Part shown: one piece after another, positions 1-64,000 of the stretch | Position numbering within the stretch: position 1 is the stretch's first letter | Layout: each line of letters begins with the position of its first letter | Assembly (NCBI GenBank): GCA_014649555.1 | Contig: BMTG01000013.1 | Coordinates: 1 to 64,000 of the forward strand | Source: Streptomyces globisporus | GTDB lineage: Bacteria > Actinomycetota > Actinomycetes > Streptomycetales > Streptomycetaceae | Reading direction: 5' to 3' | DNA length: 64,000 nucleotides | The notes under the pieces: model-generated | Database searches by the model: none | Told to the model about the DNA's origin: nothing | What the model saw: the letters and a program-made list of their open reading frames with translations, nothing else | Translations under genes and position numbers: made by a program

Positions 1-300
1 ACGGACGCTTCCTTCGGTCCCGTATCACCGGGGCCCTCCGGGCGCTTCCCTTCGTTCTTTCTTCTTTGTCTTGCTGTCTTGCGTTTCCGACTCTATCAGA
101 CTCTTTCGCGTCCGATTCCCGGTCGAAGCGGGCCGTGCGGTTTCGCTTTCCAGGTTCTTCGCTTTCGCTTTTCCCTTTCCGGCGAGTCCGACTCTATCAG
201 ATCCTTTCGGGCCTGATTCCCAGTCAGCGGGGCTTGTCTTCACGGCTGTTGGGCCGTTCCGACGAGTGAGACTTTAGCGGAGTCCTGGGCCCCGACGCTA
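1..300 (-). promoter_or_regulatory. rRNA operon leader with tandem promoter elements (16S gene lies just left of the window)
   Basis: Read on the minus strand, this stretch carries the phrases typical of Streptomyces 16S rRNA leaders, such as cgaagggaagcgcccggag and ending ggaagcgtccgt, which I recognise from memory. It is clearly less GC-rich than the rest of the window. A block of about 39 bp is repeated with a 101-bp period (86-124 and 187-225), each copy containing the minus-strand -10-like hexamer tagagt (90-95 and 191-196). A further taaagt lies at 271-276. None of these has a convincing -35 box. The inference is a set of tandem rrn promoters feeding an rRNA operon to the left. Short open frames here are not believable genes. 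Confidence 0.7.
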
Positions 301-451
301 ATCGGGGGCGTTCCTTCGAACGCGGATTCCTCATTTCGCGCAAGCACGCGAAAAGGCATGCGACGTGATGTCGCGTGTCTTCTCGTGGTTACTGCGGAAT
401 GGCTGTCCGGGGACCGACCGGGGTCGGCGCTCACGTCGGACAACTCGAAGC

Positions 452-480
452 ACACTACGGACCTGCCGGAGGCGTGTCAA
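452..480 (-). promoter_or_regulatory. Strong sigma-70-type promoter, probably the outermost rrn promoter
   Basis: On the minus strand ttgaca (475-480) is followed after exactly 17 bp by tagtgt (452-457), a near-consensus vegetative (HrdB-type) promoter. It begins 20 bp after the proC stop codon and points into the rRNA leader, so it most likely drives the rRNA operon rather than any protein gene. Confidence 0.7.
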
Positions 481-500
481 CCCCCGGCGGGAGCCATGGG

Positions 501-1310
501 TCAGCCGTTGCCGGAGGCCAGTTCGCGGCTGCGGTCCCGGGCTGCTTCCAGGGCGGCGATGAGGGCCGCCCGCACCCCGTGGTTCTCCAGCTCGCGGATC
601 GCGCTGATCGTGGTGCCGGCCGGGCTGGTGACGGCCTCGCGGAGCTTGACCGGGTGTTCGCCGCTGTCCCGGAGCATGACGGCGGCGCCGATGGCGGCCT
701 GGACGATGAGGTCGTGGGCCTGGGCGCGGGGCAGGCCGAGCAGGATGCCCGCGTCGGTCATGGCCTCGACCAGGAAGTAGAAGTAGGCGGGGCCGGAGCC
801 GGAGAGGGCGGTGGCGGCGTCCTGCTGGGACTCCGGGACGCGCAGGGTCTTGCCGACGCCGCCGAAGATCTCCTCGGCGGTGGCGAGGTGCGCGCCGGTG
901 GCGTGGCTGCCCGCCGAGATGACGGACATGCCCTCGTCGACGAGGACCGGGGTGTTGGGCATGACCCGGACGACCGGGGTGTCCGGGGTGAGCCGCTCCT
1001 CGATGAACGTGGTGGTGATGCCCGCGGCCGCGCTGATGACCAGCCGGTCGGCGGTGACGTGCGGGGCGAGTTCGTCCAGGAGCTTGCCCATGTCCTGCGG
1101 CTTGACCGCGAGGATGAGGATGTCGGCGTTCTTGGCCGCCTCCGCGTTGGTGACGGACTCGACCCCGTACCGCGTGTGCAGTTCCTGGGCCCGGTCGCTG
1201 CGGCGCGTGGTCACCAGGATGTCGGCCGGTCGCCAGCCCGCCCGGATCATCCCGCTGAGCAGGGCCTCGCCGATCTTGCCGGTGCCGAGGACTGCGACTG
1301 TCTGGGTCAT
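501..1310 (-). CDS. proC: Pyrroline-5-carboxylate reductase
   Basis: The 269-residue protein catalyses the last step of proline synthesis, NAD(P)H-dependent reduction of 1-pyrroline-5-carboxylate. It opens with the Rossmann nucleotide-binding motif VAVLGTGKIGEALLSGM (residues 5-21). It ends with the dimerisation domain that carries the ProC signature, AATALSGSGPAYFYFLVEAM, followed by LREAVTSPAGTTISAI. Length matches the family. The ATG start gives a full N-terminus. The gene precedes the rRNA promoter region on the same strand, and an ABC exporter lies 85 bp upstream, so it may have its own promoter. Cytosolic. Confidence 0.95.
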   Translation of the reverse strand: MTQTVAVLGTGKIGEALLSGMIRAGWRPADILVTTRRSDRAQELHTRYGVESVTNAEAAKNADILILAVKPQDMGKLLDELAPHVTADRLVISAAAGITTTFIEERLTPDTPVVRVMPNTPVLVDEGMSVISAGSHATGAHLATAEEIFGGVGKTLRVPESQQDAATALSGSGPAYFYFLVEAMTDAGILLGLPRAQAHDLIVQAAIGAAVMLRDSGEHPVKLREAVTSPAGTTISAIRELENHGVRAALIAALEAARDRSRELASGNG

Positions 1311-1394
1311 GCGTTCACCCTCCGGGCGGTGCTGGGCCGTGCGGTGCTGTGGGCCGGACTGTTTCTGCTGCCCGTCATCCTCGCATCGGGGTTC

Positions 1395-2117
1395 TCACGG
1401 CGTACGGCGGCGGAGGGTGATCGCGCCGAGGCAGAGGACCAGCAGGGCGCTTCCCGCGACCACGGCGATGTCGCGGACGAAGTCGCCGGTGATGTCGGGG
1501 TGCTGGAGGACCTGGTTCATGCCGTCGACGGCGTACGACATGGGCAGGACGTTCGAGATCACCTCCAGGACCGGGTGCATCGCCTCGCGCGGGGTGAACA
1601 GGCCGCACAGCAGGAGCTGGGGGAAGATCACCGCCGGCATGAACTGGACCGCCTGGAACTCGGACGCGGCGAACGCGGAGACGAACAGGCCGAGCGCGGT
1701 GCCGAGCAGGGCATCGAGCAGCGCGACCAGGAGCAGCAGCCAGGGGGACCCGACGACGTCCAGGCCCAGCAGCCAGACGGAGACGGCCGTGGCGAGGGCC
1801 GACTGGACGACCGCGACCGCGCCGAACGCGAGGGCGTACCCGGCGATCAGTCCGCCCTTCCCGAGCGGGAGGGCGAGGAGGCGTTCCAGGGTGCCCGTGG
1901 TGCGTTCGCGCAGGGTGGCGATCGAGGTCACCAGGAACATCGTGATGAGCGGGAAGATCCCGAGGAGGGAGGCTCCGGTCGCGTCGAAGGTGCCGGGTGC
2001 GCCGTCGAAGACGTAACGGAGCAGGGTGATCAGCAGGACCGGGACGATCACCAGGAGCGCGATCGTGCGGGGGTCGTGGGTCAACTGGCGCAGGACGCGG
2101 CCCGCGGTGGCGGTCAT
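1395..2117 (-). CDS. ABC-2 type exporter permease
   Basis: The 240-residue membrane protein has about six hydrophobic segments typical of ABC-2 (YadH/NodJ-like) permeases, including LLVIVPVLLITLLRYVF near the N-terminus. The conserved cytoplasmic segment ATLRERTTGTLERLLALPLG and the segment around FMPAVIFPQLLLCGLF are diagnostic. The start codon overlaps the stop of the upstream ATPase gene (ATGA at 2114-2117), so the two are translationally coupled and form one exporter. Substrate unknown; such pairs often export drugs or lipids. Confidence 0.9.
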   Translation of the reverse strand: MTATAGRVLRQLTHDPRTIALLVIVPVLLITLLRYVFDGAPGTFDATGASLLGIFPLITMFLVTSIATLRERTTGTLERLLALPLGKGGLIAGYALAFGAVAVVQSALATAVSVWLLGLDVVGSPWLLLLVALLDALLGTALGLFVSAFAASEFQAVQFMPAVIFPQLLLCGLFTPREAMHPVLEVISNVLPMSYAVDGMNQVLQHPDITGDFVRDIAVVAGSALLVLCLGAITLRRRTP

Positions 2118-3022
2118 CGGGGGGCCTCCTCGGTGGTGAGGGGTGCGGCGGTCTTGTCGGCGGGACGCTCGTCGGTCGGGTGCTCGTCGGCGGCGTGGTC
2201 CCCGGATCGGTCCGTGTCGGCCCGGTCCGTGTCGACGAGGTGGAGGAACGCCTCCTCGACCGTGGCCGTGCCGGTGCGGTGGCGCAGCGCGTCGGGGGTG
2301 TCCTCGGCGAGGATCCGGCCGTCGCGCATCAGGAGCAGGCGGTGGCAGCGTTCGGCCTCGTCCATGACGTGGGACGAGATGAGGATCGTGGTGCCGCGGC
2401 CGGCCAGGCGGTGGAAGAGGTCCCAGAGGTCCCGGCGGAGTACGGGGTCGAGCCCGACGGTCGGTTCGTCCAGGACCAGCAGGTCCGGGGTGCCGAGCAG
2501 GGCGACGGCCAGCGAGACGCGGCTGCGCTGGCCGCCGGAGAGCGCGCCGGCGAGGGCGTCGGCGCGGCTCGTGAGGTCGACGTCGTCGATGGCGCGGGTG
2601 ACGGCCTCGCGGCGGGCGTCCCGGTGGGCGCGGCCGGGGTGCAGGACGGCGGCGAAGTAGTCGAGGTTCTGCCGGACGGTGAGGTCGGTGTAGACGGAGG
2701 GCGCCTGGGTGACGTAGCCGATGCGGGGGCGCAGGGACGGGTCCCCGGCGGGGTGGCCCAGGACGTCGAGGACGCCGGTGACCTTGGCCTGGGTGCCGAC
2801 CACCGCCCGCATGAGGGTGGTCTTGCCGCAGCCCGAGGGGCCGAGGAGGCCGGTGATGGAGCCGGAGGGAACGGTGAAGTCGAGGGCGCGCAGGACGGTG
2901 CGGGCGCCTCGGACGACGGTGAGGTCGCGGGCCGCGATCGCCGAGGTCGGTGGTGGGGGTGTGTCCGGGGACAGGTGTGTCGTGGGGGCGGTCGGTGCCG
3001 CCCCGGGTTCGTAATTCATCAT
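2114..3022 (-). CDS. ABC transporter ATP-binding protein (DrrA/CcmA-like exporter ATPase)
   Basis: About 302 residues from the ATG at 3022. Walker A is GPSGCGKTTL, the signature is LSGGQRSRVSLAVALL and Walker B is LLVLDEPTVGLDP, followed by the H-loop region ISSHVMDEAERC. The extreme N- and C-termini are low-complexity (C-terminal Asp/Thr/Ala-rich, DRADTDRSGDHAADEHPTD). A longer reading from a TTG at 3058 exists, but that TTG forms part of the -35 box ttgacg. With -10 aataat (3030-3035) the transcript would start at or next to the ATG, so I favour a leaderless start. Energises the permease encoded downstream. Confidence 0.9.
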   Translation of the reverse strand: MMNYEPGAAPTAPTTHLSPDTPPPPTSAIAARDLTVVRGARTVLRALDFTVPSGSITGLLGPSGCGKTTLMRAVVGTQAKVTGVLDVLGHPAGDPSLRPRIGYVTQAPSVYTDLTVRQNLDYFAAVLHPGRAHRDARREAVTRAIDDVDLTSRADALAGALSGGQRSRVSLAVALLGTPDLLVLDEPTVGLDPVLRRDLWDLFHRLAGRGTTILISSHVMDEAERCHRLLLMRDGRILAEDTPDALRHRTGTATVEEAFLHLVDTDRADTDRSGDHAADEHPTDERPADKTAAPLTTEEAPR

Positions 3023-3058
3023 GTGATGAATTATTCGCCCGACAGGGCTACCCGTCAA
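3012..3058 (-). promoter_or_regulatory. Promoter with 22-bp AT-rich palindromic operator over the -10 and start codon of the ABC exporter
   Basis: Minus-strand ttgacg (3053-3058), a 17-bp spacer and aataat (3030-3035) form a promoter. A perfect palindrome, arms taattcatca and tgatgaatta with a 2-bp centre, covers 3012-3033 and so spans part of the -10 box and the ATG codons. A repressor bound here would block initiation directly. No regulator gene is adjacent; the nearest TetR gene is about 5.6 kb away. Confidence 0.6.
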
Positions 3059-3076
3059 GAAGAAGGGGGACGGAAG

Positions 3077-3115
3077 CGACCCGGCCCGCCGACGTGGTGT
3101 CGGCGGGCCGGGTCG
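3077..3115 (-). terminator. Strong hairpin terminator
   Basis: Perfect 17-bp inverted repeat (3077-3093 and 3099-3115) with a 5-nt loop, 29 bp past the stop of the leftward gene 3145-3681. It insulates that gene from the ABC promoter. Confidence 0.75.
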
Positions 3116-3144
3116 TGTGTGCGGTGTGCGGGGCTCCGGGAGCC

Positions 3145-3681
3145 TCAGCCGCGCTTCGGGCGCTTGCGGCCGGAGGCCTTACGGGCCGCCGGGTTGCCGG
3201 TGCGGGTCGAGCGGCGCTTCTCGAACTGGGCGCGGGCCCTCTCGTACTCGGTGCGGCGCAGCTTCTCGCCCGGGGCCTCGGTGAGCGACCGGACGAAGTA
3301 GGCGAGGAGCGAGCCGATGAAGCCGATGGACTTCAGGCCGCGCAGGGCGTCCTCGCGGGACGGGTCCCCGGGGCGGGCGCCGAAGCCCTCCCAGGTCTTG
3401 CGGAACGCGATGGCGCTGCAGATCGAGAACATCGCGATGACCAGCATCCCGACGATCCCTCCGACGTCCGCGATCTCCAGCCCTTCGTAGGCGAAGCGCA
3501 GGACGAAGCAGGCGGCGACCGCGGCGGCCAGGGAGCCGACGGCGACGCCGGCGCGGCGGAGCCCGTAACCGCCGTCGTGGTCGACCCACGTCGTGCCGAA
3601 GAAGCGGATCGGCTCGGGCTGCGGCCCCGGGGCCGTGGCCGTGGCGGGCGGGGTGCCGGGGGCTGCGCTGTTCTCGCTCAC
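3145..3681 (-). CDS. Hypothetical membrane protein
   Basis: The 178-residue protein has a Pro/Ala-rich N-terminal tail, two hydrophobic segments (around residues 45-67 and 72-93, the second GGIVGMLVIAMFSICSAIAF) and a very basic C-terminal tail ending KASGRKRPKRG. The topology suggests a small inner-membrane protein with a cytoplasmic basic tail. I do not recognise the family and assign no function. Starts at an ATG; a strong hairpin follows the stop. The upstream SH3-like gene is 45 bp away on the same strand, so co-transcription is possible. Confidence 0.75.
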   Translation of the reverse strand: MSENSAAPGTPPATATAPGPQPEPIRFFGTTWVDHDGGYGLRRAGVAVGSLAAAVAACFVLRFAYEGLEIADVGGIVGMLVIAMFSICSAIAFRKTWEGFGARPGDPSREDALRGLKSIGFIGSLLAYFVRSLTEAPGEKLRRTEYERARAQFEKRRSTRTGNPAARKASGRKRPKRG

Positions 3682-3726
3682 GGGGTCGATTATCCCTCGC
3701 CGCCCCCGGTACCCCGGGTGGTGCCG

Positions 3727-4059
3727 TCAGTCGCAGCGCGGTGCGATGTAGCCGTCACGCCCCGTGTAGACGTAGGCGTCCGCGACGAACTGGCCGTTGG
3801 CGATGTTGTCCCAGAGGTTCGACGTGCCGTACGGGCCGGTGACCCGCTCCCCCGGCTTCTGGCAGTAGATCGGGATCTTCTGCCCGTACGGCAGGGTCCG
3901 GACGATGCGGTAGCTGGTGCCCGGTCCGGTGCGGACGTTGACCCGATAGCCCGGGGCGATCGGGTAGCGGGTGCCGGATGCGGTGGTCTCCACCGTGAGG
4001 TCCACGCTCGCCGTTTCCCCGGCCGCTGTCGGTTCCTGCGTGTGCTCTTCAACGCCCAT
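3727..4059 (-). CDS. SH3-like domain protein
   Basis: A 110-residue protein whose central part has the bacterial SH3 pattern YRVNVRTGPGTSYRIVRTL, followed by a second half containing WDNI and DAYVYTG. Two cysteines (CQKPG and the penultimate-residue CD) could form a disulfide. Such domains usually bind peptidoglycan, yet no signal peptide is evident: the N-terminus is acidic and polar (MGVEEHTQEPTAAGE). The ATG is preceded by ggggagg at good spacing. Secretion and target are unknown. Confidence 0.8.
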   Translation of the reverse strand: MGVEEHTQEPTAAGETASVDLTVETTASGTRYPIAPGYRVNVRTGPGTSYRIVRTLPYGQKIPIYCQKPGERVTGPYGTSNLWDNIANGQFVADAYVYTGRDGYIAPRCD

Positions 4060-4193
4060 GTGGGCCTCCCCCGTTGAGATGTCCCGTACGCGCCGGTGCG
4101 TACGACGCGCAGGCTAGCAAGCGCCGTGCCTCTCGCACGCACCATCGACTAGGCTCCGTGCGTCGCACGCGCGTCAACACACGGGGGTGGGCG

Positions 4194-6383
<2,190 letters not shown>

Positions 6384-6399
6384 GGCCGCGCCGGTGTTC

Positions 6400-6604
6400 C
6401 CGGGGCTCTGCCCCGGACCCCGCTCCTCAATCGCCGGAGGGGCTTGAACTGGTTGCGCGGAGCCGCGGCATGGGGCGGCCCCTCCGCTGACAGCACCCGC
6501 GGAGAGGCCGGAATGTTCACCGGAGCGGCTGGTGAGGCCGGTCCGCCGTCGGGTCCCCGGGGCTCCGCCCCCGACCCCGCTCCTCAATCGCCGGAGGGGC
6601 TTGA
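6400..6604. repeat. Two copies of a dispersed intergenic repeat, part of a ~150-bp duplication
   Basis: The 27-bp core beginning cgctcctcaatcgccggagg occurs at 6421-6447 and 6578-6604, each preceded by a near-identical ggggctc(t/c)gcccc stretch. The word ctggtgaggccg is also repeated at 6379 and 6529, so the gap between the kinase gene and ilvD seems to contain a diverged duplication of about 150 bp. The core is related to repeats near 17.2-17.4 and 41.6 kb. Confidence 0.7.
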
Positions 6605-6617
6605 GGAGCGGGGTCGG
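6571..6617. terminator. Bidirectional hairpin between the kinase gene and ilvD
   Basis: Perfect 17-bp inverted repeat (6571-6587 and 6601-6617) with a 13-nt loop. It lies 8 bp beyond the ilvD stop and also downstream of the converging kinase gene. The left arm and loop are formed by the second repeat copy, so the repeat has been used as a terminator. Confidence 0.75.
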
Positions 6618-6625
6618 CAGGTGAA

Positions 6626-8476
6626 TCAGCCGAGCTTCGAGATGTCGCGGACCGCGCCCCGGTCCGCGCTCGTCGCCATTGCCGCGTAGGCGCGCAGTGC
6701 GGCCGAGACCTTGCGGTCGCGGTTCTTCGGGGCGTACACGCCGTTCAGCGCCTCGCGGCGGGTGGTCAGTTCGGCGTCGTCGACGAGCAGCTCGATCGAG
6801 CGGTTCGGGATGTCGATGCGGATCCGGTCGCCGTCCTCGACCAGCGCGATCGTGCCGCCGGAGGCCGCCTCGGGCGAGGCGTGGCCGATCGAGAGGCCCG
6901 ACGTACCGCCGGAGAAGCGGCCGTCGGTGACCAGGGCGCAGACCTTGCCCAGGCCCCGGCCCTTGAGGAAGGAGGTGGGGTAGAGCATCTCCTGCATCCC
7001 GGGGCCGCCGCGCGGGCCCTCGTAACGGATGACGACGACGTCGCCCGGCTGGATCTCCTTGCGGAGGATCTTGTCGACGGCATCGTCCTGCGATTCGCAG
7101 ACGACGGCGGGGCCCTCGAAGGTCCAGATCGACTCGTCGACGCCGGCCGTCTTCACGACGCAGCCGTCCTCGGCGAGGTTGCCCTTGAGGACGGCGAGCC
7201 CGCCGTCCTTGGAGTAGGCGTGCTCGACGTCGCGGATGCAGCCGCCCGCCGCATCGAGGTCGAGGGTGTCCCACCGCTCGGACTGCGAGAAGGCGGTCGC
7301 GGAGCGGACGCAGCCGGGGGCGGCGTGCCACAGCTCGACGGCCTCGGGGGCCGGGGAGCCGCCGCGGACGTCCCAGTCCTTCAGCCACTCGGCGAGGGTG
7401 TCGGAGTGCACCGAGTGGACGTCCTCGTTGAGCAGGCCGCCGCGGTGGAGCTCGCCGAGGAGGGCCGGGATGCCGCCGGCGCGGTGGACGTCCTCCATGT
7501 AGTACGTGCCGCCGGGGGCGACGTTGGGGGCGACCTTGGCGAGGCACGGGACGCGGCGCGAGACCTCGTTGATGTCGGCCAGGTCGTAGGCCAGCTCGGC
7601 CTCCTGGGCGGCGGCCAGCAGGTGGAGGATCGTGTTGGTCGAGCCGCCCATGGCGATGTCCAGCGCCATCGCGTTGTCGAACGCGGCGCGGGTGCCGATG
7701 GAACGCGGCAGGACCGTGGCGTCGTCCTGCTCGTAGTAACGCTTGGTGATCTCGACGATCGTGCGGCCGGCCTCCTCGTACAGCGCCTTGCGGGCGGTGT
7801 GGGTGGCGAGGACGGAGCCGTTGCCGGGGAGGGAGAGGCCGAGGGCCTCGGTCAGGCAGTTCATCGAGTTGGCGGTGAACATCCCGGAACAGCTGCCGCA
7901 GGTGGGGCAGGCGTTCTCCTCGATGCGGAGGATGTCCTCGTCGGAGATGGACTCGTCGACCGCGTCGCTGATCGCGTTGACCAGGTCGAGTTTTCGCACG
8001 GTCCCGTCGACCAGGGTGGCTTTACCGGCCTCCATCGGGCCGCCGGAGACGAAGACCGTCGGGATGTTGAGGCGCATCGCGGCGTTCAGCATGCCCGGGG
8101 TGATCTTGTCGCAGTTGGAGATGCAGATCAGGGCGTCCGCGCAGTGCGCCTCGACCATGTACTCCACGGAGTCGGCGATCAGGTCACGGGAGGGCAGGCT
8201 GTAGAGCATGCCGCCGTGGCCCATCGCGATGCCGTCGTCCACGGCGATGGTGTTGAACTCGCGCGGGACCGCGCCCGCCGCCTGGATCGCCTCGGAGACG
8301 ATCCGGCCGACCGGGGCGAGGTGGGTGTGGCCGGGGACGAACTCGGTGAACGAGTTGGCGACGGCGATGATCGGCTTACCGATGTCCGCGCTCGCTACGC
8401 CCGACGCGCGCATAAGGGCGCGCGCGCCCGCCATGTTGCGTCCGTGGGTGACCGTGCGGGACCTCAGCTCGGGCAT
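6626..8476 (-). CDS. ilvD: Dihydroxy-acid dehydratase
   Basis: Dehydrates 2,3-dihydroxy-isovalerate and its isoleucine-pathway analogue in branched-chain amino-acid synthesis. 616 residues from the ATG at 8476, which has aaggagcg upstream. Iron-sulfur ligands are in CDKITPGM and [12 protein letters not shown], and the substrate/Mg region includes [18 protein letters not shown]. The C-terminal motif [20 protein letters not shown] is intact. Length is normal. Transcribed alone, with a TetR gene 124 bp upstream on the same strand and a strong hairpin after the stop. Cytosolic. Confidence 0.97.
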
Positions 8477-8600
8477 CGTCGCTCGCTCCTTCAAACAGAA
8501 AAGACTGTCCTTCGAGCGTACGCCCCGAATCCAAGATCTGGACAGGCCGTCCGGAATGCGGGACGCGATGGCCGCTGGGTGGTCACCCCGCCCCGCGGCT

Positions 8601-9245
8601 TCAGACCTCGCCCAAGTATCTCTGGAGCGTCGGCGCCACCATCGCGACGATCTCCTCCGGGTCGGCGGAGGCGAGCGGCTCGGCGCGGACCACGTACCGG
8701 AGCATCGCGATGCCCAGCATGTGCGAGGCGGCCAGCTCGGCCCGGAGGGTCGGGTCCGGTACGTCCAGCTCGGCCGCGATCCGCTCCAGCAGCCGGCGCA
8801 GCACGAAGTCGCGCAGGACGTTCGCGGCCGCCTCGTGGGTGACCGCCGAGCGCAGGATCGCCAGCAGGGGCATACGGGTGCCGGGGTCCTCCCACACGGA
8901 GAGGAAGAAGCGCGCCAGCCGCTCCCCCAGCCCGTCCGGCTCGCCGCCGAGCACGGCCGGGAGGACCAGGGCGGGTTCGAAGGTGACCTCGACGGCCGCC
9001 GCGAAGACCTCGTCCTTCGTGCCGAAGTAGTGGTGGACGAGGGCCGCGTCGACCCCGGCGGCCTTGGCGATGCCCCGGATCGAGGTCTTGTCGTAGCCGC
9101 GCTCGGCGAACTCCGTGCGCGCTGCCTCCAGGATGCGCGTGCGGGCGTCGGGGCCCTCGGACGCGGCCTTGCGGGAGGGGCGGCCCCGGCGGCGCGGGGC
9201 GGGAGCGTCGTCGGTGGTGGGGATCGGCTCGGGGTGCTCGGTCAC
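8601..9245 (-). CDS. TetR family transcriptional regulator
   Basis: About 214 residues from a GTG at 9245. The N-terminal helix-turn-helix runs from [20 protein letters not shown] through [20 protein letters not shown], a clear TetR DNA-binding domain, preceded by the basic [14 protein letters not shown]. The C-terminal half ([27 protein letters not shown]) is the ligand-binding helical bundle. Ligand and operator are unknown. The start lies at the edge of a GTGACCGAG-rich minisatellite, and no in-frame start exists further upstream until 9488 inside the next gene. Possibly co-transcribed with the TIM-barrel gene upstream. Confidence 0.9.
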
Positions 9246-9350
9246 AGGCGGAGGTCCGGCTCCTCGGTCACGGGCAGGGGATCGGGTCCCTCGGTCACGG
9301 GATCGGGCCCTTCGGTCACCGGCAGGGATCCGGTCCTCGCGGTCACGGGC
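9241..9350 (-). repeat. Minisatellite of gtgaccgag-type units at the TetR start
   Basis: Five imperfect copies of a unit containing ggtcac (minus strand gtgacc) spaced about 20-26 bp occupy the 3' end of the TIM-barrel gene and the 5' end of the TetR gene. In one frame they encode a repeated VTEGPDP-like peptide that continues as the TetR N-terminus VTEHPEPI. The array supplies several potential GTG codons, only the last being in frame with TetR. Confidence 0.65.
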
Positions 9351-10188
9351 GGTGGATCTTCGGGGACGGGTCGGGGGCGGCGACGGAGGTGGCCAGGTGG
9401 AGGCGGGTGAAGGCCAGCGCCTCCGCGAGATCGGCCTCGCGTTCGGCGGAGGACATCGCGCGCCGGGTGTTGACCTCGATGACGACATGTCCTTCGAAGC
9501 CCGTACGGGCCAGGCGCTCCAGCAGCTCCGCGCACGGCTGGTCGCCCCGGCCGGGCACCAGGTGCTCGTCCTTGGCCGAGCCCTTGCCGTCGGCGAGATG
9601 GACGTGGGCGAGCCGGTCGCCCATCCGGTCCACCATGGCGAGCGCCTCCGTGCGGGCGGTCGCGGTGTGCGAGAGGTCGACCGTGAAGTGCCGGTAGTCG
9701 TCGTTGGTGACGTCCCAGTCGGGGGCGTACGCGAGCATCTCGCGGTCCCGGTAGCGCCAGGGGTACATGTTCTCGACGGCGAACCGGACGTCCGTCTCGC
9801 CGACCATCCGCCAGATCCCGGTCACGAAGTCGCGGGCGTAGTTGCGCTGCCACCGGAACGGCGGGTGCACCACGACGGTGGAGGCGCCGAGCTTCTCGGC
9901 GGCGGCCCTCGCCCGCTGGAGCTTGACCCAGGGGTCGGTGGACCAGACGCGCTGGGTGATCAGGAGGCAGGGGGCGTGCACCGCGAGGATCGGCACCCGG
10001 TGGTAGTCGGAGAGCCGGCGCAGGGCCTCGATGTCCTGGCTGACGGGGTCGGTCCAGACCATGACCTCGACGCCGTCGTACCCCAGGCGCGCGGCGATCT
10101 CGAAGGCCGTCGCCGTGGACTCGGGGTAGACCGAGGCCGTCGACAGGGCGACCTTCGCATCGGGGATGCGCACCACTGGTTCTGCCAC
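9343..10188 (-). CDS. Sugar phosphate isomerase/epimerase (AP endonuclease-2 fold TIM barrel)
   Basis: About 281 residues. The sequence shows the xylose isomerase-like TIM barrel: [67 protein letters not shown] and HVVIEVNT, each ending in residues that normally bind a divalent metal (Glu, His, Asp). The specific substrate cannot be told. Possible GTG starts lie at 10218, 10188, 10176 and 10173; I chose 10188 (protein starts [14 protein letters not shown] after the initiator). The 3' end is eroded by the minisatellite. The TetR gene follows on the same strand. Confidence 0.87.
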
Positions 10189-10263
10189 CTGGACAGCGTA
10201 CGGGCAGTGATGCGCCACTCCGAGTGGTCCTGGCCGAAAGTGATCAGGGCCATGGGCCCGTGA

Positions 10264-12162
<1,899 letters not shown>

Positions 12163-12174
12163 CCGCACGGGGGT

Positions 12175-12207
12175 CGGGGCCCGGGGACGTCACGCCCCCG
12201 GGCCCCG
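12175..12207 (+). terminator. Hairpin terminator after the Cys-rich gene
   Basis: Perfect 12-bp GC inverted repeat (12175-12186 and 12196-12207) with a 9-nt loop, 13 bp past the stop codon and followed by a T-rich run, tcgtctgtctgtcc. Confidence 0.75.
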
Positions 12208-12264
12208 TCGTCTGTCTGTCCCCTGTCCTCGGCCCGTCGGCTCTCCTCAGCCGGTCCCCTGTCC

Positions 12265-14184
12265 TCAGCGCGTCGGGGCCGGGTCGGTCGGGGGCGGGTC
12301 CGTGGGGCTCGGGTCGGTCGGGTCCGGCGTCGGTTCGGGCGGGTCCGTGGGGTCGGGCGGATCGGTCGGGTCCGGCGGGTCCGTGGGGTCAGTCGGGCCC
12401 GGCCCGGGATCGGTGGGACCGGGGTCGGTCGGGCCCGGGTCCGTGGGGCCGGGGTCGGTGGGGCCCGGATCGGTCGGCCCGGGGTCCGTGGGGCCCGGGT
12501 CGGTGGGGCGGGGCGATTCCGTGCCGGGGCGGGTGGGGCGCGGGCCGCCCGTGGCCGGGGCGGTGCCCCCGTGGCCGTCGATGAGTACGGCGGAGCCCGA
12601 GGGGGTCAGCGAGATCCGGGCCCGCCACGGCCCGGCCGGCTGGGCGTCCCGGATCACCGAGACCGCGATCGTGGCGGACTGCCCGGCCGCGAGCGTGCCC
12701 GACGTACGGCTGAGGCGCAGCCACGGGGCGTCGGTCGCCGCCGACCAGCCGACCGCTTCCCGGCCGGGGTTGGTCAGCCTGATCGTCGTGACGGCCCCGG
12801 AGGTCCGGGCCGTCACGGTCAGCCGGGCGTCGCCGTGCTGCGCGCCGCCGGTGCTGACGACCTCGGCGGTGACGTCCGGGACGCGGGCGCCGAAGCGGTC
12901 ACCGGGGCGGCCGTGACCGGTGTTCTCGGGGTCGTACGGGTCGCCGCTCATACCGCCGGCGCCGTCCACCTCCGTGGCGGTGACCGAGGTGCCGTCGTGG
13001 CCCTCGCCGGTCTGCGGCGCTCCCCGGTACGCGGCCCAGAGGGCGATCACGGGGGCGGCGACCACCGTCGCGACGACCGTGGTCGTCACGACCCGGGCGC
13101 GCAGCCGGTCCCGGCGGGCGGCCTGGTCCTTGGGGTCGAGCGGATATCCGCTCCGGTCGAAGCGCGGGCCCGCCGCGCGCGAGCGGTGGGCCTGGGCCAT
13201 CGCGACGGACACGGAGGGGCGGGGGGCCTCCACGAGGGGCAGGGCGGCGACCGGGGCCAGGGCCGCTCCGGGCCAGGGTCCCGCCGCGTCGGCGCGTTCG
13301 GCGGCGCGGCGGCAGCGGGGGCAGTCGTCGACGTGCCGGACGAGCTCGCGGCGCAGGGCGGCGGAGAGCAGCACCTGGTGGTCGCCGGTGAGCCGGGCGA
13401 CCGTGGGGCAGTCGCCGCCCTCGACGACGGCGAGGGCGGCGCGGGTGCGCTCCACCTCGCAGGCCGCGGCGGCCAGCAGTTCCCGGGCGGTGGCGGGCTC
13501 AAGACCGAGCACGGCGGCGACGGAGCGCGGGGGGAGACGGTGGCGTACGGCCAGTTCGAGGGCTTCGCGCTGTTCCGGGGTGGTGCCGGCGGCCTCGGGC
13601 CAGGCGAGCGTGGCGAGCTCCCGGCGGCGGGCTTCGGAGGCCGGTGACTCGGCGGGGGCGGGGGTGGTGGCGTCCTCGGGGGTGGCGGGGGCCGGGGGCG
13701 AGGTCCGCGTGGGGGCGGCGGGCGCGGTGTGCTCCGGCGTGCGCCGGGCGGTGCGTGCCCCTTTACCGGTGCCGGTCCCTTTGCCGGTCCCTGTGGTTCC
13801 GGTCCCCTCGCGGGTCTCGGAGGCCTTGGCCGTACGGGGTGGCTTGACCGGCCCGGAGGGGCGGCGGTGGGCCTGGCGGCCGCGCCTGCGCTCGGTGAGC
13901 GCCCGCAGGCAGGTCCACCGGGCCAGGGCGTACAGCCAGGATTTACGTTCCTCCTCGGCTGCGGGGCCCCGGGTGTCCTGCCGGTCCGCGATCGCCAGGA
14001 CGGCGCCGAGCGCTTCGGTGGCCGCGTCGTGGTCGCAGAGCACGGAGAGGCAGTACGTGAAGAGGCCGTCGAGATGCGGCTCGTAACGTGCGGGCGGTCG
14101 CTGTGCCGGGGCGTCGGTTCCTCGGCGGTGCGCCCGGTGTGCGCCGGTGGTGTGCGTCGGGGTCTCCAGCCTGCTGCTCGTCAC
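12265..14184 (-). CDS. Membrane protein combining sigma-factor-like, zinc anti-sigma-like and BACON-like domains
   Basis: About 639 residues from a GTG at 14184 (an upstream start at 14211 is possible). Residues about 33-110 (HLDGLFTYCLSVLCDHDAAT ... SWLYALARWTCLRALTERRR) resemble ECF sigma region 2. About 188-250 (TTPEQREALELAVRHRLPPR, SVAAVLGLEPATARELLAA) resemble sigma region 4. LVRHVDDCPRCRRAAE near 280-290 has the HxxxCxxC pattern of zinc anti-sigma factors. One membrane helix (VVATVVAAPVIALWAAY, about 365-387) separates this from an outer domain with a BACON-like fold (WLRLSRTSGTLAAGQSATIA), ending in a Pro/Thr/Asp repeat tail. The role is inferred only: a membrane regulator or sensor. 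Confidence 0.75.
   Translation of the reverse strand: MTSSRLETPTHTTGAHRAHRRGTDAPAQRPPARYEPHLDGLFTYCLSVLCDHDAATEALGAVLAIADRQDTRGPAAEEERKSWLYALARWTCLRALTERRRGRQAHRRPSGPVKPPRTAKASETREGTGTTGTGKGTGTGKGARTARRTPEHTAPAAPTRTSPPAPATPEDATTPAPAESPASEARRRELATLAWPEAAGTTPEQREALELAVRHRLPPRSVAAVLGLEPATARELLAAAACEVERTRAALAVVEGGDCPTVARLTGDHQVLLSAALRRELVRHVDDCPRCRRAAERADAAGPWPGAALAPVAALPLVEAPRPSVSVAMAQAHRSRAAGPRFDRSGYPLDPKDQAARRDRLRARVVTTTVVATVVAAPVIALWAAYRGAPQTGEGHDGTSVTATEVDGAGGMSGDPYDPENTGHGRPGDRFGARVPDVTAEVVSTGGAQHGDARLTVTARTSGAVTTIRLTNPGREAVGWSAATDAPWLRLSRTSGTLAAGQSATIAVSVIRDAQPAGPWRARISLTPSGSAVLIDGHGGTAPATGGPRPTRPGTESPRPTDPGPTDPGPTDPGPTDPGPTDPGPTDPGPTDPGPGPTDPTDPPDPTDPPDPTDPPEPTPDPTDPSPTDPPPTDPAPTR
12290..12510 (-). 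repeat. Coding tandem repeat (GPTDP / PDPTDP)
   Basis: The 3' part of the gene consists of imperfect 15- to 21-bp units (ggtccgtggggcccgg and variants) encoding repeated GPTDP, then PDPTDP units. Such Pro/Thr/Asp tails usually act as extended wall-spanning stalks outside the membrane and are prone to copy-number change. Confidence 0.8.
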
Positions 14185-14403
14185 CCGGCGACCGTAGGCA
14201 ACGGAGCGCACGCCTCAAGTGCCCCTTGAGCACATTTAATCCTTACGGGTGAATGTATCCCTCGAAAGAGTTGTGAAAGCGGACAGAGATCCCGGATTCC
14301 GCCCGTAGTGCTCCGGAGTGCTTCCGTGCGCCCTGCGCGCGTCGGGGCGGTGCACGCCGACCGCCGGGGCGGCGTTGTCGTACCCCACCTATACGGTGAC
14401 GCC

Positions 14404-15816
14404 ATGGCTGCCCGTACGAAATCCGCGAAGGACCGGCCGTCCTACCGCTGCACCGAATGCGGCTGGACGACCGCCAAATGGCTCGGCCGTTGCCCCGAGT
14501 GCCAGGCGTGGGGGACGGTCGAGGAGTTCGGCGGCGCCCCCGCCGTGCGCACCACCGCGGCGGGCCGGGTCTCCACCGCCGCAGTGCCCATCGGCCAGGT
14601 GGACAGCCGGACGGCCACGGCCCGCTCCACCGGCGTCGGCGAGCTGGACCGGGTGCTGGGCGGCGGGCTCGTGCCGGGCGCGGTCGTGCTGCTGGCGGGT
14701 GAGCCGGGCGTCGGCAAGTCGACGCTGCTGCTGGACGTGGCGGCCAAGGCGGCGAGCGACGACCACCGCACGCTCTATGTGACCGCCGAGGAATCCGCGA
14801 GCCAGGTCCGGCTGCGGGCCGACCGGATCAAGGCGATCAACGACCACCTCTACCTCGCCGCGGAGACGGACCTGTCGGCGGTGCTCGGCCACCTGGACGC
14901 GGTGAAGCCCTCGCTGCTGATCCTGGACTCGGTGCAGACGGTCGCCTCGCCCGAGATCGACGGCGCGCCCGGCGGGATGGCCCAGGTCCGGGAGGTCGCC
15001 GGGGCGCTGATCCGGGCCTCCAAGGAGCGCGGGATGGCCACGCTGCTGGTCGGCCATGTCACCAAGGACGGCGCGATCGCCGGGCCCCGGCTGCTGGAGC
15101 ACCTGGTGGACGTGGTGCTGTCCTTCGAGGGGGACCGGCACGCCCGGCTGCGGCTGGTGCGCGGCGTCAAGAACCGTTACGGGGCGACCGACGAGGTCGG
15201 CTGCTTCGAGCTGCACGACGAGGGCATCACCGGTCTCGCCGACCCCTCGGGCCTCTTCCTGACCCGCCGCGACGTCGCCGTGCCGGGTACCTGCCTCACC
15301 GTGACGCTGGAGGGCAAGCGGCCCCTGGTCGCCGAGGTGCAGGCGCTCACCGTCGACTCGCAGATCCCCTCGCCCCGGCGCACGACCTCCGGTCTGGAGA
15401 CCTCCCGGGTCTCGATGATGCTCGCCGTGCTGGAGCAGCGGGGCCGGATCAGCGCGCTCGGCAAGCGGGACATCTACAGCGCGACGGTGGGCGGCGTGAA
15501 GCTCACCGAGCCCGCCGCCGACCTGGCGGTCGCGCTCGCGCTGGCCAGCGCGGCCAGCGACACCCCGCTCCCGAAGAACCTGGTCGCGATCGGCGAGGTG
15601 GGGCTCGCGGGCGAGGTCAGAAGGGTCACCGGGGTGCAGCGGAGGCTGGCCGAGGCGCACCGTCTGGGCTTCACCCACGCCCTCGTGCCGACCGACCCGG
15701 GACGGGTCCCGGCCGGTATGAAGGTCACGGAAGTCGCCGACATGGGCGACGCTCTGCGGGTCCTCCCGCGCCGCTCTCGCCAGGAGGCACCACAGGAGGA
15801 CAACGCGCGCCGGTAG
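14404..15816 (+). CDS. radA: DNA repair protein RadA (Sms)
   Basis: 470 residues from the ATG at 14404. RadA is a RecA-like ATPase and helicase that helps branch migration during recombination. It has the N-terminal C4 zinc finger (Cys16, Cys19, Cys30, Cys33), Walker [12 protein letters not shown], the RadA-specific KNRYG motif ([14 protein letters not shown]) and a Lon protease-like C-terminal domain. Length is standard. It is followed after 80 bp by disA on the same strand, the usual actinobacterial pairing; in B. subtilis the RadA ortholog also modulates DisA. Divergent from the BACON-like gene. Confidence 0.97.
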
Positions 15817-15896
15817 ACTTTGCCCTGGTCTCGCCCGCCCGTGGACACGGCATGGGGGACGCGAGGGCACCGCAAACCTGTGACCGGAGGAGTGCA

Positions 15897-17021
15897 GTGG
15901 CAGCCAACGACCGGGCGACGACGCCCGGAAAGTCCGGCCAAGGCACCGGTAACGAGGCGCTGATGCGCGCCTCGCTGAGCGCGGTCGCGCCCGGTATGGC
16001 CCTGCGGGACGGCCTGGAGCGCATTCTCCGCGGCAATACCGGTGGCCTGATCGTGCTGGGCATGGACCGGACCGTCGAGTCGATGTGCACCGGCGGATTC
16101 GTGCTGGACGTGGAGTTCACGGCGACGCGCCTGCGCGAGCTGTGCAAGCTCGACGGGGCGCTGATCCTCGACAAGGACATGACCAAGATCCTGCGGGCCG
16201 GGGTGCAGCTGGTCCCGGACGCCTCGATCCCCACGGAGGAGACGGGCACCCGGCACCGTACGGCGGACCGGGTCTCCAAGGCGTGCGGTTTCCCCGTCGT
16301 CTCGGTCTCCCAGTCGATGCGGCTGATCGCGGTGTACGTGGACGGGGAGCGGCGGGTCCTGGAGGAGTCCTCCGCGATCCTGTCCCGGGCCAATCAGGCG
16401 CTCGCCACGCTGGAGCGGTACAAGCTCCGCCTCGACGAGGTCGCGGGCACGCTGTCCGCGCTGGAGATCGAGGACCTGGTCACCGTCCGGGACGTGACGG
16501 CAGTGGCGCAGCGCCTGGAGATGGTGCGGCGGATCGCGACGGAGATCGCGGAGTATGTGGTCGAGCTCGGCACCGACGGACGGCTGCTCTCCCTCCAGCT
16601 GGACGAGCTGATCGCGGGGGTGGAGCCGGAGCGGGAGCTGGTGGTCCGGGATTACGTCCCCGAGCCGACGGCGAAACGGTCGCGCACGGTGGCGGAGGCG
16701 CTGACCGAGCTGGACTCCCTGAGCCACACGGAGCTGCTGGAGCTGCCGGTGGTGGCGCGAGCCCTGGGCTACAGCGGCTCGCCGGAGACCCTGGACTCGG
16801 CAGTGTCCCCGAGGGGCTTCCGGCTGCTGGCGAAGGTTCCGCGGCTGCCGGGGGCGATCATCGAGCGGCTGGTGGAGCACTTCGGTGGTCTGCAGAAGCT
16901 GCTGGCCGCCAGTGTTGACGATCTCCAGACGGTGGACGGGGTGGGCGAGGCGCGGGCGCGGAGTGTCCGTGAGGGCCTGTCGCGACTGGCGGAGTCGTCG
17001 ATCCTGGAACGCTACGTCTGA
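15897..17021 (+). CDS. disA: DNA integrity scanning protein DisA, diadenylate cyclase
   Basis: 374 residues from a GTG with ggaggag upstream. DisA makes cyclic di-AMP from two ATP and halts synthesis on branched DNA. The DAC domain contains the catalytic DGA (86-88, [12 protein letters not shown]) and RHR (119-121, [10 protein letters not shown]) motifs. The middle is helical, and the C-terminus has the helix-hairpin-helix DNA-binding domain ([20 protein letters not shown]). In Streptomyces this is the c-di-AMP synthase, affecting osmotic balance and development. Downstream lies a 440-bp repeat-filled gap. Confidence 0.97.
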
Positions 17022-17034
17022 GGCCTGGCCGCGA

Positions 17035-17212
17035 CACCTCCGGCCCGCCAGGCGCTTTCGGGCTGAGCCCAGGCCACCTCCAGGCCGGCGGGCAGTGCCT
17101 GCACGGGCCGACCCGCGCCACCTCCAGCGCGTCCGGCGGTGCCTTTATGGGCTGGCCCGAGCCACATCCATCCTCCGGCCGGCTCGTGAGGACGAGACCC
17201 TGGGCCACCTCC
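17035..17212. repeat. Degenerate tandem array, ~43-bp period, five units
   Basis: The word cacctcc (once cacatcc) recurs at 17035, 17075, 17119, 17163 and 17206, i.e. spacings of 40, 44, 44 and 43 bp. It is followed each time by related text such as ag(g/c)ccgtccggc and a g/c-rich tail. The fifth unit runs into the 30-bp dispersed element. Confidence 0.55.
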
Positions 17213-17340
17213 AGCCCGTCCGGCGTTTGAGGACGGAACCCTGCTGCCCGGTGGGCGATGCCTACACGGGCCGGCCTGGGCCCCTTGGCGCATCGCTCGT
17301 CCACCTGGACGGTTCCGTCCTCAAACGCCGGACGGGCTGG
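17211..17340. repeat. Perfect 30-bp inverted repeat of the dispersed intergenic element
   Basis: Arms at 17211-17240 and 17311-17340 are exact reverse complements (plus-strand core of the right arm: tcctcaaacgccggacgggc), separated by 70 bp. A third, diverged copy is at 17388-17417. Close copies occur at 41567 and 41638, and a relative occurs twice near 6.4-6.6 kb. Confidence 0.8.
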
Positions 17341-17462
17341 GAATGGGCTTGCCCAGCCCCGTGAGCGCAGCCCACGACCGTGTGAACGGTTCCGTCCTCA
17401 AACGGCGGACAGGCTTGAATTGCCGCCGGACGGGCTTGGGTGGCCGGCCGGCCGGCGAAAGG

Positions 17463-18290
17463 TCAGTCCTTCGCCAGGACGAACGACGCTCGCTGGACCG
17501 GCTCGCCCGGAGCCTTCGCCTCCAGGAGGTACGTCCCCGGGCCCGCCTTGCCCGCCGGCGGCGTCGCGCAGCCCGGCGCGGACAGGGTGCGGTTCCAGTC
17601 CACCGTGTGGATCACCGTCGCCCCCGCCGGCACCTTCAGGAACAGCGGGCCCCCCGCAGCGGGGCAGTCCTTCGAGGACCAGATCGGGTCGTCGTCCTCG
17701 CCCCCCGCCTCCGTCACCGTGAGCACCGCGCTCTTCGGGCCGAAGTCCGCCTTGCACGTGCTCGACGACGTGTTCTTCGCGATCAGCTCGAACTTCGGCT
17801 TGTCGTCGGGGCCGTAACTGACCTTCGTCCGCAGGCTCAACCGCACCGCCGCAGGCTTGCACTCGGGGAGAGGGGACCCGGCAGGCACCTGCTGGCCCGC
17901 ACTGCCGCCGCCTTCCGGGCCGCTCGCACCCGCAGCCGCGCCTGACGGGTCACCAGCGCCCGTACTCGTACCGCCTGTTGACGTCCCGTCGCCCGAACCG
18001 CCCGACGACTCACCCGAGCCGCCCGAGCCGCCGCTACCGCCCTCGTCGTCCGACTCGTCGCGCCCGCCCGGCTGTTGGCTGATCGCGGGACCCGAGCTGC
18101 CCGGGCCGGGGGTGATCGACTCGACCGGGTCGGAGCCGCCGGGCTTGGCGTCGTCCCGGCCGCCTCCACCGCCGCCGCCGGACGTCACCGCCCAGGCGAT
18201 CAGCACGGCGAGCAGCGCAACCAGAAGTCCCGCTACCGCCCTTCGTCGCCAGTAGATGCTGGAGGGAAGCGGACCGACCGGATTGCGCAT
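17463..18290 (-). CDS. Membrane-anchored protein with Gly/Ser-rich linker, DUF4232-like ectodomain
   Basis: 275 residues from the ATG at 18290. A short cytoplasmic start (RNPVGPLPSSIYWRRRA) precedes one membrane helix (VAGLLVALLAVLIAWAV). A long disordered Gly/Ser/Asp linker (about 40-140) follows. The C-terminal domain (LSLRTKVSYGPDDKPKFEL, KNTSSSTCKADF, TVIHTVDWNRTLSAPGC) has paired cysteines and a beta-sandwich look, like DUF4232-type secreted domains. Function unknown; probably displayed outside the membrane. It lies divergent from mutY. Confidence 0.8.
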   Translation of the reverse strand: MRNPVGPLPSSIYWRRRAVAGLLVALLAVLIAWAVTSGGGGGGGRDDAKPGGSDPVESITPGPGSSGPAISQQPGGRDESDDEGGSGGSGGSGESSGGSGDGTSTGGTSTGAGDPSGAAAGASGPEGGGSAGQQVPAGSPLPECKPAAVRLSLRTKVSYGPDDKPKFELIAKNTSSSTCKADFGPKSAVLTVTEAGGEDDDPIWSSKDCPAAGGPLFLKVPAGATVIHTVDWNRTLSAPGCATPPAGKAGPGTYLLEAKAPGEPVQRASFVLAKD

Positions 18291-18511
18291 AGATCCCACA
18301 AGGCCGAACTCTACGAGAGATCCGGACCGAGTCCGGCCCCACCCGCCGCTCCGCTCACAAGTTTTGCCGATCATCATCACGGGAAGAGGGCCGCGAGGCG
18401 GTCACAGGGGACAGAACGGGTGGCGTTGGCACCCCGTGGGCCCGCCGCGCGGGCCGACACCCCCGCGTCCGTGACGCCCGCCCCGCCTTCCGTGCCAGGA
18501 TCGTCAGTGCC

Positions 18512-19426
18512 ATGACTGCCATGACTTCCACTTCACCCCAGACGCCCCCCGCCGCCGCCTCCCTCCACACCCCCGTCATCGGGTGGTTCGAGCAGCACGC
18601 CCGCGATCTGCCCTGGCGCCGCCCCGAAGCGGGCGCCTGGGGCGTGATGGTCAGCGAGTTCATGCTGCAGCAGACCCCGGTGAGCCGGGTCCTGCCGGTG
18701 TACGAACAGTGGCTCGCCCGCTGGCCCCGCCCCGCCGACCTGGCCGCCGAGGCGCCCGGTGAGGCGGTCCGCGCCTGGGGCCGGCTCGGCTACCCGCGCC
18801 GCGCGCTGCGGCTGCACGGGGCCGCGCAGGCGATAACGGAACGGCACGGCGGGGATGTGCCGAGCGAGCACGCGCAGCTGCTGGCGCTGCCCGGGATCGG
18901 CGAGTACACGGCGGCGGCCGTGGCCTCGTTCGCGTACGGACAGCGGCACGCGGTGCTCGACACGAACGTCCGCCGGGTGTTCGCCCGCGCCGCGACCGGG
19001 GTCCAGTACCCGCCGAACGCGACGACGGCCGCCGAGCGCAAGCTCGCCCGGGCGCTGCTCCCGGACGAGGACGAGCGGGCGGCGAAGTGGGCGGCGGCCA
19101 CGATGGAGCTGGGCGCCCTCGTGTGCACCGCGCGCAACGAGGACTGCGACCGGTGCCCGATCGCCTCGCGGTGTGCCTGGCGGCTGGCCGGGAAGCCCGC
19201 GCACGAGGGTCCGCCGCGCAAGGGGCAGACGTACGCCGGTACCGACCGACAGGTGCGCGGGCGGCTGCTGGCGGTGTTGCGGGATGCGGTGAACCCCGTA
19301 CCGCAGGCCGCGCTGGACGCGGTGTGGGAGGAGCCGGTGCAGCGGGCACGGGCGCTGGACGGGCTGGTCGCCGACGGTCTCGTCGAGCCGCTGGCCGACG
19401 GCCGGTACCGGCTGCCGCTGACCTGA
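18512..19426 (+). CDS. mutY: A/G-specific adenine glycosylase
   Basis: 304 residues. Removes adenine mispaired with 8-oxoguanine in base-excision repair. It has the HhH-GPD core: VSEFMLQQTPVSRV, the hairpin LLALPGIGEYTAAAVASFAY, catalytic Asp in VLDTNVRRVF, and the 4Fe-4S loop with cysteines in LVCTARNEDCDRCPIASRC. The C-terminal NUDIX-like recognition domain of E. coli MutY is replaced by a short basic segment, as is usual in actinobacteria. Located between the membrane-anchored protein gene (divergent) and sigE. Confidence 0.95.
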   Translation: MTAMTSTSPQTPPAAASLHTPVIGWFEQHARDLPWRRPEAGAWGVMVSEFMLQQTPVSRVLPVYEQWLARWPRPADLAAEAPGEAVRAWGRLGYPRRALRLHGAAQAITERHGGDVPSEHAQLLALPGIGEYTAAAVASFAYGQRHAVLDTNVRRVFARAATGVQYPPNATTAAERKLARALLPDEDERAAKWAAATMELGALVCTARNEDCDRCPIASRCAWRLAGKPAHEGPPRKGQTYAGTDRQVRGRLLAVLRDAVNPVPQAALDAVWEEPVQRARALDGLVADGLVEPLADGRYRLPLT

Positions 19427-19511
19427 TCCCGCCCGCCGCACCGGGGCCCGGCCCCGCCCTGGTGCACCACCGGGTTCCGGGGCCCCGGCCCCGCTGTTAC
19501 ACAACCGATGG

Positions 19512-19537
19512 GCAGCCGTGCACCGGCCTACGGCTGC
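19512..19537. promoter_or_regulatory. Dyad upstream of sigE
   Basis: Inverted repeat gcagccgt (19512-19519) and acggctgc (19530-19537) with a 10-nt centre, about 85 bp upstream of the sigE start and 85 bp beyond mutY. It could be a CseB operator or a terminator of mutY. The sequence does not decide, and no clear -35/-10 pair was identified for sigE. Confidence 0.35.
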
Positions 19538-19620
19538 TCCGCACATCGCCGTGACAACGCCTCCGTAGCGTCTCCGACAGCAGTGACCACGGGGATTCAT
19601 CGGGGACGGAGGCGGTTGTC

Positions 19621-20292
19621 ATGGCGCAGGGCGAGGTGCTCGCGTTCGAGGACTACGTACGCACACGGCAGGACGCGCTGCTGCGCAGCGCACGTCGTCT
19701 GGTTCCCGACCCCGTCGATGCCCAGGACCTCCTGCAGACCGCCCTGGTGCGCACGTACGGCCGCTGGGACGGCATCGCCGACAAGTCCCTGGCCGACGCC
19801 TACCTCCGCCGCGTCATGATCAACACCCGTACGGAGTGGTGGCGGGCGCGCAAGCTCGACGAGGTCCCGACCGAGCAGCTGCCCGACGCGAGCGTCGACG
19901 ACGGCAGCGAGCAGCGCGCCGACCGCGCCCTGCTGATGGACATCCTGGGGATTCTGGCTCCGAAGCAGCGCAGCGTCGTCGTGCTGCGACACTGGGAGCA
20001 GATGAGCACGGAGGAGACGGCCGCGGCGCTCGGCATGTCGGCCGGTACGGTCAAGAGCACGCTGCACCGGGCCCTGGCGCGGCTGCGTCAGGAGCTGGAG
20101 AGCCGCGAGCTGGACAGCCGCGAGGCGGTCGCCCGGGAGCACCGGGGCCACCGGGGCGTGGCGCCGGCCGCCTCCGGCCGTGTCCCCGCCCAGCGGTCGC
20201 CGCTGACGTCGGTGCCGGGGGCGAAGGCACACACACCGGCGCAGCGGAGCGGGCGTCACGACGAGCGGGGGATGGAGCGGTGCGCGGCCTGA
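19621..20292 (+). CDS. sigE: RNA polymerase sigma-E factor (ECF, cell-envelope stress)
   Basis: 223 residues. Region 2 includes RSARRLVPDPVDAQDLLQTA and YLRRVMINTRTEWWRARKL. Region 4 includes LAPKQRSVVVLRHWEQMSTE followed by AALGMSAGTVKSTLHRALAR. The sequence and the following cseA-cseB-cseC genes identify it as the sigma-E whose gene is switched on by CseB in response to envelope-damaging antibiotics and lysozyme. It carries a polar C-terminal extension of about 45 residues (from SREAVAREHRGHRG to the end) beyond what I recall for the S. coelicolor protein. Its 3' end overlaps cseA by 13 bp. Confidence 0.95.
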   Translation: MAQGEVLAFEDYVRTRQDALLRSARRLVPDPVDAQDLLQTALVRTYGRWDGIADKSLADAYLRRVMINTRTEWWRARKLDEVPTEQLPDASVDDGSEQRADRALLMDILGILAPKQRSVVVLRHWEQMSTEETAAALGMSAGTVKSTLHRALARLRQELESRELDSREAVAREHRGHRGVAPAASGRVPAQRSPLTSVPGAKAHTPAQRSGRHDERGMERCAA

Positions 20293-21047
20293 ACGGCAGC
20301 AGCAGCGGTGGTGGTGACGGCCTCGGGGACGGCGACGGGCCGGGGAGACCGGTCCGGAGGCCGCGCTTCCGGGGCGGTATGGCGGCGGGTGGCACGGCCT
20401 TGGCCGGACTCGTCGCCTTCGGGCTGTTCAGCGTCGGCTGCTCGACGGGCGGCACCGGCACCCGGGACGAGGGTCCCGCCGGCAGTCAGCCGGTCGCCCA
20501 GATCACCCAGCAGCCCAGCCCGTCCGGCACGACCCCGCCCGTGCGGCGGGTCGACGCCGTACGGCTCCTCAAGAGCGACCCCAAGGTGGGCGAGCGGGTC
20601 CGGGAAGGGCTCAAGCCCTGTGCGGGCAAGGCCTACCCGGTCGACACCTCCTACGGGTCGATGACCGGCGGCCGGACCGCCGACGTGGTGGTCAACGTGA
20701 TGAGCTGCGCCGACTCGGTGAGCGTCGGAACGTATGTGTACCGGGCGGACGACGACGGCTCGTACAAGAACGTCTTCGCCGCCGAGGTCCCCGCCGTCTA
20801 CGGAACGATCGACCGGGGCGATCTCGTGGTGACGACCCAGGTCTACGGTTCGAAGGATCCGCTGGCGTCCCCGTCCGGCTCGGAGGTGGTCACCTACCGT
20901 TGGGCGAGCGACCGCTTCACCGAGCACGACCGGGTGCACAACGACTTCAGCCGGGCCGTCGAGGGCACGGACGGCGACCTGCCCGTGCAGTCGGAACCGG
21001 TGGCACCGGACCCGGCGGACGAACCGGCGCAGCCGGGCAGGAACTGA
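20280..21047 (+). CDS. cseA: CseA lipoprotein, negative modulator of sigE expression
   Basis: About 255 residues from a GTG inside the end of sigE. After a long polar and basic start (to about residue 35) comes the hydrophobic signal GGTALAGLVAFGLFSVGC; the final Cys is the probable lipidation site (SVGC, a slightly unusual lipobox). The mature part (RLLKSDPKVGERVREGLKPC, VVVNVMSCADSVSVGTYVYR) matches the CseA type. In S. coelicolor the lipoprotein dampens signalling through CseC. Position between sigE and cseB is the conserved order. Confidence 0.88.
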   Translation: MRGLNGSSSGGGDGLGDGDGPGRPVRRPRFRGGMAAGGTALAGLVAFGLFSVGCSTGGTGTRDEGPAGSQPVAQITQQPSPSGTTPPVRRVDAVRLLKSDPKVGERVREGLKPCAGKAYPVDTSYGSMTGGRTADVVVNVMSCADSVSVGTYVYRADDDGSYKNVFAAEVPAVYGTIDRGDLVVTTQVYGSKDPLASPSGSEVVTYRWASDRFTEHDRVHNDFSRAVEGTDGDLPVQSEPVAPDPADEPAQPGRN

Positions 21048-21081
21048 CACCGGGCAGGAACGGAAAGCGAGAAGCAGCCCC

Positions 21082-21795
21082 ATGGCCGAGACCCACGTCC
21101 TCTTCGTCGAGGACGACGACGTGATCCGCGAGGCGACCCAGCTCGCCCTGGAGCGGGTCGGTTTCACGGTCACCGCGATGCCCGACGGGCTCTCCGGTCT
21201 GGAGGCGTTCCGCGCCGACCGGCCGGACATCGCCCTGCTCGACGTGATGGTGCCGGGTCTGGACGGGGTCAGCCTGTGCCGCCGTATCCGGGACGAGTCG
21301 ACCGTCCCCGTGATCATGCTCTCCGCGCGGGCCGACTCGATCGACGTGGTGCTCGGCCTGGAGGCCGGCGCCGACGACTACGTGACCAAGCCCTTCGACG
21401 GGGCGGTCCTGGTCGCCCGCATCCGGGCGGTGCTGCGCCGCTTCGGCCATGCGGCCGGACCCGACGGCGCGGGGCCGGGCGGTACGGATGCGGCGGACGA
21501 GGCGCTCGGCGGGGTGCTGGTCTTCGGCGATCTGGAGGTCGACACGGACGGTATGGAGGTGCGGCGCGCCGGTGAGCAGGTGGCGCTGACGCCCACCGAG
21601 ATGCGGCTGCTGTTGGAGTTCTCGTCCGCGCCGGGCACGGTCCTGTCCCGCGACCGGCTCCTGGAGCGGGTCTGGGACTACGGCTGGGGCGGGGACACCC
21701 GGGTCGTGGACGTCCATGTGCAGCGGCTGCGCACCAAGATCGGCCAGGACCGGATCGACACGGTCCGCGGCTTCGGCTACAAGCTGCGCGGATGA
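21082..21795 (+). CDS. cseB: Response regulator CseB (OmpR/PhoB family)
   Basis: 237 residues. The receiver domain has the acidic pocket VEDDD (9-13), phosphorylation site Asp54 in ALLDVMVPG and the conserved Lys in YVTKPFDG. The winged-helix DNA-binding domain ends RVWDYGWGGDTRVVDVHVQR and TVRGFGYKLRG. A Gly-rich linker containing GAGPGGTDAAD joins the two. CseB activates transcription of the sigE operon on envelope stress. Its stop overlaps the start of a 60-codon repeat-encoded frame (ATGA at 21792-21795). Confidence 0.95.
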   Translation: MAETHVLFVEDDDVIREATQLALERVGFTVTAMPDGLSGLEAFRADRPDIALLDVMVPGLDGVSLCRRIRDESTVPVIMLSARADSIDVVLGLEAGADDYVTKPFDGAVLVARIRAVLRRFGHAAGPDGAGPGGTDAADEALGGVLVFGDLEVDTDGMEVRRAGEQVALTPTEMRLLLEFSSAPGTVLSRDRLLERVWDYGWGGDTRVVDVHVQRLRTKIGQDRIDTVRGFGYKLRG

Positions 21796-21974
21796 GCGGG
21801 CCACAGGCGCCGCTGAGGCGGCCACAGACGGAGCGGCCCGGACAGGCAAGGGTGGAGTGGCCGGGACGGGCAAGGGTGGAGCGGCCGGGGCAGGCACAGC
21901 TGGAGCGGCCGGGACGGGCAAGGGCGGGACGGCCGGGGCAGGCACAGATGGAGCGGCCGGTGGTGGGCCCATGA
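21792..21974 (+). CDS. Possible small repeat protein between cseB and cseC
   Basis: A 60-codon frame linked by ATGA overlaps to both neighbours: its ATG overlaps the cseB stop and its TGA overlaps the cseC ATG (21971-21974). It is encoded almost wholly by the 24-bp tandem repeat and reads as an 8-residue repeat of the kind ERPGQAR / ERPGRAR, very basic and Pro-rich. The double overlap suggests it may be translated to couple cseC to cseB. It may equally be a chance frame through a GC-rich repeat. Confidence 0.35.
   Translation: MSGPQAPLRRPQTERPGQARVEWPGRARVERPGQAQLERPGRARAGRPGQAQMERPVVGP
21840..21959 (+). repeat. 24-bp tandem repeat, five units, between cseB and cseC
   Basis: Five contiguous 24-bp units (21840, 21864, 21888, 21912, 21936), alternating between two variants: one containing ggacgggcaagggtggagcg and one containing gggcaggcacag. 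A partial unit precedes them. All three frames stay open through much of the array because the period is divisible by 3. Confidence 0.9.
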
Positions 21975-23308
21975 AGCGGCTGGCCCTGCGGACCGGTGTC
22001 CGCTGGAAGATCAGCATCGCCATCGCGGCGGTCGGCGCGCTCATCGCGGTGGCGCTGAGCCTGGTGGTGCACAACGCGGCCCGCGTCTCGATGATCGAGA
22101 ACGCCCGCGAGGTGCAGCTGGAGCGGCTGCTGGGCGCGCAGCGCTTCTACGAGGCGACGAGCATGCAGAAGGGCGGCCCGAAGTTCGGGGCGAAGCTCAA
22201 CGACCCGACGATCCCGCAGAGCCTGCGCGACGAGGTCCGCAAGAACCGCCGGGCCACCCATGTCGAGCAGGGGGCCGACGGGGTCCCCGAGGTCTGGGCG
22301 GCGGTACCGCTGGCCGGCGGGGACGTGCTGTCGCTGCACACCCGGTTCGCGGACCGCTCGGCCACGATCATGGACGATCTGGACCGGGCCCTGATCATCG
22401 GCTCGGTCTCGGTGGTCTTCGGCGGCTGCGCGCTCGGGGTGCTCATCGGCGGCCAGCTCTCGCGCCGGCTGCGCAAGGCGGCGGCCGCGGCGGGCCGGGT
22501 CGCCCAGGGGCAGACGGACGTCCGGGTCAGGGAGGCGGTCGGCGGGGTCGTCCGCGACGAGACGGACGAGCTGGCGCGGGCGGTCGACGCACTGACCGAC
22601 GCGCTGAACGAGCGGATCGAGGCGGAGCGCCGGGTCACCGCGGACATCGCCCATGAGCTGCGTACCCCGGTGACCGGGCTGCTCACGGCGGCCGAGCTGC
22701 TGCCGCCGGGGCGCCCCACCGAGCTGGTACGGGACCGGGCCCAGGCGATGCGGACGCTGGTCGAGGACGTGCTGGAGGTGGCCCGCCTGGACAGTGCGTC
22801 GGAGCGGGCGGAGCTGCAGGAGCTACCGCTCGGGGAGTTCGTCAGCCGCCGGATCGCTCTGCTGGACCCCGATGTGACCGTGCGGGTGATCCACGAGTCG
22901 TGGGTCTCCACCGATCCGCGCCGGCTGGAGCGCGTCCTCGGCAATCTGCTCGGGAACGCCGCCAAGCACGGCTCCACCCCGGTGGAGGTCTCGGTCGAGG
23001 GCCGGGTGGTGCGGGTCCGGGACCACGGTCCGGGGTTCCCGGAGGAGCTGCTGCGGGACGGGCCGAGCCGGTTCCGTACCGGAAGCGTGGACCGGGCCGG
23101 GCACGGGCACGGGCTCGGGCTGACGATCGCGGCGGGCCAGGCGCGGGTGCTCGGGGCCCGGCTGACCTTCCGCAACGCGGCGCCCTCGGGTGCGGCGGAG
23201 GGCACGGGCGGGGCGATCGCGGTGCTGTGGCTGCCGGAGCACGCGCCGACGGTGACGGGGAGCTTCCCGGTGCTGCGGATGGCGGACCAGCGGCAGCCGT
23301 CGGACTGA
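21971..23308 (+). CDS. cseC: Sensor histidine kinase CseC
   Basis: 445 residues from the ATG at 21971. The N-terminal helix (WKISIAIAAVGALIAVALSL) and a second at about 140-160 (LIIGSVSVVFGGCALGVLIG) flank an extracellular sensor loop. HAMP, then the H-box DIAHELRTP with phospho-acceptor His228, and the ATPase domain with the N-box LGNLLGNAAKHG and the G-box DHGPGFPEE / GHGLGLTI. It senses cell-wall damage and phosphorylates CseB. The frame stays open upstream through the tandem repeat, so an N-terminally extended form from a GTG in the array cannot be excluded. Confidence 0.93.
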   Translation: MKRLALRTGVRWKISIAIAAVGALIAVALSLVVHNAARVSMIENAREVQLERLLGAQRFYEATSMQKGGPKFGAKLNDPTIPQSLRDEVRKNRRATHVEQGADGVPEVWAAVPLAGGDVLSLHTRFADRSATIMDDLDRALIIGSVSVVFGGCALGVLIGGQLSRRLRKAAAAAGRVAQGQTDVRVREAVGGVVRDETDELARAVDALTDALNERIEAERRVTADIAHELRTPVTGLLTAAELLPPGRPTELVRDRAQAMRTLVEDVLEVARLDSASERAELQELPLGEFVSRRIALLDPDVTVRVIHESWVSTDPRRLERVLGNLLGNAAKHGSTPVEVSVEGRVVRVRDHGPGFPEELLRDGPSRFRTGSVDRAGHGHGLGLTIAAGQARVLGARLTFRNAAPSGAAEGTGGAIAVLWLPEHAPTVTGSFPVLRMADQRQPSD

Positions 23309-23337
23309 GCGGCGGCGCGTGGTGCGGCGGCGGAACG

Positions 23338-23391
23338 CCGACGGCGACCCCGAGGAGTGAGCCGTGAGGCTGTCCTCGACGTCGCCGTCGG
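23338..23391. terminator. Hairpin terminating the sigE-cseABC operon
   Basis: Arms ccgacggcga (23338-23347) and tcgccgtcgg (23382-23391), with an inner cgagga/tcctcg pairing, 29 bp past the cseC stop. Confidence 0.6.
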
Positions 23392-23522
23392 TCGGGTGAC
23401 CCGGGCGCACGCCCCGGGTACCGGGGTGTAACGGGTCCACTGAACGCTCTTCGGTTGTGCTGCGCGGCCGCCGGGTGCCTACGGGTGGCCGGCCGGGAGC
23501 CGCGCGGTTACGCCGGGCCGGA

Positions 23523-24236
23523 TCAGATGGAGACGTGCACCGAGCGGAGGAACGCGGCCGGGTTCAGCGCCGAGCCGTAGTTCGGGGTGGTGCGGATCTC
23601 GAAGTGCAGGTGCGGGCCGCTGGAGTTGCCGGTGTTGCCGGACAGGGCGATCTTCTGGCCCGTCTTGACCTGCTGGCCGATCTTCACGTTGACCTTCGAC
23701 AGGTGCGCGTACTGCGAGTACTTGCCGTTGGAGTGCTTGATCACGACGGCGTTGCCGTACGCGGGGCCGTCACCGGCGCCGTTCGGGCCGGCCTTCACGA
23801 CGGTGCCGGTGTGGGCGGCCGTGACGGTGGTGCCGATCGGCACGGCGAAGTCCTGGCCGGAGTGCTTGGCGGCCCAGCGGGCGCCACCGGTGCCGTAGCT
23901 GGCGGTCAGCTTGTACTTCTTGACCGGGGCCTTCCAGGAGGCGGCGTTCTTCTTCGCGGCCTTCTTCTTGTCCTCGGCCTTCTTCTTGGCGTCGGAGGCC
24001 TTCTTCGCGGCCGTCTTCTTCGCCGCTTCCGCGGCCTTGGCCTGCGCGGCCGCCTGCTGGGCGACCGAGTCGGCGGTCGTGCTCGCGGCAAGGGGGGCAG
24101 CGGCGGCGGTGCCGCTGGAGGCGAACGCCGTTCCGGCACCCAGCACCACGGACGCTCCCAGGCCGGCGGCCAGGACGGCGCCACGGACGCGGAAGGCGGA
24201 CGGGCGGATGGTGTGCTGGTTCGTTGCGCGCTTCAT
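23523..24236 (-). CDS. Secreted M23 family peptidoglycan endopeptidase
   Basis: 237 residues. A signal peptide (basic start, then VLAAGLGASVVLGAGTAFAS) is followed by an Ala/Lys-rich helical segment (about 55-97). The LytM/M23 domain has its zinc ligands His125 and Asp129 (HSGQDFAV) and the HLH motif at 209-211 (GPHLHFEI). It should cut peptide cross-links in the cell wall. The ATG has ggaggact upstream. Placed next to the sigE envelope-stress operon but convergent with it. Confidence 0.93.
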   Translation of the reverse strand: MKRATNQHTIRPSAFRVRGAVLAAGLGASVVLGAGTAFASSGTAAAAPLAASTTADSVAQQAAAQAKAAEAAKKTAAKKASDAKKKAEDKKKAAKKNAASWKAPVKKYKLTASYGTGGARWAAKHSGQDFAVPIGTTVTAAHTGTVVKAGPNGAGDGPAYGNAVVIKHSNGKYSQYAHLSKVNVKIGQQVKTGQKIALSGNTGNSSGPHLHFEIRTTPNYGSALNPAAFLRSVHVSI

Positions 24237-24691
24237 ACGAGGAAGTCCTCCGAAGGTGAGTGGACCCGGCGTGCTGTCCGGGCTTGCTCAACCTTGGTAA
24301 CCCGCACCCCGGCCGATGCTCAAACACCCCATCTACGATGAAAAGCCGTAGAGAGGGCGGGGGGAATTGACCGAGGTTGTCCCTCCGTGAGGGGTCGACG
24401 CGGGCGACGAAATCCTTCGCGCGAAAGACGTTTAACACCTGTTCCATGGGGCCTTTTCCGGACATGACCCCGCGAAACGGCCGAATCGCCCAGAGTCCCG
24501 GAAGGGCCTGGCGACACCGGGCCGAAGGTCCCGAGGCCGATCACGGCCCTTTCTACTGACCCGGGTAGTAGGCCTGTTTCGGCCTGTGCGCCTTGTCACC
24601 GCCGGTGGGACCTTGGTCCTTCCGTTTCGGGACCTTCGGCCCGCTACTTCACTACGCTGACGGGAAAGCGCACCGGACCCCGGGGGACCCC
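24237..24691. promoter_or_regulatory. 455-bp divergent control region between the M23 peptidase and the Trypco2-NACHT unit
   Basis: Less GC-rich than the neighbouring genes. It contains a perfect 16-bp inverted repeat (24518-24533, cgggccgaaggtcccg, and its complement at 24628-24643) and a plus-strand -10-like tacgct at 24653-24658, about 34 bp before the Trypco2 start, without a clear -35. On the other side a long leader seems to precede the M23 gene. I looked for c-di-AMP (ydaO) riboswitch hallmarks and found only partial resemblance. Confidence 0.4.
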
Positions 24692-25048
24692 ATGACGGCC
24701 GAGAACACCCACGCCCTGGACGGCATCGAGCTGGCGGACGCCGTCGCCTCCATCCGCAACCAGCTCATCGACGCGGCGACCCGGGGCACGGACCACCCCG
24801 TCTCCTTCGCGGTCGGCGACATCCAGATGGAGTTCACCCTCGAACTGTGCCGGGAGGCGAAAGCGGGCGGCAAGGTGAAGGCCTGGGTGGTCGAGGCGGG
24901 CACGGACGCCGCCCGCACCACGGGCCGCACGCACAAGGTCGCCTTCACGCTGACCCCGCGGAACGCCGCGACGGGCGAGGCGTGGGAGATCGGGACCGAG
25001 GACGACGGGTCGACGGCGGGGTTCGGTGACGGGGCCGGGCAGCCGTGA
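24692..25048 (+). CDS. Trypco2-like small protein, partner of the protease-NACHT gene
   Basis: 118 residues from an ATG. The core LADAVASIRNQLIDAATRGT, FAVGDIQMEFTLELCREA, VKAWVVEAGTDA, and HKVAFTLTP fits the trypsin-co-occurring domain 2 (Trypco2) described for predicted actinobacterial conflict systems. No signal or membrane segment, so cytosolic. Its stop overlaps the GTG of the next gene (GTGA, 25045-25048), so the two proteins are made together. The role is inferred to be a regulator or substrate of the coupled trypsin-like domain. Confidence 0.8.
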   Translation: MTAENTHALDGIELADAVASIRNQLIDAATRGTDHPVSFAVGDIQMEFTLELCREAKAGGKVKAWVVEAGTDAARTTGRTHKVAFTLTPRNAATGEAWEIGTEDDGSTAGFGDGAGQP

Positions 25049-28000
25049 GCGTTGTGCCCTTGGCCGACCGTACGGTCGTCGTCTCCGCGATCCAGCAGGG
25101 CAGCGGCGTCCTGATCGCCGACCGGCTCGTCCTGACCTGCGCCCATGTGGTCAAGTCCGGGTCCGTCCTGATCGCCCACCCGGCCGTCTCCGACCGCGTA
25201 CGGGCCACTGTCGCCTGGATCGACTACGAACTGGACGTGGCCCTGCTGGAGACCGTCGCGCCGGTGCGCCCGGTCGCGCCCGTGCGGCTCGGCGTGATCG
25301 ACACCCGCCAGGCGATACCCGGCTGCGAGATCACCGGCTTCCCCCGCGTCCAGCGGTACGGCCCCGACCGGCGGCTGGAGGCGGACCAGTACACGGCGAC
25401 GGTCCTGCCCGTGGCGGGCAAGGTCCGCGACCTGCTGGTCTGTGATCTGGACGGCCCGCCCGCCGCCCGCCCGGACGACGAGCCGGCCGCTCTCGCCGGC
25501 CTCTCCGGCGGCCCGGTCTTCATGGGGGACGTGCTGCTGGGCGTGGCCCGGCAGGTGCCCCGGCAGCGCGACGGCCGCCGGGTCGAATGCGTGCCGCTCG
25601 CGCCGGTCCTCGCCGCGAAACCCTTCCGGCTCGTCTGCGAGCGGACCGGGATCGGCCTGCGCCTGGAGCGCGTCCACGGCAGCTTCCCGCGTGACCTGCG
25701 GTACGAGGCGGAGTACGCGCAGGCGCTCGGCGTCGCCTACCGCCGGACGAAGATCTTCGGCCTGGACGAACTGAGCCGGCACGACCGGGAATGGGACCTG
25801 GACACGGCCTACCTGAGCCTGGAGGCCGAGGACCGGGCCGCCCCGGGACCGCCCCTCCCCCGGCGCATCGACGACCTCCTCGCCGGCCGTCCCCGGGTAC
25901 TGCTCCGCGGGGACGCGGGCGCGGGCAAGACGACACTGCTGTGGTGGCTGGCCGCCCACGCCTCGGCCCGCACCCTGGACGGCGACCTGGCTCCACTGAA
26001 CGGACTGGTCCCGTTCGTGGTGCCCCTGCGCACCCTGCGTGCCCGGGGGATGACGTTCCCGGGCCCGGCCGAGCTGTCGGGCGCGGCGGGGCTGGTGGTG
26101 GACACGGCCCCGGAGGGCTGGGCAGGCCGGGTCCTGGCGGCCGGGCGGGCGTTGTTGCTGGTGGACGGGCTGGACGAGGTGCCGCCGGAGGAGCGCGAGC
26201 AGGCCCATTTCTGGCTCTCGCAGCTCCTGGCCCGCTATCCGGACACCCGGTGCGTCGTGACCGTACGGCCGCTCGCCGTCGAGCCGGACTGGCTGCGGTC
26301 GGAAGGCTTCGCGGAGTTACGTCTGCTGCCGATGCGGAATGAGGACATCCAGGCGTTCACGGCCTCCTGGCACCGGGCGGCCCGGCTGTCGGAGGAGGAC
26401 GACTCCGAGCGCTTGGACGAGTTGGAACGCGACCTCTCGCACCAGTTCGACCAGAACCCCACGCTCCGTGACCTGGCGCGTACACCGCTGCTGTGCGCGG
26501 TGATCTGCGCCCTGCACCGCCGCCGCGACGGCTTCCTCCCGGAGACCCGCTGGAAGTTGTACCGCTCGGCCCTGGAGATGCTGCTGGGCCACCGCGACCA
26601 CCGCCGCCGGATCGGGAACCCCGAGGGCATCGACCTGGACGTCGAGGAGCACACGCAGCTCCTCCAGCGGATCGCGGTATGGCTGGTCCGGGAGGGCCAG
26701 TCGGAGTTCACCCGGGACCAGGCCCTGCGCCAGCTCCGGCGCGCCCTGGCCGGGATGGAGCGGGTCGGCGCCCAGGGTCCGCCGGAGAAGATCCTCACGC
26801 ATCTGCTCAACCGCAGCGGCCTGCTCCAGGGGCACGGGGACGACACCTACCAGTTCATCCACCGGACCTTCCAGGACTACCTGGCGGCGAAGGAACTCGT
26901 CGAGGACGACCACCTGGGCGAACTGCTGCGGCATGTGGACGAGGAGGCCTGGGAGGACGTGATCCTGCTGGCGGCCGGTCACTGCGGCCGGCGCGAGCTG
27001 GGCGTTCTGGTGGACGGGTTGCTGGACGCGGGGCTGCGGCACGAGGAGGGCACGCTCGACCGCACGGGCATCCATGTGCTGGCCGCCCTGTGCGCGCAGC
27101 ACGCTGCGTGGCTGGAGCGGACCGTACAGGAACGGGTCCGGCAGAGCATGGCCGCGCTGTTCCCGCCGACGGACGAGAAGCAGGCCACCCTCCTGGCCTG
27201 GCTCGGGGAAGCGGCGCTGACGTTCCTGCCGGAGGCCGGAAGCCTGCCCTCCGACGCGCCGTCCGTACGCTGCACGGTCAAGCTGGTGGGGCTGATCGGG
27301 GGCCGCTCGGCCATCCCGCACGCCCGCGCGTGGGCCCGGGAGCATCCGGAACTGGGCCCGGACTTCTTCGCCTCCTGGGACAACTTCCCGCTGGACGTGT
27401 ATGCGTCCGAGGTTCTGGAATCCTGCCGGCTCACCGGGGACTTCGTGGCGGTCTCCCGCCGCCACATGCGGTATCTGCCCCGCCTGACGGACATCGACCG
27501 GCTCCTGGTGCGGGGTGACCTGTCGGAGGCGGAGTTCGTGACGGCCGTGGCGGCGCACCGGCTCACCGGGCTCGGGTTCGGCGACAACCGGCTGATCACC
27601 GACCTCGGCCTACTGGCTTCCGTCGTGCCGGATCTGGAGTTTCTCCATTTCACGCGGTGCTCCGCCATCGAGGACTTCGGGCCTCTCGCGGACTACGCCC
27701 GGTTGGAGAGCTTCGGCCTCCGCCACTGCGGGATCTCCCGGCTCGACGCATTGCCGCCCCTTCCGCACGCTCTCTTCCTGGGTATGGAGGAGAGCCGTCC
27801 CCTGACGCTGCGCGGGCTCGCGTCCTGGGAACAGCTCACCTCGCTCGCCGTCTCCCGGCTCGCCTCGTTCGCCGATGCCTCCGCCGAGCTGCGGGAGCAC
27901 GGGGGTGTTCTGGCACTCCGGCTCGCTGAGCCCCCGTCGGCCGCCGACTGCGCGACCCTGGCTCCGCTGCCCTCCGTCCAACGCCTCATGCTCGACACCA

Positions 28001-28182
28001 CCCCTGCGGACGGTCAGGATCTGCCGCTCCTGCAGGGGCTCTTCCCGTCGCTCCGGGCGCTGGAGCTGAGTCCCGGAACCGGGTGCCCGGCGGGCAGCCT
28101 CGACGCGCTGCGCCGCAGCTGGCCGGAGCTGGAGGTCACGGTGGCCGCCGACGAACAAGGGGCTGCCCCGGACCGGCCGTGA
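25045..28182 (+). CDS. Trypsin-like protease / NACHT ATPase / leucine-rich repeat STAND protein (putative conflict or antiphage effector)
   Basis: 1045 residues. Residues 1-200 are a trypsin-like domain with a complete triad: His34 in LTCAHVV, Asp64 in YELDVALLE and Ser154 in GLSGGPVF. The NACHT module has Walker A GDAGAGKT (289-296), Walker B LLLVDGLDE (370-378) and the downstream HRTFQDYLAAKEL motif. The C-terminus (about 835-1030) is built of irregular leucine-rich repeats. No signal peptide. The layout is that of Avs/NACHT-type STAND defence proteins: repeats sense a trigger, NACHT oligomerises, the protease acts. Codon 425 (26317-26319) is TTA, the rare bldA-dependent codon. A hairpin overlaps the stop. 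Confidence 0.88.
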   Translation: MSVVPLADRTVVVSAIQQGSGVLIADRLVLTCAHVVKSGSVLIAHPAVSDRVRATVAWIDYELDVALLETVAPVRPVAPVRLGVIDTRQAIPGCEITGFPRVQRYGPDRRLEADQYTATVLPVAGKVRDLLVCDLDGPPAARPDDEPAALAGLSGGPVFMGDVLLGVARQVPRQRDGRRVECVPLAPVLAAKPFRLVCERTGIGLRLERVHGSFPRDLRYEAEYAQALGVAYRRTKIFGLDELSRHDREWDLDTAYLSLEAEDRAAPGPPLPRRIDDLLAGRPRVLLRGDAGAGKTTLLWWLAAHASARTLDGDLAPLNGLVPFVVPLRTLRARGMTFPGPAELSGAAGLVVDTAPEGWAGRVLAAGRALLLVDGLDEVPPEEREQAHFWLSQLLARYPDTRCVVTVRPLAVEPDWLRSEGFAELRLLPMRNEDIQAFTASWHRAARLSEEDDSERLDELERDLSHQFDQNPTLRDLARTPLLCAVICALHRRRDGFLPETRWKLYRSALEMLLGHRDHRRRIGNPEGIDLDVEEHTQLLQRIAVWLVREGQSEFTRDQALRQLRRALAGMERVGAQGPPEKILTHLLNRSGLLQGHGDDTYQFIHRTFQDYLAAKELVEDDHLGELLRHVDEEAWEDVILLAAGHCGRRELGVLVDGLLDAGLRHEEGTLDRTGIHVLAALCAQHAAWLERTVQERVRQSMAALFPPTDEKQATLLAWLGEAALTFLPEAGSLPSDAPSVRCTVKLVGLIGGRSAIPHARAWAREHPELGPDFFASWDNFPLDVYASEVLESCRLTGDFVAVSRRHMRYLPRLTDIDRLLVRGDLSEAEFVTAVAAHRLTGLGFGDNRLITDLGLLASVVPDLEFLHFTRCSAIEDFGPLADYARLESFGLRHCGISRLDALPPLPHALFLGMEESRPLTLRGLASWEQLTSLAVSRLASFADASAELREHGGVLALRLAEPPSAADCATLAPLPSVQRLMLDTTPADGQDLPLLQGLFPSLRALELSPGTGCPAGSLDALRRSWPELEVTVAADEQGAAPDRP

Positions 28183-28204
28183 AGCCGATTCCGGGGCAGC
28201 CCCT
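28158..28204. terminator. Hairpin overlapping the NACHT-gene stop codon
   Basis: Perfect 15-bp inverted repeat (28158-28172 and 28190-28204) with a 17-nt loop holding the stop codon. It lies between the NACHT gene and the converging clpC and can end transcription from both sides. Confidence 0.75.
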
Positions 28205-28237
28205 CACACGCGCTCGGGCTGCCGCCCTACCTGCGCG

Positions 28238-30766
<2,529 letters not shown>

Positions 30767-31216
30767 CGTTAATCGCTCCTCAGAGCGGTCGGTCAGTGAG
30801 GGGTCGGTCCCCTCCCAGTCCTTCCGCATGCTAGTCCCGCAGGACGGGACAGCTCATTCCAACTGCCGACATCCGTCCGGATCACCCCGCGCCGGGCGGG
30901 GATTCTTACTGCCGAACAGCTGACAACTGCTCCAACCCGATGGTGCGAGACGATGTTCCCGCAGGCCAGGCAGATACCCCTTTCGCCAGTACGCCGATGG
31001 CGAACGTGAGACGCCTCGGCCAGCGTGTCGCCCCTTCCCACTAGGAAAGTCTTACCCGCAATCACTGACAGTCCATGCGGCGCGCCCCGGTTCCCTCCGC
31101 TACGGGCGAACACCCTTGCGCTGCTGAATGCTCCCGAGCGCCCCCTCAGCAGGGACACGGAGTAGTCGCGCACGGACTTTCCGTAACTCCGGAGGCGGTT
31201 CCGCGGTTCATCGGAC
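30767..31216 (-). promoter_or_regulatory. Upstream region of clpC, with ClgR-box-like site
   Basis: No gene seen. On the minus strand gttcgcccgtagcgg (31097-31111) resembles the ClgR operator (CGCY-NAN-RGCG, one mismatch), and ClgR is known to activate clp genes in actinobacteria. A ttcgcc/ggcgaa inverted repeat with an 11-bp spacer lies around 30986-31008. No convincing -35/-10 pair was found. The rightward gene at 31217 must also start from here. Confidence 0.35.
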
Positions 31217-31831
31217 ATGACCCGCACCGTCCCGCAGCCCCGATCGTCGCCCGATGCCGCTCCGGGTTCCGCCGATGCCGCACTCGCCCGGCGGTACGCG
31301 CGGGAGCTGGGCTGGACCGCCGCGGGGCGGGATCCGCTGCGCCTGCTCACCGGGGAGTCCTTCGATGTGCTGGAGCTGCCGGCCGAGGCCGGTCACGCCG
31401 TGCTGCGGCGCGGTGTGCGCACCGGTCCGGTCCTGCTGTCCGGTACGCGGATGGGGCTGCTGGTCGCCGCGGGCGGCGCCGATGAGCTGCCGGGGCTGCT
31501 CGACTGGCTGGAGTGGGGTCCCCTCGCGCCGGACCTGACCGCCGTGGGCGCGGGGGGCCGGGTCACGGCCCCGCCCCTCCCGGGCTCCGCGGGGGGCTCG
31601 ACGGGGGCCGCTGTCTGGCTGCGGCCCCCAGAGCCGGGGCGTGGGCCCGAGCCGGCACTGCCGGCCCTCGCAGGCTTCGGGAGCAGCGGTGGGGATGCCC
31701 CCGATCTCGTACGCCTGGTGGACGCGGCGGCGACGGAATGCCATCGGGTCCGGTTGTCACACGCCCGTTCCGGCGTGCCGACAGGGGTGCTGACAAGGGG
31801 TTCGGCAGATCAGCCGTTGGCCTTCTCGTAA
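31217..31831 (+). CDS. SCO3374-like protein of unknown function
   Basis: 204 residues, Ala/Gly/Pro-rich. The conserved-looking N-terminal half is ALARRYARELGWTAAGRDPL, followed by SFDVLELPAEAGHAVLRRGV and GTRMGLLVAAGGADELPGLL, with some resemblance to the N-terminus of bifunctional primase/polymerase domains. A variable linker and a short C-terminal part (LVRLVDAAATECHRVRLS) follow. From memory a gene like this sits between clpC and lsr2 in S. coelicolor. No function assigned. Its last 22 bp overlap the 3' end of lsr2 on the opposite strand. Confidence 0.7.
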   Translation: MTRTVPQPRSSPDAAPGSADAALARRYARELGWTAAGRDPLRLLTGESFDVLELPAEAGHAVLRRGVRTGPVLLSGTRMGLLVAAGGADELPGLLDWLEWGPLAPDLTAVGAGGRVTAPPLPGSAGGSTGAAVWLRPPEPGRGPEPALPALAGFGSSGGDAPDLVRLVDAAATECHRVRLSHARSGVPTGVLTRGSADQPLAFS

Positions 31832-32145
31832 GCCTCACGGATCTCGGCGGGGACGCGGCCGCGGTCATTCACATTGTGGCCGTTCTCCCGGGCCCACCGG
31901 CGGATTTCCGCGGTGTCCTTGTTACCGCCGGCTGCGGCGCGGCCCTTGCCACGGCCCGTGGCGGCACGGCCACCGGTGCGACGTCCACCCTTGGTGTAGG
32001 GCTCGAGAAGGCCGCGAAGCTTGTCCGCGTTGGCCGTGGTGAGGTCGATCTCGTACGTCTTGCCGTCGAGGGCGAACGTGACGGTCTCGTCAGCCTCGAC
32101 ACCGTCGAGGTCATCGACAAGAAGGACCTGAACCTTCTGTGCCAC
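31810..32145 (-). CDS. lsr2: Lsr2, H-NS-like nucleoid-associated protein
   Basis: 111 residues from a GTG at 32145 (AQKVQVLLVDDLDG follows), preceded by aaagga. The N-terminal dimerisation strands (ETVTFALDGKTYEIDLTTAN) are followed by a basic Gly/Arg linker and a C-terminal DNA-binding domain with the AT-hook-like RGR in NVNDRGRVPAEIREAYEKAN. Lsr2 binds AT-rich DNA and silences specialised-metabolism and horizontally acquired genes in Streptomyces. Its own upstream region (32150-32215) is unusually A/T-rich for this genome, consistent with autoregulation. Confidence 0.96.
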   Translation of the reverse strand: MAQKVQVLLVDDLDGVEADETVTFALDGKTYEIDLTTANADKLRGLLEPYTKGGRRTGGRAATGRGKGRAAAGGNKDTAEIRRWARENGHNVNDRGRVPAEIREAYEKANG

Positions 32146-32289
32146 GGGATTTCCTTTCATCGAAAATGGAGTACGCGGAAAGGAAACCGCTTTTCCCGGG
32201 AAAACACAAACCCTCGGGAGAGGTTCAGCAGCCCGGGAAGACGGGAAACGTGCGCGATTCGGACATAGGGAGGCAGGTCCTTCTGCAGA

Positions 32290-32859
32290 TCACAGGTGCA
32301 GAAGCATCCGGCTGTTGCCCAAGGTGTTCGGCTTCACTCGTTCGAGACCGAGGAACTCCGCGACACCCTCGTCGTAGGAACGCAGCAGCTCACTGTAGAC
32401 ATCGGTGTCGACAGGCGTCTCTCCGATCTCGACGAAGCCGTGCTTGGCGAAGAAGTCCACTTCGAAGGTGAGACAGAAAACCCTGCGGACACCGAGCCAT
32501 CGCGCGGTCTGCAAGAGCTTCTCCAGCACGTGATGCCCGACTCCCGCGCCCTTCATGCGGGGGTCGACGGCTAGGGTCCGCACTTCCGCCAGGTCTTCCC
32601 ACATGACATGAAGTGCGCCGCAGCCGATGACGGCCGCGTCCTCGTCGCGTTCCGCGACCCAGAACTCCTGGATGTCCTCGTAAAGGGTGACGGTCGCTTT
32701 GTCGAGCAGGATGCCCCCGGACACGTACCCGTCGAGGAGTCGTCGTACCGCCCCGACATCACTCGTCCTGGCCCGCCGGACGGTGATGGCGGGCTTATTT
32801 ACCGACGGGTCGGTATGGAGTTCGGTATCGGGATCGTTTTGCGGCTGCTCTGAGGACAT
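32290..32859 (-). CDS. argA: Amino-acid N-acetyltransferase (GNAT, short ArgA type)
   Basis: 189 residues. The GNAT fold is plain: VRRARTSDVGAVRRLLDGYV, EFWVAERDEDAAVIGCGALH, the acetyl-CoA site VDPRMKGAGVGHHVLEKLL and the end VKPNTLGNSRMLLHL. It closely resembles the short N-acetylglutamate synthase of mycobacteria (Rv2747, recalled from memory), which starts arginine synthesis. The N-terminal tail (about 25 residues) is polar and dispensable-looking. The BlaI-type gene ends 9 bp upstream on the same strand, so they probably share a transcript. Confidence 0.88.
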   Translation of the reverse strand: MSSEQPQNDPDTELHTDPSVNKPAITVRRARTSDVGAVRRLLDGYVSGGILLDKATVTLYEDIQEFWVAERDEDAAVIGCGALHVMWEDLAEVRTLAVDPRMKGAGVGHHVLEKLLQTARWLGVRRVFCLTFEVDFFAKHGFVEIGETPVDTDVYSELLRSYDEGVAEFLGLERVKPNTLGNSRMLLHL

Positions 32860-32868
32860 GCCCCGACG

Positions 32869-33351
32869 CTATCGCCCGCTCTCCGGCGTCGCGTCATCGG
32901 CCGGGGCGTCATCTCCGGCAGCGTCGGCGGTCGGTTCCGCGGGGTTGCCCGGGGCAGTTTCGGCAGTCGGGCCGGGGGTGGTTTCCGTGAGATTGGGGGA
33001 AACCATACGAACGGCGTCCTGCAGTGCTTCGCGCTGCCCGGCGGACATCATCCCGAAGAACGCGACAAGCGCTGCGGCGGGGTTGTCGCTCTGTGACCAG
33101 GCTTCGTTCATCAGTGCGGCCGAGTAGGCGGCCCTGGTGGAGACGGCCGTATATCGATAGGCGCGGCCGTCGACTTCCCTGCGAACCCAGCCCTTCTGAT
33201 GGAGATTGTCCATTACCGTCATCACGGTCGTGTAGGCGATGGACCGTTCCTGCTGAAGGTCCTCAAGGACTTCCCGCACCGTGACCGGTCGGTTCCATTG
33301 CCAGACGCGCGTCATCACGGCGTCTTCGAGGTCTCCCAATTGACGGGGCAC
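32869..33351 (-). CDS. BlaI/MecI/CopY family transcriptional regulator
   Basis: 160 residues. The winged helix spans LGDLEDAVMTRVWQWNRPVT through SIAYTTVMTVMDNLHQKGWV and REVDGRAYRYTA. A short dimerisation region follows, then an acidic Pro/Thr/Ala tail (from about residue 115) unlike classic BlaI. No BlaR-type sensor gene is adjacent. Just upstream, cactttagtg (33356-33365) is a small dyad that may be its operator. Target unknown; it is followed closely by argA. Confidence 0.9.
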   Translation of the reverse strand: MPRQLGDLEDAVMTRVWQWNRPVTVREVLEDLQQERSIAYTTVMTVMDNLHQKGWVRREVDGRAYRYTAVSTRAAYSAALMNEAWSQSDNPAAALVAFFGMMSAGQREALQDAVRMVSPNLTETTPGPTAETAPGNPAEPTADAAGDDAPADDATPESGR

Positions 33352-33482
33352 GCGATCACTTTAGTGGTAGATGTCCCGAATGGTCTGCTCTTTGCGCAGC
33401 AAAAAGCGCACGGCTCTCGACGAGTCGTGCGCCAGGGGTCGCGCGCAGGGAAGACGCGGGGCGGGCGGGGCCGCTCCTGCGG

Positions 33483-33662
33483 TCAGACATTCTCCGGACG
33501 AGCGGTCTGCTTTGCGGATTCCGCGCGGGCGATCGCCGCGTCCACCGCGTCGTCCTCCTTGGTCTTGTTCGGACCGCCCTGGCTCTTGACGATGATCACG
33601 ATCAGGGAGACGAAGAAGACGGCCATCACCACGGGGGGCACGAGCGCGGATACGTAGTCCAT
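33483..33662 (-). CDS. Small single-pass membrane protein (59 aa)
   Basis: Reads MDYVSALVPPVVMAVFFVSL, then IVIIVKSQGGPNKTKEDDAV and DAAIARAESAKQTARPENV. One strong membrane helix (about 6-25) is followed by a charged cytoplasmic tail with helical propensity. The frame has Streptomyces-like third-position GC and starts at an ATG. It lies alone between the BlaI-type gene and a strong terminator, both on the same strand. Unknown function. Confidence 0.7.
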   Translation of the reverse strand: MDYVSALVPPVVMAVFFVSLIVIIVKSQGGPNKTKEDDAVDAAIARAESAKQTARPENV

Positions 33663-33690
33663 GCCGTCCAGAGTAGCGAGCCCGGAACGG

Positions 33691-33730
33691 CCCGACGCGG
33701 CGACCTCCCGGTGGAGGCCGCCGCGTCGGG
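33691..33730 (-). terminator. Strong hairpin terminator
   Basis: 18-bp stem with one mismatch (33691-33708 and 33713-33730) closed by the tetraloop cggt, 13 bp after the stop of the leftward gene 33744-34328. Confidence 0.75.
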
Positions 33731-33743
33731 GAGCGCCGGAGGG

Positions 33744-34328
33744 TCAGCCGGCCGCCCGCTCCTCGGACGGGGGCGGTGCGGGCCGCCGGCGCGGCGGGAA
33801 GACCTCGGAGGGCTTGGGCATGGGGCGCTCGCCCGGCTTCTGCGGCTTGCCCGGCGCGGCCGGGGTCGCGGGCCGTTCCGGTTCCCGGGTGGCGGCGCGG
33901 CCACCGGGCAGGGCGAGCAGCCGGCTGCGGGGGCCGGGGGCCGCGGCACCGGCGGAGCGGCCGGCGAGCCGGGCCCGCACGGAGCGCTCGGCGAGCACCT
34001 GGCAGCGCTCCAGGAGGGCCGCCGCGAGCGGGCCGCCGCGCAGGGCCCGCAGGGCGGCCAGATCGTCCGGGCGGGGGTCGTAGCCGGCCGCCAGGGCGTC
34101 CTGGAGCAGCTCCAGATAGCCGGTGGCGGAGCCGGGGAGGGCGTTGCGGTAGCGGGCGAGGTCGGCGAGGAGGAACGCTCGCAGCCGACCCGCCTCGCCG
34201 ACCGCCTCGTCCACGGAGCCCGCGAGCCGCAGGCAGTCCTGGACGTCCTCGTCGGACAGGGGCATGGGGTGGAGGGCGATGGCGAGGGCACGTCGGAGCA
34301 CCCGCAGCTCGTCCGCGCTGAACGCCAT
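33744..34328 (-). CDS. Hypothetical protein, helical with Pro-rich tail
   Basis: 194 residues from the ATG at 34328, which has gaggcgg upstream (an ATG at 34358 would add 10 residues). The N-terminal half is helical (FSADELRVLRRALAIALHPM, DVQDCLRLAGSVDEAVGEAG, LRAFLLADLARYRNALPGSA). The C-terminal third is a disordered Pro/Arg-rich tail (PRRRPAPPPSEE). No recognised domain, signal or membrane segment. Upstream of a strong hairpin; coaX lies to the right on the same strand, 160 bp away. Confidence 0.7.
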   Translation of the reverse strand: MAFSADELRVLRRALAIALHPMPLSDEDVQDCLRLAGSVDEAVGEAGRLRAFLLADLARYRNALPGSATGYLELLQDALAAGYDPRPDDLAALRALRGGPLAAALLERCQVLAERSVRARLAGRSAGAAAPGPRSRLLALPGGRAATREPERPATPAAPGKPQKPGERPMPKPSEVFPPRRRPAPPPSEERAAG

Positions 34329-34488
34329 GCCGCCTCGTGAACCGTAGGGCGTGGGCATGACGCGACAATACGTGCTAAATGGACAAAATCCGTTTAACTG
34401 GTCGTCGGTGGCGCGGCGTGGCAGAACGGGCCGGCGGCCGCGGCCCCGGCCGTTCCCGCTGGTACGCCGGGGTCTCGTGCGGCCGCCC

Positions 34489-35286
34489 CTACGAGCGGGA
34501 CACGTTCCGCTCGTAGACCAGGCGCAGCCCGATCAGCGTCAGCCACGGCTCGTGCTCGTCGATGACCGAGGACTCCCCCAACACCATCGGAGCAAGGCCG
34601 CCCGTCGCGATGACGGTGACGTCGTCCGGGTCGGCGGCCAGCTCCTTCTTCATCCGGGCCACCACCCCGTCGACCTGGCCCGCGAAGCCGTAGATGATGC
34701 CGGACTGCATGGCCTCGACGGTGTTCTTGCCGATCACGCTGCGCGGCCTGGCCAGCTCGATCTTGCGGAGCTGGGCGCCCCGGACGCCGAGCGCCTCGAC
34801 CGAGATCTCGATGCCGGGGGCGATCACCCCGCCCGCGTACTCGCCGCGCGGGGAGACCGCGTCGAACGTGGTGGCGGTGCCGAAGTCGACGACGATCGCC
34901 GGGCCCCCGTACAGCTCGACGGCGGCGACCGCGTTGATGATGCGGTCCGCGCCGACCTCCTTGGGGTTGTCCATCAGGATCGGCACGCCCGTCTTGACGC
35001 CGGGCTCCACCAGGACGGCGGGGACGTCGCCGTAGTAGCGGCGGGTGACCTCGCGCAGCTCGTGCAGGACCGAGGGGACGGTGGCGCAGATCGCGATGCC
35101 CTCGATGCCGTCGCCCAGCTCCATGCCGAGCAGCGGGTGCATGCCCATCAGGCCCTGGAGCAGGACGGCCAGCTCGTCCGCGGTGCGGCGGGCGTCGGTG
35201 GAGATCCGCCAGTGCTCGACGATCTCCTCGCCGTCGAAGAGACCGAGGACCGTGTGCGTGTTGCCGACGTCGATGGTGAGCAGCAT
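34489..35286 (-). CDS. coaX: Type III pantothenate kinase
   Basis: 265 residues. Phosphorylates pantothenate in the first step of CoA synthesis, in the monovalent-cation-dependent, feedback-insensitive form. The ASKHA fold motifs are LLTIDVGNTHTVLGLF (start), GADRIINAVAAVEL and IVVDFGTATTFDAVS, and GVIAPGIEIS. The ATG shares a base with the nadC stop (TGATG), so it is translated with nadC. It belongs to a cofactor cluster with panC, whose product is the substrate of this enzyme. Confidence 0.96.
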   Translation of the reverse strand: MLLTIDVGNTHTVLGLFDGEEIVEHWRISTDARRTADELAVLLQGLMGMHPLLGMELGDGIEGIAICATVPSVLHELREVTRRYYGDVPAVLVEPGVKTGVPILMDNPKEVGADRIINAVAAVELYGGPAIVVDFGTATTFDAVSPRGEYAGGVIAPGIEISVEALGVRGAQLRKIELARPRSVIGKNTVEAMQSGIIYGFAGQVDGVVARMKKELAADPDDVTVIATGGLAPMVLGESSVIDEHEPWLTLIGLRLVYERNVSRS

Positions 35287-36359
35287 CAGGCGTCGGCCCC
35301 GTCGGTGGCGGAGGGGGACGCGTCCGCGTCGCGGAAGTCCAGGCCGATGTCGAGGATCGGCGAGGAGTGGGTGAGCGCCCCGACCGCGAGGTAGTCCACG
35401 CCCGCGTCGGCGTAGGCGCGGGCCGAGTCGAGGGTGAGGCGGCCCGAGGACTCCAGGATCGCCCGGCCGTCGACCAGGGCGACCGCCTCGGCGGTCTCGG
35501 CCGGGGTGAAGTTGTCCAGCAGGATCAGGTCGACGCCCGCGTCCAGCACCTCACGGACCTGGTCCATCGTGTCGACCTCGACCTCGATGGGCAGCTCGGG
35601 GAACTCGGCGCGCACGCGCTTGAACGCCTCCGCGACGCCGCCCGCGGCGATCACGTGGTTGTCCTTGACCAGGGCCGCGTCGGAGAGCGACATCCGGTGA
35701 TTGACGCCGCCGCCGCAGCGCACCGCGTACTTCTCCAGTGCGCGCAGGCCCGCCGTCGTCTTGCGGGTGTCGCGGACCCTGGCCCTGGAGCCCTCCAGCA
35801 CATCCGCCCAGGCGCGGGTGGCGGTCGCGATGCCGGAGAGGCGGCAGAGCAGGTTCAGCGCGCTGCGCTCGCCGGTCAGCAGGTCGCGGGTGCGGGTGGT
35901 GACGGTCAGCAGCTTCTGGCCGGGGACGATCCGGTCGCCGTCCTCGACGTGCCGCTCGACCTCGAACTCCTCGGTGCAGACGATCGACAGGACCGCCTCG
36001 GCGACCCGGAGCCCGGCGACCACACCGGCCTCGCGGGCCGTGAAGTCGCCGGTGATCACGGCGTCCTCGGGGACGGTAGCCACGGTCGTGACGTCCACCC
36101 CGCCGTCGAGGTCCTCCTCGATCGCCACGTGCGCGACGTCCTCGACCTGGACGGGGTCGAGCCCCGCCTCGGCCAGCAGCAGGGCGAGCGCGGGGTCGAG
36201 GCCGCACTCCAGGGCCTCGGGGTCGAATCCATCGTCACCGCCACAGCCGCAGCCGTCGCCGCAGCCGCCTCCCGCCGGGGCGGACGATGCGGGCGCGCCG
36301 ACGCTGATCAGCGGTACGTCCACGGGAGTGGGGCGCGGATTCTCTTCGGGCGTGCTCAC
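35286..36359 (-). CDS. nadC: Nicotinate-nucleotide pyrophosphorylase (carboxylating)
   Basis: 357 residues. Converts quinolinate and PRPP to nicotinate mononucleotide. The QPRTase fold shows TGDFTAREAGVVAGLRVAEA, the active-site RDTRKTTAGLRALEKYAV, GGGVNHRMSLSDAALVKDNH, and EVEVDTMDQVREVLDAGVD. Beyond the usual length of about 280-290 it has an N-terminal extension of about 55 residues with a Cys/Gly cluster (GGGCGDGCGCGG, about 31-42). Follows nadB with a 130-bp low-complexity gap and precedes coaX. Confidence 0.95.
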   Translation of the reverse strand: MSTPEENPRPTPVDVPLISVGAPASSAPAGGGCGDGCGCGGDDGFDPEALECGLDPALALLLAEAGLDPVQVEDVAHVAIEEDLDGGVDVTTVATVPEDAVITGDFTAREAGVVAGLRVAEAVLSIVCTEEFEVERHVEDGDRIVPGQKLLTVTTRTRDLLTGERSALNLLCRLSGIATATRAWADVLEGSRARVRDTRKTTAGLRALEKYAVRCGGGVNHRMSLSDAALVKDNHVIAAGGVAEAFKRVRAEFPELPIEVEVDTMDQVREVLDAGVDLILLDNFTPAETAEAVALVDGRAILESSGRLTLDSARAYADAGVDYLAVGALTHSSPILDIGLDFRDADASPSATDGADA

Positions 36360-36489
36360 GGTGTCGGCTCCTCGGGGGCGTGGCGGGTGGTGCGGGTGCG
36401 GCTGGTGCTTCGGGTGGTGCCGGTGGTGCGCGTGTTGTTGCCGGTGCTGCTCCGTGGGTGCGGCGGAGCGGCTGCTTCCAGCAGTCTGC

Positions 36490-38181
36490 TCAATCCGACG
36501 GGCGTACGGGCGGGAATGCGGCGGTCTCCGTGCGGTGGACGACCGGGGTGCGGTCCGGTCCGATGCGGACGACCAGGTGGCGGCGGCCGTGGGCGTCGTC
36601 GCGGTCGGGCCGGTCCTCGCGCCAGTGGCAGCCGCGGGTCTCCTCGCGGTCCCGGGCGGCGGCGACCAGGACCCGGGAGACCAGGAGCAGGTTGGTGACC
36701 TCCCAGGCGTCGACCCCGGGGACGACCGCCTTGGCCCCGTCCGCCTCCGCGTCGGCGGCGGCCTCGCGGTGGAGGGCCTCCAGCCCTTCGGCCGCGGTGG
36801 CCAGGGAGTCGGCGGAGCGCAGGACTCCGGCGCCCCGGGTCATCGTGCGCTGGATGGCCGTACGGGCCTCGGGGGCCAGCAGCGGGACGAGGTCGTCCGC
36901 GTCGCGGGAGGCCTCGGCCGGTTCGGTGCGGGGCGGGCGGGCCTCGGCGATGTCGGCGGCGATGCGCTCGGCGAAGACCAGGCCCTCCAGCAGGGAGTTG
37001 GACGCGAGCCGGTTGGCCCCGTGCACTCCGGTGCAGGCGACCTCACCGCAGGCGTACAGGCCGGGGACGGTGGTGCGGCCCCGCAGGTCGGTGCGGACGC
37101 CGCCGGAGGCGTAGTGCGCGGCCGGGGCGACCGGGATCGGCTCGGTCACGGGGTCGATGCCGTGCGACCGGCAGGCGGCCAGGATGGTCGGGAAGCGCTG
37201 CTCCCACATGGCCGCCCCGAAGTGCCGGGCGTCCAGATACATGTGCTCGGCGCCCTTCTCGTGCATCCGGCGCGTGATGCCCTTGGCGACGATGTCGCGC
37301 GGCGCCAGCTCGGCCAGCTCGTGCTGTCCGAGCATGAAGCGGACGCCGTCGGCGTCGACGAGATGCGCGCCCTCGCCCCGTACGGCTTCGGAGACCAGCG
37401 GCTGCTGGCCCTCGGAGTCCGCGCCGAGGAAGAGGACCGTGGGGTGGAACTGGACGAACTCCAGGTCGGAGACCTCCGCCCCGGCCCGCAGCGCGAGCGC
37501 GACCCCGTCGCCGGTGGAGACGGGGGGGTTGGTGGTGGCGGAGAAGACCTGGCCCATGCCGCCGGTGGCGAGGACCACCGAGGGGGCCCGGACCGCGCCG
37601 ACGCCGTCGTGCTGCCCCTCGCCCATGACGTGCAGCGAGACGCCCGCCGTACGGCCTTCGGCGTCCGTGAGCAGGTCCAGGACGAGCGCGTTCTCGATGG
37701 TGTGCAGGGCGGCCTCGCGGACCGCCTCGACCAGGGCGCGGGAGATCTCCGCACCGGTCGCGTCGCCGCCCGCGTGGGCGATGCGGCGGCGGTGGTGGCC
37801 GCCCTCGCGGGTGAGCGCGATGTCGCCGCTGTCGGTGGTGTCGAAGTGGGCGCCGGTGGTGATCAGCCGGCGTACGGCGTCGGGGCCCTCGGTGACCAGG
37901 GTGCGCACGGCCGCCTCGTCGCAGAGGCCCGCACCGGCGACGAGGGTGTCGTCGAGGTGCTGCTCGGGGGTGTCGCCCTCGCCGAGGGCCGCGGCGATGC
38001 CGCCCTGGGCCCAGCGGGTCGAGCCGTCGTCCAGGCGGGCCTTGGTGACGACGACGGTGTCCAGGCCGGCGGCGGCGCAGCGCAGGGCGGCGGTGAGCCC
38101 GGCGACGCCGGAGCCGACCACCACGACGTCCGCGTCGATGGCCCAGCCGGGGACGGGGGCGGTCAGCCGTATTCCGGTCAC
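36490..38181 (-). CDS. nadB: L-aspartate oxidase
   Basis: 563 residues. Flavoprotein that oxidises aspartate to iminoaspartate for quinolinate synthesis. The FAD site is [19 protein letters not shown], with [31 protein letters not shown] (active site) and the C-terminal FAD loop [20 protein letters not shown] and [14 protein letters not shown]. Length is standard. Start overlaps the panC stop by ATGA (38178-38181). No quinolinate synthase gene (nadA) is present in the window. Confidence 0.96.
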
Positions 38182-39197
38182 GTCAGGGCTCCGAAGGTGA
38201 GGGGGATGTTGTCGATGAGGCGGGTGTTCCCGACCCGGGCCGCGACGGCGAGGATCGCCTCCCCGCTCTCGCGGTCGTCCGGGATCTCGGTGAAGTCCGC
38301 CGGGTCCACCAGGGCCAGGTAGTCCAGGACGAGCGGAACCCGGTTCCGGGCGGCGGCCTCGTCCAGGATCGTCCGGGCGGCGGCGCGGACGGCGGCGGGC
38401 GCCCCGTTCGGCCGGGCCAGCGCCACGGCCTGGGCGTCGGCGGCGGCCCGGGCCTCGCCGAGCCTGTTGAGTCCGGCGGCCCGGTCGCCGCCGGGCGCGG
38501 TGGCCTTGGCCCGCTCGTGCAGGGCCTGCTGGGCGGCGAGCCGGTCCTGGGCCGCGAACAGCGCGCGGGGCAGGGCGAGGGCGGTGTGCCGCTCCGGCGG
38601 GGAGAGGAAACGGTTACGGCTGGAGAGCGCTAGGCCGTCCTCGTCCCGGACGGTGGGGACACCGGTGATCCGGACGCCGAAATTCAGGTCCCGCACCATA
38701 CGGCGGATCAGGGCGAGCTGCTGGGCGTCCTTCTGCCCGTAGAGCGCCTCGTCGGGGCGGGTGAGGTGGAGGAGCTTGGCGACGACGGTGAGCATCCCGT
38801 CGAAGTGGCCGGGGCGGGACGCGCCTTCGAGGCGCTCGCCCATGGGGCCCGCGGTGATCCGGACCTGGGGCTCGCCGCCCGGGTAGACCTCGTCGACGCC
38901 GGGGGCGAAGACCGCGTCGGCGCCCGCGGCGGCGGCGGTCTCCAGGTCGGCGTCCAGGGTGCGCGGGTAGCGGTCCAGGTCGGCGGCCTCGCCGAACTGC
39001 AGCGGGTTCACGAAGACCGTGACCACGACCTGCCCGTCCGGTCCGGCCGCTTCGCGGGCCGCGCGGATCAGGGTGGCGTGACCGTCGTGCAGCGCGCCCA
39101 TCGTCATCACGACGGCCCGCTCGGCCCCGGCGGGGCGGGGCAGCGCGTCCAGCTCGGCGGCGGTACGCAGGAGGGCCGGCCGCATCGTGCGCGTCAT
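38178..39197 (-). CDS. panC: Pantothenate synthetase
   Basis: 339 residues from the ATG at 39197 with gggggag upstream. Joins pantoate and beta-alanine. The nucleotidyl-transferase HxGH motif is [20 protein letters not shown]; substrate motifs include [40 protein letters not shown] and [20 protein letters not shown]. An insertion rich in Ala and charged residues ([20 protein letters not shown]) makes it longer than the E. coli enzyme. Coupled by ATGA overlaps to the DUF2520 gene upstream and nadB downstream. Confidence 0.96.
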
Positions 39198-40144
39198 CGG
39201 GTCTCCCCCGGTCCGGGGCCGCCGGGGCGGCGCTCCTGGTCGGCCAGGACGACGAGGAGGTCCTCGGCCAGCTCGGCCTTGAGCAGGCCGTGGGCGAGCG
39301 CCCGGTCGGCCGTGGCGCGGGCCATCGCGACGTATCCGGCGACCGCCTGCGGGGCGTGGGTGCGCAGCTCGCCGATGTGGGCGGCGACCGTGCCCGCGTC
39401 CCCGCGGGCGACCGGGCCGGTCAGCGCGGCGTCGCCGGAGCGCAGCGCGTTGTCCAGGGCGGCGCCGAGCAGCGGGCCGAGCATCCGGTCGGGGGCGGCG
39501 ACCCCGGCCTTGGTCAGCAGCTCCATCGACTGGGCGACCAGGGTGACCAGGTGGTTCGCACCGAGGGCGAGGGCAGCGTGGTAGAGCGGGCGCGCCTCCT
39601 CGGCGATCCACTCGGGCTCGCCGCCCATCTCGATGACCAGCGCCTCGGCCGCGAGCCGCAGCTCATCGGGGGCGGTGACGCCGAAGGAGCAGCCCGCGAG
39701 CCGCTGGACGTCGACGGCGGTGCCGGTGAACGTCATCGCCGGGTGCAGCGCGAGCGGCAGCGCCCCGGCCCGCAGCGCGGGGTCCAGCACCCGGGTCCCG
39801 TACCGCCCGGAGGTGTGGACGAGGAGCTGGCCCGGCCGTACGGCGCCGGTCTCGACGAGGCCCTCGACCAGCGTGGGCAGCACGTCGTCGGGGACGGTCA
39901 GGAGCACCAGCTCGGCGCGGGCCAGCACCTCGGCGGGCTCCACCAGGGGCACGTCGGGGAGCAGCGCCGCGGCGCGGCGGCGGGAGGCGTCGGAGACGCC
40001 GGACACGGCGACCGGGCGGTGCCCGGCGAGCTGGAGCGACGCGGCGAGGGCGGGTCCGACCCGGCCCGCGCCGACGACGCCGACCGTGAGACGGGCGGGG
40101 CGGTCCCTCGCGTCGAGGGGTTCCTTCGAAACTGATGCGTTCAC
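39194..40144 (-). CDS. Rossmann-like / DUF2520 protein
   Basis: 316 residues from a GTG. The N-terminal NAD(P) fold ([40 protein letters not shown]) is followed by a DUF2520 helical domain ([20 protein letters not shown]). The whole resembles ketopantoate or pyrroline carboxylate reductases. Its place just before panC, with ATGA overlap, fits a role in pantoate supply or NADP-dependent reduction, yet no activity can be assigned. First gene of the DUF2520-panC-nadB-nadC-coaX leftward cluster. Confidence 0.88.
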
Positions 40145-40242
40145 GCGGCGATGGCCTTCCGTTCCAGTCCGCGGGGGGTACCGGACGACTTCTCTGCATG
40201 CTACGCCAGCGTTTCGGGGAAGCCCCGCCCCTGCCCACAGCC

Positions 40243-40251
40243 TGTGGATAA
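40243..40251 (-). promoter_or_regulatory. Consensus DnaA box
   Basis: Minus strand reads ttatccaca, an exact E. coli-type DnaA box, in the 180-bp gap between the divergent DUF2520 and aldolase-like genes. A partial inverted copy (cccacag) sits 3-9 bp to its left. Isolated; could be chance or a DnaA titration or regulatory site. Confidence 0.35.
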
Positions 40252-40324
40252 CTTTCCGGGCGGGACGGAATGCGGGAAGGAACACCGCGAGCGCGCCGCC
40301 GGAGGTCCGGGTGATGATCGTCCC

Positions 40325-41488
40325 ATGGCGACCATGGATGAGCAGGAGCAGCGGCGGCGCAGGCTGACCGCGTGGCGGGGTGCGCGGCGGGTGCTGGCCC
40401 GGGTGGGCGCGGACGGCACGCTGGGCGAACGGCTGGCGGCGCTGGCCGCCGACGCCCCGTCCGTACACGATCCGGGCGACTGGACGGATGTGTACGGCGG
40501 CGGGGTCGTCGCCGATCTGGAGCGGCGGACGGCCCGGCTGCTGGGGATGGAGGCGGCGGCGTTCTTCCCGACCGGGACGATGGCCCAGCAGGTCGCGCTG
40601 CGGTGCTGGGCGGGTCGTACGGGCAACGCGACGGTGGCGCTGCATCCGCTGTCCCACCCGGAGGTGCACGAGGGCGGGGCTCTGGGGGTGGTGAGCGGGC
40701 TGCGCACCGTGCATCCGACGTCGGAGCCGAGGCTGCCGGACGCCGAGGAGATCCGGGAGTTTCCCGAGCCGTTCGGCACGCTGATGCTGGAGCTGCCGCT
40801 GCGGGACGCCGGGTTCGTCCTGCCGTCCTGGGAGGAGCTGACGGCGGTGGTCGATGCGGCCCGGGAGCGGGACGCGGTCGTCCACTTCGACGGGGCGCGG
40901 CTGTGGGAGTGCGGTCCGCACTTCGGGCGGGAGCTGTCGGAGATCGCGGGTCTGGCGGACAGCGTGTACGTGTCCTTCTACAAGTCGCTGGACGGGCTGT
41001 CGGGGGCGGTGCTGGCGGGGCCTTCGACGCTGGTGGAGGAGGCGCGGGTGTGGCGCCACCGGTACGGGGGTCAGCTCTTCCAGCAGTTCCCGGCGGCGCT
41101 GTCCGCGCTGATCGGTCTGGAGCGGGAGCTGCCGCGCCTTCCGTCGTACGTGGCCCACGCGAAGGTGGTGGCCGGGGCGCTGGCGGAGGGGTTCGCGGCG
41201 GCGGGGGTGCCGTGGTTCCGGGTGCATCCGGAGCCGCCGCACACGCATCAGTTCCAGGTCTGGCTGCCGTACGGGACGGAGGCGCTGGACGAGGCGTCGG
41301 TGCGGCAGGCGGAGGAGACGGGGGTGGCCCTCTTCCGGCGCTGGTTCGCGGGGACGGGCGGGGCGGGGCTGCCGCCGGGGGTCTCGTTCACCGAGGTGAC
41401 GGTGGGGGGCGCGGGGCTGGAGTGGTCGGCGGGGGATGTGCGGGATGCGGTGGCGGGGTTCGTGGGGGTGGTCCGGGGGCTCGCCTAG
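40325..41488 (+). CDS. PLP-dependent threonine aldolase / beta-eliminating lyase family protein
   Basis: 387 residues (an in-frame ATG at 40334 is an alternative start). It is a fold-type I PLP enzyme: GGGVVADLERRTARLLGMEA, AFFPTGTMAQQVALRCW, HPLSHPEVHEGGAL, substrate-side HFDGARLWECG, and the Schiff-base Lys in SVYVSFYKSLDGLSGAVL. Low-specificity threonine aldolases share this order. The exact amino-acid substrate is uncertain. Followed by two copies of the dispersed intergenic repeat. Confidence 0.88.
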   Translation: MATMDEQEQRRRRLTAWRGARRVLARVGADGTLGERLAALAADAPSVHDPGDWTDVYGGGVVADLERRTARLLGMEAAAFFPTGTMAQQVALRCWAGRTGNATVALHPLSHPEVHEGGALGVVSGLRTVHPTSEPRLPDAEEIREFPEPFGTLMLELPLRDAGFVLPSWEELTAVVDAARERDAVVHFDGARLWECGPHFGRELSEIAGLADSVYVSFYKSLDGLSGAVLAGPSTLVEEARVWRHRYGGQLFQQFPAALSALIGLERELPRLPSYVAHAKVVAGALAEGFAAAGVPWFRVHPEPPHTHQFQVWLPYGTEALDEASVRQAEETGVALFRRWFAGTGGAGLPPGVSFTEVTVGGAGLEWSAGDVRDAVAGFVGVVRGLA

Positions 41489-41566
41489 GGCCGGGGGCTG
41501 GTTGGCTCGCCCAGCCGGGGCTGCCCTGGGGCGGGGGCCTGTTGAGTGCCGGCCCCTGGGCCTCGG

Positions 41567-41667
41567 GGTTCCGTCCTCAAGCGCCGGACGGGCTGGAGAT
41601 GCCGGGCCCCCGTCCAGTGGCCGGACCCCGGCCCCAGGGTTCCGTCCTCACGCGCCGGACGGGCTGG
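41567..41667 (+). repeat. Two direct copies of the dispersed 30-bp intergenic element
   Basis: Copies at 41567-41596 and 41638-41667 (core tcctcaagcgccggacgggc; the second has tcctcac) match the perfect inverted pair at 17.2-17.3 kb except for one or two bases. The second copy supplies the stop codon and last codons of the small leftward frame 41648-41842. Confidence 0.8.
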
Positions 41668-41842
41668 GTGGGGCGGACGGGCTGGAGTGGTCACGGGGGC
41701 CGCGAGTCGGCGGGTGCGTGAGCCAGTGGCGGTACAGGTCGCGCAGGACCGCGCGGTCGTGGCGGCCCGGGGGCGGCGGGGCGGGCTCCGAGAGCTGGGC
41801 CGCGCGGTAGGTGTCGAGCATGTGCTGCTGGATGGCGTCCAT
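41648..41842 (-). CDS. Small protein of unknown function (64 aa)
   Basis: Starts MDAIQQHMLDTYRAAQLSEP, then a Pro-rich link and HDRAVLRDLYRHWLTHPPTR, ending in a low-complexity tail encoded within the dispersed repeat. Helical N-terminus, no signal. It is divergent from the DUF5937 regulator and shares its palindrome region, so it may be that regulator's target. No good ribosome site precedes the ATG; a TTG at 41899 would start inside the palindrome. Moderate doubt that it is real. Confidence 0.45.
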   Translation of the reverse strand: MDAIQQHMLDTYRAAQLSEPAPPPPGRHDRAVLRDLYRHWLTHPPTRGPRDHSSPSAPPSPSGA

Positions 41843-41880
41843 GCCTTCAGCCTGCGCAGCTCCCGGCGGACCCGCGCGTT

Positions 41881-41901
41881 GATTGACGGGCCCCGTCAAT
41901 C
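41881..41901. promoter_or_regulatory. 21-bp palindromic operator between the small gene and the ArsR/DUF5937 gene
   Basis: Perfect palindrome with arms gattgacggg and cccgtcaatc and a 1-bp centre. It contains ttgacg on both strands, so it overlaps likely -35 boxes. It lies 45 bp before the start of an ArsR-type regulator, a normal place for autoregulation. Confidence 0.65.
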
Positions 41902-41945
41902 GAAACGTCGGCCCGGGCCCGTACCCCCACTATGGAGGGGTGAGC

Positions 41946-43058
41946 GTGCACATAGACATCGCGGGACTCCCCGCCGACCGCGTCGTTTTCGCGACCTCGC
42001 CCCTGGCCGAGCTGGGGCTCGCCCTGCATGCGCTCTCCGAGCCCGGGCACCATCCGGGGCTGCACGGGTGGACCACCGCGACCGCGGCGGCCCTGGAGCC
42101 CGACCTCGCGGACCGGCTGCTGGAGGCGGAGTTCCTCTGGCGGAACACCTTCGCCGACATCTTCCTGCCGTTCTCCGGCATCCGCGGCGGCGACGGCAGG
42201 ACCGGGGCGACGCTCGCGGAGGACCTGGACATCCTGGACCGGCTCGACGACGAGCGGTTCGTCGCCGCGGCCACGGAGTTCACCTGCTCCAGCCTGTACG
42301 GGAGCGACGCCCCGTCCCCGCTGACGGACCCGGCCATGCGGGCCCGGGCCCTGGACATGGCGACGGCACGCGGCCCGCGCCAGGTGGAGTTCACCAAGCG
42401 GCTGCTGGCCGACCCCGTCTCCGTACGCGGATGGATCAGGCGGCTCCTGGAGGACTGCGACCAGGCGTTCTTCGCCGATACCTGGCGGCGGGTCTCCGTC
42501 CAGCTGGTCGCCGACGCCCGGCACAAGACGGAACTGCTGCGCCGCAAGGGGCTGGCCGAAGCGGTCGGGGCGGTCTCCTCGGCCGTGACCCTGGACGAGG
42601 AGAGGGAGCGGATCACCGTCGACAAGCTGACCGAGGGCCGGACCACCGCCATCGCCCCGGAGGTCGGCCTCGGGATCACCCTCGTCCCCACCAGCTTCGG
42701 CTGGCCGCATCTGACCGTGCTGCACGCCCACCACTGGCGCCCGGTGATCCACTACCCGGTCCGGCTGCCCGACCTGCCGACGCCCGCCTCCGTGGAGCAG
42801 CTCCAGCGCCGGATGGAGGCCCTGGCCCACCCGATGCGGATGCGGCTGTGCCGCAACCTCGCCCGCTCCCCGTACACCACCGGCGAACTGGCCGAATCGC
42901 ACAGCATCACCGCGCCCGAGGTCTCCCGCCATCTCTCCGTGCTCAAGAAGGCGGGCCTGGTCACCACGCGGCGCCGGGGCCGCTATGTCCTCCACCAGCT
43001 GGACCTGACGGTCGTCGCCCGGCTCGGCAGCGACTTCCTGGAGGGCGTCCTGCGCTGA
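41946..43058 (+). CDS. DUF5937 / ArsR-type helix-turn-helix regulator
   Basis: 370 residues from the GTG at 41946, with ggagg 7 bp upstream. The long N-terminal part (HIDIAGLPADRVVFATSPLA ... HWRPVIHYPVRLP) is of the DUF5937 kind, proposed to sense a ligand. The C-terminal 80 residues are a winged helix: LAHPMRMRLCRNLARSPYTT, GELAESHSITAPEVSRHLSV and LKKAGLVTTRRRGRYVLHQL, typical of ArsR/SmtB proteins. The metal-binding cysteines of ArsR are missing. Ligand unknown; probably binds the palindrome just upstream. Confidence 0.85.
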   Translation: MHIDIAGLPADRVVFATSPLAELGLALHALSEPGHHPGLHGWTTATAAALEPDLADRLLEAEFLWRNTFADIFLPFSGIRGGDGRTGATLAEDLDILDRLDDERFVAAATEFTCSSLYGSDAPSPLTDPAMRARALDMATARGPRQVEFTKRLLADPVSVRGWIRRLLEDCDQAFFADTWRRVSVQLVADARHKTELLRRKGLAEAVGAVSSAVTLDEERERITVDKLTEGRTTAIAPEVGLGITLVPTSFGWPHLTVLHAHHWRPVIHYPVRLPDLPTPASVEQLQRRMEALAHPMRMRLCRNLARSPYTTGELAESHSITAPEVSRHLSVLKKAGLVTTRRRGRYVLHQLDLTVVARLGSDFLEGVLR

Positions 43059-43083
43059 GCCTCCGCCCGCGCGCCCCGGCTCC

Positions 43084-43764
43084 TCAGCCCGCGCCGCCGC
43101 CGGCCCGGACCAGGCCGGTCTCGTAGGCGAGGACGACGACCTGGACCCGGTCGCGGAGGTTCAGCTTGGTGAGGATGCGCCCGACGTGCGTCTTGACCGT
43201 CGCCTCGGAGAGCACCAGACGGGCCGCGATCTCCCCGTTGGAGAGGCCCTGGGCGACCAGGAGCATGACTTCCCGTTCGCGTTCGGTGAGCTTGCCGACG
43301 TGCTTGTTCTTGGGCTCCTTCTCGCCGCTGGGCAGCATCGGCGAGAAGCGGTCGAGCAGCCGGCGGGTGGTGGACGGGGCGACGACCGCGTCGCCGCTGT
43401 GCACCGAACGGATCGCGGCGAGCAGTTCGGCGGGCGGCACGTCCTTGAGCATGAAGCCGCTGGCCCCCGCCTTCAGCCCGGAGAAGGCGTACTCGTCGAG
43501 GTCGAAGGTGGTCAGGATGAGCACCTTCGGCGGGTCCTGCTGCGCGCAGATCCGGCGGGTCGCCTCGACGCCGTCCAGCCGGGGCATGCGGACGTCCATC
43601 AGGACCACGTCGACGGCGGTGGACCGCAGCATCTCGATCGCCTCCGCCCCGTCCCCGGCCTCGGCGACGACCTCCATGTCGGGCTGGGCGGCGAGCACCA
43701 TCCGGAAACCGGTCCGCAGCAGCACCTGGTCGTCGACGAGCATCACGCGGATGGCCATGGTCAT
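43084..43764 (-). CDS. NarL/LuxR family response regulator
   Basis: 226 residues. Receiver domain with Asp11-Asp12, phospho-site Asp57 (VVLMDVRMPRLDG) and Lys in GFMLKDVPP. The LuxR-type HTH is LTEREREVMLLVAQGLSNGE, IAARLVLSEATVKTHVGRIL. It forms a pair with the histidine kinase encoded just upstream (77-bp gap, same strand). The signal and regulon are not evident from the sequence. Confidence 0.95.
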   Translation of the reverse strand: MTMAIRVMLVDDQVLLRTGFRMVLAAQPDMEVVAEAGDGAEAIEMLRSTAVDVVLMDVRMPRLDGVEATRRICAQQDPPKVLILTTFDLDEYAFSGLKAGASGFMLKDVPPAELLAAIRSVHSGDAVVAPSTTRRLLDRFSPMLPSGEKEPKNKHVGKLTEREREVMLLVAQGLSNGEIAARLVLSEATVKTHVGRILTKLNLRDRVQVVVLAYETGLVRAGGGAG

Positions 43765-43841
43765 GAGGATCGCGTCCTGTCCTGGGGGTCGGTTCCTGGG
43801 GAACGGTCGTGGTCGGGGTGGCCGAGGAGGCCGTGGCCCGG

Positions 43842-45044
43842 TCAGCCCGGGGGTTTCAGCGGCAGCAGGGCGCTGATCCGGAATCCGCCGCCGGGCCGGG
43901 GCCCCGCGTCCAGGGTGCCGCCGACCATGCCGACCCGCTCCCGCATCCCGATCATCCCGTGCCCGGCGCCGTCCGCGCCGCCGTCCTCGTACAGCTCGTG
44001 CGCCGCGCCCCGGCCGTCGTCCTCGATCAGCAGCCCGAGGCCGTCGTCGAAGTAGACCAGCCGGACGCTGGCCCCGGCGTCGGGCCCGCCGTGCTTGCGG
44101 GTGTTCGTCAGGGCTTCCTGCACCACCCGGTACGCGGTCAGCTCCACGCCGCTGGGCAGCGGGCGCGGGGTGCCCTCGACCTTGAAGTCGACCTCCAGGC
44201 CGGTCTGCCGCACCTGCGCGACCAGGTCCTCGATCTGTTCGACGTCGGGCTGGGGGACGTACTCCCCGCTCTCCGGAGCGTCACCGGTCCGCAGCACCCC
44301 GAGCAGCCGCCGCATCTCCGCGAGCGCCTGGCGGCCGGTGCCGGAGATGGTCTCCAGGGCCTGCTTGGCCTGGTCGGGGGCCGCGTCCATGACATAGGCG
44401 GCACCGTCGGCCTGGACGACCATCACGGACACGTTGTGCGCGACGACGTCGTGCAGCTCCCGGGCGATCCGGGCCCGCTCGGCGGCGACCGCGACCTTGG
44501 ACTGCGCCTCGCGTTCCCGCTCCAGGCGGGCGGCACGCTCTTCCAGCTGGTCGAAATAGGCGCGCCGGGTCCGCAGCGAGTCCCCGAGCACCCAGGCCAG
44601 CACGAACGGCACGGTCATGATGACCGTCACGAAGATCACCTGGACCCAGGATCCGCCGGGCTCGGCCTCCCACCGCAGCTGGGACAGGGCCGCCGCGCTC
44701 AGACTGCCGATCAGGGCGAGCCGGGACGCCCAGCGCTCCCCGACCGTGGCCACCGTATAGGTGATCACCAGCATCGCGAAGTTCCCGACGCCCGGCCGGA
44801 CGTCGAACACCAGCTGGACGACGCCCACCAGGATGGCGAGCAGCAGCATCTTCTCGGGGGCCTTGCGGCGCAGCGCCACGACGGTGGAGAACCCCAGCGC
44901 GACCGGGACCGCGACGATCTCCTCACGCCCGGCGTCGTACATGCCCGAGACCATCGACATGCCGGAGAGCCCGAGGAGGAAGACGGCCCAGAAGACGTCG
45001 ACGCCCGTCGGGTGTCTGCGGATGAAGTCGTAAAGGCGCTGCAC
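43842..45044 (-). CDS. Sensor histidine kinase (HisKA_3 type)
   Basis: 400 residues. About five membrane helices in the first 165 residues (for example DVFWAVFLLGLSGMSMVSGM, and VIFVTVIMTVPFVLAWVLG), then a coiled coil (EERAARLEREREAQSKVAVA). The phospho-acceptor His lies in AERARIARELHDVVAHNVSV. The ATPase part includes QEALTNTRKHG and ED-DGRG, with GHGMIGMRERV. Partner of the LuxR-type regulator downstream. Signal unknown. Confidence 0.95.
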   Translation of the reverse strand: MQRLYDFIRRHPTGVDVFWAVFLLGLSGMSMVSGMYDAGREEIVAVPVALGFSTVVALRRKAPEKMLLLAILVGVVQLVFDVRPGVGNFAMLVITYTVATVGERWASRLALIGSLSAAALSQLRWEAEPGGSWVQVIFVTVIMTVPFVLAWVLGDSLRTRRAYFDQLEERAARLEREREAQSKVAVAAERARIARELHDVVAHNVSVMVVQADGAAYVMDAAPDQAKQALETISGTGRQALAEMRRLLGVLRTGDAPESGEYVPQPDVEQIEDLVAQVRQTGLEVDFKVEGTPRPLPSGVELTAYRVVQEALTNTRKHGGPDAGASVRLVYFDDGLGLLIEDDGRGAAHELYEDGGADGAGHGMIGMRERVGMVGGTLDAGPRPGGGFRISALLPLKPPG

Positions 45045-45140
45045 GTGACTAAGCGTAGGGACAGGTGATCGGTGCCCGGGTCAACCGGAGGGTCGATCCG
45101 GGTCCTGGGACCGTACTCCCCAAGGTGGAGACTTGCCTAC

Positions 45141-46133
45141 GTGACGGACGAGTGGCGCGGTTGGCGGGAGGCGGCTCAGGCCGCTCTGTACGGGGATGAG
45201 GGCTTTTACCGCAGCCCGGAGGGGCCCGCGGGCCACTTCCGTACCTCGGTGCACGCGTCCCCCCTCTTCGCGACGGCGGTGGCCCGGCTGTTGACCGGAG
45301 TCGCGCGGGAGCTGGACACCGGCACGGTCGCGCTGGTCGATGTGGGGGCGGGGCGCGGTGAGCTGTTGACCGGAGTGCTGGCCGCACTGCCGGAGGGACT
45401 GGATGTGACCCCGTACGCCGTCGAGGTCGCCGCCCGGCCGCCGGGCCTGGATCCCCGGATCGAGTGGTGCGCCCAACCGCCGGCCGGGGTCGCCGGGCTG
45501 CTGTTCGCCAACGAGTGGCTGGACAACGTTCCGGTGGAGGTGGCGGAGGCGGACGCGGAGGGCGTTCCCCGGTACGTCCACGTACGCGCCTCGGACGGTG
45601 CGGAGCGGCTCGGCTCCGCGGTGACCGGGGCGGACGCCGCGTGGCTGGAGCGCTGGTGGCCGCTGTCCGCGCCGGGCGAGCGGGCGGAGATCGGCCGCCC
45701 CCGGGACGCGGCCTGGGCCGGGGCGGTGGGCTCCCTGACCGCCGGTGCCGCGGTGGCGGTGGACTACACGCATGTACGGGGCGGCCGCCCGCCCTTCGGG
45801 ACGCTGACCGGTTTCCGGGGCGGGCGCGAGGTGCGCCCGGTGCCGGACGGCTCCTGCGATCTGACCGCGCATGTGGCGCTGGACGCCTGCGCGGCGGCGG
45901 TCGCGGAGGCGGGCATCGACGCGAGCACCGAGCTGACCGACCAGCGGGCCGCGCTGCGCCGCCTCGGCGTCGGCGGCGACCGGCCGCCGCTGAGCCTGGC
46001 CACCACCGATCCGGCGGGGTACGTGCGGGCGCTGGCGGCGGCCGGCGAGGCGGCGGAGCTGGCCGCGCGCGGCGGCCTCGGCGACTTCGGCTGGCTGCTG
46101 CACCGGGTGGGGCTGCCGGCCCTGCCCCCGTGA
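45141..46133 (+). CDS. SAM-dependent methyltransferase of the MidA/NDUFAF7 (DUF185) family
   Basis: 330 residues from a GTG. The start region [20 protein letters not shown], the SAM motif [20 protein letters not shown] and [19 protein letters not shown] are the hallmarks of MidA/NDUFAF7, followed by [13 protein letters not shown] and [12 protein letters not shown]. In mitochondria NDUFAF7 dimethylates an arginine of NDUFS2, the homologue of NuoD. Here the next gene, 38 bp downstream on the same strand, is a nuoD, so enzyme and likely substrate are encoded side by side. Confidence 0.88.
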
Positions 46134-46171
46134 CCCCCGCCGCCGGACCGGGTCAGGGAATACTGTCCCGC

Positions 46172-47314
46172 ATGACGGAGACGACGATCGGCATCGGCGG
46201 AGCGGCGGAGAGCACCGACATGGTGCTCAACATCGGTCCCCAGCACCCCTCGACGCACGGGGTCCTCCGGCTGCGGATCGTGCTGGACGGCGAGCGCGTC
46301 CAGCACGCGGAGCCGGTCATCGGCTATATGCACCGGGGCGCGGAGAAGCTCTTCGAGGCCCGCGACTACCGGCAGATCGTCATGCTGGCCAACCGTCACG
46401 ACTGGCTGTCCGCGTTCTCGAACGAGCTGGGCGTCGTGATGGCCGTCGAGCGGATGCTCGGCATGGAGGTCCCCGAGCGCGCCGTGTGGACGCGGACGCT
46501 GCTCGCCGAGCTGAACCGGGTCCTCAACCATCTGATGTTCCTCGGCTCCTATCCCCTCGAACTCGGCGGCATCACCCCGGTCTTCCACGCCTTCCGGGAG
46601 CGCGAGGAGTTCCAGGCGGTGATGGAGGAGGTCTCCGGCGGGCGGATGCACTACATGTTCAACCGCGTCGGGGGCCTCAAGGAGGACATCCCGGCGGGCT
46701 GGACCGGTCGGGTCCGCGACGCCGTCGCCTCCGTCCGCTCCCGTATGGACGTGTACGAGAACCTCGTCCTCGGCAACGAGATCTTCCGGGGCCGTACGCG
46801 CGACGTGGGCGTGCTGTCCGCCGAAGCGGTACATGCGTACGGGGTGTCGGGGCCGATCGCCCGCGCCTCGGGCGTCGACTTCGATCTGCGGCGCGACGAG
46901 CCGTATCTCGCGTACGGGGAGCTCCAGGACACCCTGAAGGTGGTCACCCGGACCGAGGGCGACTGTCTGGCCCGCTTCGAGTGCCTGCTGGAGCAGACCC
47001 TCAACTCCCTGGACCTGGCGGACGCCTGCCTGGACCGGATGGCCCACCTGGAGCAGGGGCCGATCAACCAGCGGCTGCCGAAGGTGCTCAAGGCCCCCGA
47101 GGGCCACACCTACGCCTGGACGGAGAACCCGCTCGGCGTCAACGGCTACTACCTGGTGTCCAAGGGCGAGAAGACGCCCTACCGGCTGAAGCTGCGCTCC
47201 GCCTCGTTCAACAACATCCAGGCGCTCACCGAGCTGCTGCCGGGGACCCTGGTCGCCGACATGGTGGCGATCCTGGGCTCGCTGTTCTTCGTCGTCGGCG
47301 ACATCGACAAGTAG
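46172..47314 (+). CDS. nuoD: NADH-quinone oxidoreductase subunit D-like protein (solo copy)
   Basis: 380 residues. The 49-kDa/NDUFS2 family is evident from [45 protein letters not shown]-type region [20 protein letters not shown], and [20 protein letters not shown]. It is somewhat shorter than main-operon NuoD proteins. No other nuo genes lie nearby, so it is a stand-alone second copy or part of a reduced complex. Conserved pairing with the methyltransferase gene upstream supports a shared role. Membrane-peripheral arm subunit by family. Confidence 0.93.
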
Positions 47315-47362
47315 CGGCCGAGGCCGGGCGGGCCCTGCTTCAGCCCCGTCTTCAGCCCTGTT

Positions 47363-48436
47363 TCAGGAGACCGCGCCGCGCAGTCGCGCCACGTCGATCT
47401 GCTCGGTCTCGTCGTGCGCGGTGAGGTCGATGACCTTGCCGACGGCCCGGTTGTCCACGGCCCCGGTGCGGTGGGCGGCGAGCGCCTCCTCGCCGACGAC
47501 GTCCGCGAGGTCCTCGTTCTGCACGGACTCGATCGCGGCGTTCGCCTTCCGGGCGTTCTGGGTGCCGAAGAAGTCGAAGTTCCCCTGGGGGACCAGCTGG
47601 CGGCGGGCGGCATACGGGACGACGGCCGAGGCGGCCGCGATCGCGCGCGGCACCCGCACCGGCGCCATGGAGGCGGGGGCGGTGTTCTGCGTGTTCTGCG
47701 TGTTCGTGGCCGGGGCGGGCAGGGTGGTCGAGGGGCGGCCGTCCTGGTGGTTCCGGTGCTCGCCCGCCCCGGTGGCCGCCGCGTGCTTCCCCTCCGGGCT
47801 CTCCGCCTCCGCATCCCGGTGCCGCTCGGTGACGGCGAGCTGGCGCTGCCGGACCTCCTCCACCGTGCGGCGGGTCTCCTGGAGCGCCGCGTTCCGCGTG
47901 AGGTTCATCAGGGCCTCGTCCGCGCGCCGGTACGACTCGGGGGTCGGCGTCGAGCGTGCGGGCAGCAGTTCCTTGGGGGCCGCGGCCTCGATGGCGAGCT
48001 GCCTGCGGCCCTCCAGCGCGCTGGCCCGCTCGGTCTCGGCGTTGGCGTAACGGCGGAGCAGTCCGGCGTGCTCCCCGCGCAGCCCCGCGAGCTCGACCCG
48101 CTTGCGCCGGAGCTTGGTCTCCAGACGGGTGCGCAGCTCGCGCGACTCCTCCAGATCCTGCTCCAGCTCGGCTATCCGCTCCTCGGCCCGCCATTCGTCA
48201 CTGGCCCGGGCCCGGGTCAGCTCGGCGACCCGCAGTCCGGCGGCCCGGTCCCAGCTGCGCATCAGATACGCGCCGGTGACGGCGGCGGCCGCCACGGCGG
48301 CCACCAGGCCGCGCAGGACCAGGGGTTCGGCCAGCAGCCAGGCGCCCGCGGCGCCGACGACCGACACGCCCGCCACCACGGAGGGAGGCAGGATTCTGTG
48401 GAGAGGCGGCGAATGGCGGTGGCGTCCACGTGGCAT
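47363..48436 (-). CDS. Membrane protein with coiled coil, unknown function
   Basis: 357 residues from the ATG at 48436. Two hydrophobic segments at about 15-32 and 36-58 (VVAGVSVVGAAGAWLLAEPL, RGLVAAVAAAAVTGAYLM) are followed by a long coiled coil (about 68-140, EERIAELEQDLEESRELRTR and onward). Next come a disordered region with the Asn/Thr-rich NTQNTQNTAP, and a C-terminal part (DFFGTQNARKANAAIESVQN) that looks conserved. Hydrophobic hairpin plus coiled coil suggests a scaffold at the membrane. No function assigned. Convergent with nuoD. Confidence 0.75.
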   Translation of the reverse strand: MPRGRHRHSPPLHRILPPSVVAGVSVVGAAGAWLLAEPLVLRGLVAAVAAAAVTGAYLMRSWDRAAGLRVAELTRARASDEWRAEERIAELEQDLEESRELRTRLETKLRRKRVELAGLRGEHAGLLRRYANAETERASALEGRRQLAIEAAAPKELLPARSTPTPESYRRADEALMNLTRNAALQETRRTVEEVRQRQLAVTERHRDAEAESPEGKHAAATGAGEHRNHQDGRPSTTLPAPATNTQNTQNTAPASMAPVRVPRAIAAASAVVPYAARRQLVPQGNFDFFGTQNARKANAAIESVQNEDLADVVGEEALAAHRTGAVDNRAVGKVIDLTAHDETEQIDVARLRGAVS

Positions 48437-48551
48437 GGCCTGAAATTTACCGTGTGTGCGGGCCACTTGGGGAGCCGCCCGGGAATCTGTTCCCCGCCGG
48501 TTACCTCGCGGCTCCCCAAAACGCTCCGCAGACACTCCGCCCGGACCTTTT

Positions 48552-48596
48552 CTCCGGGATCTCCGGGATCTCCGGGATCTCCGGGATCTCCGGGAT
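48552..48596. repeat. 9-bp microsatellite, five perfect copies
   Basis: ctccgggat is repeated five times without change, directly downstream of the substrate-binding protein gene stop (48603). Confidence 0.9.
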
Positions 48597-48602
48597 CGAG
48601 CG

Positions 48603-49577
48603 CTACTTCTTGATCAGATTCTTCGACTCCAGGTACTCCTTGGCGACATCGGCCGGCTTGGCGCGCTCGGCGTCGACCTTCCGGTTCAGCTCGGCGAGCT
48701 CTTCCGTGGTGAGGGTGTCGGTGAGCTTGCCGAGGGCTTCGGCGATCTCAGGGTCGCCCGCGTCCTTGGTGTTCAGGACAGGCAGCACGTTGTCCGCGTT
48801 CTGGAGCTTCTTGTCGTCCTCCAGGAACACCAGCCCGTCCAGCACCGCGTCCGTGGTGGTCGTCAGGACCAGCTGGACCTTGCCGTCCCGGACGGCCTGC
48901 TTGGACTGCGGGGTGCCGACGCCCTTGGGGTCGATCCCGGTGACGTCGATGCCGTACGTCTTCTTCAGACCGGGTGCGCAGAACGGCCGCACCTCGCACT
49001 CGTCGCCCGCCGCGATCTTCACCTTCAGCTTCGACTTCCCGAGATCGGAAAGCGTCTTGAGGCTGTTCTTCTCGGCGAATTCCTCCGACACGGCGAAGGC
49101 GTTCTGGTCCACGGCCTTTCCGGGCGGGAGGACCGTGAGACCCAGCGGGGTGGCGAGCTTCTTCAGCGCGGCGACCGTGGCGTCCACGTCTCCGGAGGCC
49201 ACCGGCTTCTCCTGGGCCTGGTCGGCCCCGTTGACCTTGGCGTTGAGGAACTCGGCGATCGTGGCGGCGTACTCCGGTATGACGTCGATCTCGCCCTTCT
49301 CCACCGAGGGCTCGTACAGCTCACGGTTCTTCACCGTGGTGACCGAGGTGCTGTATCCGGCGTCGCCGAGGATCTGGGCGTACAGCTCGGCGAGCACCTT
49401 GGACTCGGTGAAGGAGGCCGACCCGACGACCAGGGTCCCCTTCTTGCCGTCACCGCCGGCCGAGGAGCCGGAGCCGCTCTTCTCCTGCTCCAGGCTGTCG
49501 CCACCGCAGGCCGCGAGCGACCCGGCCAGCGCCACCATGCCGATGACCGCTCCGGCTATCCGCGAGGTCCTGCTCAT
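48603..49577 (-). CDS. Osmolyte ABC transporter substrate-binding lipoprotein (OpuCC/ProX-like)
   Basis: 324 residues. Lipoprotein signal MSRTSRIAGAVIGMVALAGS then LAAC, with the lipidated Cys at 24. The mature part (LVVGSASFTESKVLAELYAQ, GEIDVIPEYAATIAEFLNAK, LTVLPPGKAVDQNAFAVSEE) belongs to the quaternary-amine binding family that takes up glycine betaine, choline or carnitine. The C-terminal tail is Lys-rich (ESKNLIKK). Last gene of the leftward permease-permease-binding protein set. Confidence 0.93.
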   Translation of the reverse strand: MSRTSRIAGAVIGMVALAGSLAACGGDSLEQEKSGSGSSAGGDGKKGTLVVGSASFTESKVLAELYAQILGDAGYSTSVTTVKNRELYEPSVEKGEIDVIPEYAATIAEFLNAKVNGADQAQEKPVASGDVDATVAALKKLATPLGLTVLPPGKAVDQNAFAVSEEFAEKNSLKTLSDLGKSKLKVKIAAGDECEVRPFCAPGLKKTYGIDVTGIDPKGVGTPQSKQAVRDGKVQLVLTTTTDAVLDGLVFLEDDKKLQNADNVLPVLNTKDAGDPEIAEALGKLTDTLTTEELAELNRKVDAERAKPADVAKEYLESKNLIKK

Positions 49578-49650
49578 GTGTTGTTCTCCGTCCGAACAGA
49601 AGAAAAGTGACCAGAAGAAAGGTGATCAGAAACGAGGTGCTGCGGGACGC

Positions 49651-50325
49651 TCACGCGGGCCTGCGGCGGCGCAGCGGGGACAGCAGCCGGTCGAGGCCCA
49701 CCAGCACGCCCTCCACCACCAATGCGAGACCGGCGACCAGGACCGCGCCCGCGAAGACCTGGGCAGTGTCGTAGGTGTTGAACCCGGCGGTGATGATCCG
49801 GCCGAGACCGCCGAGGCCGACCATCGCGGCGATCGACGCGGTGGCCACGACCTGGACGGCGGCGGACCGCAGCCCGGTCATGATCATCGGGTAGGCGAGC
49901 GGCAGCTCGACCCGCACGAAGAGCTGCCCGCCCGACATCCCCATGCCGCGCGCGGCCTCCACCACGGCCCGGTCCACCTCCCGCATACCGACATAGGCGT
50001 TGGTCAGCAGCGGCGGCACCGCGAACAGGACCAGCGCGATGATCGTGGGCCAGTACCCCGAGTTGCGCAGGGACGTGACCATGAAGAGGGCCAGCACCGC
50101 GAAGACCGGGACGGCCCGCCCCACGTTGGAGAGGTTCACCGCGAGCGCGCCGCCTTTGCCTTTGTGCCCCAGATAGAGGGCGATCGGCAGGGCTATCGCG
50201 CCGGCCACCGCGAGGGAGACCCCGCTCACGTACAGATGCTCGCCGAGCCGGTGCGCGGCCCCGCCGTCGCCCGACCAGTTGGCCCCGGTGGTGAGCCAGG
50301 TCCAGGCGTCGCCGATGACTCCCAC
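49651..50325 (-). CDS. Osmolyte ABC transporter permease (OpuCD-like)
   Basis: 224 residues from a GTG. MetI-like permease with about five membrane helices and the EAA-type loop MREVDRAVVEAARGMGMSGG followed by QLFVRVELPLAYPMIMTGLR. Begins 3 bp after the stop of the other permease gene, so the two are co-translated and likely form the heterodimeric channel. Works with the binding protein encoded downstream and the divergent ATPase. Confidence 0.93.
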   Translation of the reverse strand: MGVIGDAWTWLTTGANWSGDGGAAHRLGEHLYVSGVSLAVAGAIALPIALYLGHKGKGGALAVNLSNVGRAVPVFAVLALFMVTSLRNSGYWPTIIALVLFAVPPLLTNAYVGMREVDRAVVEAARGMGMSGGQLFVRVELPLAYPMIMTGLRSAAVQVVATASIAAMVGLGGLGRIITAGFNTYDTAQVFAGAVLVAGLALVVEGVLVGLDRLLSPLRRRRPA

Positions 50326-50328
50326 GGG

Positions 50329-51066
50329 TCAGCCCGCCTTCACTGTCGCCGGGGCGGGCGGTCCCGCGTCCGTCTTCGCCGGGGCGGCCTCGACCGCCCC
50401 GGATATCCGGGTCCAGGGCGTCAGCAGCCGCTGGAGGCCGAGCAGCAGCAGGTCCGCCACCACCGCGAGCACCACGCACAGGACCGCGGCGGTGAGCACC
50501 TGGGCCTTGAAGAAGCTGGGCAGCGCGTCCTCGATGAGATTGCCGAGGCCCCCCTTGCCGACGAGCGAGCCGACCGTGGTCAGCGCGACCGTCGACACGG
50601 TGGCGATCCGCAGCCCCGCCATCACCGCGGGCAGCGCCAGCGGGAGCTCCACCTCCCACAGCAGCCGGCCCGGCCCGTACCCCATGCCGCGGGCCGCCTC
50701 CTTGGCCTCCTGCGGGACAGCGTCGAGCCCGGCCAGGATGTTGCGCACGAGGATGGTCAGCGAATAGAGCACGAGCCCCGTCACCACGAGCGCGGCCGAC
50801 AGCCCGAACAGGGGCAGCAGCAGCGAGAACATCGCCAGCGAGGGCACGGTGTAGAGCACGGTCGTCAGCCCGAGCACCGGTGCGGCGAAGCGCGGGCCCC
50901 GGCGGGCGAGAAGCGCCAGCGGAAAGGCCACCGCGAACCCGATCAGCACCGAGACCACCGTGATCCCGATGTGCTGCACGGTCGCGTCGGCCAGCTCCTG
51001 GCTGCGGGAGCGCAGATACTCCCCGCAGATCCAGTCGTTCGTCACCAGGCAGCTCTGCTCAGCCAT
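50329..51066 (-). CDS. Osmolyte ABC transporter permease (OpuCB-like)
   Basis: 245 residues. About six membrane helices and the EAA loop LDAVPQEAKEAARGMGYGPG, RLLWEVELPLALPAVMAGLR. The short N-terminal sequence EQSCLVTNDWICGEYLRSRS faces outside or is periplasmic-like. First gene of the leftward set; a divergent promoter region of about 150 bp separates it from the ATPase gene, so the complete importer is split between two transcripts. Confidence 0.93.
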   Translation of the reverse strand: MAEQSCLVTNDWICGEYLRSRSQELADATVQHIGITVVSVLIGFAVAFPLALLARRGPRFAAPVLGLTTVLYTVPSLAMFSLLLPLFGLSAALVVTGLVLYSLTILVRNILAGLDAVPQEAKEAARGMGYGPGRLLWEVELPLALPAVMAGLRIATVSTVALTTVGSLVGKGGLGNLIEDALPSFFKAQVLTAAVLCVVLAVVADLLLLGLQRLLTPWTRISGAVEAAPAKTDAGPPAPATVKAG

Positions 51067-51217
51067 CCGCCCCCACCTCCTGCTTTCCCTCGTCTGCCCG
51101 GATCACCCGGGATCGAACTGATGACTGGCGAGCCTATCCTCGACCACTGACAATCGCGGAGGGCTGTCGCATTCCGGCAACATGGCCTTCACGATTCGCC
51201 CTCCACAATGGGGAACC

Positions 51218-52390
51218 ATGATCCGTTTCGAGCACGTCACCAAGCGGTACGCCGATGGCACCACCGCCGTCGACGACCTTTCCTTCGAGGTCGCCGAGGG
51301 TGAACTGGTCACGCTCGTCGGACCTTCCGGATGCGGCAAGACGACCACCATGAAGATGGTGAACCGGCTGATCGAACCGACCGAGGGCGGGATATTCCTC
51401 GACGGGGACGACATATCCACCATCGACCCCGTCGAGCTGCGCCGCCGCATCGGCTATGTGATCCAGCAGGTGGGCCTCTTCCCGCACAAGACGGTGCTGG
51501 AGAACACCGCGACCGTTCCCCATCTGCTGGGCTGGAAGCGCGGAAAGGGACGCGAACGCGCCGCCGAACTCCTCGACCTCGTCGGACTCGACCCTTCCCT
51601 TTACGGTGACCGCTATCCGGAACAGCTTTCCGGCGGTCAGCGCCAACGCGTCGGCGTGGCCCGCGCATTGGCCGCCGATCCGCCCGTCCTCCTGATGGAC
51701 GAGCCTTTCGGGGCGGTCGACCCGGTCGTCCGCGAACGCCTCCAGAACGAATTCCTGAAACTCCAGGCCCAGGTCCGTAAGACCGTGCTGTTCGTCACGC
51801 ACGACATCGAGGAGGCCGTCCGCCTCGGCGACCGCATCGCCGTCTACGGGCAGGGCCGCATCGAGCAGTTCGACTCCCCGGCCACCGTGCTCGGCGCCCC
51901 CGCGACCCCGTACGTGGCCGACTTCGTCGGCGCGGACCGTGGGCTCAAGCGGCTCTCGGTGACGCCCATCGAGGAGAGCGACCTCGACCAGCCGCCGGTC
52001 GTCCACCTCGACGACCCGCTGGTCACGGCCACCGAACGGCTCAGGTCCGAGGGCGCGCGCTGGGCGGTCGTCCTGGACGGCCGGGACAATCTCCACGGCT
52101 GGATCCCCGCCGACGCGACCACCACCGCCACCGCGAAGGGCACCGTCCGCGAGCACGCCCGCCGGATGGAGGCCTGGCTTCCGCTCGGCGCGCCCCTCAA
52201 GCAGGCGTTCGCCACCATGCTCCAGCACGACGCGGGCTGGATCGCGGTCATCGACAAGGAGAGCGAGGGCCGCTTCCTCGGGGTGCTGACGCCCGCCCGG
52301 CTGCACGAGGCCCTGCGCCGCTCGATCGACGCCGACGCCCAGGACGTACCGCGCGCGGAGGTCGCGGTGGAGACGGTGGCGACCGCGTAG
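51218..52390 (+). CDS. Osmolyte ABC transporter ATP-binding protein with CBS domains (OpuCA/ProV-like)
   Basis: 390 residues from the ATG at 51218. Walker A VGPSGCGKTTTMKMV, signature QLSGGQRQRVGVARALAADP, Walker B VLLMDEPFGAVDP, then the H-loop FVTHDIEEAVRLGDRIAVY. The C-terminal 100 residues (VHLDDPLVTATERLRSEGAR ... GWIAVIDKESEGRFLGVLTP) form a CBS pair, which in OpuA senses ionic strength or c-di-AMP. That is notable because the c-di-AMP synthase gene disA is also in this window. Divergent from the permease genes. Confidence 0.95.
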   Translation: MIRFEHVTKRYADGTTAVDDLSFEVAEGELVTLVGPSGCGKTTTMKMVNRLIEPTEGGIFLDGDDISTIDPVELRRRIGYVIQQVGLFPHKTVLENTATVPHLLGWKRGKGRERAAELLDLVGLDPSLYGDRYPEQLSGGQRQRVGVARALAADPPVLLMDEPFGAVDPVVRERLQNEFLKLQAQVRKTVLFVTHDIEEAVRLGDRIAVYGQGRIEQFDSPATVLGAPATPYVADFVGADRGLKRLSVTPIEESDLDQPPVVHLDDPLVTATERLRSEGARWAVVLDGRDNLHGWIPADATTTATAKGTVREHARRMEAWLPLGAPLKQAFATMLQHDAGWIAVIDKESEGRFLGVLTPARLHEALRRSIDADAQDVPRAEVAVETVATA

Positions 52391-52401
52391 GTCCGCCCGG
52401 A

Positions 52402-52446
52402 CCGGACCCCCGGGCAGGCTCGCGGGGTCCTGCTCGCGGGGTCCGG
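52402..52446. terminator. Hairpin between converging ATPase and esterase genes
   Basis: Inverted repeat ccggacccc (52402-52410) and ggggtccgg (52438-52446) in the 62-bp gap between two converging stops. Confidence 0.5.
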
Positions 52447-52452
52447 CCCGGT

Positions 52453-53583
52453 TCAGCGCTCGCCGAGCCGGGCGCTCAGCCACTGAAGGGCCGGCGGGAT
52501 CTCCCGCCGCCAGGTCGTGAAGTTGTGCCCGCCGCTGTCGAGCACGATGGAGGACACCTGCGCGGGCGCCTTCACCTTCTCGATGAACTTCATCGTGCTC
52601 CCGAGGTTGTCCTCGCCCTGCCGGGACGTCGTCACCAGGAAAGAACCGCCGGACGGCGGCCGGCTCTCCAAAGTCCGCAGCAGGTCGGCGCGGTCGCGCA
52701 GCTCCTGCTTGCCGTGGAACAGGTCGCCCGTCGTCGGGTCCTCGGCGGCCTTGTAGTACGCGGAGAGCCCGGCGCTCGCCGCGTACCGGTCCGGGTGGTG
52801 CAGCCCGATCTTCAACGCGCAGTAGCCGCCGGTGGAGTTGCCGATGATGCCCCAGTCACGGGCCTCCTTCCCGACCCGATAGGACCCCGTGACCGCCTCC
52901 GGTAGGTCCTTCGCGAAGAACGTCTCGGTCTGCGGGCCCCCGGGGATGTCCACGCACTCGGTGTCCCGGGGCGGGGCGACCGTCGGCCGCAGCATCACCA
53001 GGATCATCGGCCGGGCCTTCCCCGCCTTCACCAGGTCATGCGCGGTCTGCGGGTAGCGCAGCCCCTTCAGCAGGTTCTCCGCCGTGCCCGGGTAGCCGGT
53101 AAGGACCACGGCCGCCGGGAACGTCCGCCCCGCGTGCGCCTCCTGGAAGTACTCCGGCGGCAGATAGACGTACGCCGGTGACTCGATGCCCGACGTACGG
53201 CCCGAGATCACCACCTTGTCGATCCGCCCGCCGACGGAGGGCACCCGCCCGCCCGGCACGTCGGGGTGCTGGGTGCCGACGCGCGTCATGTGCCGGGAGC
53301 CGGCCGCGCCCGCCTCCCCGTCGGCGTGGTCGGTGACGACGCCCAGCTCCTGCTTCCGCCCGAAGAGGTCGGCCCAGGAACCGTAGAAGAGGAAGGCGTT
53401 GTTGGCCGCCAGACCCACCGCGGCGAACATCGTCAGCTGGGTCGCCAGCAGCAGTCCGATCCGGCCCGACACCGCGGCCGCGCCGGGCCGGGCCAGCCGC
53501 GGCCAGAGCCGGACCGTGGCGGCGAACAGCGCGACGGCCAGCGCGGCCACGACCGCCAGAACTGCGGTGCTGGTGAGACCCAT
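52453..53583 (-). CDS. Membrane-anchored alpha/beta-hydrolase esterase (Ag85/esterase D-like)
   Basis: 376 residues from the ATG at 53583. Two N-terminal membrane helices (LAVVAALAVALFAATV and GLLLATQLTMFAAVGLAA) precede an extracytoplasmic hydrolase: YVYLPPEYFQEAHAGRTFPA, nucleophile Ser in WGIIGNSTGGYCALKIGLHH, and the His in LDSGGHNFTTWRREIPPAL. The fold is that of mycolyltransferase-like esterases; Streptomyces has no mycolic acids, so the acyl substrate is unknown. Divergent from the MprF-like gene, which suggests a membrane-lipid or envelope role. Confidence 0.85.
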   Translation of the reverse strand: MGLTSTAVLAVVAALAVALFAATVRLWPRLARPGAAAVSGRIGLLLATQLTMFAAVGLAANNAFLFYGSWADLFGRKQELGVVTDHADGEAGAAGSRHMTRVGTQHPDVPGGRVPSVGGRIDKVVISGRTSGIESPAYVYLPPEYFQEAHAGRTFPAAVVLTGYPGTAENLLKGLRYPQTAHDLVKAGKARPMILVMLRPTVAPPRDTECVDIPGGPQTETFFAKDLPEAVTGSYRVGKEARDWGIIGNSTGGYCALKIGLHHPDRYAASAGLSAYYKAAEDPTTGDLFHGKQELRDRADLLRTLESRPPSGGSFLVTTSRQGEDNLGSTMKFIEKVKAPAQVSSIVLDSGGHNFTTWRREIPPALQWLSARLGER

Positions 53584-53657
53584 GAGCGTGCTTTCTCCGT
53601 GATTCCTTGTCGAGGGAGGCCGGGCGGCGGGATGCGGGAAATTTCCGGAATGTGGGT

Positions 53658-53682
53658 GAACCCGCGCCCCCCGGCCCACGTC
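53658..53682 (+). promoter_or_regulatory. Sigma-E-like ECF promoter upstream of the MprF-like gene
   Basis: gaac (53658-53661) and cgtc (53679-53682) are separated by 17 bp. This matches the general ECF pattern AAC-N16/17-CGTC reported for sigma-E promoters in Streptomyces. The site is about 80 bp upstream of the start at 53763. Confidence 0.45.
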
Positions 53683-53762
53683 CTAGAGGGCGCCCATCGT
53701 CCGCAGGCCCCGGCCTGCGGACGGACCCAAGAGAACCTCTCGCGAGCCACGGGAAACGATGG

Positions 53763-55619
53763 ATGTCTGTCACGCTAGATGGGGATAAGTCAGTATCGGT
53801 TCCGGACGGGACGCGCCGTACGCACGCGCTGCGCGGCGTACGGCGGCTGCTGCGCGGGCCGCGCCCGGAGTCCGTACCGGCCCTCGTCGGAACCGCCTGC
53901 ACCGTCGTCGGGCTGATCGACGTCGCCGCCGGGGTCTTCCCCCGCTTCCGGCACAGCCGGATGCACACCCTCGCCGAGGTGCTCCCCGGGGCGCTCGGCC
54001 CGTTCGCCGCCGCGCTCTCGCTCAGCGCGGGCATGCTGCTCCTCCTGCTCGCCCACGGGCTGAAACGGCACAAGCGGCGGGCCTGGCGGGCGGCGGTGGT
54101 CCTGCTCCCCGTGGGGGCCGTGGCCCAGTTCGCGTACCGCCACTCGATCGTCGGGGTGCTCGTCTCCCTGACGCTCTGCTGGCTGCTGGTGCGTCACCGC
54201 GAGGAGTTCCGGGCGCTGCCCGACCCGCGCAGCCGCTGGCGCGCGCTCGCCAACTTCGTCCTGCTCGGGGCCGGTTCGCTCGGACTCGGGCTGGTCATCG
54301 TCAGCGTCCACCCCGGCCGGGTCGTCGGCGACCCGTCCATCGCCGACCGCCTCCAGCACGTGCTGTACGGCCTGTTCGGCGTCGAGGGCCCCGTCGACTA
54401 CGCCGGGCGCACCGACTGGACCGTGGCCTACTCGCTGGGCGCGCTCGGCCTGCTGACCGCCGTCACCACCATCTACCTCGCCTTCCGCCCCGAACACCCG
54501 GCCGCCCGCCTCACCGAGGACGACGAGAGCCGGCTGCGGGAACTGCTGGAGCGGCACGGCGGCCGGGACTCGCTCGGCCACTTCGCGCTCCGCCGCGACA
54601 AGGGCGTCGTCTTCTCCCCCAGCGGCAAGGCGGCCGTCTGCTACCGGGTCGTCTCCGGGGTGATGCTGGCCGGCGGCGACCCCATCGGCGACGTGGAGGC
54701 CTGGCCGGGCGCGATCGAGCGCTTCATGGACGAGGCGCAGGCCCACTCCTGGACCCCCGCCGTGATGGGCTGCAGCGAGACCGGCGGCCAGGTCTGGACC
54801 CGCGAGACCGGGCTCACCGCCCTGGAGCTGGGCGACGAGGCGGTGGTCGACGTGGCGGATTTCTCCCTCGCCGGACGGGCCATGCGGAACGTGCGGCAGA
54901 TGGTCAAGCGCATCGAACGGGGCGGTTACGAGACCCGGGTCCGGCGGGCCCGTGACATCGGCGACGCCGAGCTGGACCGGATCCGCCGCGCCGCCGCCGA
55001 TTGGCGCGGCACCGACACCGAACGCGGCTTCTCCATGGCGCTGGGCCGGATCGGCGACGCGGCTGACGGCGACTGCGTGATCGCCACCGCCCACCTGCCC
55101 GGATCCGGTACGGAGGACTCCCCGCACGGCGACCTGAAGGCCGTCCTCCACTTCGTGCCGTGGGGGCGCGACGGGATGTCCCTGGAGCTGATGCGCCGCG
55201 ACCGCGCGGCCGACCCCGGCATGAACGAGCTCCTGATCGTCGCCTCCCTCCAGGCCGCCGGGAAGCTCGGCGTCGAGCGGGTCTCGCTGAACTTCGCGAT
55301 GTTCCGCTCGGCGCTTGCCCGCGGCGAGCGGCTCGGCGCGGGGCCGGTGCTGCGCTGCTGGCGCGGGCTGCTGATCTTCCTCTCGCGCTGGTTCCAGATC
55401 GAGTCGCTGTACAAGTTCAACGCCAAGTTCCAGCCCCGCTGGGAGCCCCGCTTCGTGGTCTTCCGCACCAGCCGGGACCTGCCCCGCATCGGGATCGCGG
55501 CGATGCGGGCGGAGGGCTTCGTGAACCTCTCGCCGCCCCGCCCCTTCCGGTCCCGCACGCCCCGCCCGTGCGGTCACACCGCGCGTACCCGCCCGGAGCA
55601 CGAGGTGAGCGCGGCATAG
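53763..55619 (+). CDS. MprF-like protein (phosphatidylglycerol lysyltransferase C-terminal domain)
   Basis: 618 residues. An N-terminal membrane part of about five or six helices (PFAAALSLSAGMLLLLLAHG, FVLLGAGSLGLGLVIVSVHP) is followed by the DUF2156/LPG-synthase domain: LRELLERHGGRDSLGHFALR, VSGVMLAGGDPIGDVEAWPG, and LSLNF-like VERVSLNFAMFRSALARGE. Such proteins transfer an amino acid from tRNA to phosphatidylglycerol, lowering membrane charge and protecting against cationic peptides. No flippase of full MprF length is present. Next to the esterase gene and probably a sigma-E target. Confidence 0.87.
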   Translation: MSVTLDGDKSVSVPDGTRRTHALRGVRRLLRGPRPESVPALVGTACTVVGLIDVAAGVFPRFRHSRMHTLAEVLPGALGPFAAALSLSAGMLLLLLAHGLKRHKRRAWRAAVVLLPVGAVAQFAYRHSIVGVLVSLTLCWLLVRHREEFRALPDPRSRWRALANFVLLGAGSLGLGLVIVSVHPGRVVGDPSIADRLQHVLYGLFGVEGPVDYAGRTDWTVAYSLGALGLLTAVTTIYLAFRPEHPAARLTEDDESRLRELLERHGGRDSLGHFALRRDKGVVFSPSGKAAVCYRVVSGVMLAGGDPIGDVEAWPGAIERFMDEAQAHSWTPAVMGCSETGGQVWTRETGLTALELGDEAVVDVADFSLAGRAMRNVRQMVKRIERGGYETRVRRARDIGDAELDRIRRAAADWRGTDTERGFSMALGRIGDAADGDCVIATAHLPGSGTEDSPHGDLKAVLHFVPWGRDGMSLELMRRDRAADPGMNELLIVASLQAAGKLGVERVSLNFAMFRSALARGERLGAGPVLRCWRGLLIFLSRWFQIESLYKFNAKFQPRWEPRFVVFRTSRDLPRIGIAAMRAEGFVNLSPPRPFRSRTPRPCGHTARTRPEHEVSAA

Positions 55620-55648
55620 GCGGGACGTACGGGGCCTAGTCTGGTCGT

Positions 55649-56509
55649 ATGAGTACGTCACGCACGCGGGGCACGGTACGAGGGCTGCCGGAGTGGGACC
55701 GCTGCGCGGTCATGGGGGTCGTCAACGTGACACCCGACTCCTTCTCCGACGGCGGCCGCTGGTTCGACACCACCGCCGCGGTCAAGCACGGCCTGCACCT
55801 GGTGTCCGAGGGCGCGGACCTCGTCGACGTGGGCGGCGAGTCGACCCGCCCCGGCGCCAGCAGGGTGGACGAGGCCGAGGAGCTGCGCCGGGTGATCCCG
55901 GTCGTGCGGGGCCTGGCCTCCGAGGGCGTCACCGTCTCCGTGGACACCATGCGCGCCCGCGTCGCCGAGCAGGCCGTCGCCGCCGGGGCCGTCCTGGTCA
56001 ACGACGTCAGCGGCGGCCTCGCCGACCCGGACATGATCCCGGCCGTCGCCGCCGCCGAGGTCCCGTTCGTCGTGATGCACTGGCGCGGCTTCAGCGAGTC
56101 GATGAACAGCCGCGCGGTGTACGAGGACGTCGTCGCCGAGGTCCTCGACGAACTGCGGCAGCGGATGGACGCCGTGATCGCCGGCGGGGTCGCCCCGGAA
56201 CGCGTCGTGATCGACCCCGGCCTCGGCTTCGCCAAGGACGCCGCCCACGACCTGACGCTCGTCGCGCACCTGGCCGAGCTGCACGCCCTGGGCCGGCCGC
56301 TGCTGGTGGCCGCCTCCCGCAAACGCTTCCTCGGCCATGTCCTGGCCGGTCCGGGCAGCTCCCCGCCGCCCGCCCGCGAGCGCGACGCGGCCACCGCCGC
56401 CGTCTCCGCGCTCTCCGCGCAGGCCGGCGCCTGGGCGGTCCGGGTCCACGAGGTGCGGGCCACCGCCGACGCGGTCCGCGTCGCCCGCGCGGTCGAGGGA
56501 GCCGCGTGA
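55649..56509 (+). CDS. folP: Dihydropteroate synthase
   Basis: 286 residues. Condenses pterin pyrophosphate with p-aminobenzoate; the sulfonamide target. The signature MGVVNVTPDSFSDGGRWF, the second motif LVDVGGESTRPGASRVDEAE and FVVMHWRG and VVIDPGLGFAKDAAHDL are intact. First gene of folP-NTF2-folB-folK. The stop overlaps the next start (GTGA at 56506-56509). Confidence 0.97.
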   Translation: MSTSRTRGTVRGLPEWDRCAVMGVVNVTPDSFSDGGRWFDTTAAVKHGLHLVSEGADLVDVGGESTRPGASRVDEAEELRRVIPVVRGLASEGVTVSVDTMRARVAEQAVAAGAVLVNDVSGGLADPDMIPAVAAAEVPFVVMHWRGFSESMNSRAVYEDVVAEVLDELRQRMDAVIAGGVAPERVVIDPGLGFAKDAAHDLTLVAHLAELHALGRPLLVAASRKRFLGHVLAGPGSSPPPARERDAATAAVSALSAQAGAWAVRVHEVRATADAVRVARAVEGAA

Positions 56510-56979
56510 ACGAGGAGCACGCACAGGCCGCAGCCGACATCGCGGAGGTCGAGGCCGCCAACACCGCCTTCTACGAGGCGATGGAACGCGGCGACCACGA
56601 AGCGCTCTCCGGCAGCTGGCTGCCCGGCGAGGACCTCACCGTCTCCTGCGTCCACCCCGGCTGGCCGGTGCTCACGGGCCGGGGCGAGGTGTTGCGCAGC
56701 TACGCCCTGATCATGGCGAACACCGAGTACATCCAGTTCTTCCTGACCGACGTCAACATCGCGATGACCGGTGACACCGCGCTGGTCACGTGCACCGAGA
56801 ACATCCTCAGTGGCGGCCCGGCCGAGGAGGGCGACGCGCTCGGCCCGCTGGTGGGCCAGCTGGTCGTCGCGACGAACGTGTTCCGGCGCACCCCCGACGG
56901 CTGGAAGCTCTGGTCCCACCACGGGTCGCCCGTCCTCACCGAGTCCGACGAGGACGACGACGAGGAAACCCCCTCCTGA
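56506..56979 (+). CDS. NTF2/SnoaL-like protein in the folate cluster
   Basis: 157 residues from a GTG overlapping the folP stop. The cone-shaped NTF2-like fold is indicated by AAADIAEVEAANTAFYEAME, GSWLPGEDLTVSCVHPGWPV, LTGRGEVLRSYALIMANTEY, and VVATNVFRRTPDGWKLWSHH. The C-terminus is acidic (DEDDDEE). No catalytic set can be named. The overlap with folP suggests a folate-related role or a simple structural coupling. A 225-bp gap without genes separates it from folB. Confidence 0.85.
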   Translation: MNEEHAQAAADIAEVEAANTAFYEAMERGDHEALSGSWLPGEDLTVSCVHPGWPVLTGRGEVLRSYALIMANTEYIQFFLTDVNIAMTGDTALVTCTENILSGGPAEEGDALGPLVGQLVVATNVFRRTPDGWKLWSHHGSPVLTESDEDDDEETPS

Positions 56980-57204
56980 CGAAACCCCTTGCCGAGGAGG
57001 AAACACCCTCCCGAGTGGGTACGGGACCGATAGGGATTCGAACCGATCACCCAGGGGTAGGGGCGGCTTCCAGCCCGGCGAGGCGCAGTCCATGGCACCC
57101 ACGGGCGAGCACTGTCGGTGCTCGCAGGTAGATTCGAAAGAAGGCACCTCGCCGCCCGCACGCGGCCGGGTGCCTCTCGACCAACGACAGCAGGAGTGAT
57201 TCGC

Positions 57205-57564
57205 GTGGATCGTGTCGCGCTGCGCGGCCTCAAGGCCCGTGGGCACCACGGCGTCTTCCCCCGGGAGCGGGAAGAGGGCCAGACCTTCATCGTCGACCTG
57301 GTGCTCGGCCTCGACACCCGCCCCGCGGCAGCCGCCGACGACCTGGCCCGCACCGTGCACTACGGCGTGGTGGCCGAGGAGGTCGTCGACGTGGTGACGG
57401 GCGAACCGGTCGATCTGATCGAGACGCTCGCCGAGCGCATCGCCCAGCAGTGCCTGAAGCACGAAGGCGTCCAGGAGGTCGAGGTCGTGGTGCACAAGCC
57501 GGACGCGCCGATCACCGTCCCCTTCGACGACGTGACCATCACCATCACCCGGAGCCGAGCATGA
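57205..57564 (+). CDS. folB: Dihydroneopterin aldolase
   Basis: 119 residues from a GTG with caggag upstream. Splits dihydroneopterin to 6-hydroxymethyl-dihydropterin and glycolaldehyde. Family motifs include VALRGLKARGHHGVFPRERE, TFIVDLVLGLD, VHYGVVAEEVVDVVTGEPVD and LIETLAERIAQQCLKH, with the conserved Lys in VVVHKPDAPI. Length is standard. Overlaps folK by ATGA (57561-57564). Confidence 0.96.
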   Translation: MDRVALRGLKARGHHGVFPREREEGQTFIVDLVLGLDTRPAAAADDLARTVHYGVVAEEVVDVVTGEPVDLIETLAERIAQQCLKHEGVQEVEVVVHKPDAPITVPFDDVTITITRSRA

Positions 57565-58172
57565 CAGCGTTTTCCACCGAGGGGCAGAGCGACCCGACCG
57601 TACAGCCGGTACCCACCGCCGTCGTCAAGCAGGTGGACGCCGCCGACATCACCCTCTCCAACCCCAAGATGGCCGTGATCTCCCTCGGCTCCAACCTGGG
57701 CAACCGCCTGGAGACCCTCCAGGGGGCCGTCGACGCCCTGGAGGACACCCCGGGCCTGCGGGTCAAAGCCGTCTCCCCGGTGTACGAGACGGAGCCCTGG
57801 GGCGTCGAGGCGGACACCCAGCCGTCGTACTTCAACGCGGTCATCCTCGTGAAGACGACACTGCCCCCCGCCTCCCTGCTGGAGCGCGGCCAGGCCGTCG
57901 AGGAGGCCTTCGACCGGGTCCGCGAGGAGCGCTGGGGCCCGCGCACCATCGACGTCGACATCGTGTCGTACGCCGACGTCCTCTCCGACGACCCGGTGCT
58001 CACGCTCCCCCACCCGCGCGCCCACGAGCGGGCCTTCGTCCTCGCCCCCTGGCACGACGTGGACCCCGAGGCCCAGCTGCCCGGCGCCGGCCCGGTGGCC
58101 CAACTCCTCGCGCAGGTCGGCCGCGACAGCGTGCTGCCCCGCGCCGACCTGGAACTGCGCCTGCCGGAGTAA
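57561..58172 (+). CDS. folK: 2-amino-4-hydroxy-6-hydroxymethyldihydropteridine pyrophosphokinase (HPPK)
   Basis: 203 residues. Transfers pyrophosphate from ATP to hydroxymethyl-dihydropterin, making the substrate of folP. Signatures AVISLGSNLGNRLETLQGAV, VYETEPWG and RWGPRTIDVDIVSYADV are intact. An extra polar N-terminus of about 35 residues (TAFSTEGQSDPTVQPVPTAV) precedes the domain. Coupled to folB; the DUF3180 gene follows after 74 bp. Confidence 0.97.
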   Translation: MTAFSTEGQSDPTVQPVPTAVVKQVDAADITLSNPKMAVISLGSNLGNRLETLQGAVDALEDTPGLRVKAVSPVYETEPWGVEADTQPSYFNAVILVKTTLPPASLLERGQAVEEAFDRVREERWGPRTIDVDIVSYADVLSDDPVLTLPHPRAHERAFVLAPWHDVDPEAQLPGAGPVAQLLAQVGRDSVLPRADLELRLPE

Positions 58173-58246
58173 TCGTTAGGCTCGACGGACGGTGGTCCGG
58201 CGCACGGCCGGACCGGGCACAGGCGGCGCGAAGGGCGGCTCACTCG

Positions 58247-58735
58247 GTGAAGCAACTACGGCTCGGGGTACTGGCGGGCCTCTTCGCCGCCGCCGGTGTC
58301 CTCTCCTGGGGCGGGGCCCGCCTCTGGGACTCCTTCGGCACCCTGCCGAGCGTCCCGCTGGCCGCGTCGATCGTGCTCGCCGTGATCGCGGTGATCCTCC
58401 TCGCGACCGCCCTCTCCACCCGCACCCGCCTCCGCGCCCAACGCGAACGCCGCCCCGGCGCCAAGGGCGTCGAGCCCCTGTTCGCGGCCCGCGCGGTCGT
58501 CTTCGGCCAGGCGAGCGCCCTGGTCGCCGCCCTGGTCGCCGGCCTGTACGGCGGCACCGGCGTCTTCCTCCTGAGCTACCTCGACATCCCGCCCCGCCGC
58601 GACCAGGCGATCTACGCGGGCGCGGCGGTGATCGCCGGCATCGGCGTCATCGCGGCCGCCCTCTTCCTGGAACGCGTCTGCCGCCTCCCGGAGGACGGCA
58701 ACGACCACGACGGCACGGGCACGGCGGCGGCGTAA
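58247..58735 (+). CDS. DUF3180 membrane protein
   Basis: 162 residues from a GTG. Four hydrophobic helices: LGVLAGLFAAAGVLSWGGAR, VPLAASIVLAVIAVILLATA, GQASALVAALVAGLYGGTGV, and AAVIAGIGVIAAALFLERVC, with a charged loop LRAQRERRPGAKGVEPLFAA. The DUF3180 family typically accompanies folate genes in actinobacteria; its job is unknown, possibly transport or membrane support. Convergent with folE. Confidence 0.88.
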   Translation: MKQLRLGVLAGLFAAAGVLSWGGARLWDSFGTLPSVPLAASIVLAVIAVILLATALSTRTRLRAQRERRPGAKGVEPLFAARAVVFGQASALVAALVAGLYGGTGVFLLSYLDIPPRRDQAIYAGAAVIAGIGVIAAALFLERVCRLPEDGNDHDGTGTAAA

Positions 58736-58800
58736 CGCACGACGGGGGCCTTGCTGCCGCGCTTCCCCGGCCGCCGGGCCCTCATGCGTTCTCCGGGGCG

Positions 58801-59406
58801 TCAGTTCGCCATGATGAGGCTCATCGCCTCGGCGCGGGTCGCGGGGTCGCGGAGTTGGCCGCGCACCGCGGAGGTCAGGGTCTTCGCGCCCGGCTTGCGG
58901 ATCCCGCGCATCGACATGCACATGTGCTCGCACTCGACGACGACGATGACGCCGCGCGGCTCCAGGATCGACATCAGGGATTCGGCGATCTGGGTCGTCA
59001 GCCGCTCCTGTACCTGCGGACGGCGGGCGTAGACGTCGACCAGCCGGGCCAGCTTGGACAGGCCGGTGATCTTACCGGAGGAGGCGGGGATGTACCCGAC
59101 GTGCGCGACGCCCCTGAACGGCACCAGATGATGTTCACAGGTCGAGAACACCTCGATGTCCTTGACGAGCACCATCTCGTCGTGACCCAGGTCGAACGTG
59201 GTCGTCAGGACGTCCTCGGGCTGCTGGTACAGACCCGCGAATATCTCCTTGTAAGCCCGCGCCACCCGCCCCGGGGTCTCCCGCAGGCCCTCGCGGTCCG
59301 GGTCCTCTCCGACGGCGAGCAGCAGTTCGCGTACGGCTGCCTCTGCCCGCTTCTCGTCGAACTCGCCGATCGAACCCTGGCCGTCCAGCGTCACCGGGTC
59401 GGTCAT
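58801..59406 (-). CDS. folE: GTP cyclohydrolase I
   Basis: 201 residues. First step of folate synthesis, GTP to dihydroneopterin triphosphate. Zinc ligands are in [20 protein letters not shown], and [20 protein letters not shown] holds the third Cys; [15 protein letters not shown] completes the active site. Length is typical of the short actinobacterial form. Its transcription is separate from ftsH: a rho-independent terminator lies just upstream. Together with folP, folB and folK it completes most of the pathway locally. Confidence 0.97.
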
Positions 59407-59473
59407 CTGTGCCTCGTTCCTTGTGCCGTTCCGTGCGCGGGTTCGCGATCGGACATCGCGGGCATACGGAAAA

Positions 59474-59510
59474 GCCGCGCCCCCACAGGCTAGAACCTGG
59501 GGGGCGCGGC
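59474..59510 (-). terminator. Rho-independent terminator of ftsH
   Basis: On the minus strand a 15-bp GC stem (one bulge) with a loop around ttctag ends in ggc followed directly by tttt (complement of 59470-59473), the classic hairpin plus U-tract. Lies 61 bp beyond the ftsH stop and 67 bp before the folE start. Confidence 0.85.
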
Positions 59511-59571
59511 GTGCATTCCGGAACCGGTGCGGTGGCCCGTGACGGGCGTCTCACCTGGCGTGGAGCGCGGA

Positions 59572-61629
59572 CTAGCTGTTGTTGTCCGGACGGTCCTCGG
59601 GGATCGTCTCGGTGGACGGGGTGATGTCCTTGGTCAGGTCCGCCGGGGCGATCTCCGGCGGGGTGGCCGAGCCGTTGGCGCTGCCGTTGGTGAGGGCGAG
59701 CTCCTTGGGCGAGAGCACCGGGGGCCGCGTCGACGGGGTGCGTCGGGCGGATCCGGTCCAGGCCGGGCGGGCGGGGCGCTTGACGATGGGGGCGAAGATC
59801 TCGGCGATCTCGTCCTTGCCGAGCGTCTCCTTCTCCAGCAGTTCGAGCACCAGGGCGTCGAGGATGTCGCGGTTCTCGACGAGGATCTCCCACGCGTCGT
59901 TGTGGGCGGTCTCGATGAGCTTCTTGACCTCCTCGTCGACCAGGGCCGCGACCTCTTCCGAGTAGTCGCGCTGGTGGCCCATCTCGCGGCCCAGGAAGGG
60001 CTCCGAGTTGTCGCCGCCGAACTTGATCGCGCCGAGGCGTTCCGTCATGCCGTACTGCGTGACCATCGCGCGGGCCGTCGCCGTGGCCTTCTCGATGTCG
60101 TTCGCCGCACCGGTGGTCGGGTCGTGGAAGACCAGCTCCTCGGCCGCGCGCCCGCCCAGCATGTATGCCAGCTGGTCGAGCATCTCGTTGCGGGTCGTGG
60201 AGTACTTGTCCTCCTCCGGGAGCACCATCGTGTAACCGAGGGCGCGGCCGCGGGAGAGGATCGTGATCTTGTGGACCGGGTCCGACTGGGGGGAGGCCGC
60301 CGCGACCAGGGCGTGTCCGCCCTCGTGGTACGCGGTGATCTTCTTCTCCTTCTCGGACATGATCCGGGTCCGCTTCTGCGGGCCCGCCACGACACGGTCG
60401 ATCGCCTCGTCGAGGCTCTCGTTGTCGATGAGCTTCTTGTCGCTGCGCGCCGTCAGGAGCGCCGCTTCGTTGAGCACGTTCGACAGGTCGGCACCGGTGA
60501 AGCCGGGCGTGCGCCGGGCGACGGCGCCGAGGTCGACGCCCTCCGCGACGGGCTTGCCCTTCTGGTGCACCTTGAGGATCTCCAGGCGGCCCTGCATGTC
60601 GGGGCGGTCGACCGCGATCTGCCGGTCGAAGCGGCCCGGGCGCAGGAGCGCCGGGTCGAGGATGTCCGGACGGTTCGTGGCGGCGATCAGGATGACGCCG
60701 CCCTTCACGTCGAACCCGTCCATCTCGACGAGCAGCTGGTTGAGCGTCTGCTCGCGCTCGTCGTGACCGCCGCCCATGCCGGCGCCGCGGTGGCGGCCGA
60801 CGGCGTCGATCTCGTCGACGAAGACGATCGCCGGGGCGTTCGCCTTGGCCTGCTCGAAGAGGTCACGCACGCGGGAGGCACCGACACCGACGAACATCTC
60901 GACGAAGTCGGAACCGGAGATCGAGTAGAACGGGACGCCCGCCTCGCCGGCGACGGCGCGGGCGAGCAGCGTCTTGCCCGTACCGGGCGGGCCGTAGAGC
61001 AGGACGCCCTTGGGGATCTTGGCGCCGACGGCCTGGAACTTCGCCGGCTCCTGGAGGAACTCCTTGATCTCGTGGAGTTCCTCGACGGCCTCGTCGGACC
61101 CCGCCACGTCGGCGAAGGTCGTCTTGGGGGTGTCCTTGGTGATCAGCTTGGCCTTGGACTTGCCGAACTGCATGACCTTGGAACCGCCGCCCTGCATCTG
61201 ATTCATCAGAAACAGGAAGACGACCACGATGAGGACGAAGGGCAGCAGCGAGAGGAGGATCGAGACGAACGGGGACTGCTTCGACGGCGAGACGGTGTAA
61301 CCCTTCTCGATGTCACCCGCCTCGAACTTCGTCTGCAGCGTGTCGGCGAGCTCGACGCCCTGGTTGCCGATGTAGCTCGCCTGGAACTTGCTGCCGGACT
61401 CGCCTTCGAGCTTCTGGCCGTCCTTCAGTTCGATCTTGAGGATTTGTTCGTCACCGGTGGTCAGCTTGGCCTGCTCCACCTGGTCCTTGCTGATCGCCTG
61501 GATCACCTTGCCGGTGTCCACCGTCTTGTAGCCGCCCGACGAGCCGACGACCTGCATCAACACGACCACGGCGAGGACGGCCAGCACGATCCACATGACC
61601 GGCCCACGGAAGTATCGCTTCACGTCCAT
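59572..61629 (-). CDS. ftsH: ATP-dependent zinc metalloprotease FtsH
   Basis: 685 residues. Membrane-bound AAA protease that degrades damaged or regulatory membrane and soluble proteins. Two helices ([20 protein letters not shown] and [20 protein letters not shown]) flank the extracytoplasmic domain. AAA Walker A is [20 protein letters not shown], Walker [19 protein letters not shown], and the zinc site is HEGGH (435-439, [13 protein letters not shown]). The C-terminal tail is Pro/Thr-rich and acidic. Starts at ATG, with an alternative GTG two codons in. Ends at a canonical terminator. Confidence 0.97.
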
Positions 61630-61800
61630 CCATACGGAGCGAAGACGCCCCGTCCCTCCTGCCCGTAGGTAAATGCTGCTGTTTGAAAAGAGTGTTCTTC
61701 GGACGGTACCCCAGCATGGGCACCCGCGACCGCTGGGTGCAGCGGAGAAACCAGCTTTCGAAGCTCCAACGGCCCGGAGGCGGTGAGGGTTCCCCTGGGG

Positions 61801-62355
61801 TCAGCCGCCGTAGACGTGCGGGGCCAGCGTGCCGACGAAGGGCAGGTTGCGGTACTTCTCCGCGTAGTCCAGCCCGTAGCCGACGACGAACTCGTTGGGG
61901 ATGTCGAAACCGATCCATTTCACATCGATCGCGACCTTTGCGGCATCCGGCTTGCGCAGCAGGGTGCAGACCTCCAGCGAGGCCGGCTCCCGCGAGCCCA
62001 GGTTGGACAGCAGCCAGGACAGCGTCAGTCCGGAGTCGATGATGTCCTCGACGATCAGGACGTGCTTGCCCTTGATGTCGGTGTCGAGGTCCTTGAGGAT
62101 CCGCACGACGCCGGAGGACTGGGTGCCCGCCCCGTACGAGGAGACGGCCATCCAGTCCATCGTGACGGGGGTGGACAGCGCGCGCGCCAGGTCCGCCATG
62201 ACCATCACCGCGCCCTTGAGGACGCCGACGATCAGCAGGTCCTTGCCCGCGTACTCCGCGTCGATCTTCGCGGCCAGCTCGACGAGCTTCGCGTCGATCT
62301 CTTCCTTGGTGAGGAGCACCGACTGAAGGTCGGTACCCATGTCCTTCTCGTTCAC
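61801..62355 (-). CDS. hpt: Hypoxanthine(-guanine) phosphoribosyltransferase
   Basis: 184 residues from a GTG at 62355 (an ATG at 62340 is possible). Purine salvage: hypoxanthine or guanine plus PRPP. The PRPP loop is [40 protein letters not shown] and [20 protein letters not shown] complete the site. Sits between tilS and ftsH, the order seen widely in Gram-positive bacteria. Confidence 0.96.
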
Positions 62356-62448
62356 CCACGTCTCTTTCTGTGCTGCCGACGGCCCGGCCCTCCGGTCCGG
62401 GTGTGCCCGGGCCGGCGGCGGTTCGTCTGCACTTCAGCCGCTCGCGCG

Positions 62449-63561
62449 TCAGCTCTGCCGAATGACCAGTCTGCCACCCTGCCGCAGCGCCTCGACGCGG
62501 CCGGGCAGGTTGATGGCCCGCTGGCCGCGCCAGCCGGTGATCAGGCGGTCGACTTCTTCGAGGTGCCGGGCGAAGAGGGAGCCGGCGGGCGCACCGGCCT
62601 CGATCAGGGCGCGGCGCAGCACCCGGCGGCGAACGGCGGGGGGCAGGGCGTAGAGCCCCGCGCACTCCAGGCGGCCGGTCTCGTCGCGTACGGACAGCTC
62701 GGCCTCGGCGGCCCAGGTGTCCAGGGCGTCGGCGTCGTCGCGGGAGAGCTGGGCGGTGCGGGCGAGGGCTTCGACGACGCCTTTGCCGAGCGCCTTCTCC
62801 AGGGCGGGCAGCCCTTCGTGGCGGAGCCGGGAGCGGGTGTAGGCGGGGTCGATGTTGTGCGGGTCGTCCCAGACGGGGATCGACTGGACCAGGCAGGCCT
62901 TGCGGGCGGTCTGCCGGTCGAGCTGGAGGAAGGGGCGGCGGTAGCGGCCGGCCGGTCCGGAGGCGGCGGCCATGCCGGAGAGCGAGCGGATGCCGGAGCC
63001 GCGGGCGAGACCGAGGAGGACGGTCTCGGCCTGGTCGTCGCGGGTGTGGCCGAGGAGGACGGCGGCGGCGCCGTGGCGTTCGGCGGCGGCGTCCAGCGCG
63101 GCGTAGCGGGCGTCGCGGGCGGCGGCCTCGGGGCCGCCCTCGCGTCCGACGTGCACGGCGACGGCCTCGACGGGGTCGAGGTCCATGGCGGTGAGCCGGG
63201 TCACGACCTCGGCGGCGCGGAGGCCGGAGCCCGGCTGGAGGTTGTGGTCGACGGTGATGCCGCCGGCCCGGACGTCGAGCTTGCGGGCCTCGAAGGCGAG
63301 CGCGGAGGCGAGCGCCATGGAGTCGGCGCCGCCGGAGCAGGCGACGAGGACGAGCGGGGTGTCGGGCCGTTCGGGGAGGGCGGTGAGGGAGCCGCCCGAG
63401 GCGCCGGCCTCGGCGTAGGGGGAGCCGGCGGCGTGCGCGGGGCGCCTGGCCGCTTCGGCGGGCCGGTCGTGGCCGGCGTTCCGCTGGAATTCTGTGATGA
63501 CGTCGTGGAGTACGCGGCGGACCGCCAGGCGTATCGCCGCGACCGCAGGATGGGGACCCAT
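62449..63561 (-). CDS. tilS: tRNA(Ile)-lysidine synthase
   Basis: 370 residues from the ATG at 63561 with aaggg upstream. Puts lysidine at the wobble C of tRNA-Ile(CAU), making it read AUA; essential. The PP-loop [20 protein letters not shown] and [20 protein letters not shown] are clear, and [20 protein letters not shown] follows. The C-terminal part ([20 protein letters not shown]) is shorter than in E. coli, as usual in actinobacteria. Precedes hpt by 93 bp on the same strand. Confidence 0.95.
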
Positions 63562-63759
63562 GTCCGGTGCCCTTCGTGGAGTTCGGGAAGTGCGTCGAGC
63601 GCCGGAACGCGTGAGTCCCGTCACTCAGAGTGCGTCGATGGTGACAGAGGCAAGCTGTTCATCGAGCATTGCACGCCTTCCCGGGCCTCCATGGTCCCTC
63701 GGATGGGTGATTGGGGGGCGAATATCGGTCCCTCGCGCGTATGCCGGACGGCCCGACGG

Positions 63760-64000
63760 TCAGGATTCGGCCTTACGGTGCACGCGCGCGACCCAGTCGG
63801 CGGGCTTGGCGATCTCGGCCTTGGTCGGGAGGGTGTTGGGCGAGGTCCAGACGCGGTTGAAGCCGTCCATGCCGACCTCGTCGACGACCGACCGTACGAA
63901 CTTCTCGCCGTCCTTGTACTGGCGGAGCTTGGCGTCGAGGCCGAGGAGCTTGCGCAGGGCCTGGTCGAGGCGGCCGGCGCCCTGGGCGCGGCGCTGCTGG
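63760..64000 (-). CDS. Zinc-dependent metalloprotease, DUF2342 family (C-terminal part)
   Basis: Only the last 79 codons are inside the window; the 5' part continues to the right. They read QQRRAQGAGRLDQALRKLLG, then LDAKLRQYKDGEKFVRSVVD, EVGMDGFNRVWTSPNTLPTK and AEIAKPADWVARVHRKAES. This C-terminus is typical of the actinobacterial DUF2342 metalloprotease-like proteins that lie next to tilS; the HExxH zinc motif would be in the missing part. Upstream of tilS on the same strand with a 198-bp gap. Confidence 0.8.
   Translation of the reverse strand, partial: QQRRAQGAGRLDQALRKLLGLDAKLRQYKDGEKFVRSVVDEVGMDGFNRVWTSPNTLPTKAEIAKPADWVARVHRKAES

What the first reader, a model, noticed from the sequence alone, without database searches (positions are those of the whole stretch)
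24692..28182. Trypco2 plus trypsin-NACHT-LRR: a compact candidate STAND conflict/antiphage system between core genes
Seen: two overlapping genes (GTGA), a 118-aa Trypco2-like protein and a 1045-aa protein with an intact trypsin triad (His34, Asp64, Ser154), NACHT Walker A and B motifs and C-terminal leucine-rich repeats. Known: trypsin-like and NACHT/STAND modules occur in Avs and bacterial NACHT defence proteins, and Trypco domains were described in predicted NTP-dependent conflict systems. Inference: the repeats sense an invader or stress signal, ATP-driven assembly turns on the protease, and the small protein is its regulator or target. To my knowledge this pair has no experimental function.
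Basis: partly seen in the sequence, partly recalled or inferred. Interest (0 to 1): 0.85.

Follow-up and report, generated by a model that had tools for sequence, protein, structure and literature searches.

The report
Streptomyces immune-receptor locus with swappable sensor
Two overlapping bacterial genes look like a small innate-immune receptor, a protease switch with an interchangeable sensor end, sitting at a chromosome spot that in other Streptomyces species often holds a different receptor of the same kind or no receptor at all.

Summary
In detail: a Trypco2 gene (24692-25048) overlaps by GTGA a trypsin-NACHT-LRR gene (25045-28182); triad and Walker motifs are invariant in 20 of 20 aligned proteins. 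The best whole-length structural match is the NLRP3 inflammasome disk. It is best read as a bacterial NLR-type immune switch: LRR sensor, NACHT assembly, protease output, Trypco2 as the protease's partner. Defence itself is inferred, not shown.

(2) The sensor (residues ~690-1045) is decoupled from the rest among close relatives: S. parvus is 90% identical over NACHT and 36% beyond, with synonymous divergence raised too, while S. rubiginosohelvolus shares the whole allele. This points to exchange of the sensor block. (3) Trypco2 ends in a GST..FG tail outside the Pfam domain.

Kind: known (predicted trypsin-STAND/Trypco systems; bacterial NLRs). New variant: fixed site plus sensor exchange.

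The parts
24692..25048 (+). Trypco2 gene, 118 aa (domain residues 12-89)
   Evidence: Pfam PF19631 E 5.6e-25; alignment of 35 rows, the window's included
25007..25027 (+). C-terminal tail motif GSTAGFG of Trypco2 (residues 106-112), outside the Pfam domain
   Evidence: Phe111 invariant in 35 of 35 rows of A1; FG in 34 of 35 distinct relatives, a second FG-like copy in 6 of them by a loose pattern
25045..25048 (+). GTGA overlap: start of the large gene in the stop of the small one
   Evidence: sequence; the same -4 spacing in 7 of 20 loci measured, the window's included
25045..28182 (+). trypsin-NACHT-LRR protein, 1045 aa
25045..25629 (+). trypsin-like (HtrA/Deg-fold) protease domain, residues 1-195; triad His34, Asp64, Ser154
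25897..26379 (+). NACHT NTPase domain, residues 285-445; Walker A 25909-25935, Walker B 26152-26178
   Evidence: Pfam NACHT E 7.8e-21; motifs invariant in 20 of 20
27112..28179 (+). apparently exchanged C-terminal sensor block, residues about 690-1045 (LRR from about 800)
   Evidence: identity cliff; repeat fold in the model
28158..28204 (.). perfect 15-bp inverted repeat spanning the stop codon, between the tail-to-tail NLR and clpC genes; possible shared terminator (no T-run)
   Evidence: script; not among the sites of the terminator scan, which needs a loop of 3-8 and a T-run
23523..24236 (-). left flank of the site: M23 peptidase gene
   Evidence: matched in 114 of 121 genus genomes at E <= 1e-45
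28238..30829 (-). right flank of the site: clpC
   Evidence: matched in 120 of 121 genus genomes at E <= 1e-300

Best explanation
The pair is an intracellular immune receptor of the bacterial NLR kind. The LRR block binds an invader product or an invader-caused change; the NACHT domain then exchanges nucleotide and assembles a disk or wheel; clustering switches on the N-terminal HtrA-like protease, as oligomerisation is proposed to do for the proteases of Hachiman and Avs; the protease acts with its partner Trypco2, most likely by cleaving or releasing its tail, and the result is growth arrest or death of the infected hypha. The receptor sits at a fixed chromosomal gap (M23-clpC) and its sensor block is replaced as a unit by recombination between species, with cross-overs in the conserved helical domain and near clpC. 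SHOWN here: domains, intact motifs, association of Trypco2 with trypsin, site occupancy, sensor decoupling among close relatives. INFERRED: phage or other invader as trigger, oligomerisation, protease activation, what Trypco2 does, cell death, recombination as the cause of the decoupling.
Against: No experiment on this pair was found; flanking genes are core genes, and the only clear PADLOC match among four tested is clpC to AAA-type models. The Trypco2 model was poor (pLDDT 53.5), so there is no structural support for any Trypco2 role. Trypco2 distances follow NACHT better than trypsin (partial rho 0.78 against 0.24), which does not favour trypsin-specific co-evolution. One of 19 trypsin-type genes at the site (the first of two in G094) has no Trypco2 found beside it. 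With more distant members (24 rows) NACHT and sensor identities do correlate (rho 0.70), so the decoupling is a feature of close relatives and could partly be saturation. The excess divergence of the pair's front part over wider flanks is modest against S. parvus (dS 0.13-0.20 against 0.10 in the two-component genes).
Confidence: 0.6

Rival explanations
1. Sub-question on Trypco2 (does not compete with the immune reading): Trypco2 is an inhibitor or chaperone that holds the protease off (tail as pseudo-substrate), not its substrate or pro-effector; the protease then acts on host or invader proteins.
For: Small, overlapping, upstream; conserved tail with one invariant aromatic residue; Trypco2 is found with proteases on several different switch types. 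This fits a regulator as well as a substrate.
Against: In the closest tested arrangement (protease fused to a sensor, partner gene just upstream) the partner is the substrate (PMC12799240, passages). Nothing here separates the two.
Confidence: 0.4
2. The sensor block is not exchanged but simply evolves very fast by point mutation under selection, or by targeted hypermutation.
For: dN/dS in the sensor block is about twice that of the rest even within the shared allele (0.39-0.48 against 0.16-0.23, G000 against S. rubiginosohelvolus). Saturation at 35-50% identity would also blur correlations; correlation returns over wider distances.
Against: Between G000 and S. rubiginosohelvolus dS in the sensor (0.11-0.15) is no higher than in the rest (0.13-0.19), so there is no local hypermutation there; yet against S. 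parvus dS jumps from 0.16-0.25 to 0.62-0.93 (rough, poor codon alignment) and DNA identity falls to 31-61% from 27200 on, then is 96% in the block from 28200. The nearest relative by sensor differs from the nearest by NACHT in 8 of 15.
Confidence: 0.2
3. A kin- or allo-recognition (self/non-self) switch rather than an antiviral one: LRR alleles kept diverse as at fungal het loci.
For: Diverged alleles at a fixed site between near-identical immediate flanks; found in mycelial bacteria; fungal NLR het genes are a parallel (PMC12222747, start of abstract in a search listing).
Against: 48 of 100 genomes have no NACHT gene at the site; a plasmid copy exists. Both fit invader defence as well or better. 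A partner allele was not searched for.
Confidence: 0.12
4. A proteostasis or stress module that belongs to clpC functionally.
For: Adjacent, tail to tail, with a perfect inverted repeat between; HtrA-like protease fold.
Against: The trypsin-type gene is at 18 of 100 sites; the others hold NNH1-NACHT genes, other genes or no called gene; related genes occur elsewhere in genomes and on a plasmid.
Confidence: 0.06

Closest known systems
Predicted trypsin/Trypco conflict systems (VMAP ternary and related; PMC7159879)
   Same: Trypco2 next to a trypsin-like peptidase that is the N-terminal effector of an NTP-dependent switch; such systems over-represented in multicellular bacteria. The paper names Trypco1/2 as neighbours of trypsin-VMAP genes (passages).
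   Different: Here the switch is NACHT-LRR in one protein, with no VMAP match. The passages read do not describe this pairing; the whole paper was not read.
Bacterial NLRs / bNACHT antiphage proteins
   Same: Central NACHT, N-terminal effector, C-terminal sensor; PMC12169576 calls NACHT proteins with LRRs bona fide bacterial NLRs (passages).
   Different: The bNACHT proteins named in those passages carry PD-(D/E)XK and NCH1 parts or SNaCT domains, not a trypsin with a Trypco2 partner; no antiphage test here.
EruA, NACHT antiphage protein (NCBIfam NF058535)
   Same: Partial match over residues 369-620, E 1.8e-6.
   Different: 26.4 bits against a cut-off of 1000; no paper on EruA was found.
Nuclease-protease pairs in Avs1, Hachiman, Lamassu, DRT (PMC12799240)
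   Same: [quoted passage not shown] protease domain recognised by LmuA, Avs1b and RT-protease models.
   Different: The upstream partner is Trypco2, not a metallo-beta-lactamase-type pro-nuclease; sensor is NACHT-LRR.
CARD-NLR gasdermin systems and LypABC (PMC13236601, passages)
   Same: A trypsin-like peptidase working with an NLR-like ATPase, leading to lysis.
   Different: There the peptidase protein and the NLR-like protein are separate and joined through a CARD; no such domain was matched here.
NNH1-NACHT(-LRR) proteins of Streptomyces
   Same: Same chromosomal gap, NACHT about 40-45% identical; NACHT and NNH1 in 41 of 41 non-trypsin NACHT genes at the site, LRR_4 in 10 of 41 at E <= 0.001.
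   Different: Helical NNH1 instead of trypsin, no Trypco2 in 33 of 34 such-only genomes; separate clade in the NACHT tree for most rows.

Membership tests
Trypco2 (PF19631) | match above the curated score | tested here: met
   87.8 bits against 24.2
Trypco2 (PF19631) | neighbour of a trypsin-like peptidase gene | tested here: met
   overlapping gene; 18 of 18 trypsin-type genomes at the site
Bacterial NLR (NACHT plus LRR) | NACHT domain with intact Walker A and B | tested here: met
Bacterial NLR (NACHT plus LRR) | C-terminal leucine-rich repeats | tested here: met
   repeat fold from about residue 800 with high pLDDT, NLRP3 and NLRC4 entries in the fold search; but Pfam LRR_4 is below cut-off
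Bacterial NLR (NACHT plus LRR) | antiphage activity | not testable with these tools
   needs phage challenge
EruA (NF058535) | score above the curated cut-off | tested here: not met
   26.4 bits against 1000
VMAP ternary system | VMAP-C domain | tested here: not met
   no VMAP match at E <= 1 in either protein
VMAP ternary system | MoxR and vWA partner genes | not tested
   the immediate neighbours are an M23 peptidase gene and clpC; the wider genome was not searched for MoxR/vWA
Avs (AVAST) | match of the whole protein to an Avs model | tested here: not met
   NCBIfam Avs1b residues 12-88 only, 14.2 bits against 1500; PADLOC Avs1b residues 14-84
Avs1/Hachiman/Lamassu nuclease-protease pair | trypsin-like protease fused to a switch protein with a partner gene just upstream | tested here: met
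Avs1/Hachiman/Lamassu nuclease-protease pair | the partner is a metallo-beta-lactamase-fold pro-nuclease | tested here: not met
   partner is Trypco2, 118 aa, its only Pfam match at E <= 1

The most novel reading that the evidence does not exclude
The M23-clpC gap of Streptomyces is a standing NLR locus at which two receptor classes (trypsin-NACHT-LRR with Trypco2, and NNH1-NACHT-LRR) replace each other and at which the LRR sensor is a recombining cassette swapped among species onto a conserved protease-NACHT chassis: a bacterial counterpart of plant R-gene and fungal het loci, made by ordinary recombination rather than by a diversity-generating element, with Trypco2's GST..FG tail as the protease's dedicated ligand.
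Probability: 0.45. Interest if true: 0.78.

Novelty: new variant of a known kind. Interest (0 to 1): 0.62.

Why it matters
If right, it offers a bacterial NLR with a natural series of sensor alleles on one chassis at one site, which is the material needed to find what bacterial LRR sensors recognise and to test whether NLR sensor swapping is a general rule across life. It also gives Trypco2, for which the two papers found (passages) offer comparative genomics only, a testable role as partner of an NLR-driven protease.

Tried and rejected
Recent effector swap at the site (trypsin for NNH1 on one backbone) was considered and rejected as the main story: the NACHT tree puts 30 of 35 trypsin-labelled rows in one clade (with two G057 rows whose trypsin lies in another frame) apart from the NNH1 rows; L212 and L215 fall outside, and L060, L061 and L203 sit on the NNH1 side (L203 and L060 are long branches and L061 has odd letter make-up, so unsure; many rows are the same gene fetched twice, 74 different of 84). 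A donor for the window's sensor block was sought in 392 genus genomes: best match 44% apart from its own genome, so no donor was found; S. rubiginosohelvolus, which shares the allele, was evidently not in that sample. Trypsin-specific co-evolution of Trypco2 was tested and not supported. The Trypco2 model was too poor to search. A profile search of Trypco2 against PDB gave only E 0.62. No phage record matches the large protein at E <= 1e-5. The paper search for NNH1 gave 332 papers, the 10 listed being unrelated uses. In the fold searches at most 50 rows are shown; no Avs or bacterial NACHT entry was among them, which excludes nothing.

Dropped before counts or otherwise limiting: 20 of 120 clpC genomes where M23 was missing or not linked on the contig; one genome without a clpC match. 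NACHT at a site means a tblastn stretch of 200 or more query residues. The Trypco2 count is per genome. G057, G082 and G094, whose trypsin and NACHT hits lie in different frames, were left out of A2 and the identity tables but are counted as trypsin-type at the site. Copies of one species (S. durocortorensis as G178, S. anulatus as G115, G286 as S. parvus; identical in both parts) were reduced to one each. The 40 distant Trypco2 loci were picked by hand's list. The Trypco2 rows of A1 were found by similarity to the window's protein, tail included, so tail conservation is partly selected. In some searches the front of some rows was trimmed by a fixed offset, which lowers some trypsin identities. 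In one search seven Trypco2 rows are aligned segments only, and rows without a Trypco2 hit fell out. Synonymous rates in the sensor against S. parvus, S. sindenensis and S. anulatus rest on poor codon alignments.
Full report

HOW WIDESPREAD. Searching with the window's Trypco2, 123 of 199 genus genomes match at E <= 0.001; with the large protein 80 of 101 match at E <= 1e-30, many of them only behind the protease. The Pfam Trypco2 model matches 4 of 296 genomes drawn across the phylum, three of the same genus (the window's own included) and one of another family.

THE SITE. ClpC was found in 120 of 121 genus genomes and the M23 gene in 114 of 121; in 100 of the 120 they lie within 30 kb on one contig in the same arrangement, with gaps under 1.5 kb in 37, 1.5-2.6 kb in 10 and at least 2.6 kb in 53. 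The 100 gaps were fetched and searched. 52 hold at least one NACHT gene (60 genes, of which 19 trypsin-type). 18 genomes are trypsin-type, and each of the 18 has a Trypco2, though only one was found for the two trypsin-type genes of G094; 34 have only the other type, of which 1 has a Trypco2 (G011, beside clpC and without trypsin); of the 48 without a NACHT gene 1 has a broken Trypco2 relic (G005) (Fisher p 4e-13, not corrected for relatedness). The other type carries the helical NNH1 domain in 41 of 41 genes. Eleven gaps without such NACHT genes were read for coding frames: 8 show acid-phosphatase-like proteins (Pfam confirmed in one, G026), 2 a PQQ-repeat-like and 1 a carboxypeptidase-like protein (read from sequence); many small gaps show no called gene. 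G005 keeps Trypco2 and NACHT pieces, G100 and G052 short NACHT-like pieces, i.e. probably decayed copies. Trypsin-type genes also occur away from clpC (G009, G011 C4, G063 C135), and one pair sits on a 67.7-kb Streptomyces jietaisiensis plasmid within about 10 kb of its replication and partition genes.

THE SENSOR. Comparing the window with named relatives, DNA identity to S. parvus, S. sindenensis and S. anulatus is mostly 85-100% along M23, Trypco2, protease, NACHT and helical domain, falls to 31-62% from about 27200 to the stop codon, and is 90-96% in the block from 28200 and higher in clpC (S. anulatus also dips at 24900-25200 and 25800). Protein identity to S. parvus is 90% for residues 205-680 and 36% for 700-1045. 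Synonymous divergence (Nei-Gojobori) against S. parvus is 0.014 in M23, 0.039 in clpC, 0.05-0.06 in two genes beyond clpC, 0.10 in the two-component genes on the left, 0.13 in Trypco2, 0.20 in protease-NACHT-helical, and 0.62-0.93 in the sensor. S. rubiginosohelvolus carries the same sensor class: dS 0.11-0.15 there against 0.13-0.19 upstream, though the flanking genes differ by only 0.017-0.052. So the pair is more diverged than its immediate flanks (modestly so against the two-component genes in S. parvus), and within it the sensor is of a different class. Among 15 close relatives 97 of 105 pairs have NACHT identity at least 20 points above sensor identity; trypsin and NACHT identities correlate (Spearman 0.65, Mantel p 0.0005) and NACHT and sensor do not (-0.05, p 0.58). 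With 24 rows, distant ones included, NACHT and sensor do correlate (0.70). Thirteen other pairs at the site, mostly NNH1-type, show a milder and variable drop (for example 86 to 54 and 85 to 43, but 97 to 96 and 79 to 78). The simplest account is replacement of the sensor block by recombination; homogenisation of the chassis with old sensor classes would look similar and is not excluded.

TRYPCO2. Of 40 hand-picked distant Trypco2 loci, 30 have a trypsin domain on the same strand within 700 bp downstream, 4 of them with this NACHT profile. Of the other ten, three lie by EAD2-VMAP genes (L216, L219, L220) and one has trypsin-EAD2 2.3 kb on (L218); in L217 and L236 a trypsin gene lies on the other strand. 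Seven trypsin partners were annotated: five show nSTAND5 with TPR matches (nSTAND5 above its cut-off in two), one TPR without it, one NPHP3/NACHT; L225 is trypsin-EAD2 and L236 trypsin with HEAT repeats. So Trypco2 accompanies the protease across several switch types. Close Trypco2 proteins end in a tail beyond the Pfam domain with GST..FG: Phe111 is invariant in the 35 rows of A1, the window's included; in 35 distinct relatives FG is present in 34, and a loose pattern finds a second FG-like copy in 6. Among the 40 distant ones 2 have FG in the tail (L224, L239), 10 end in GER and L235 in DER, one shows no tail (counted by eye); of the GER set three lie by EAD2-VMAP, two by trypsin-EAD2 and one by trypsin-NACHT-like genes, four were not annotated. 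Tail type therefore follows partner type loosely, which may be only common descent. The Trypco2 model is too poor for structural inference.

MECHANISM. By the anatomy: sensor, NACHT switch, protease output, small partner. The protease belongs with defence proteases for which oligomerisation is proposed to trigger cleavage of a partner encoded just upstream (PMC12799240, passages; PADLOC LmuA, RT-Protease_XI and Avs1b matches). By analogy Trypco2 stands in the substrate's position, but an inhibitor or adaptor fits too. In PMC7159879 (passages) Trypco1 and Trypco2 are named as mutually exclusive neighbours of trypsin-VMAP genes, with a general proposal of proteolytic release of effectors; in PMC10907252 (passages) Trypco2 is called an adapter domain near diversity-generating retroelements. 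A search for Trypco2 or trypsin-co-occurring found those two papers only. Searches combining NACHT with trypsin, Streptomyces, phage, defence, bNACHT or leucine-rich repeat and Streptomyces with hotspot, STAND, antiphage or clpC showed, by title and abstract start among the rows listed, no experiment on this pair and no report of this site; two searches listed 15 of 24 and 15 of 343, and most subscription papers are not held.

VERDICT. It is a new variant of a known kind, made notable by a fixed NLR site and by apparent sensor exchange. The names sigE/cse for genes at 19621-23308, which the scripts use as labels, are recalled from memory and come from no call; so is the comparison with plant R-gene loci.

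Noticed in passing
window 19621-23308: Sigma-factor-like, response-regulator-like and histidine-kinase-like frames in a row, resembling the sigE-cse envelope-stress locus (name recalled, family not tested).
   Followed up: no
L113:916-1560 (G026) and similar frames in 7 other gaps read: A secreted acid-phosphatase-like protein (PF03767, confirmed in G026 only) occupies the same M23-clpC gap in genomes that lack the NLR.
   Followed up: partly
L094, L098, L145, L162, L164, L169, L172, L187: Two NACHT genes at the site in eight of 52 genomes; in L094 and L172 one NNH1-type plus one trypsin-type, in L169 two trypsin-type, one of them broken.
   Followed up: partly
L213, L216-L220, L225, L230, L232, L234 (GER) and L235 (DER): Another Trypco2 group ends in a ..GER-like tail, several beside EAD2-VMAP or trypsin-EAD2 genes; a possible partner-specific tail code.
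   Followed up: partly
L060, L061, L203: Trypsin with Trypco2 (downstream instead of upstream in L060) on NACHT backbones that group with the NNH1 side of the tree: possible independent acquisition of the protease-Trypco2 module (L060 and L203 are long branches).
   Followed up: partly
window 28158-28204: Perfect 15-bp inverted repeat around the NLR stop codon between two converging genes.
   Followed up: partly
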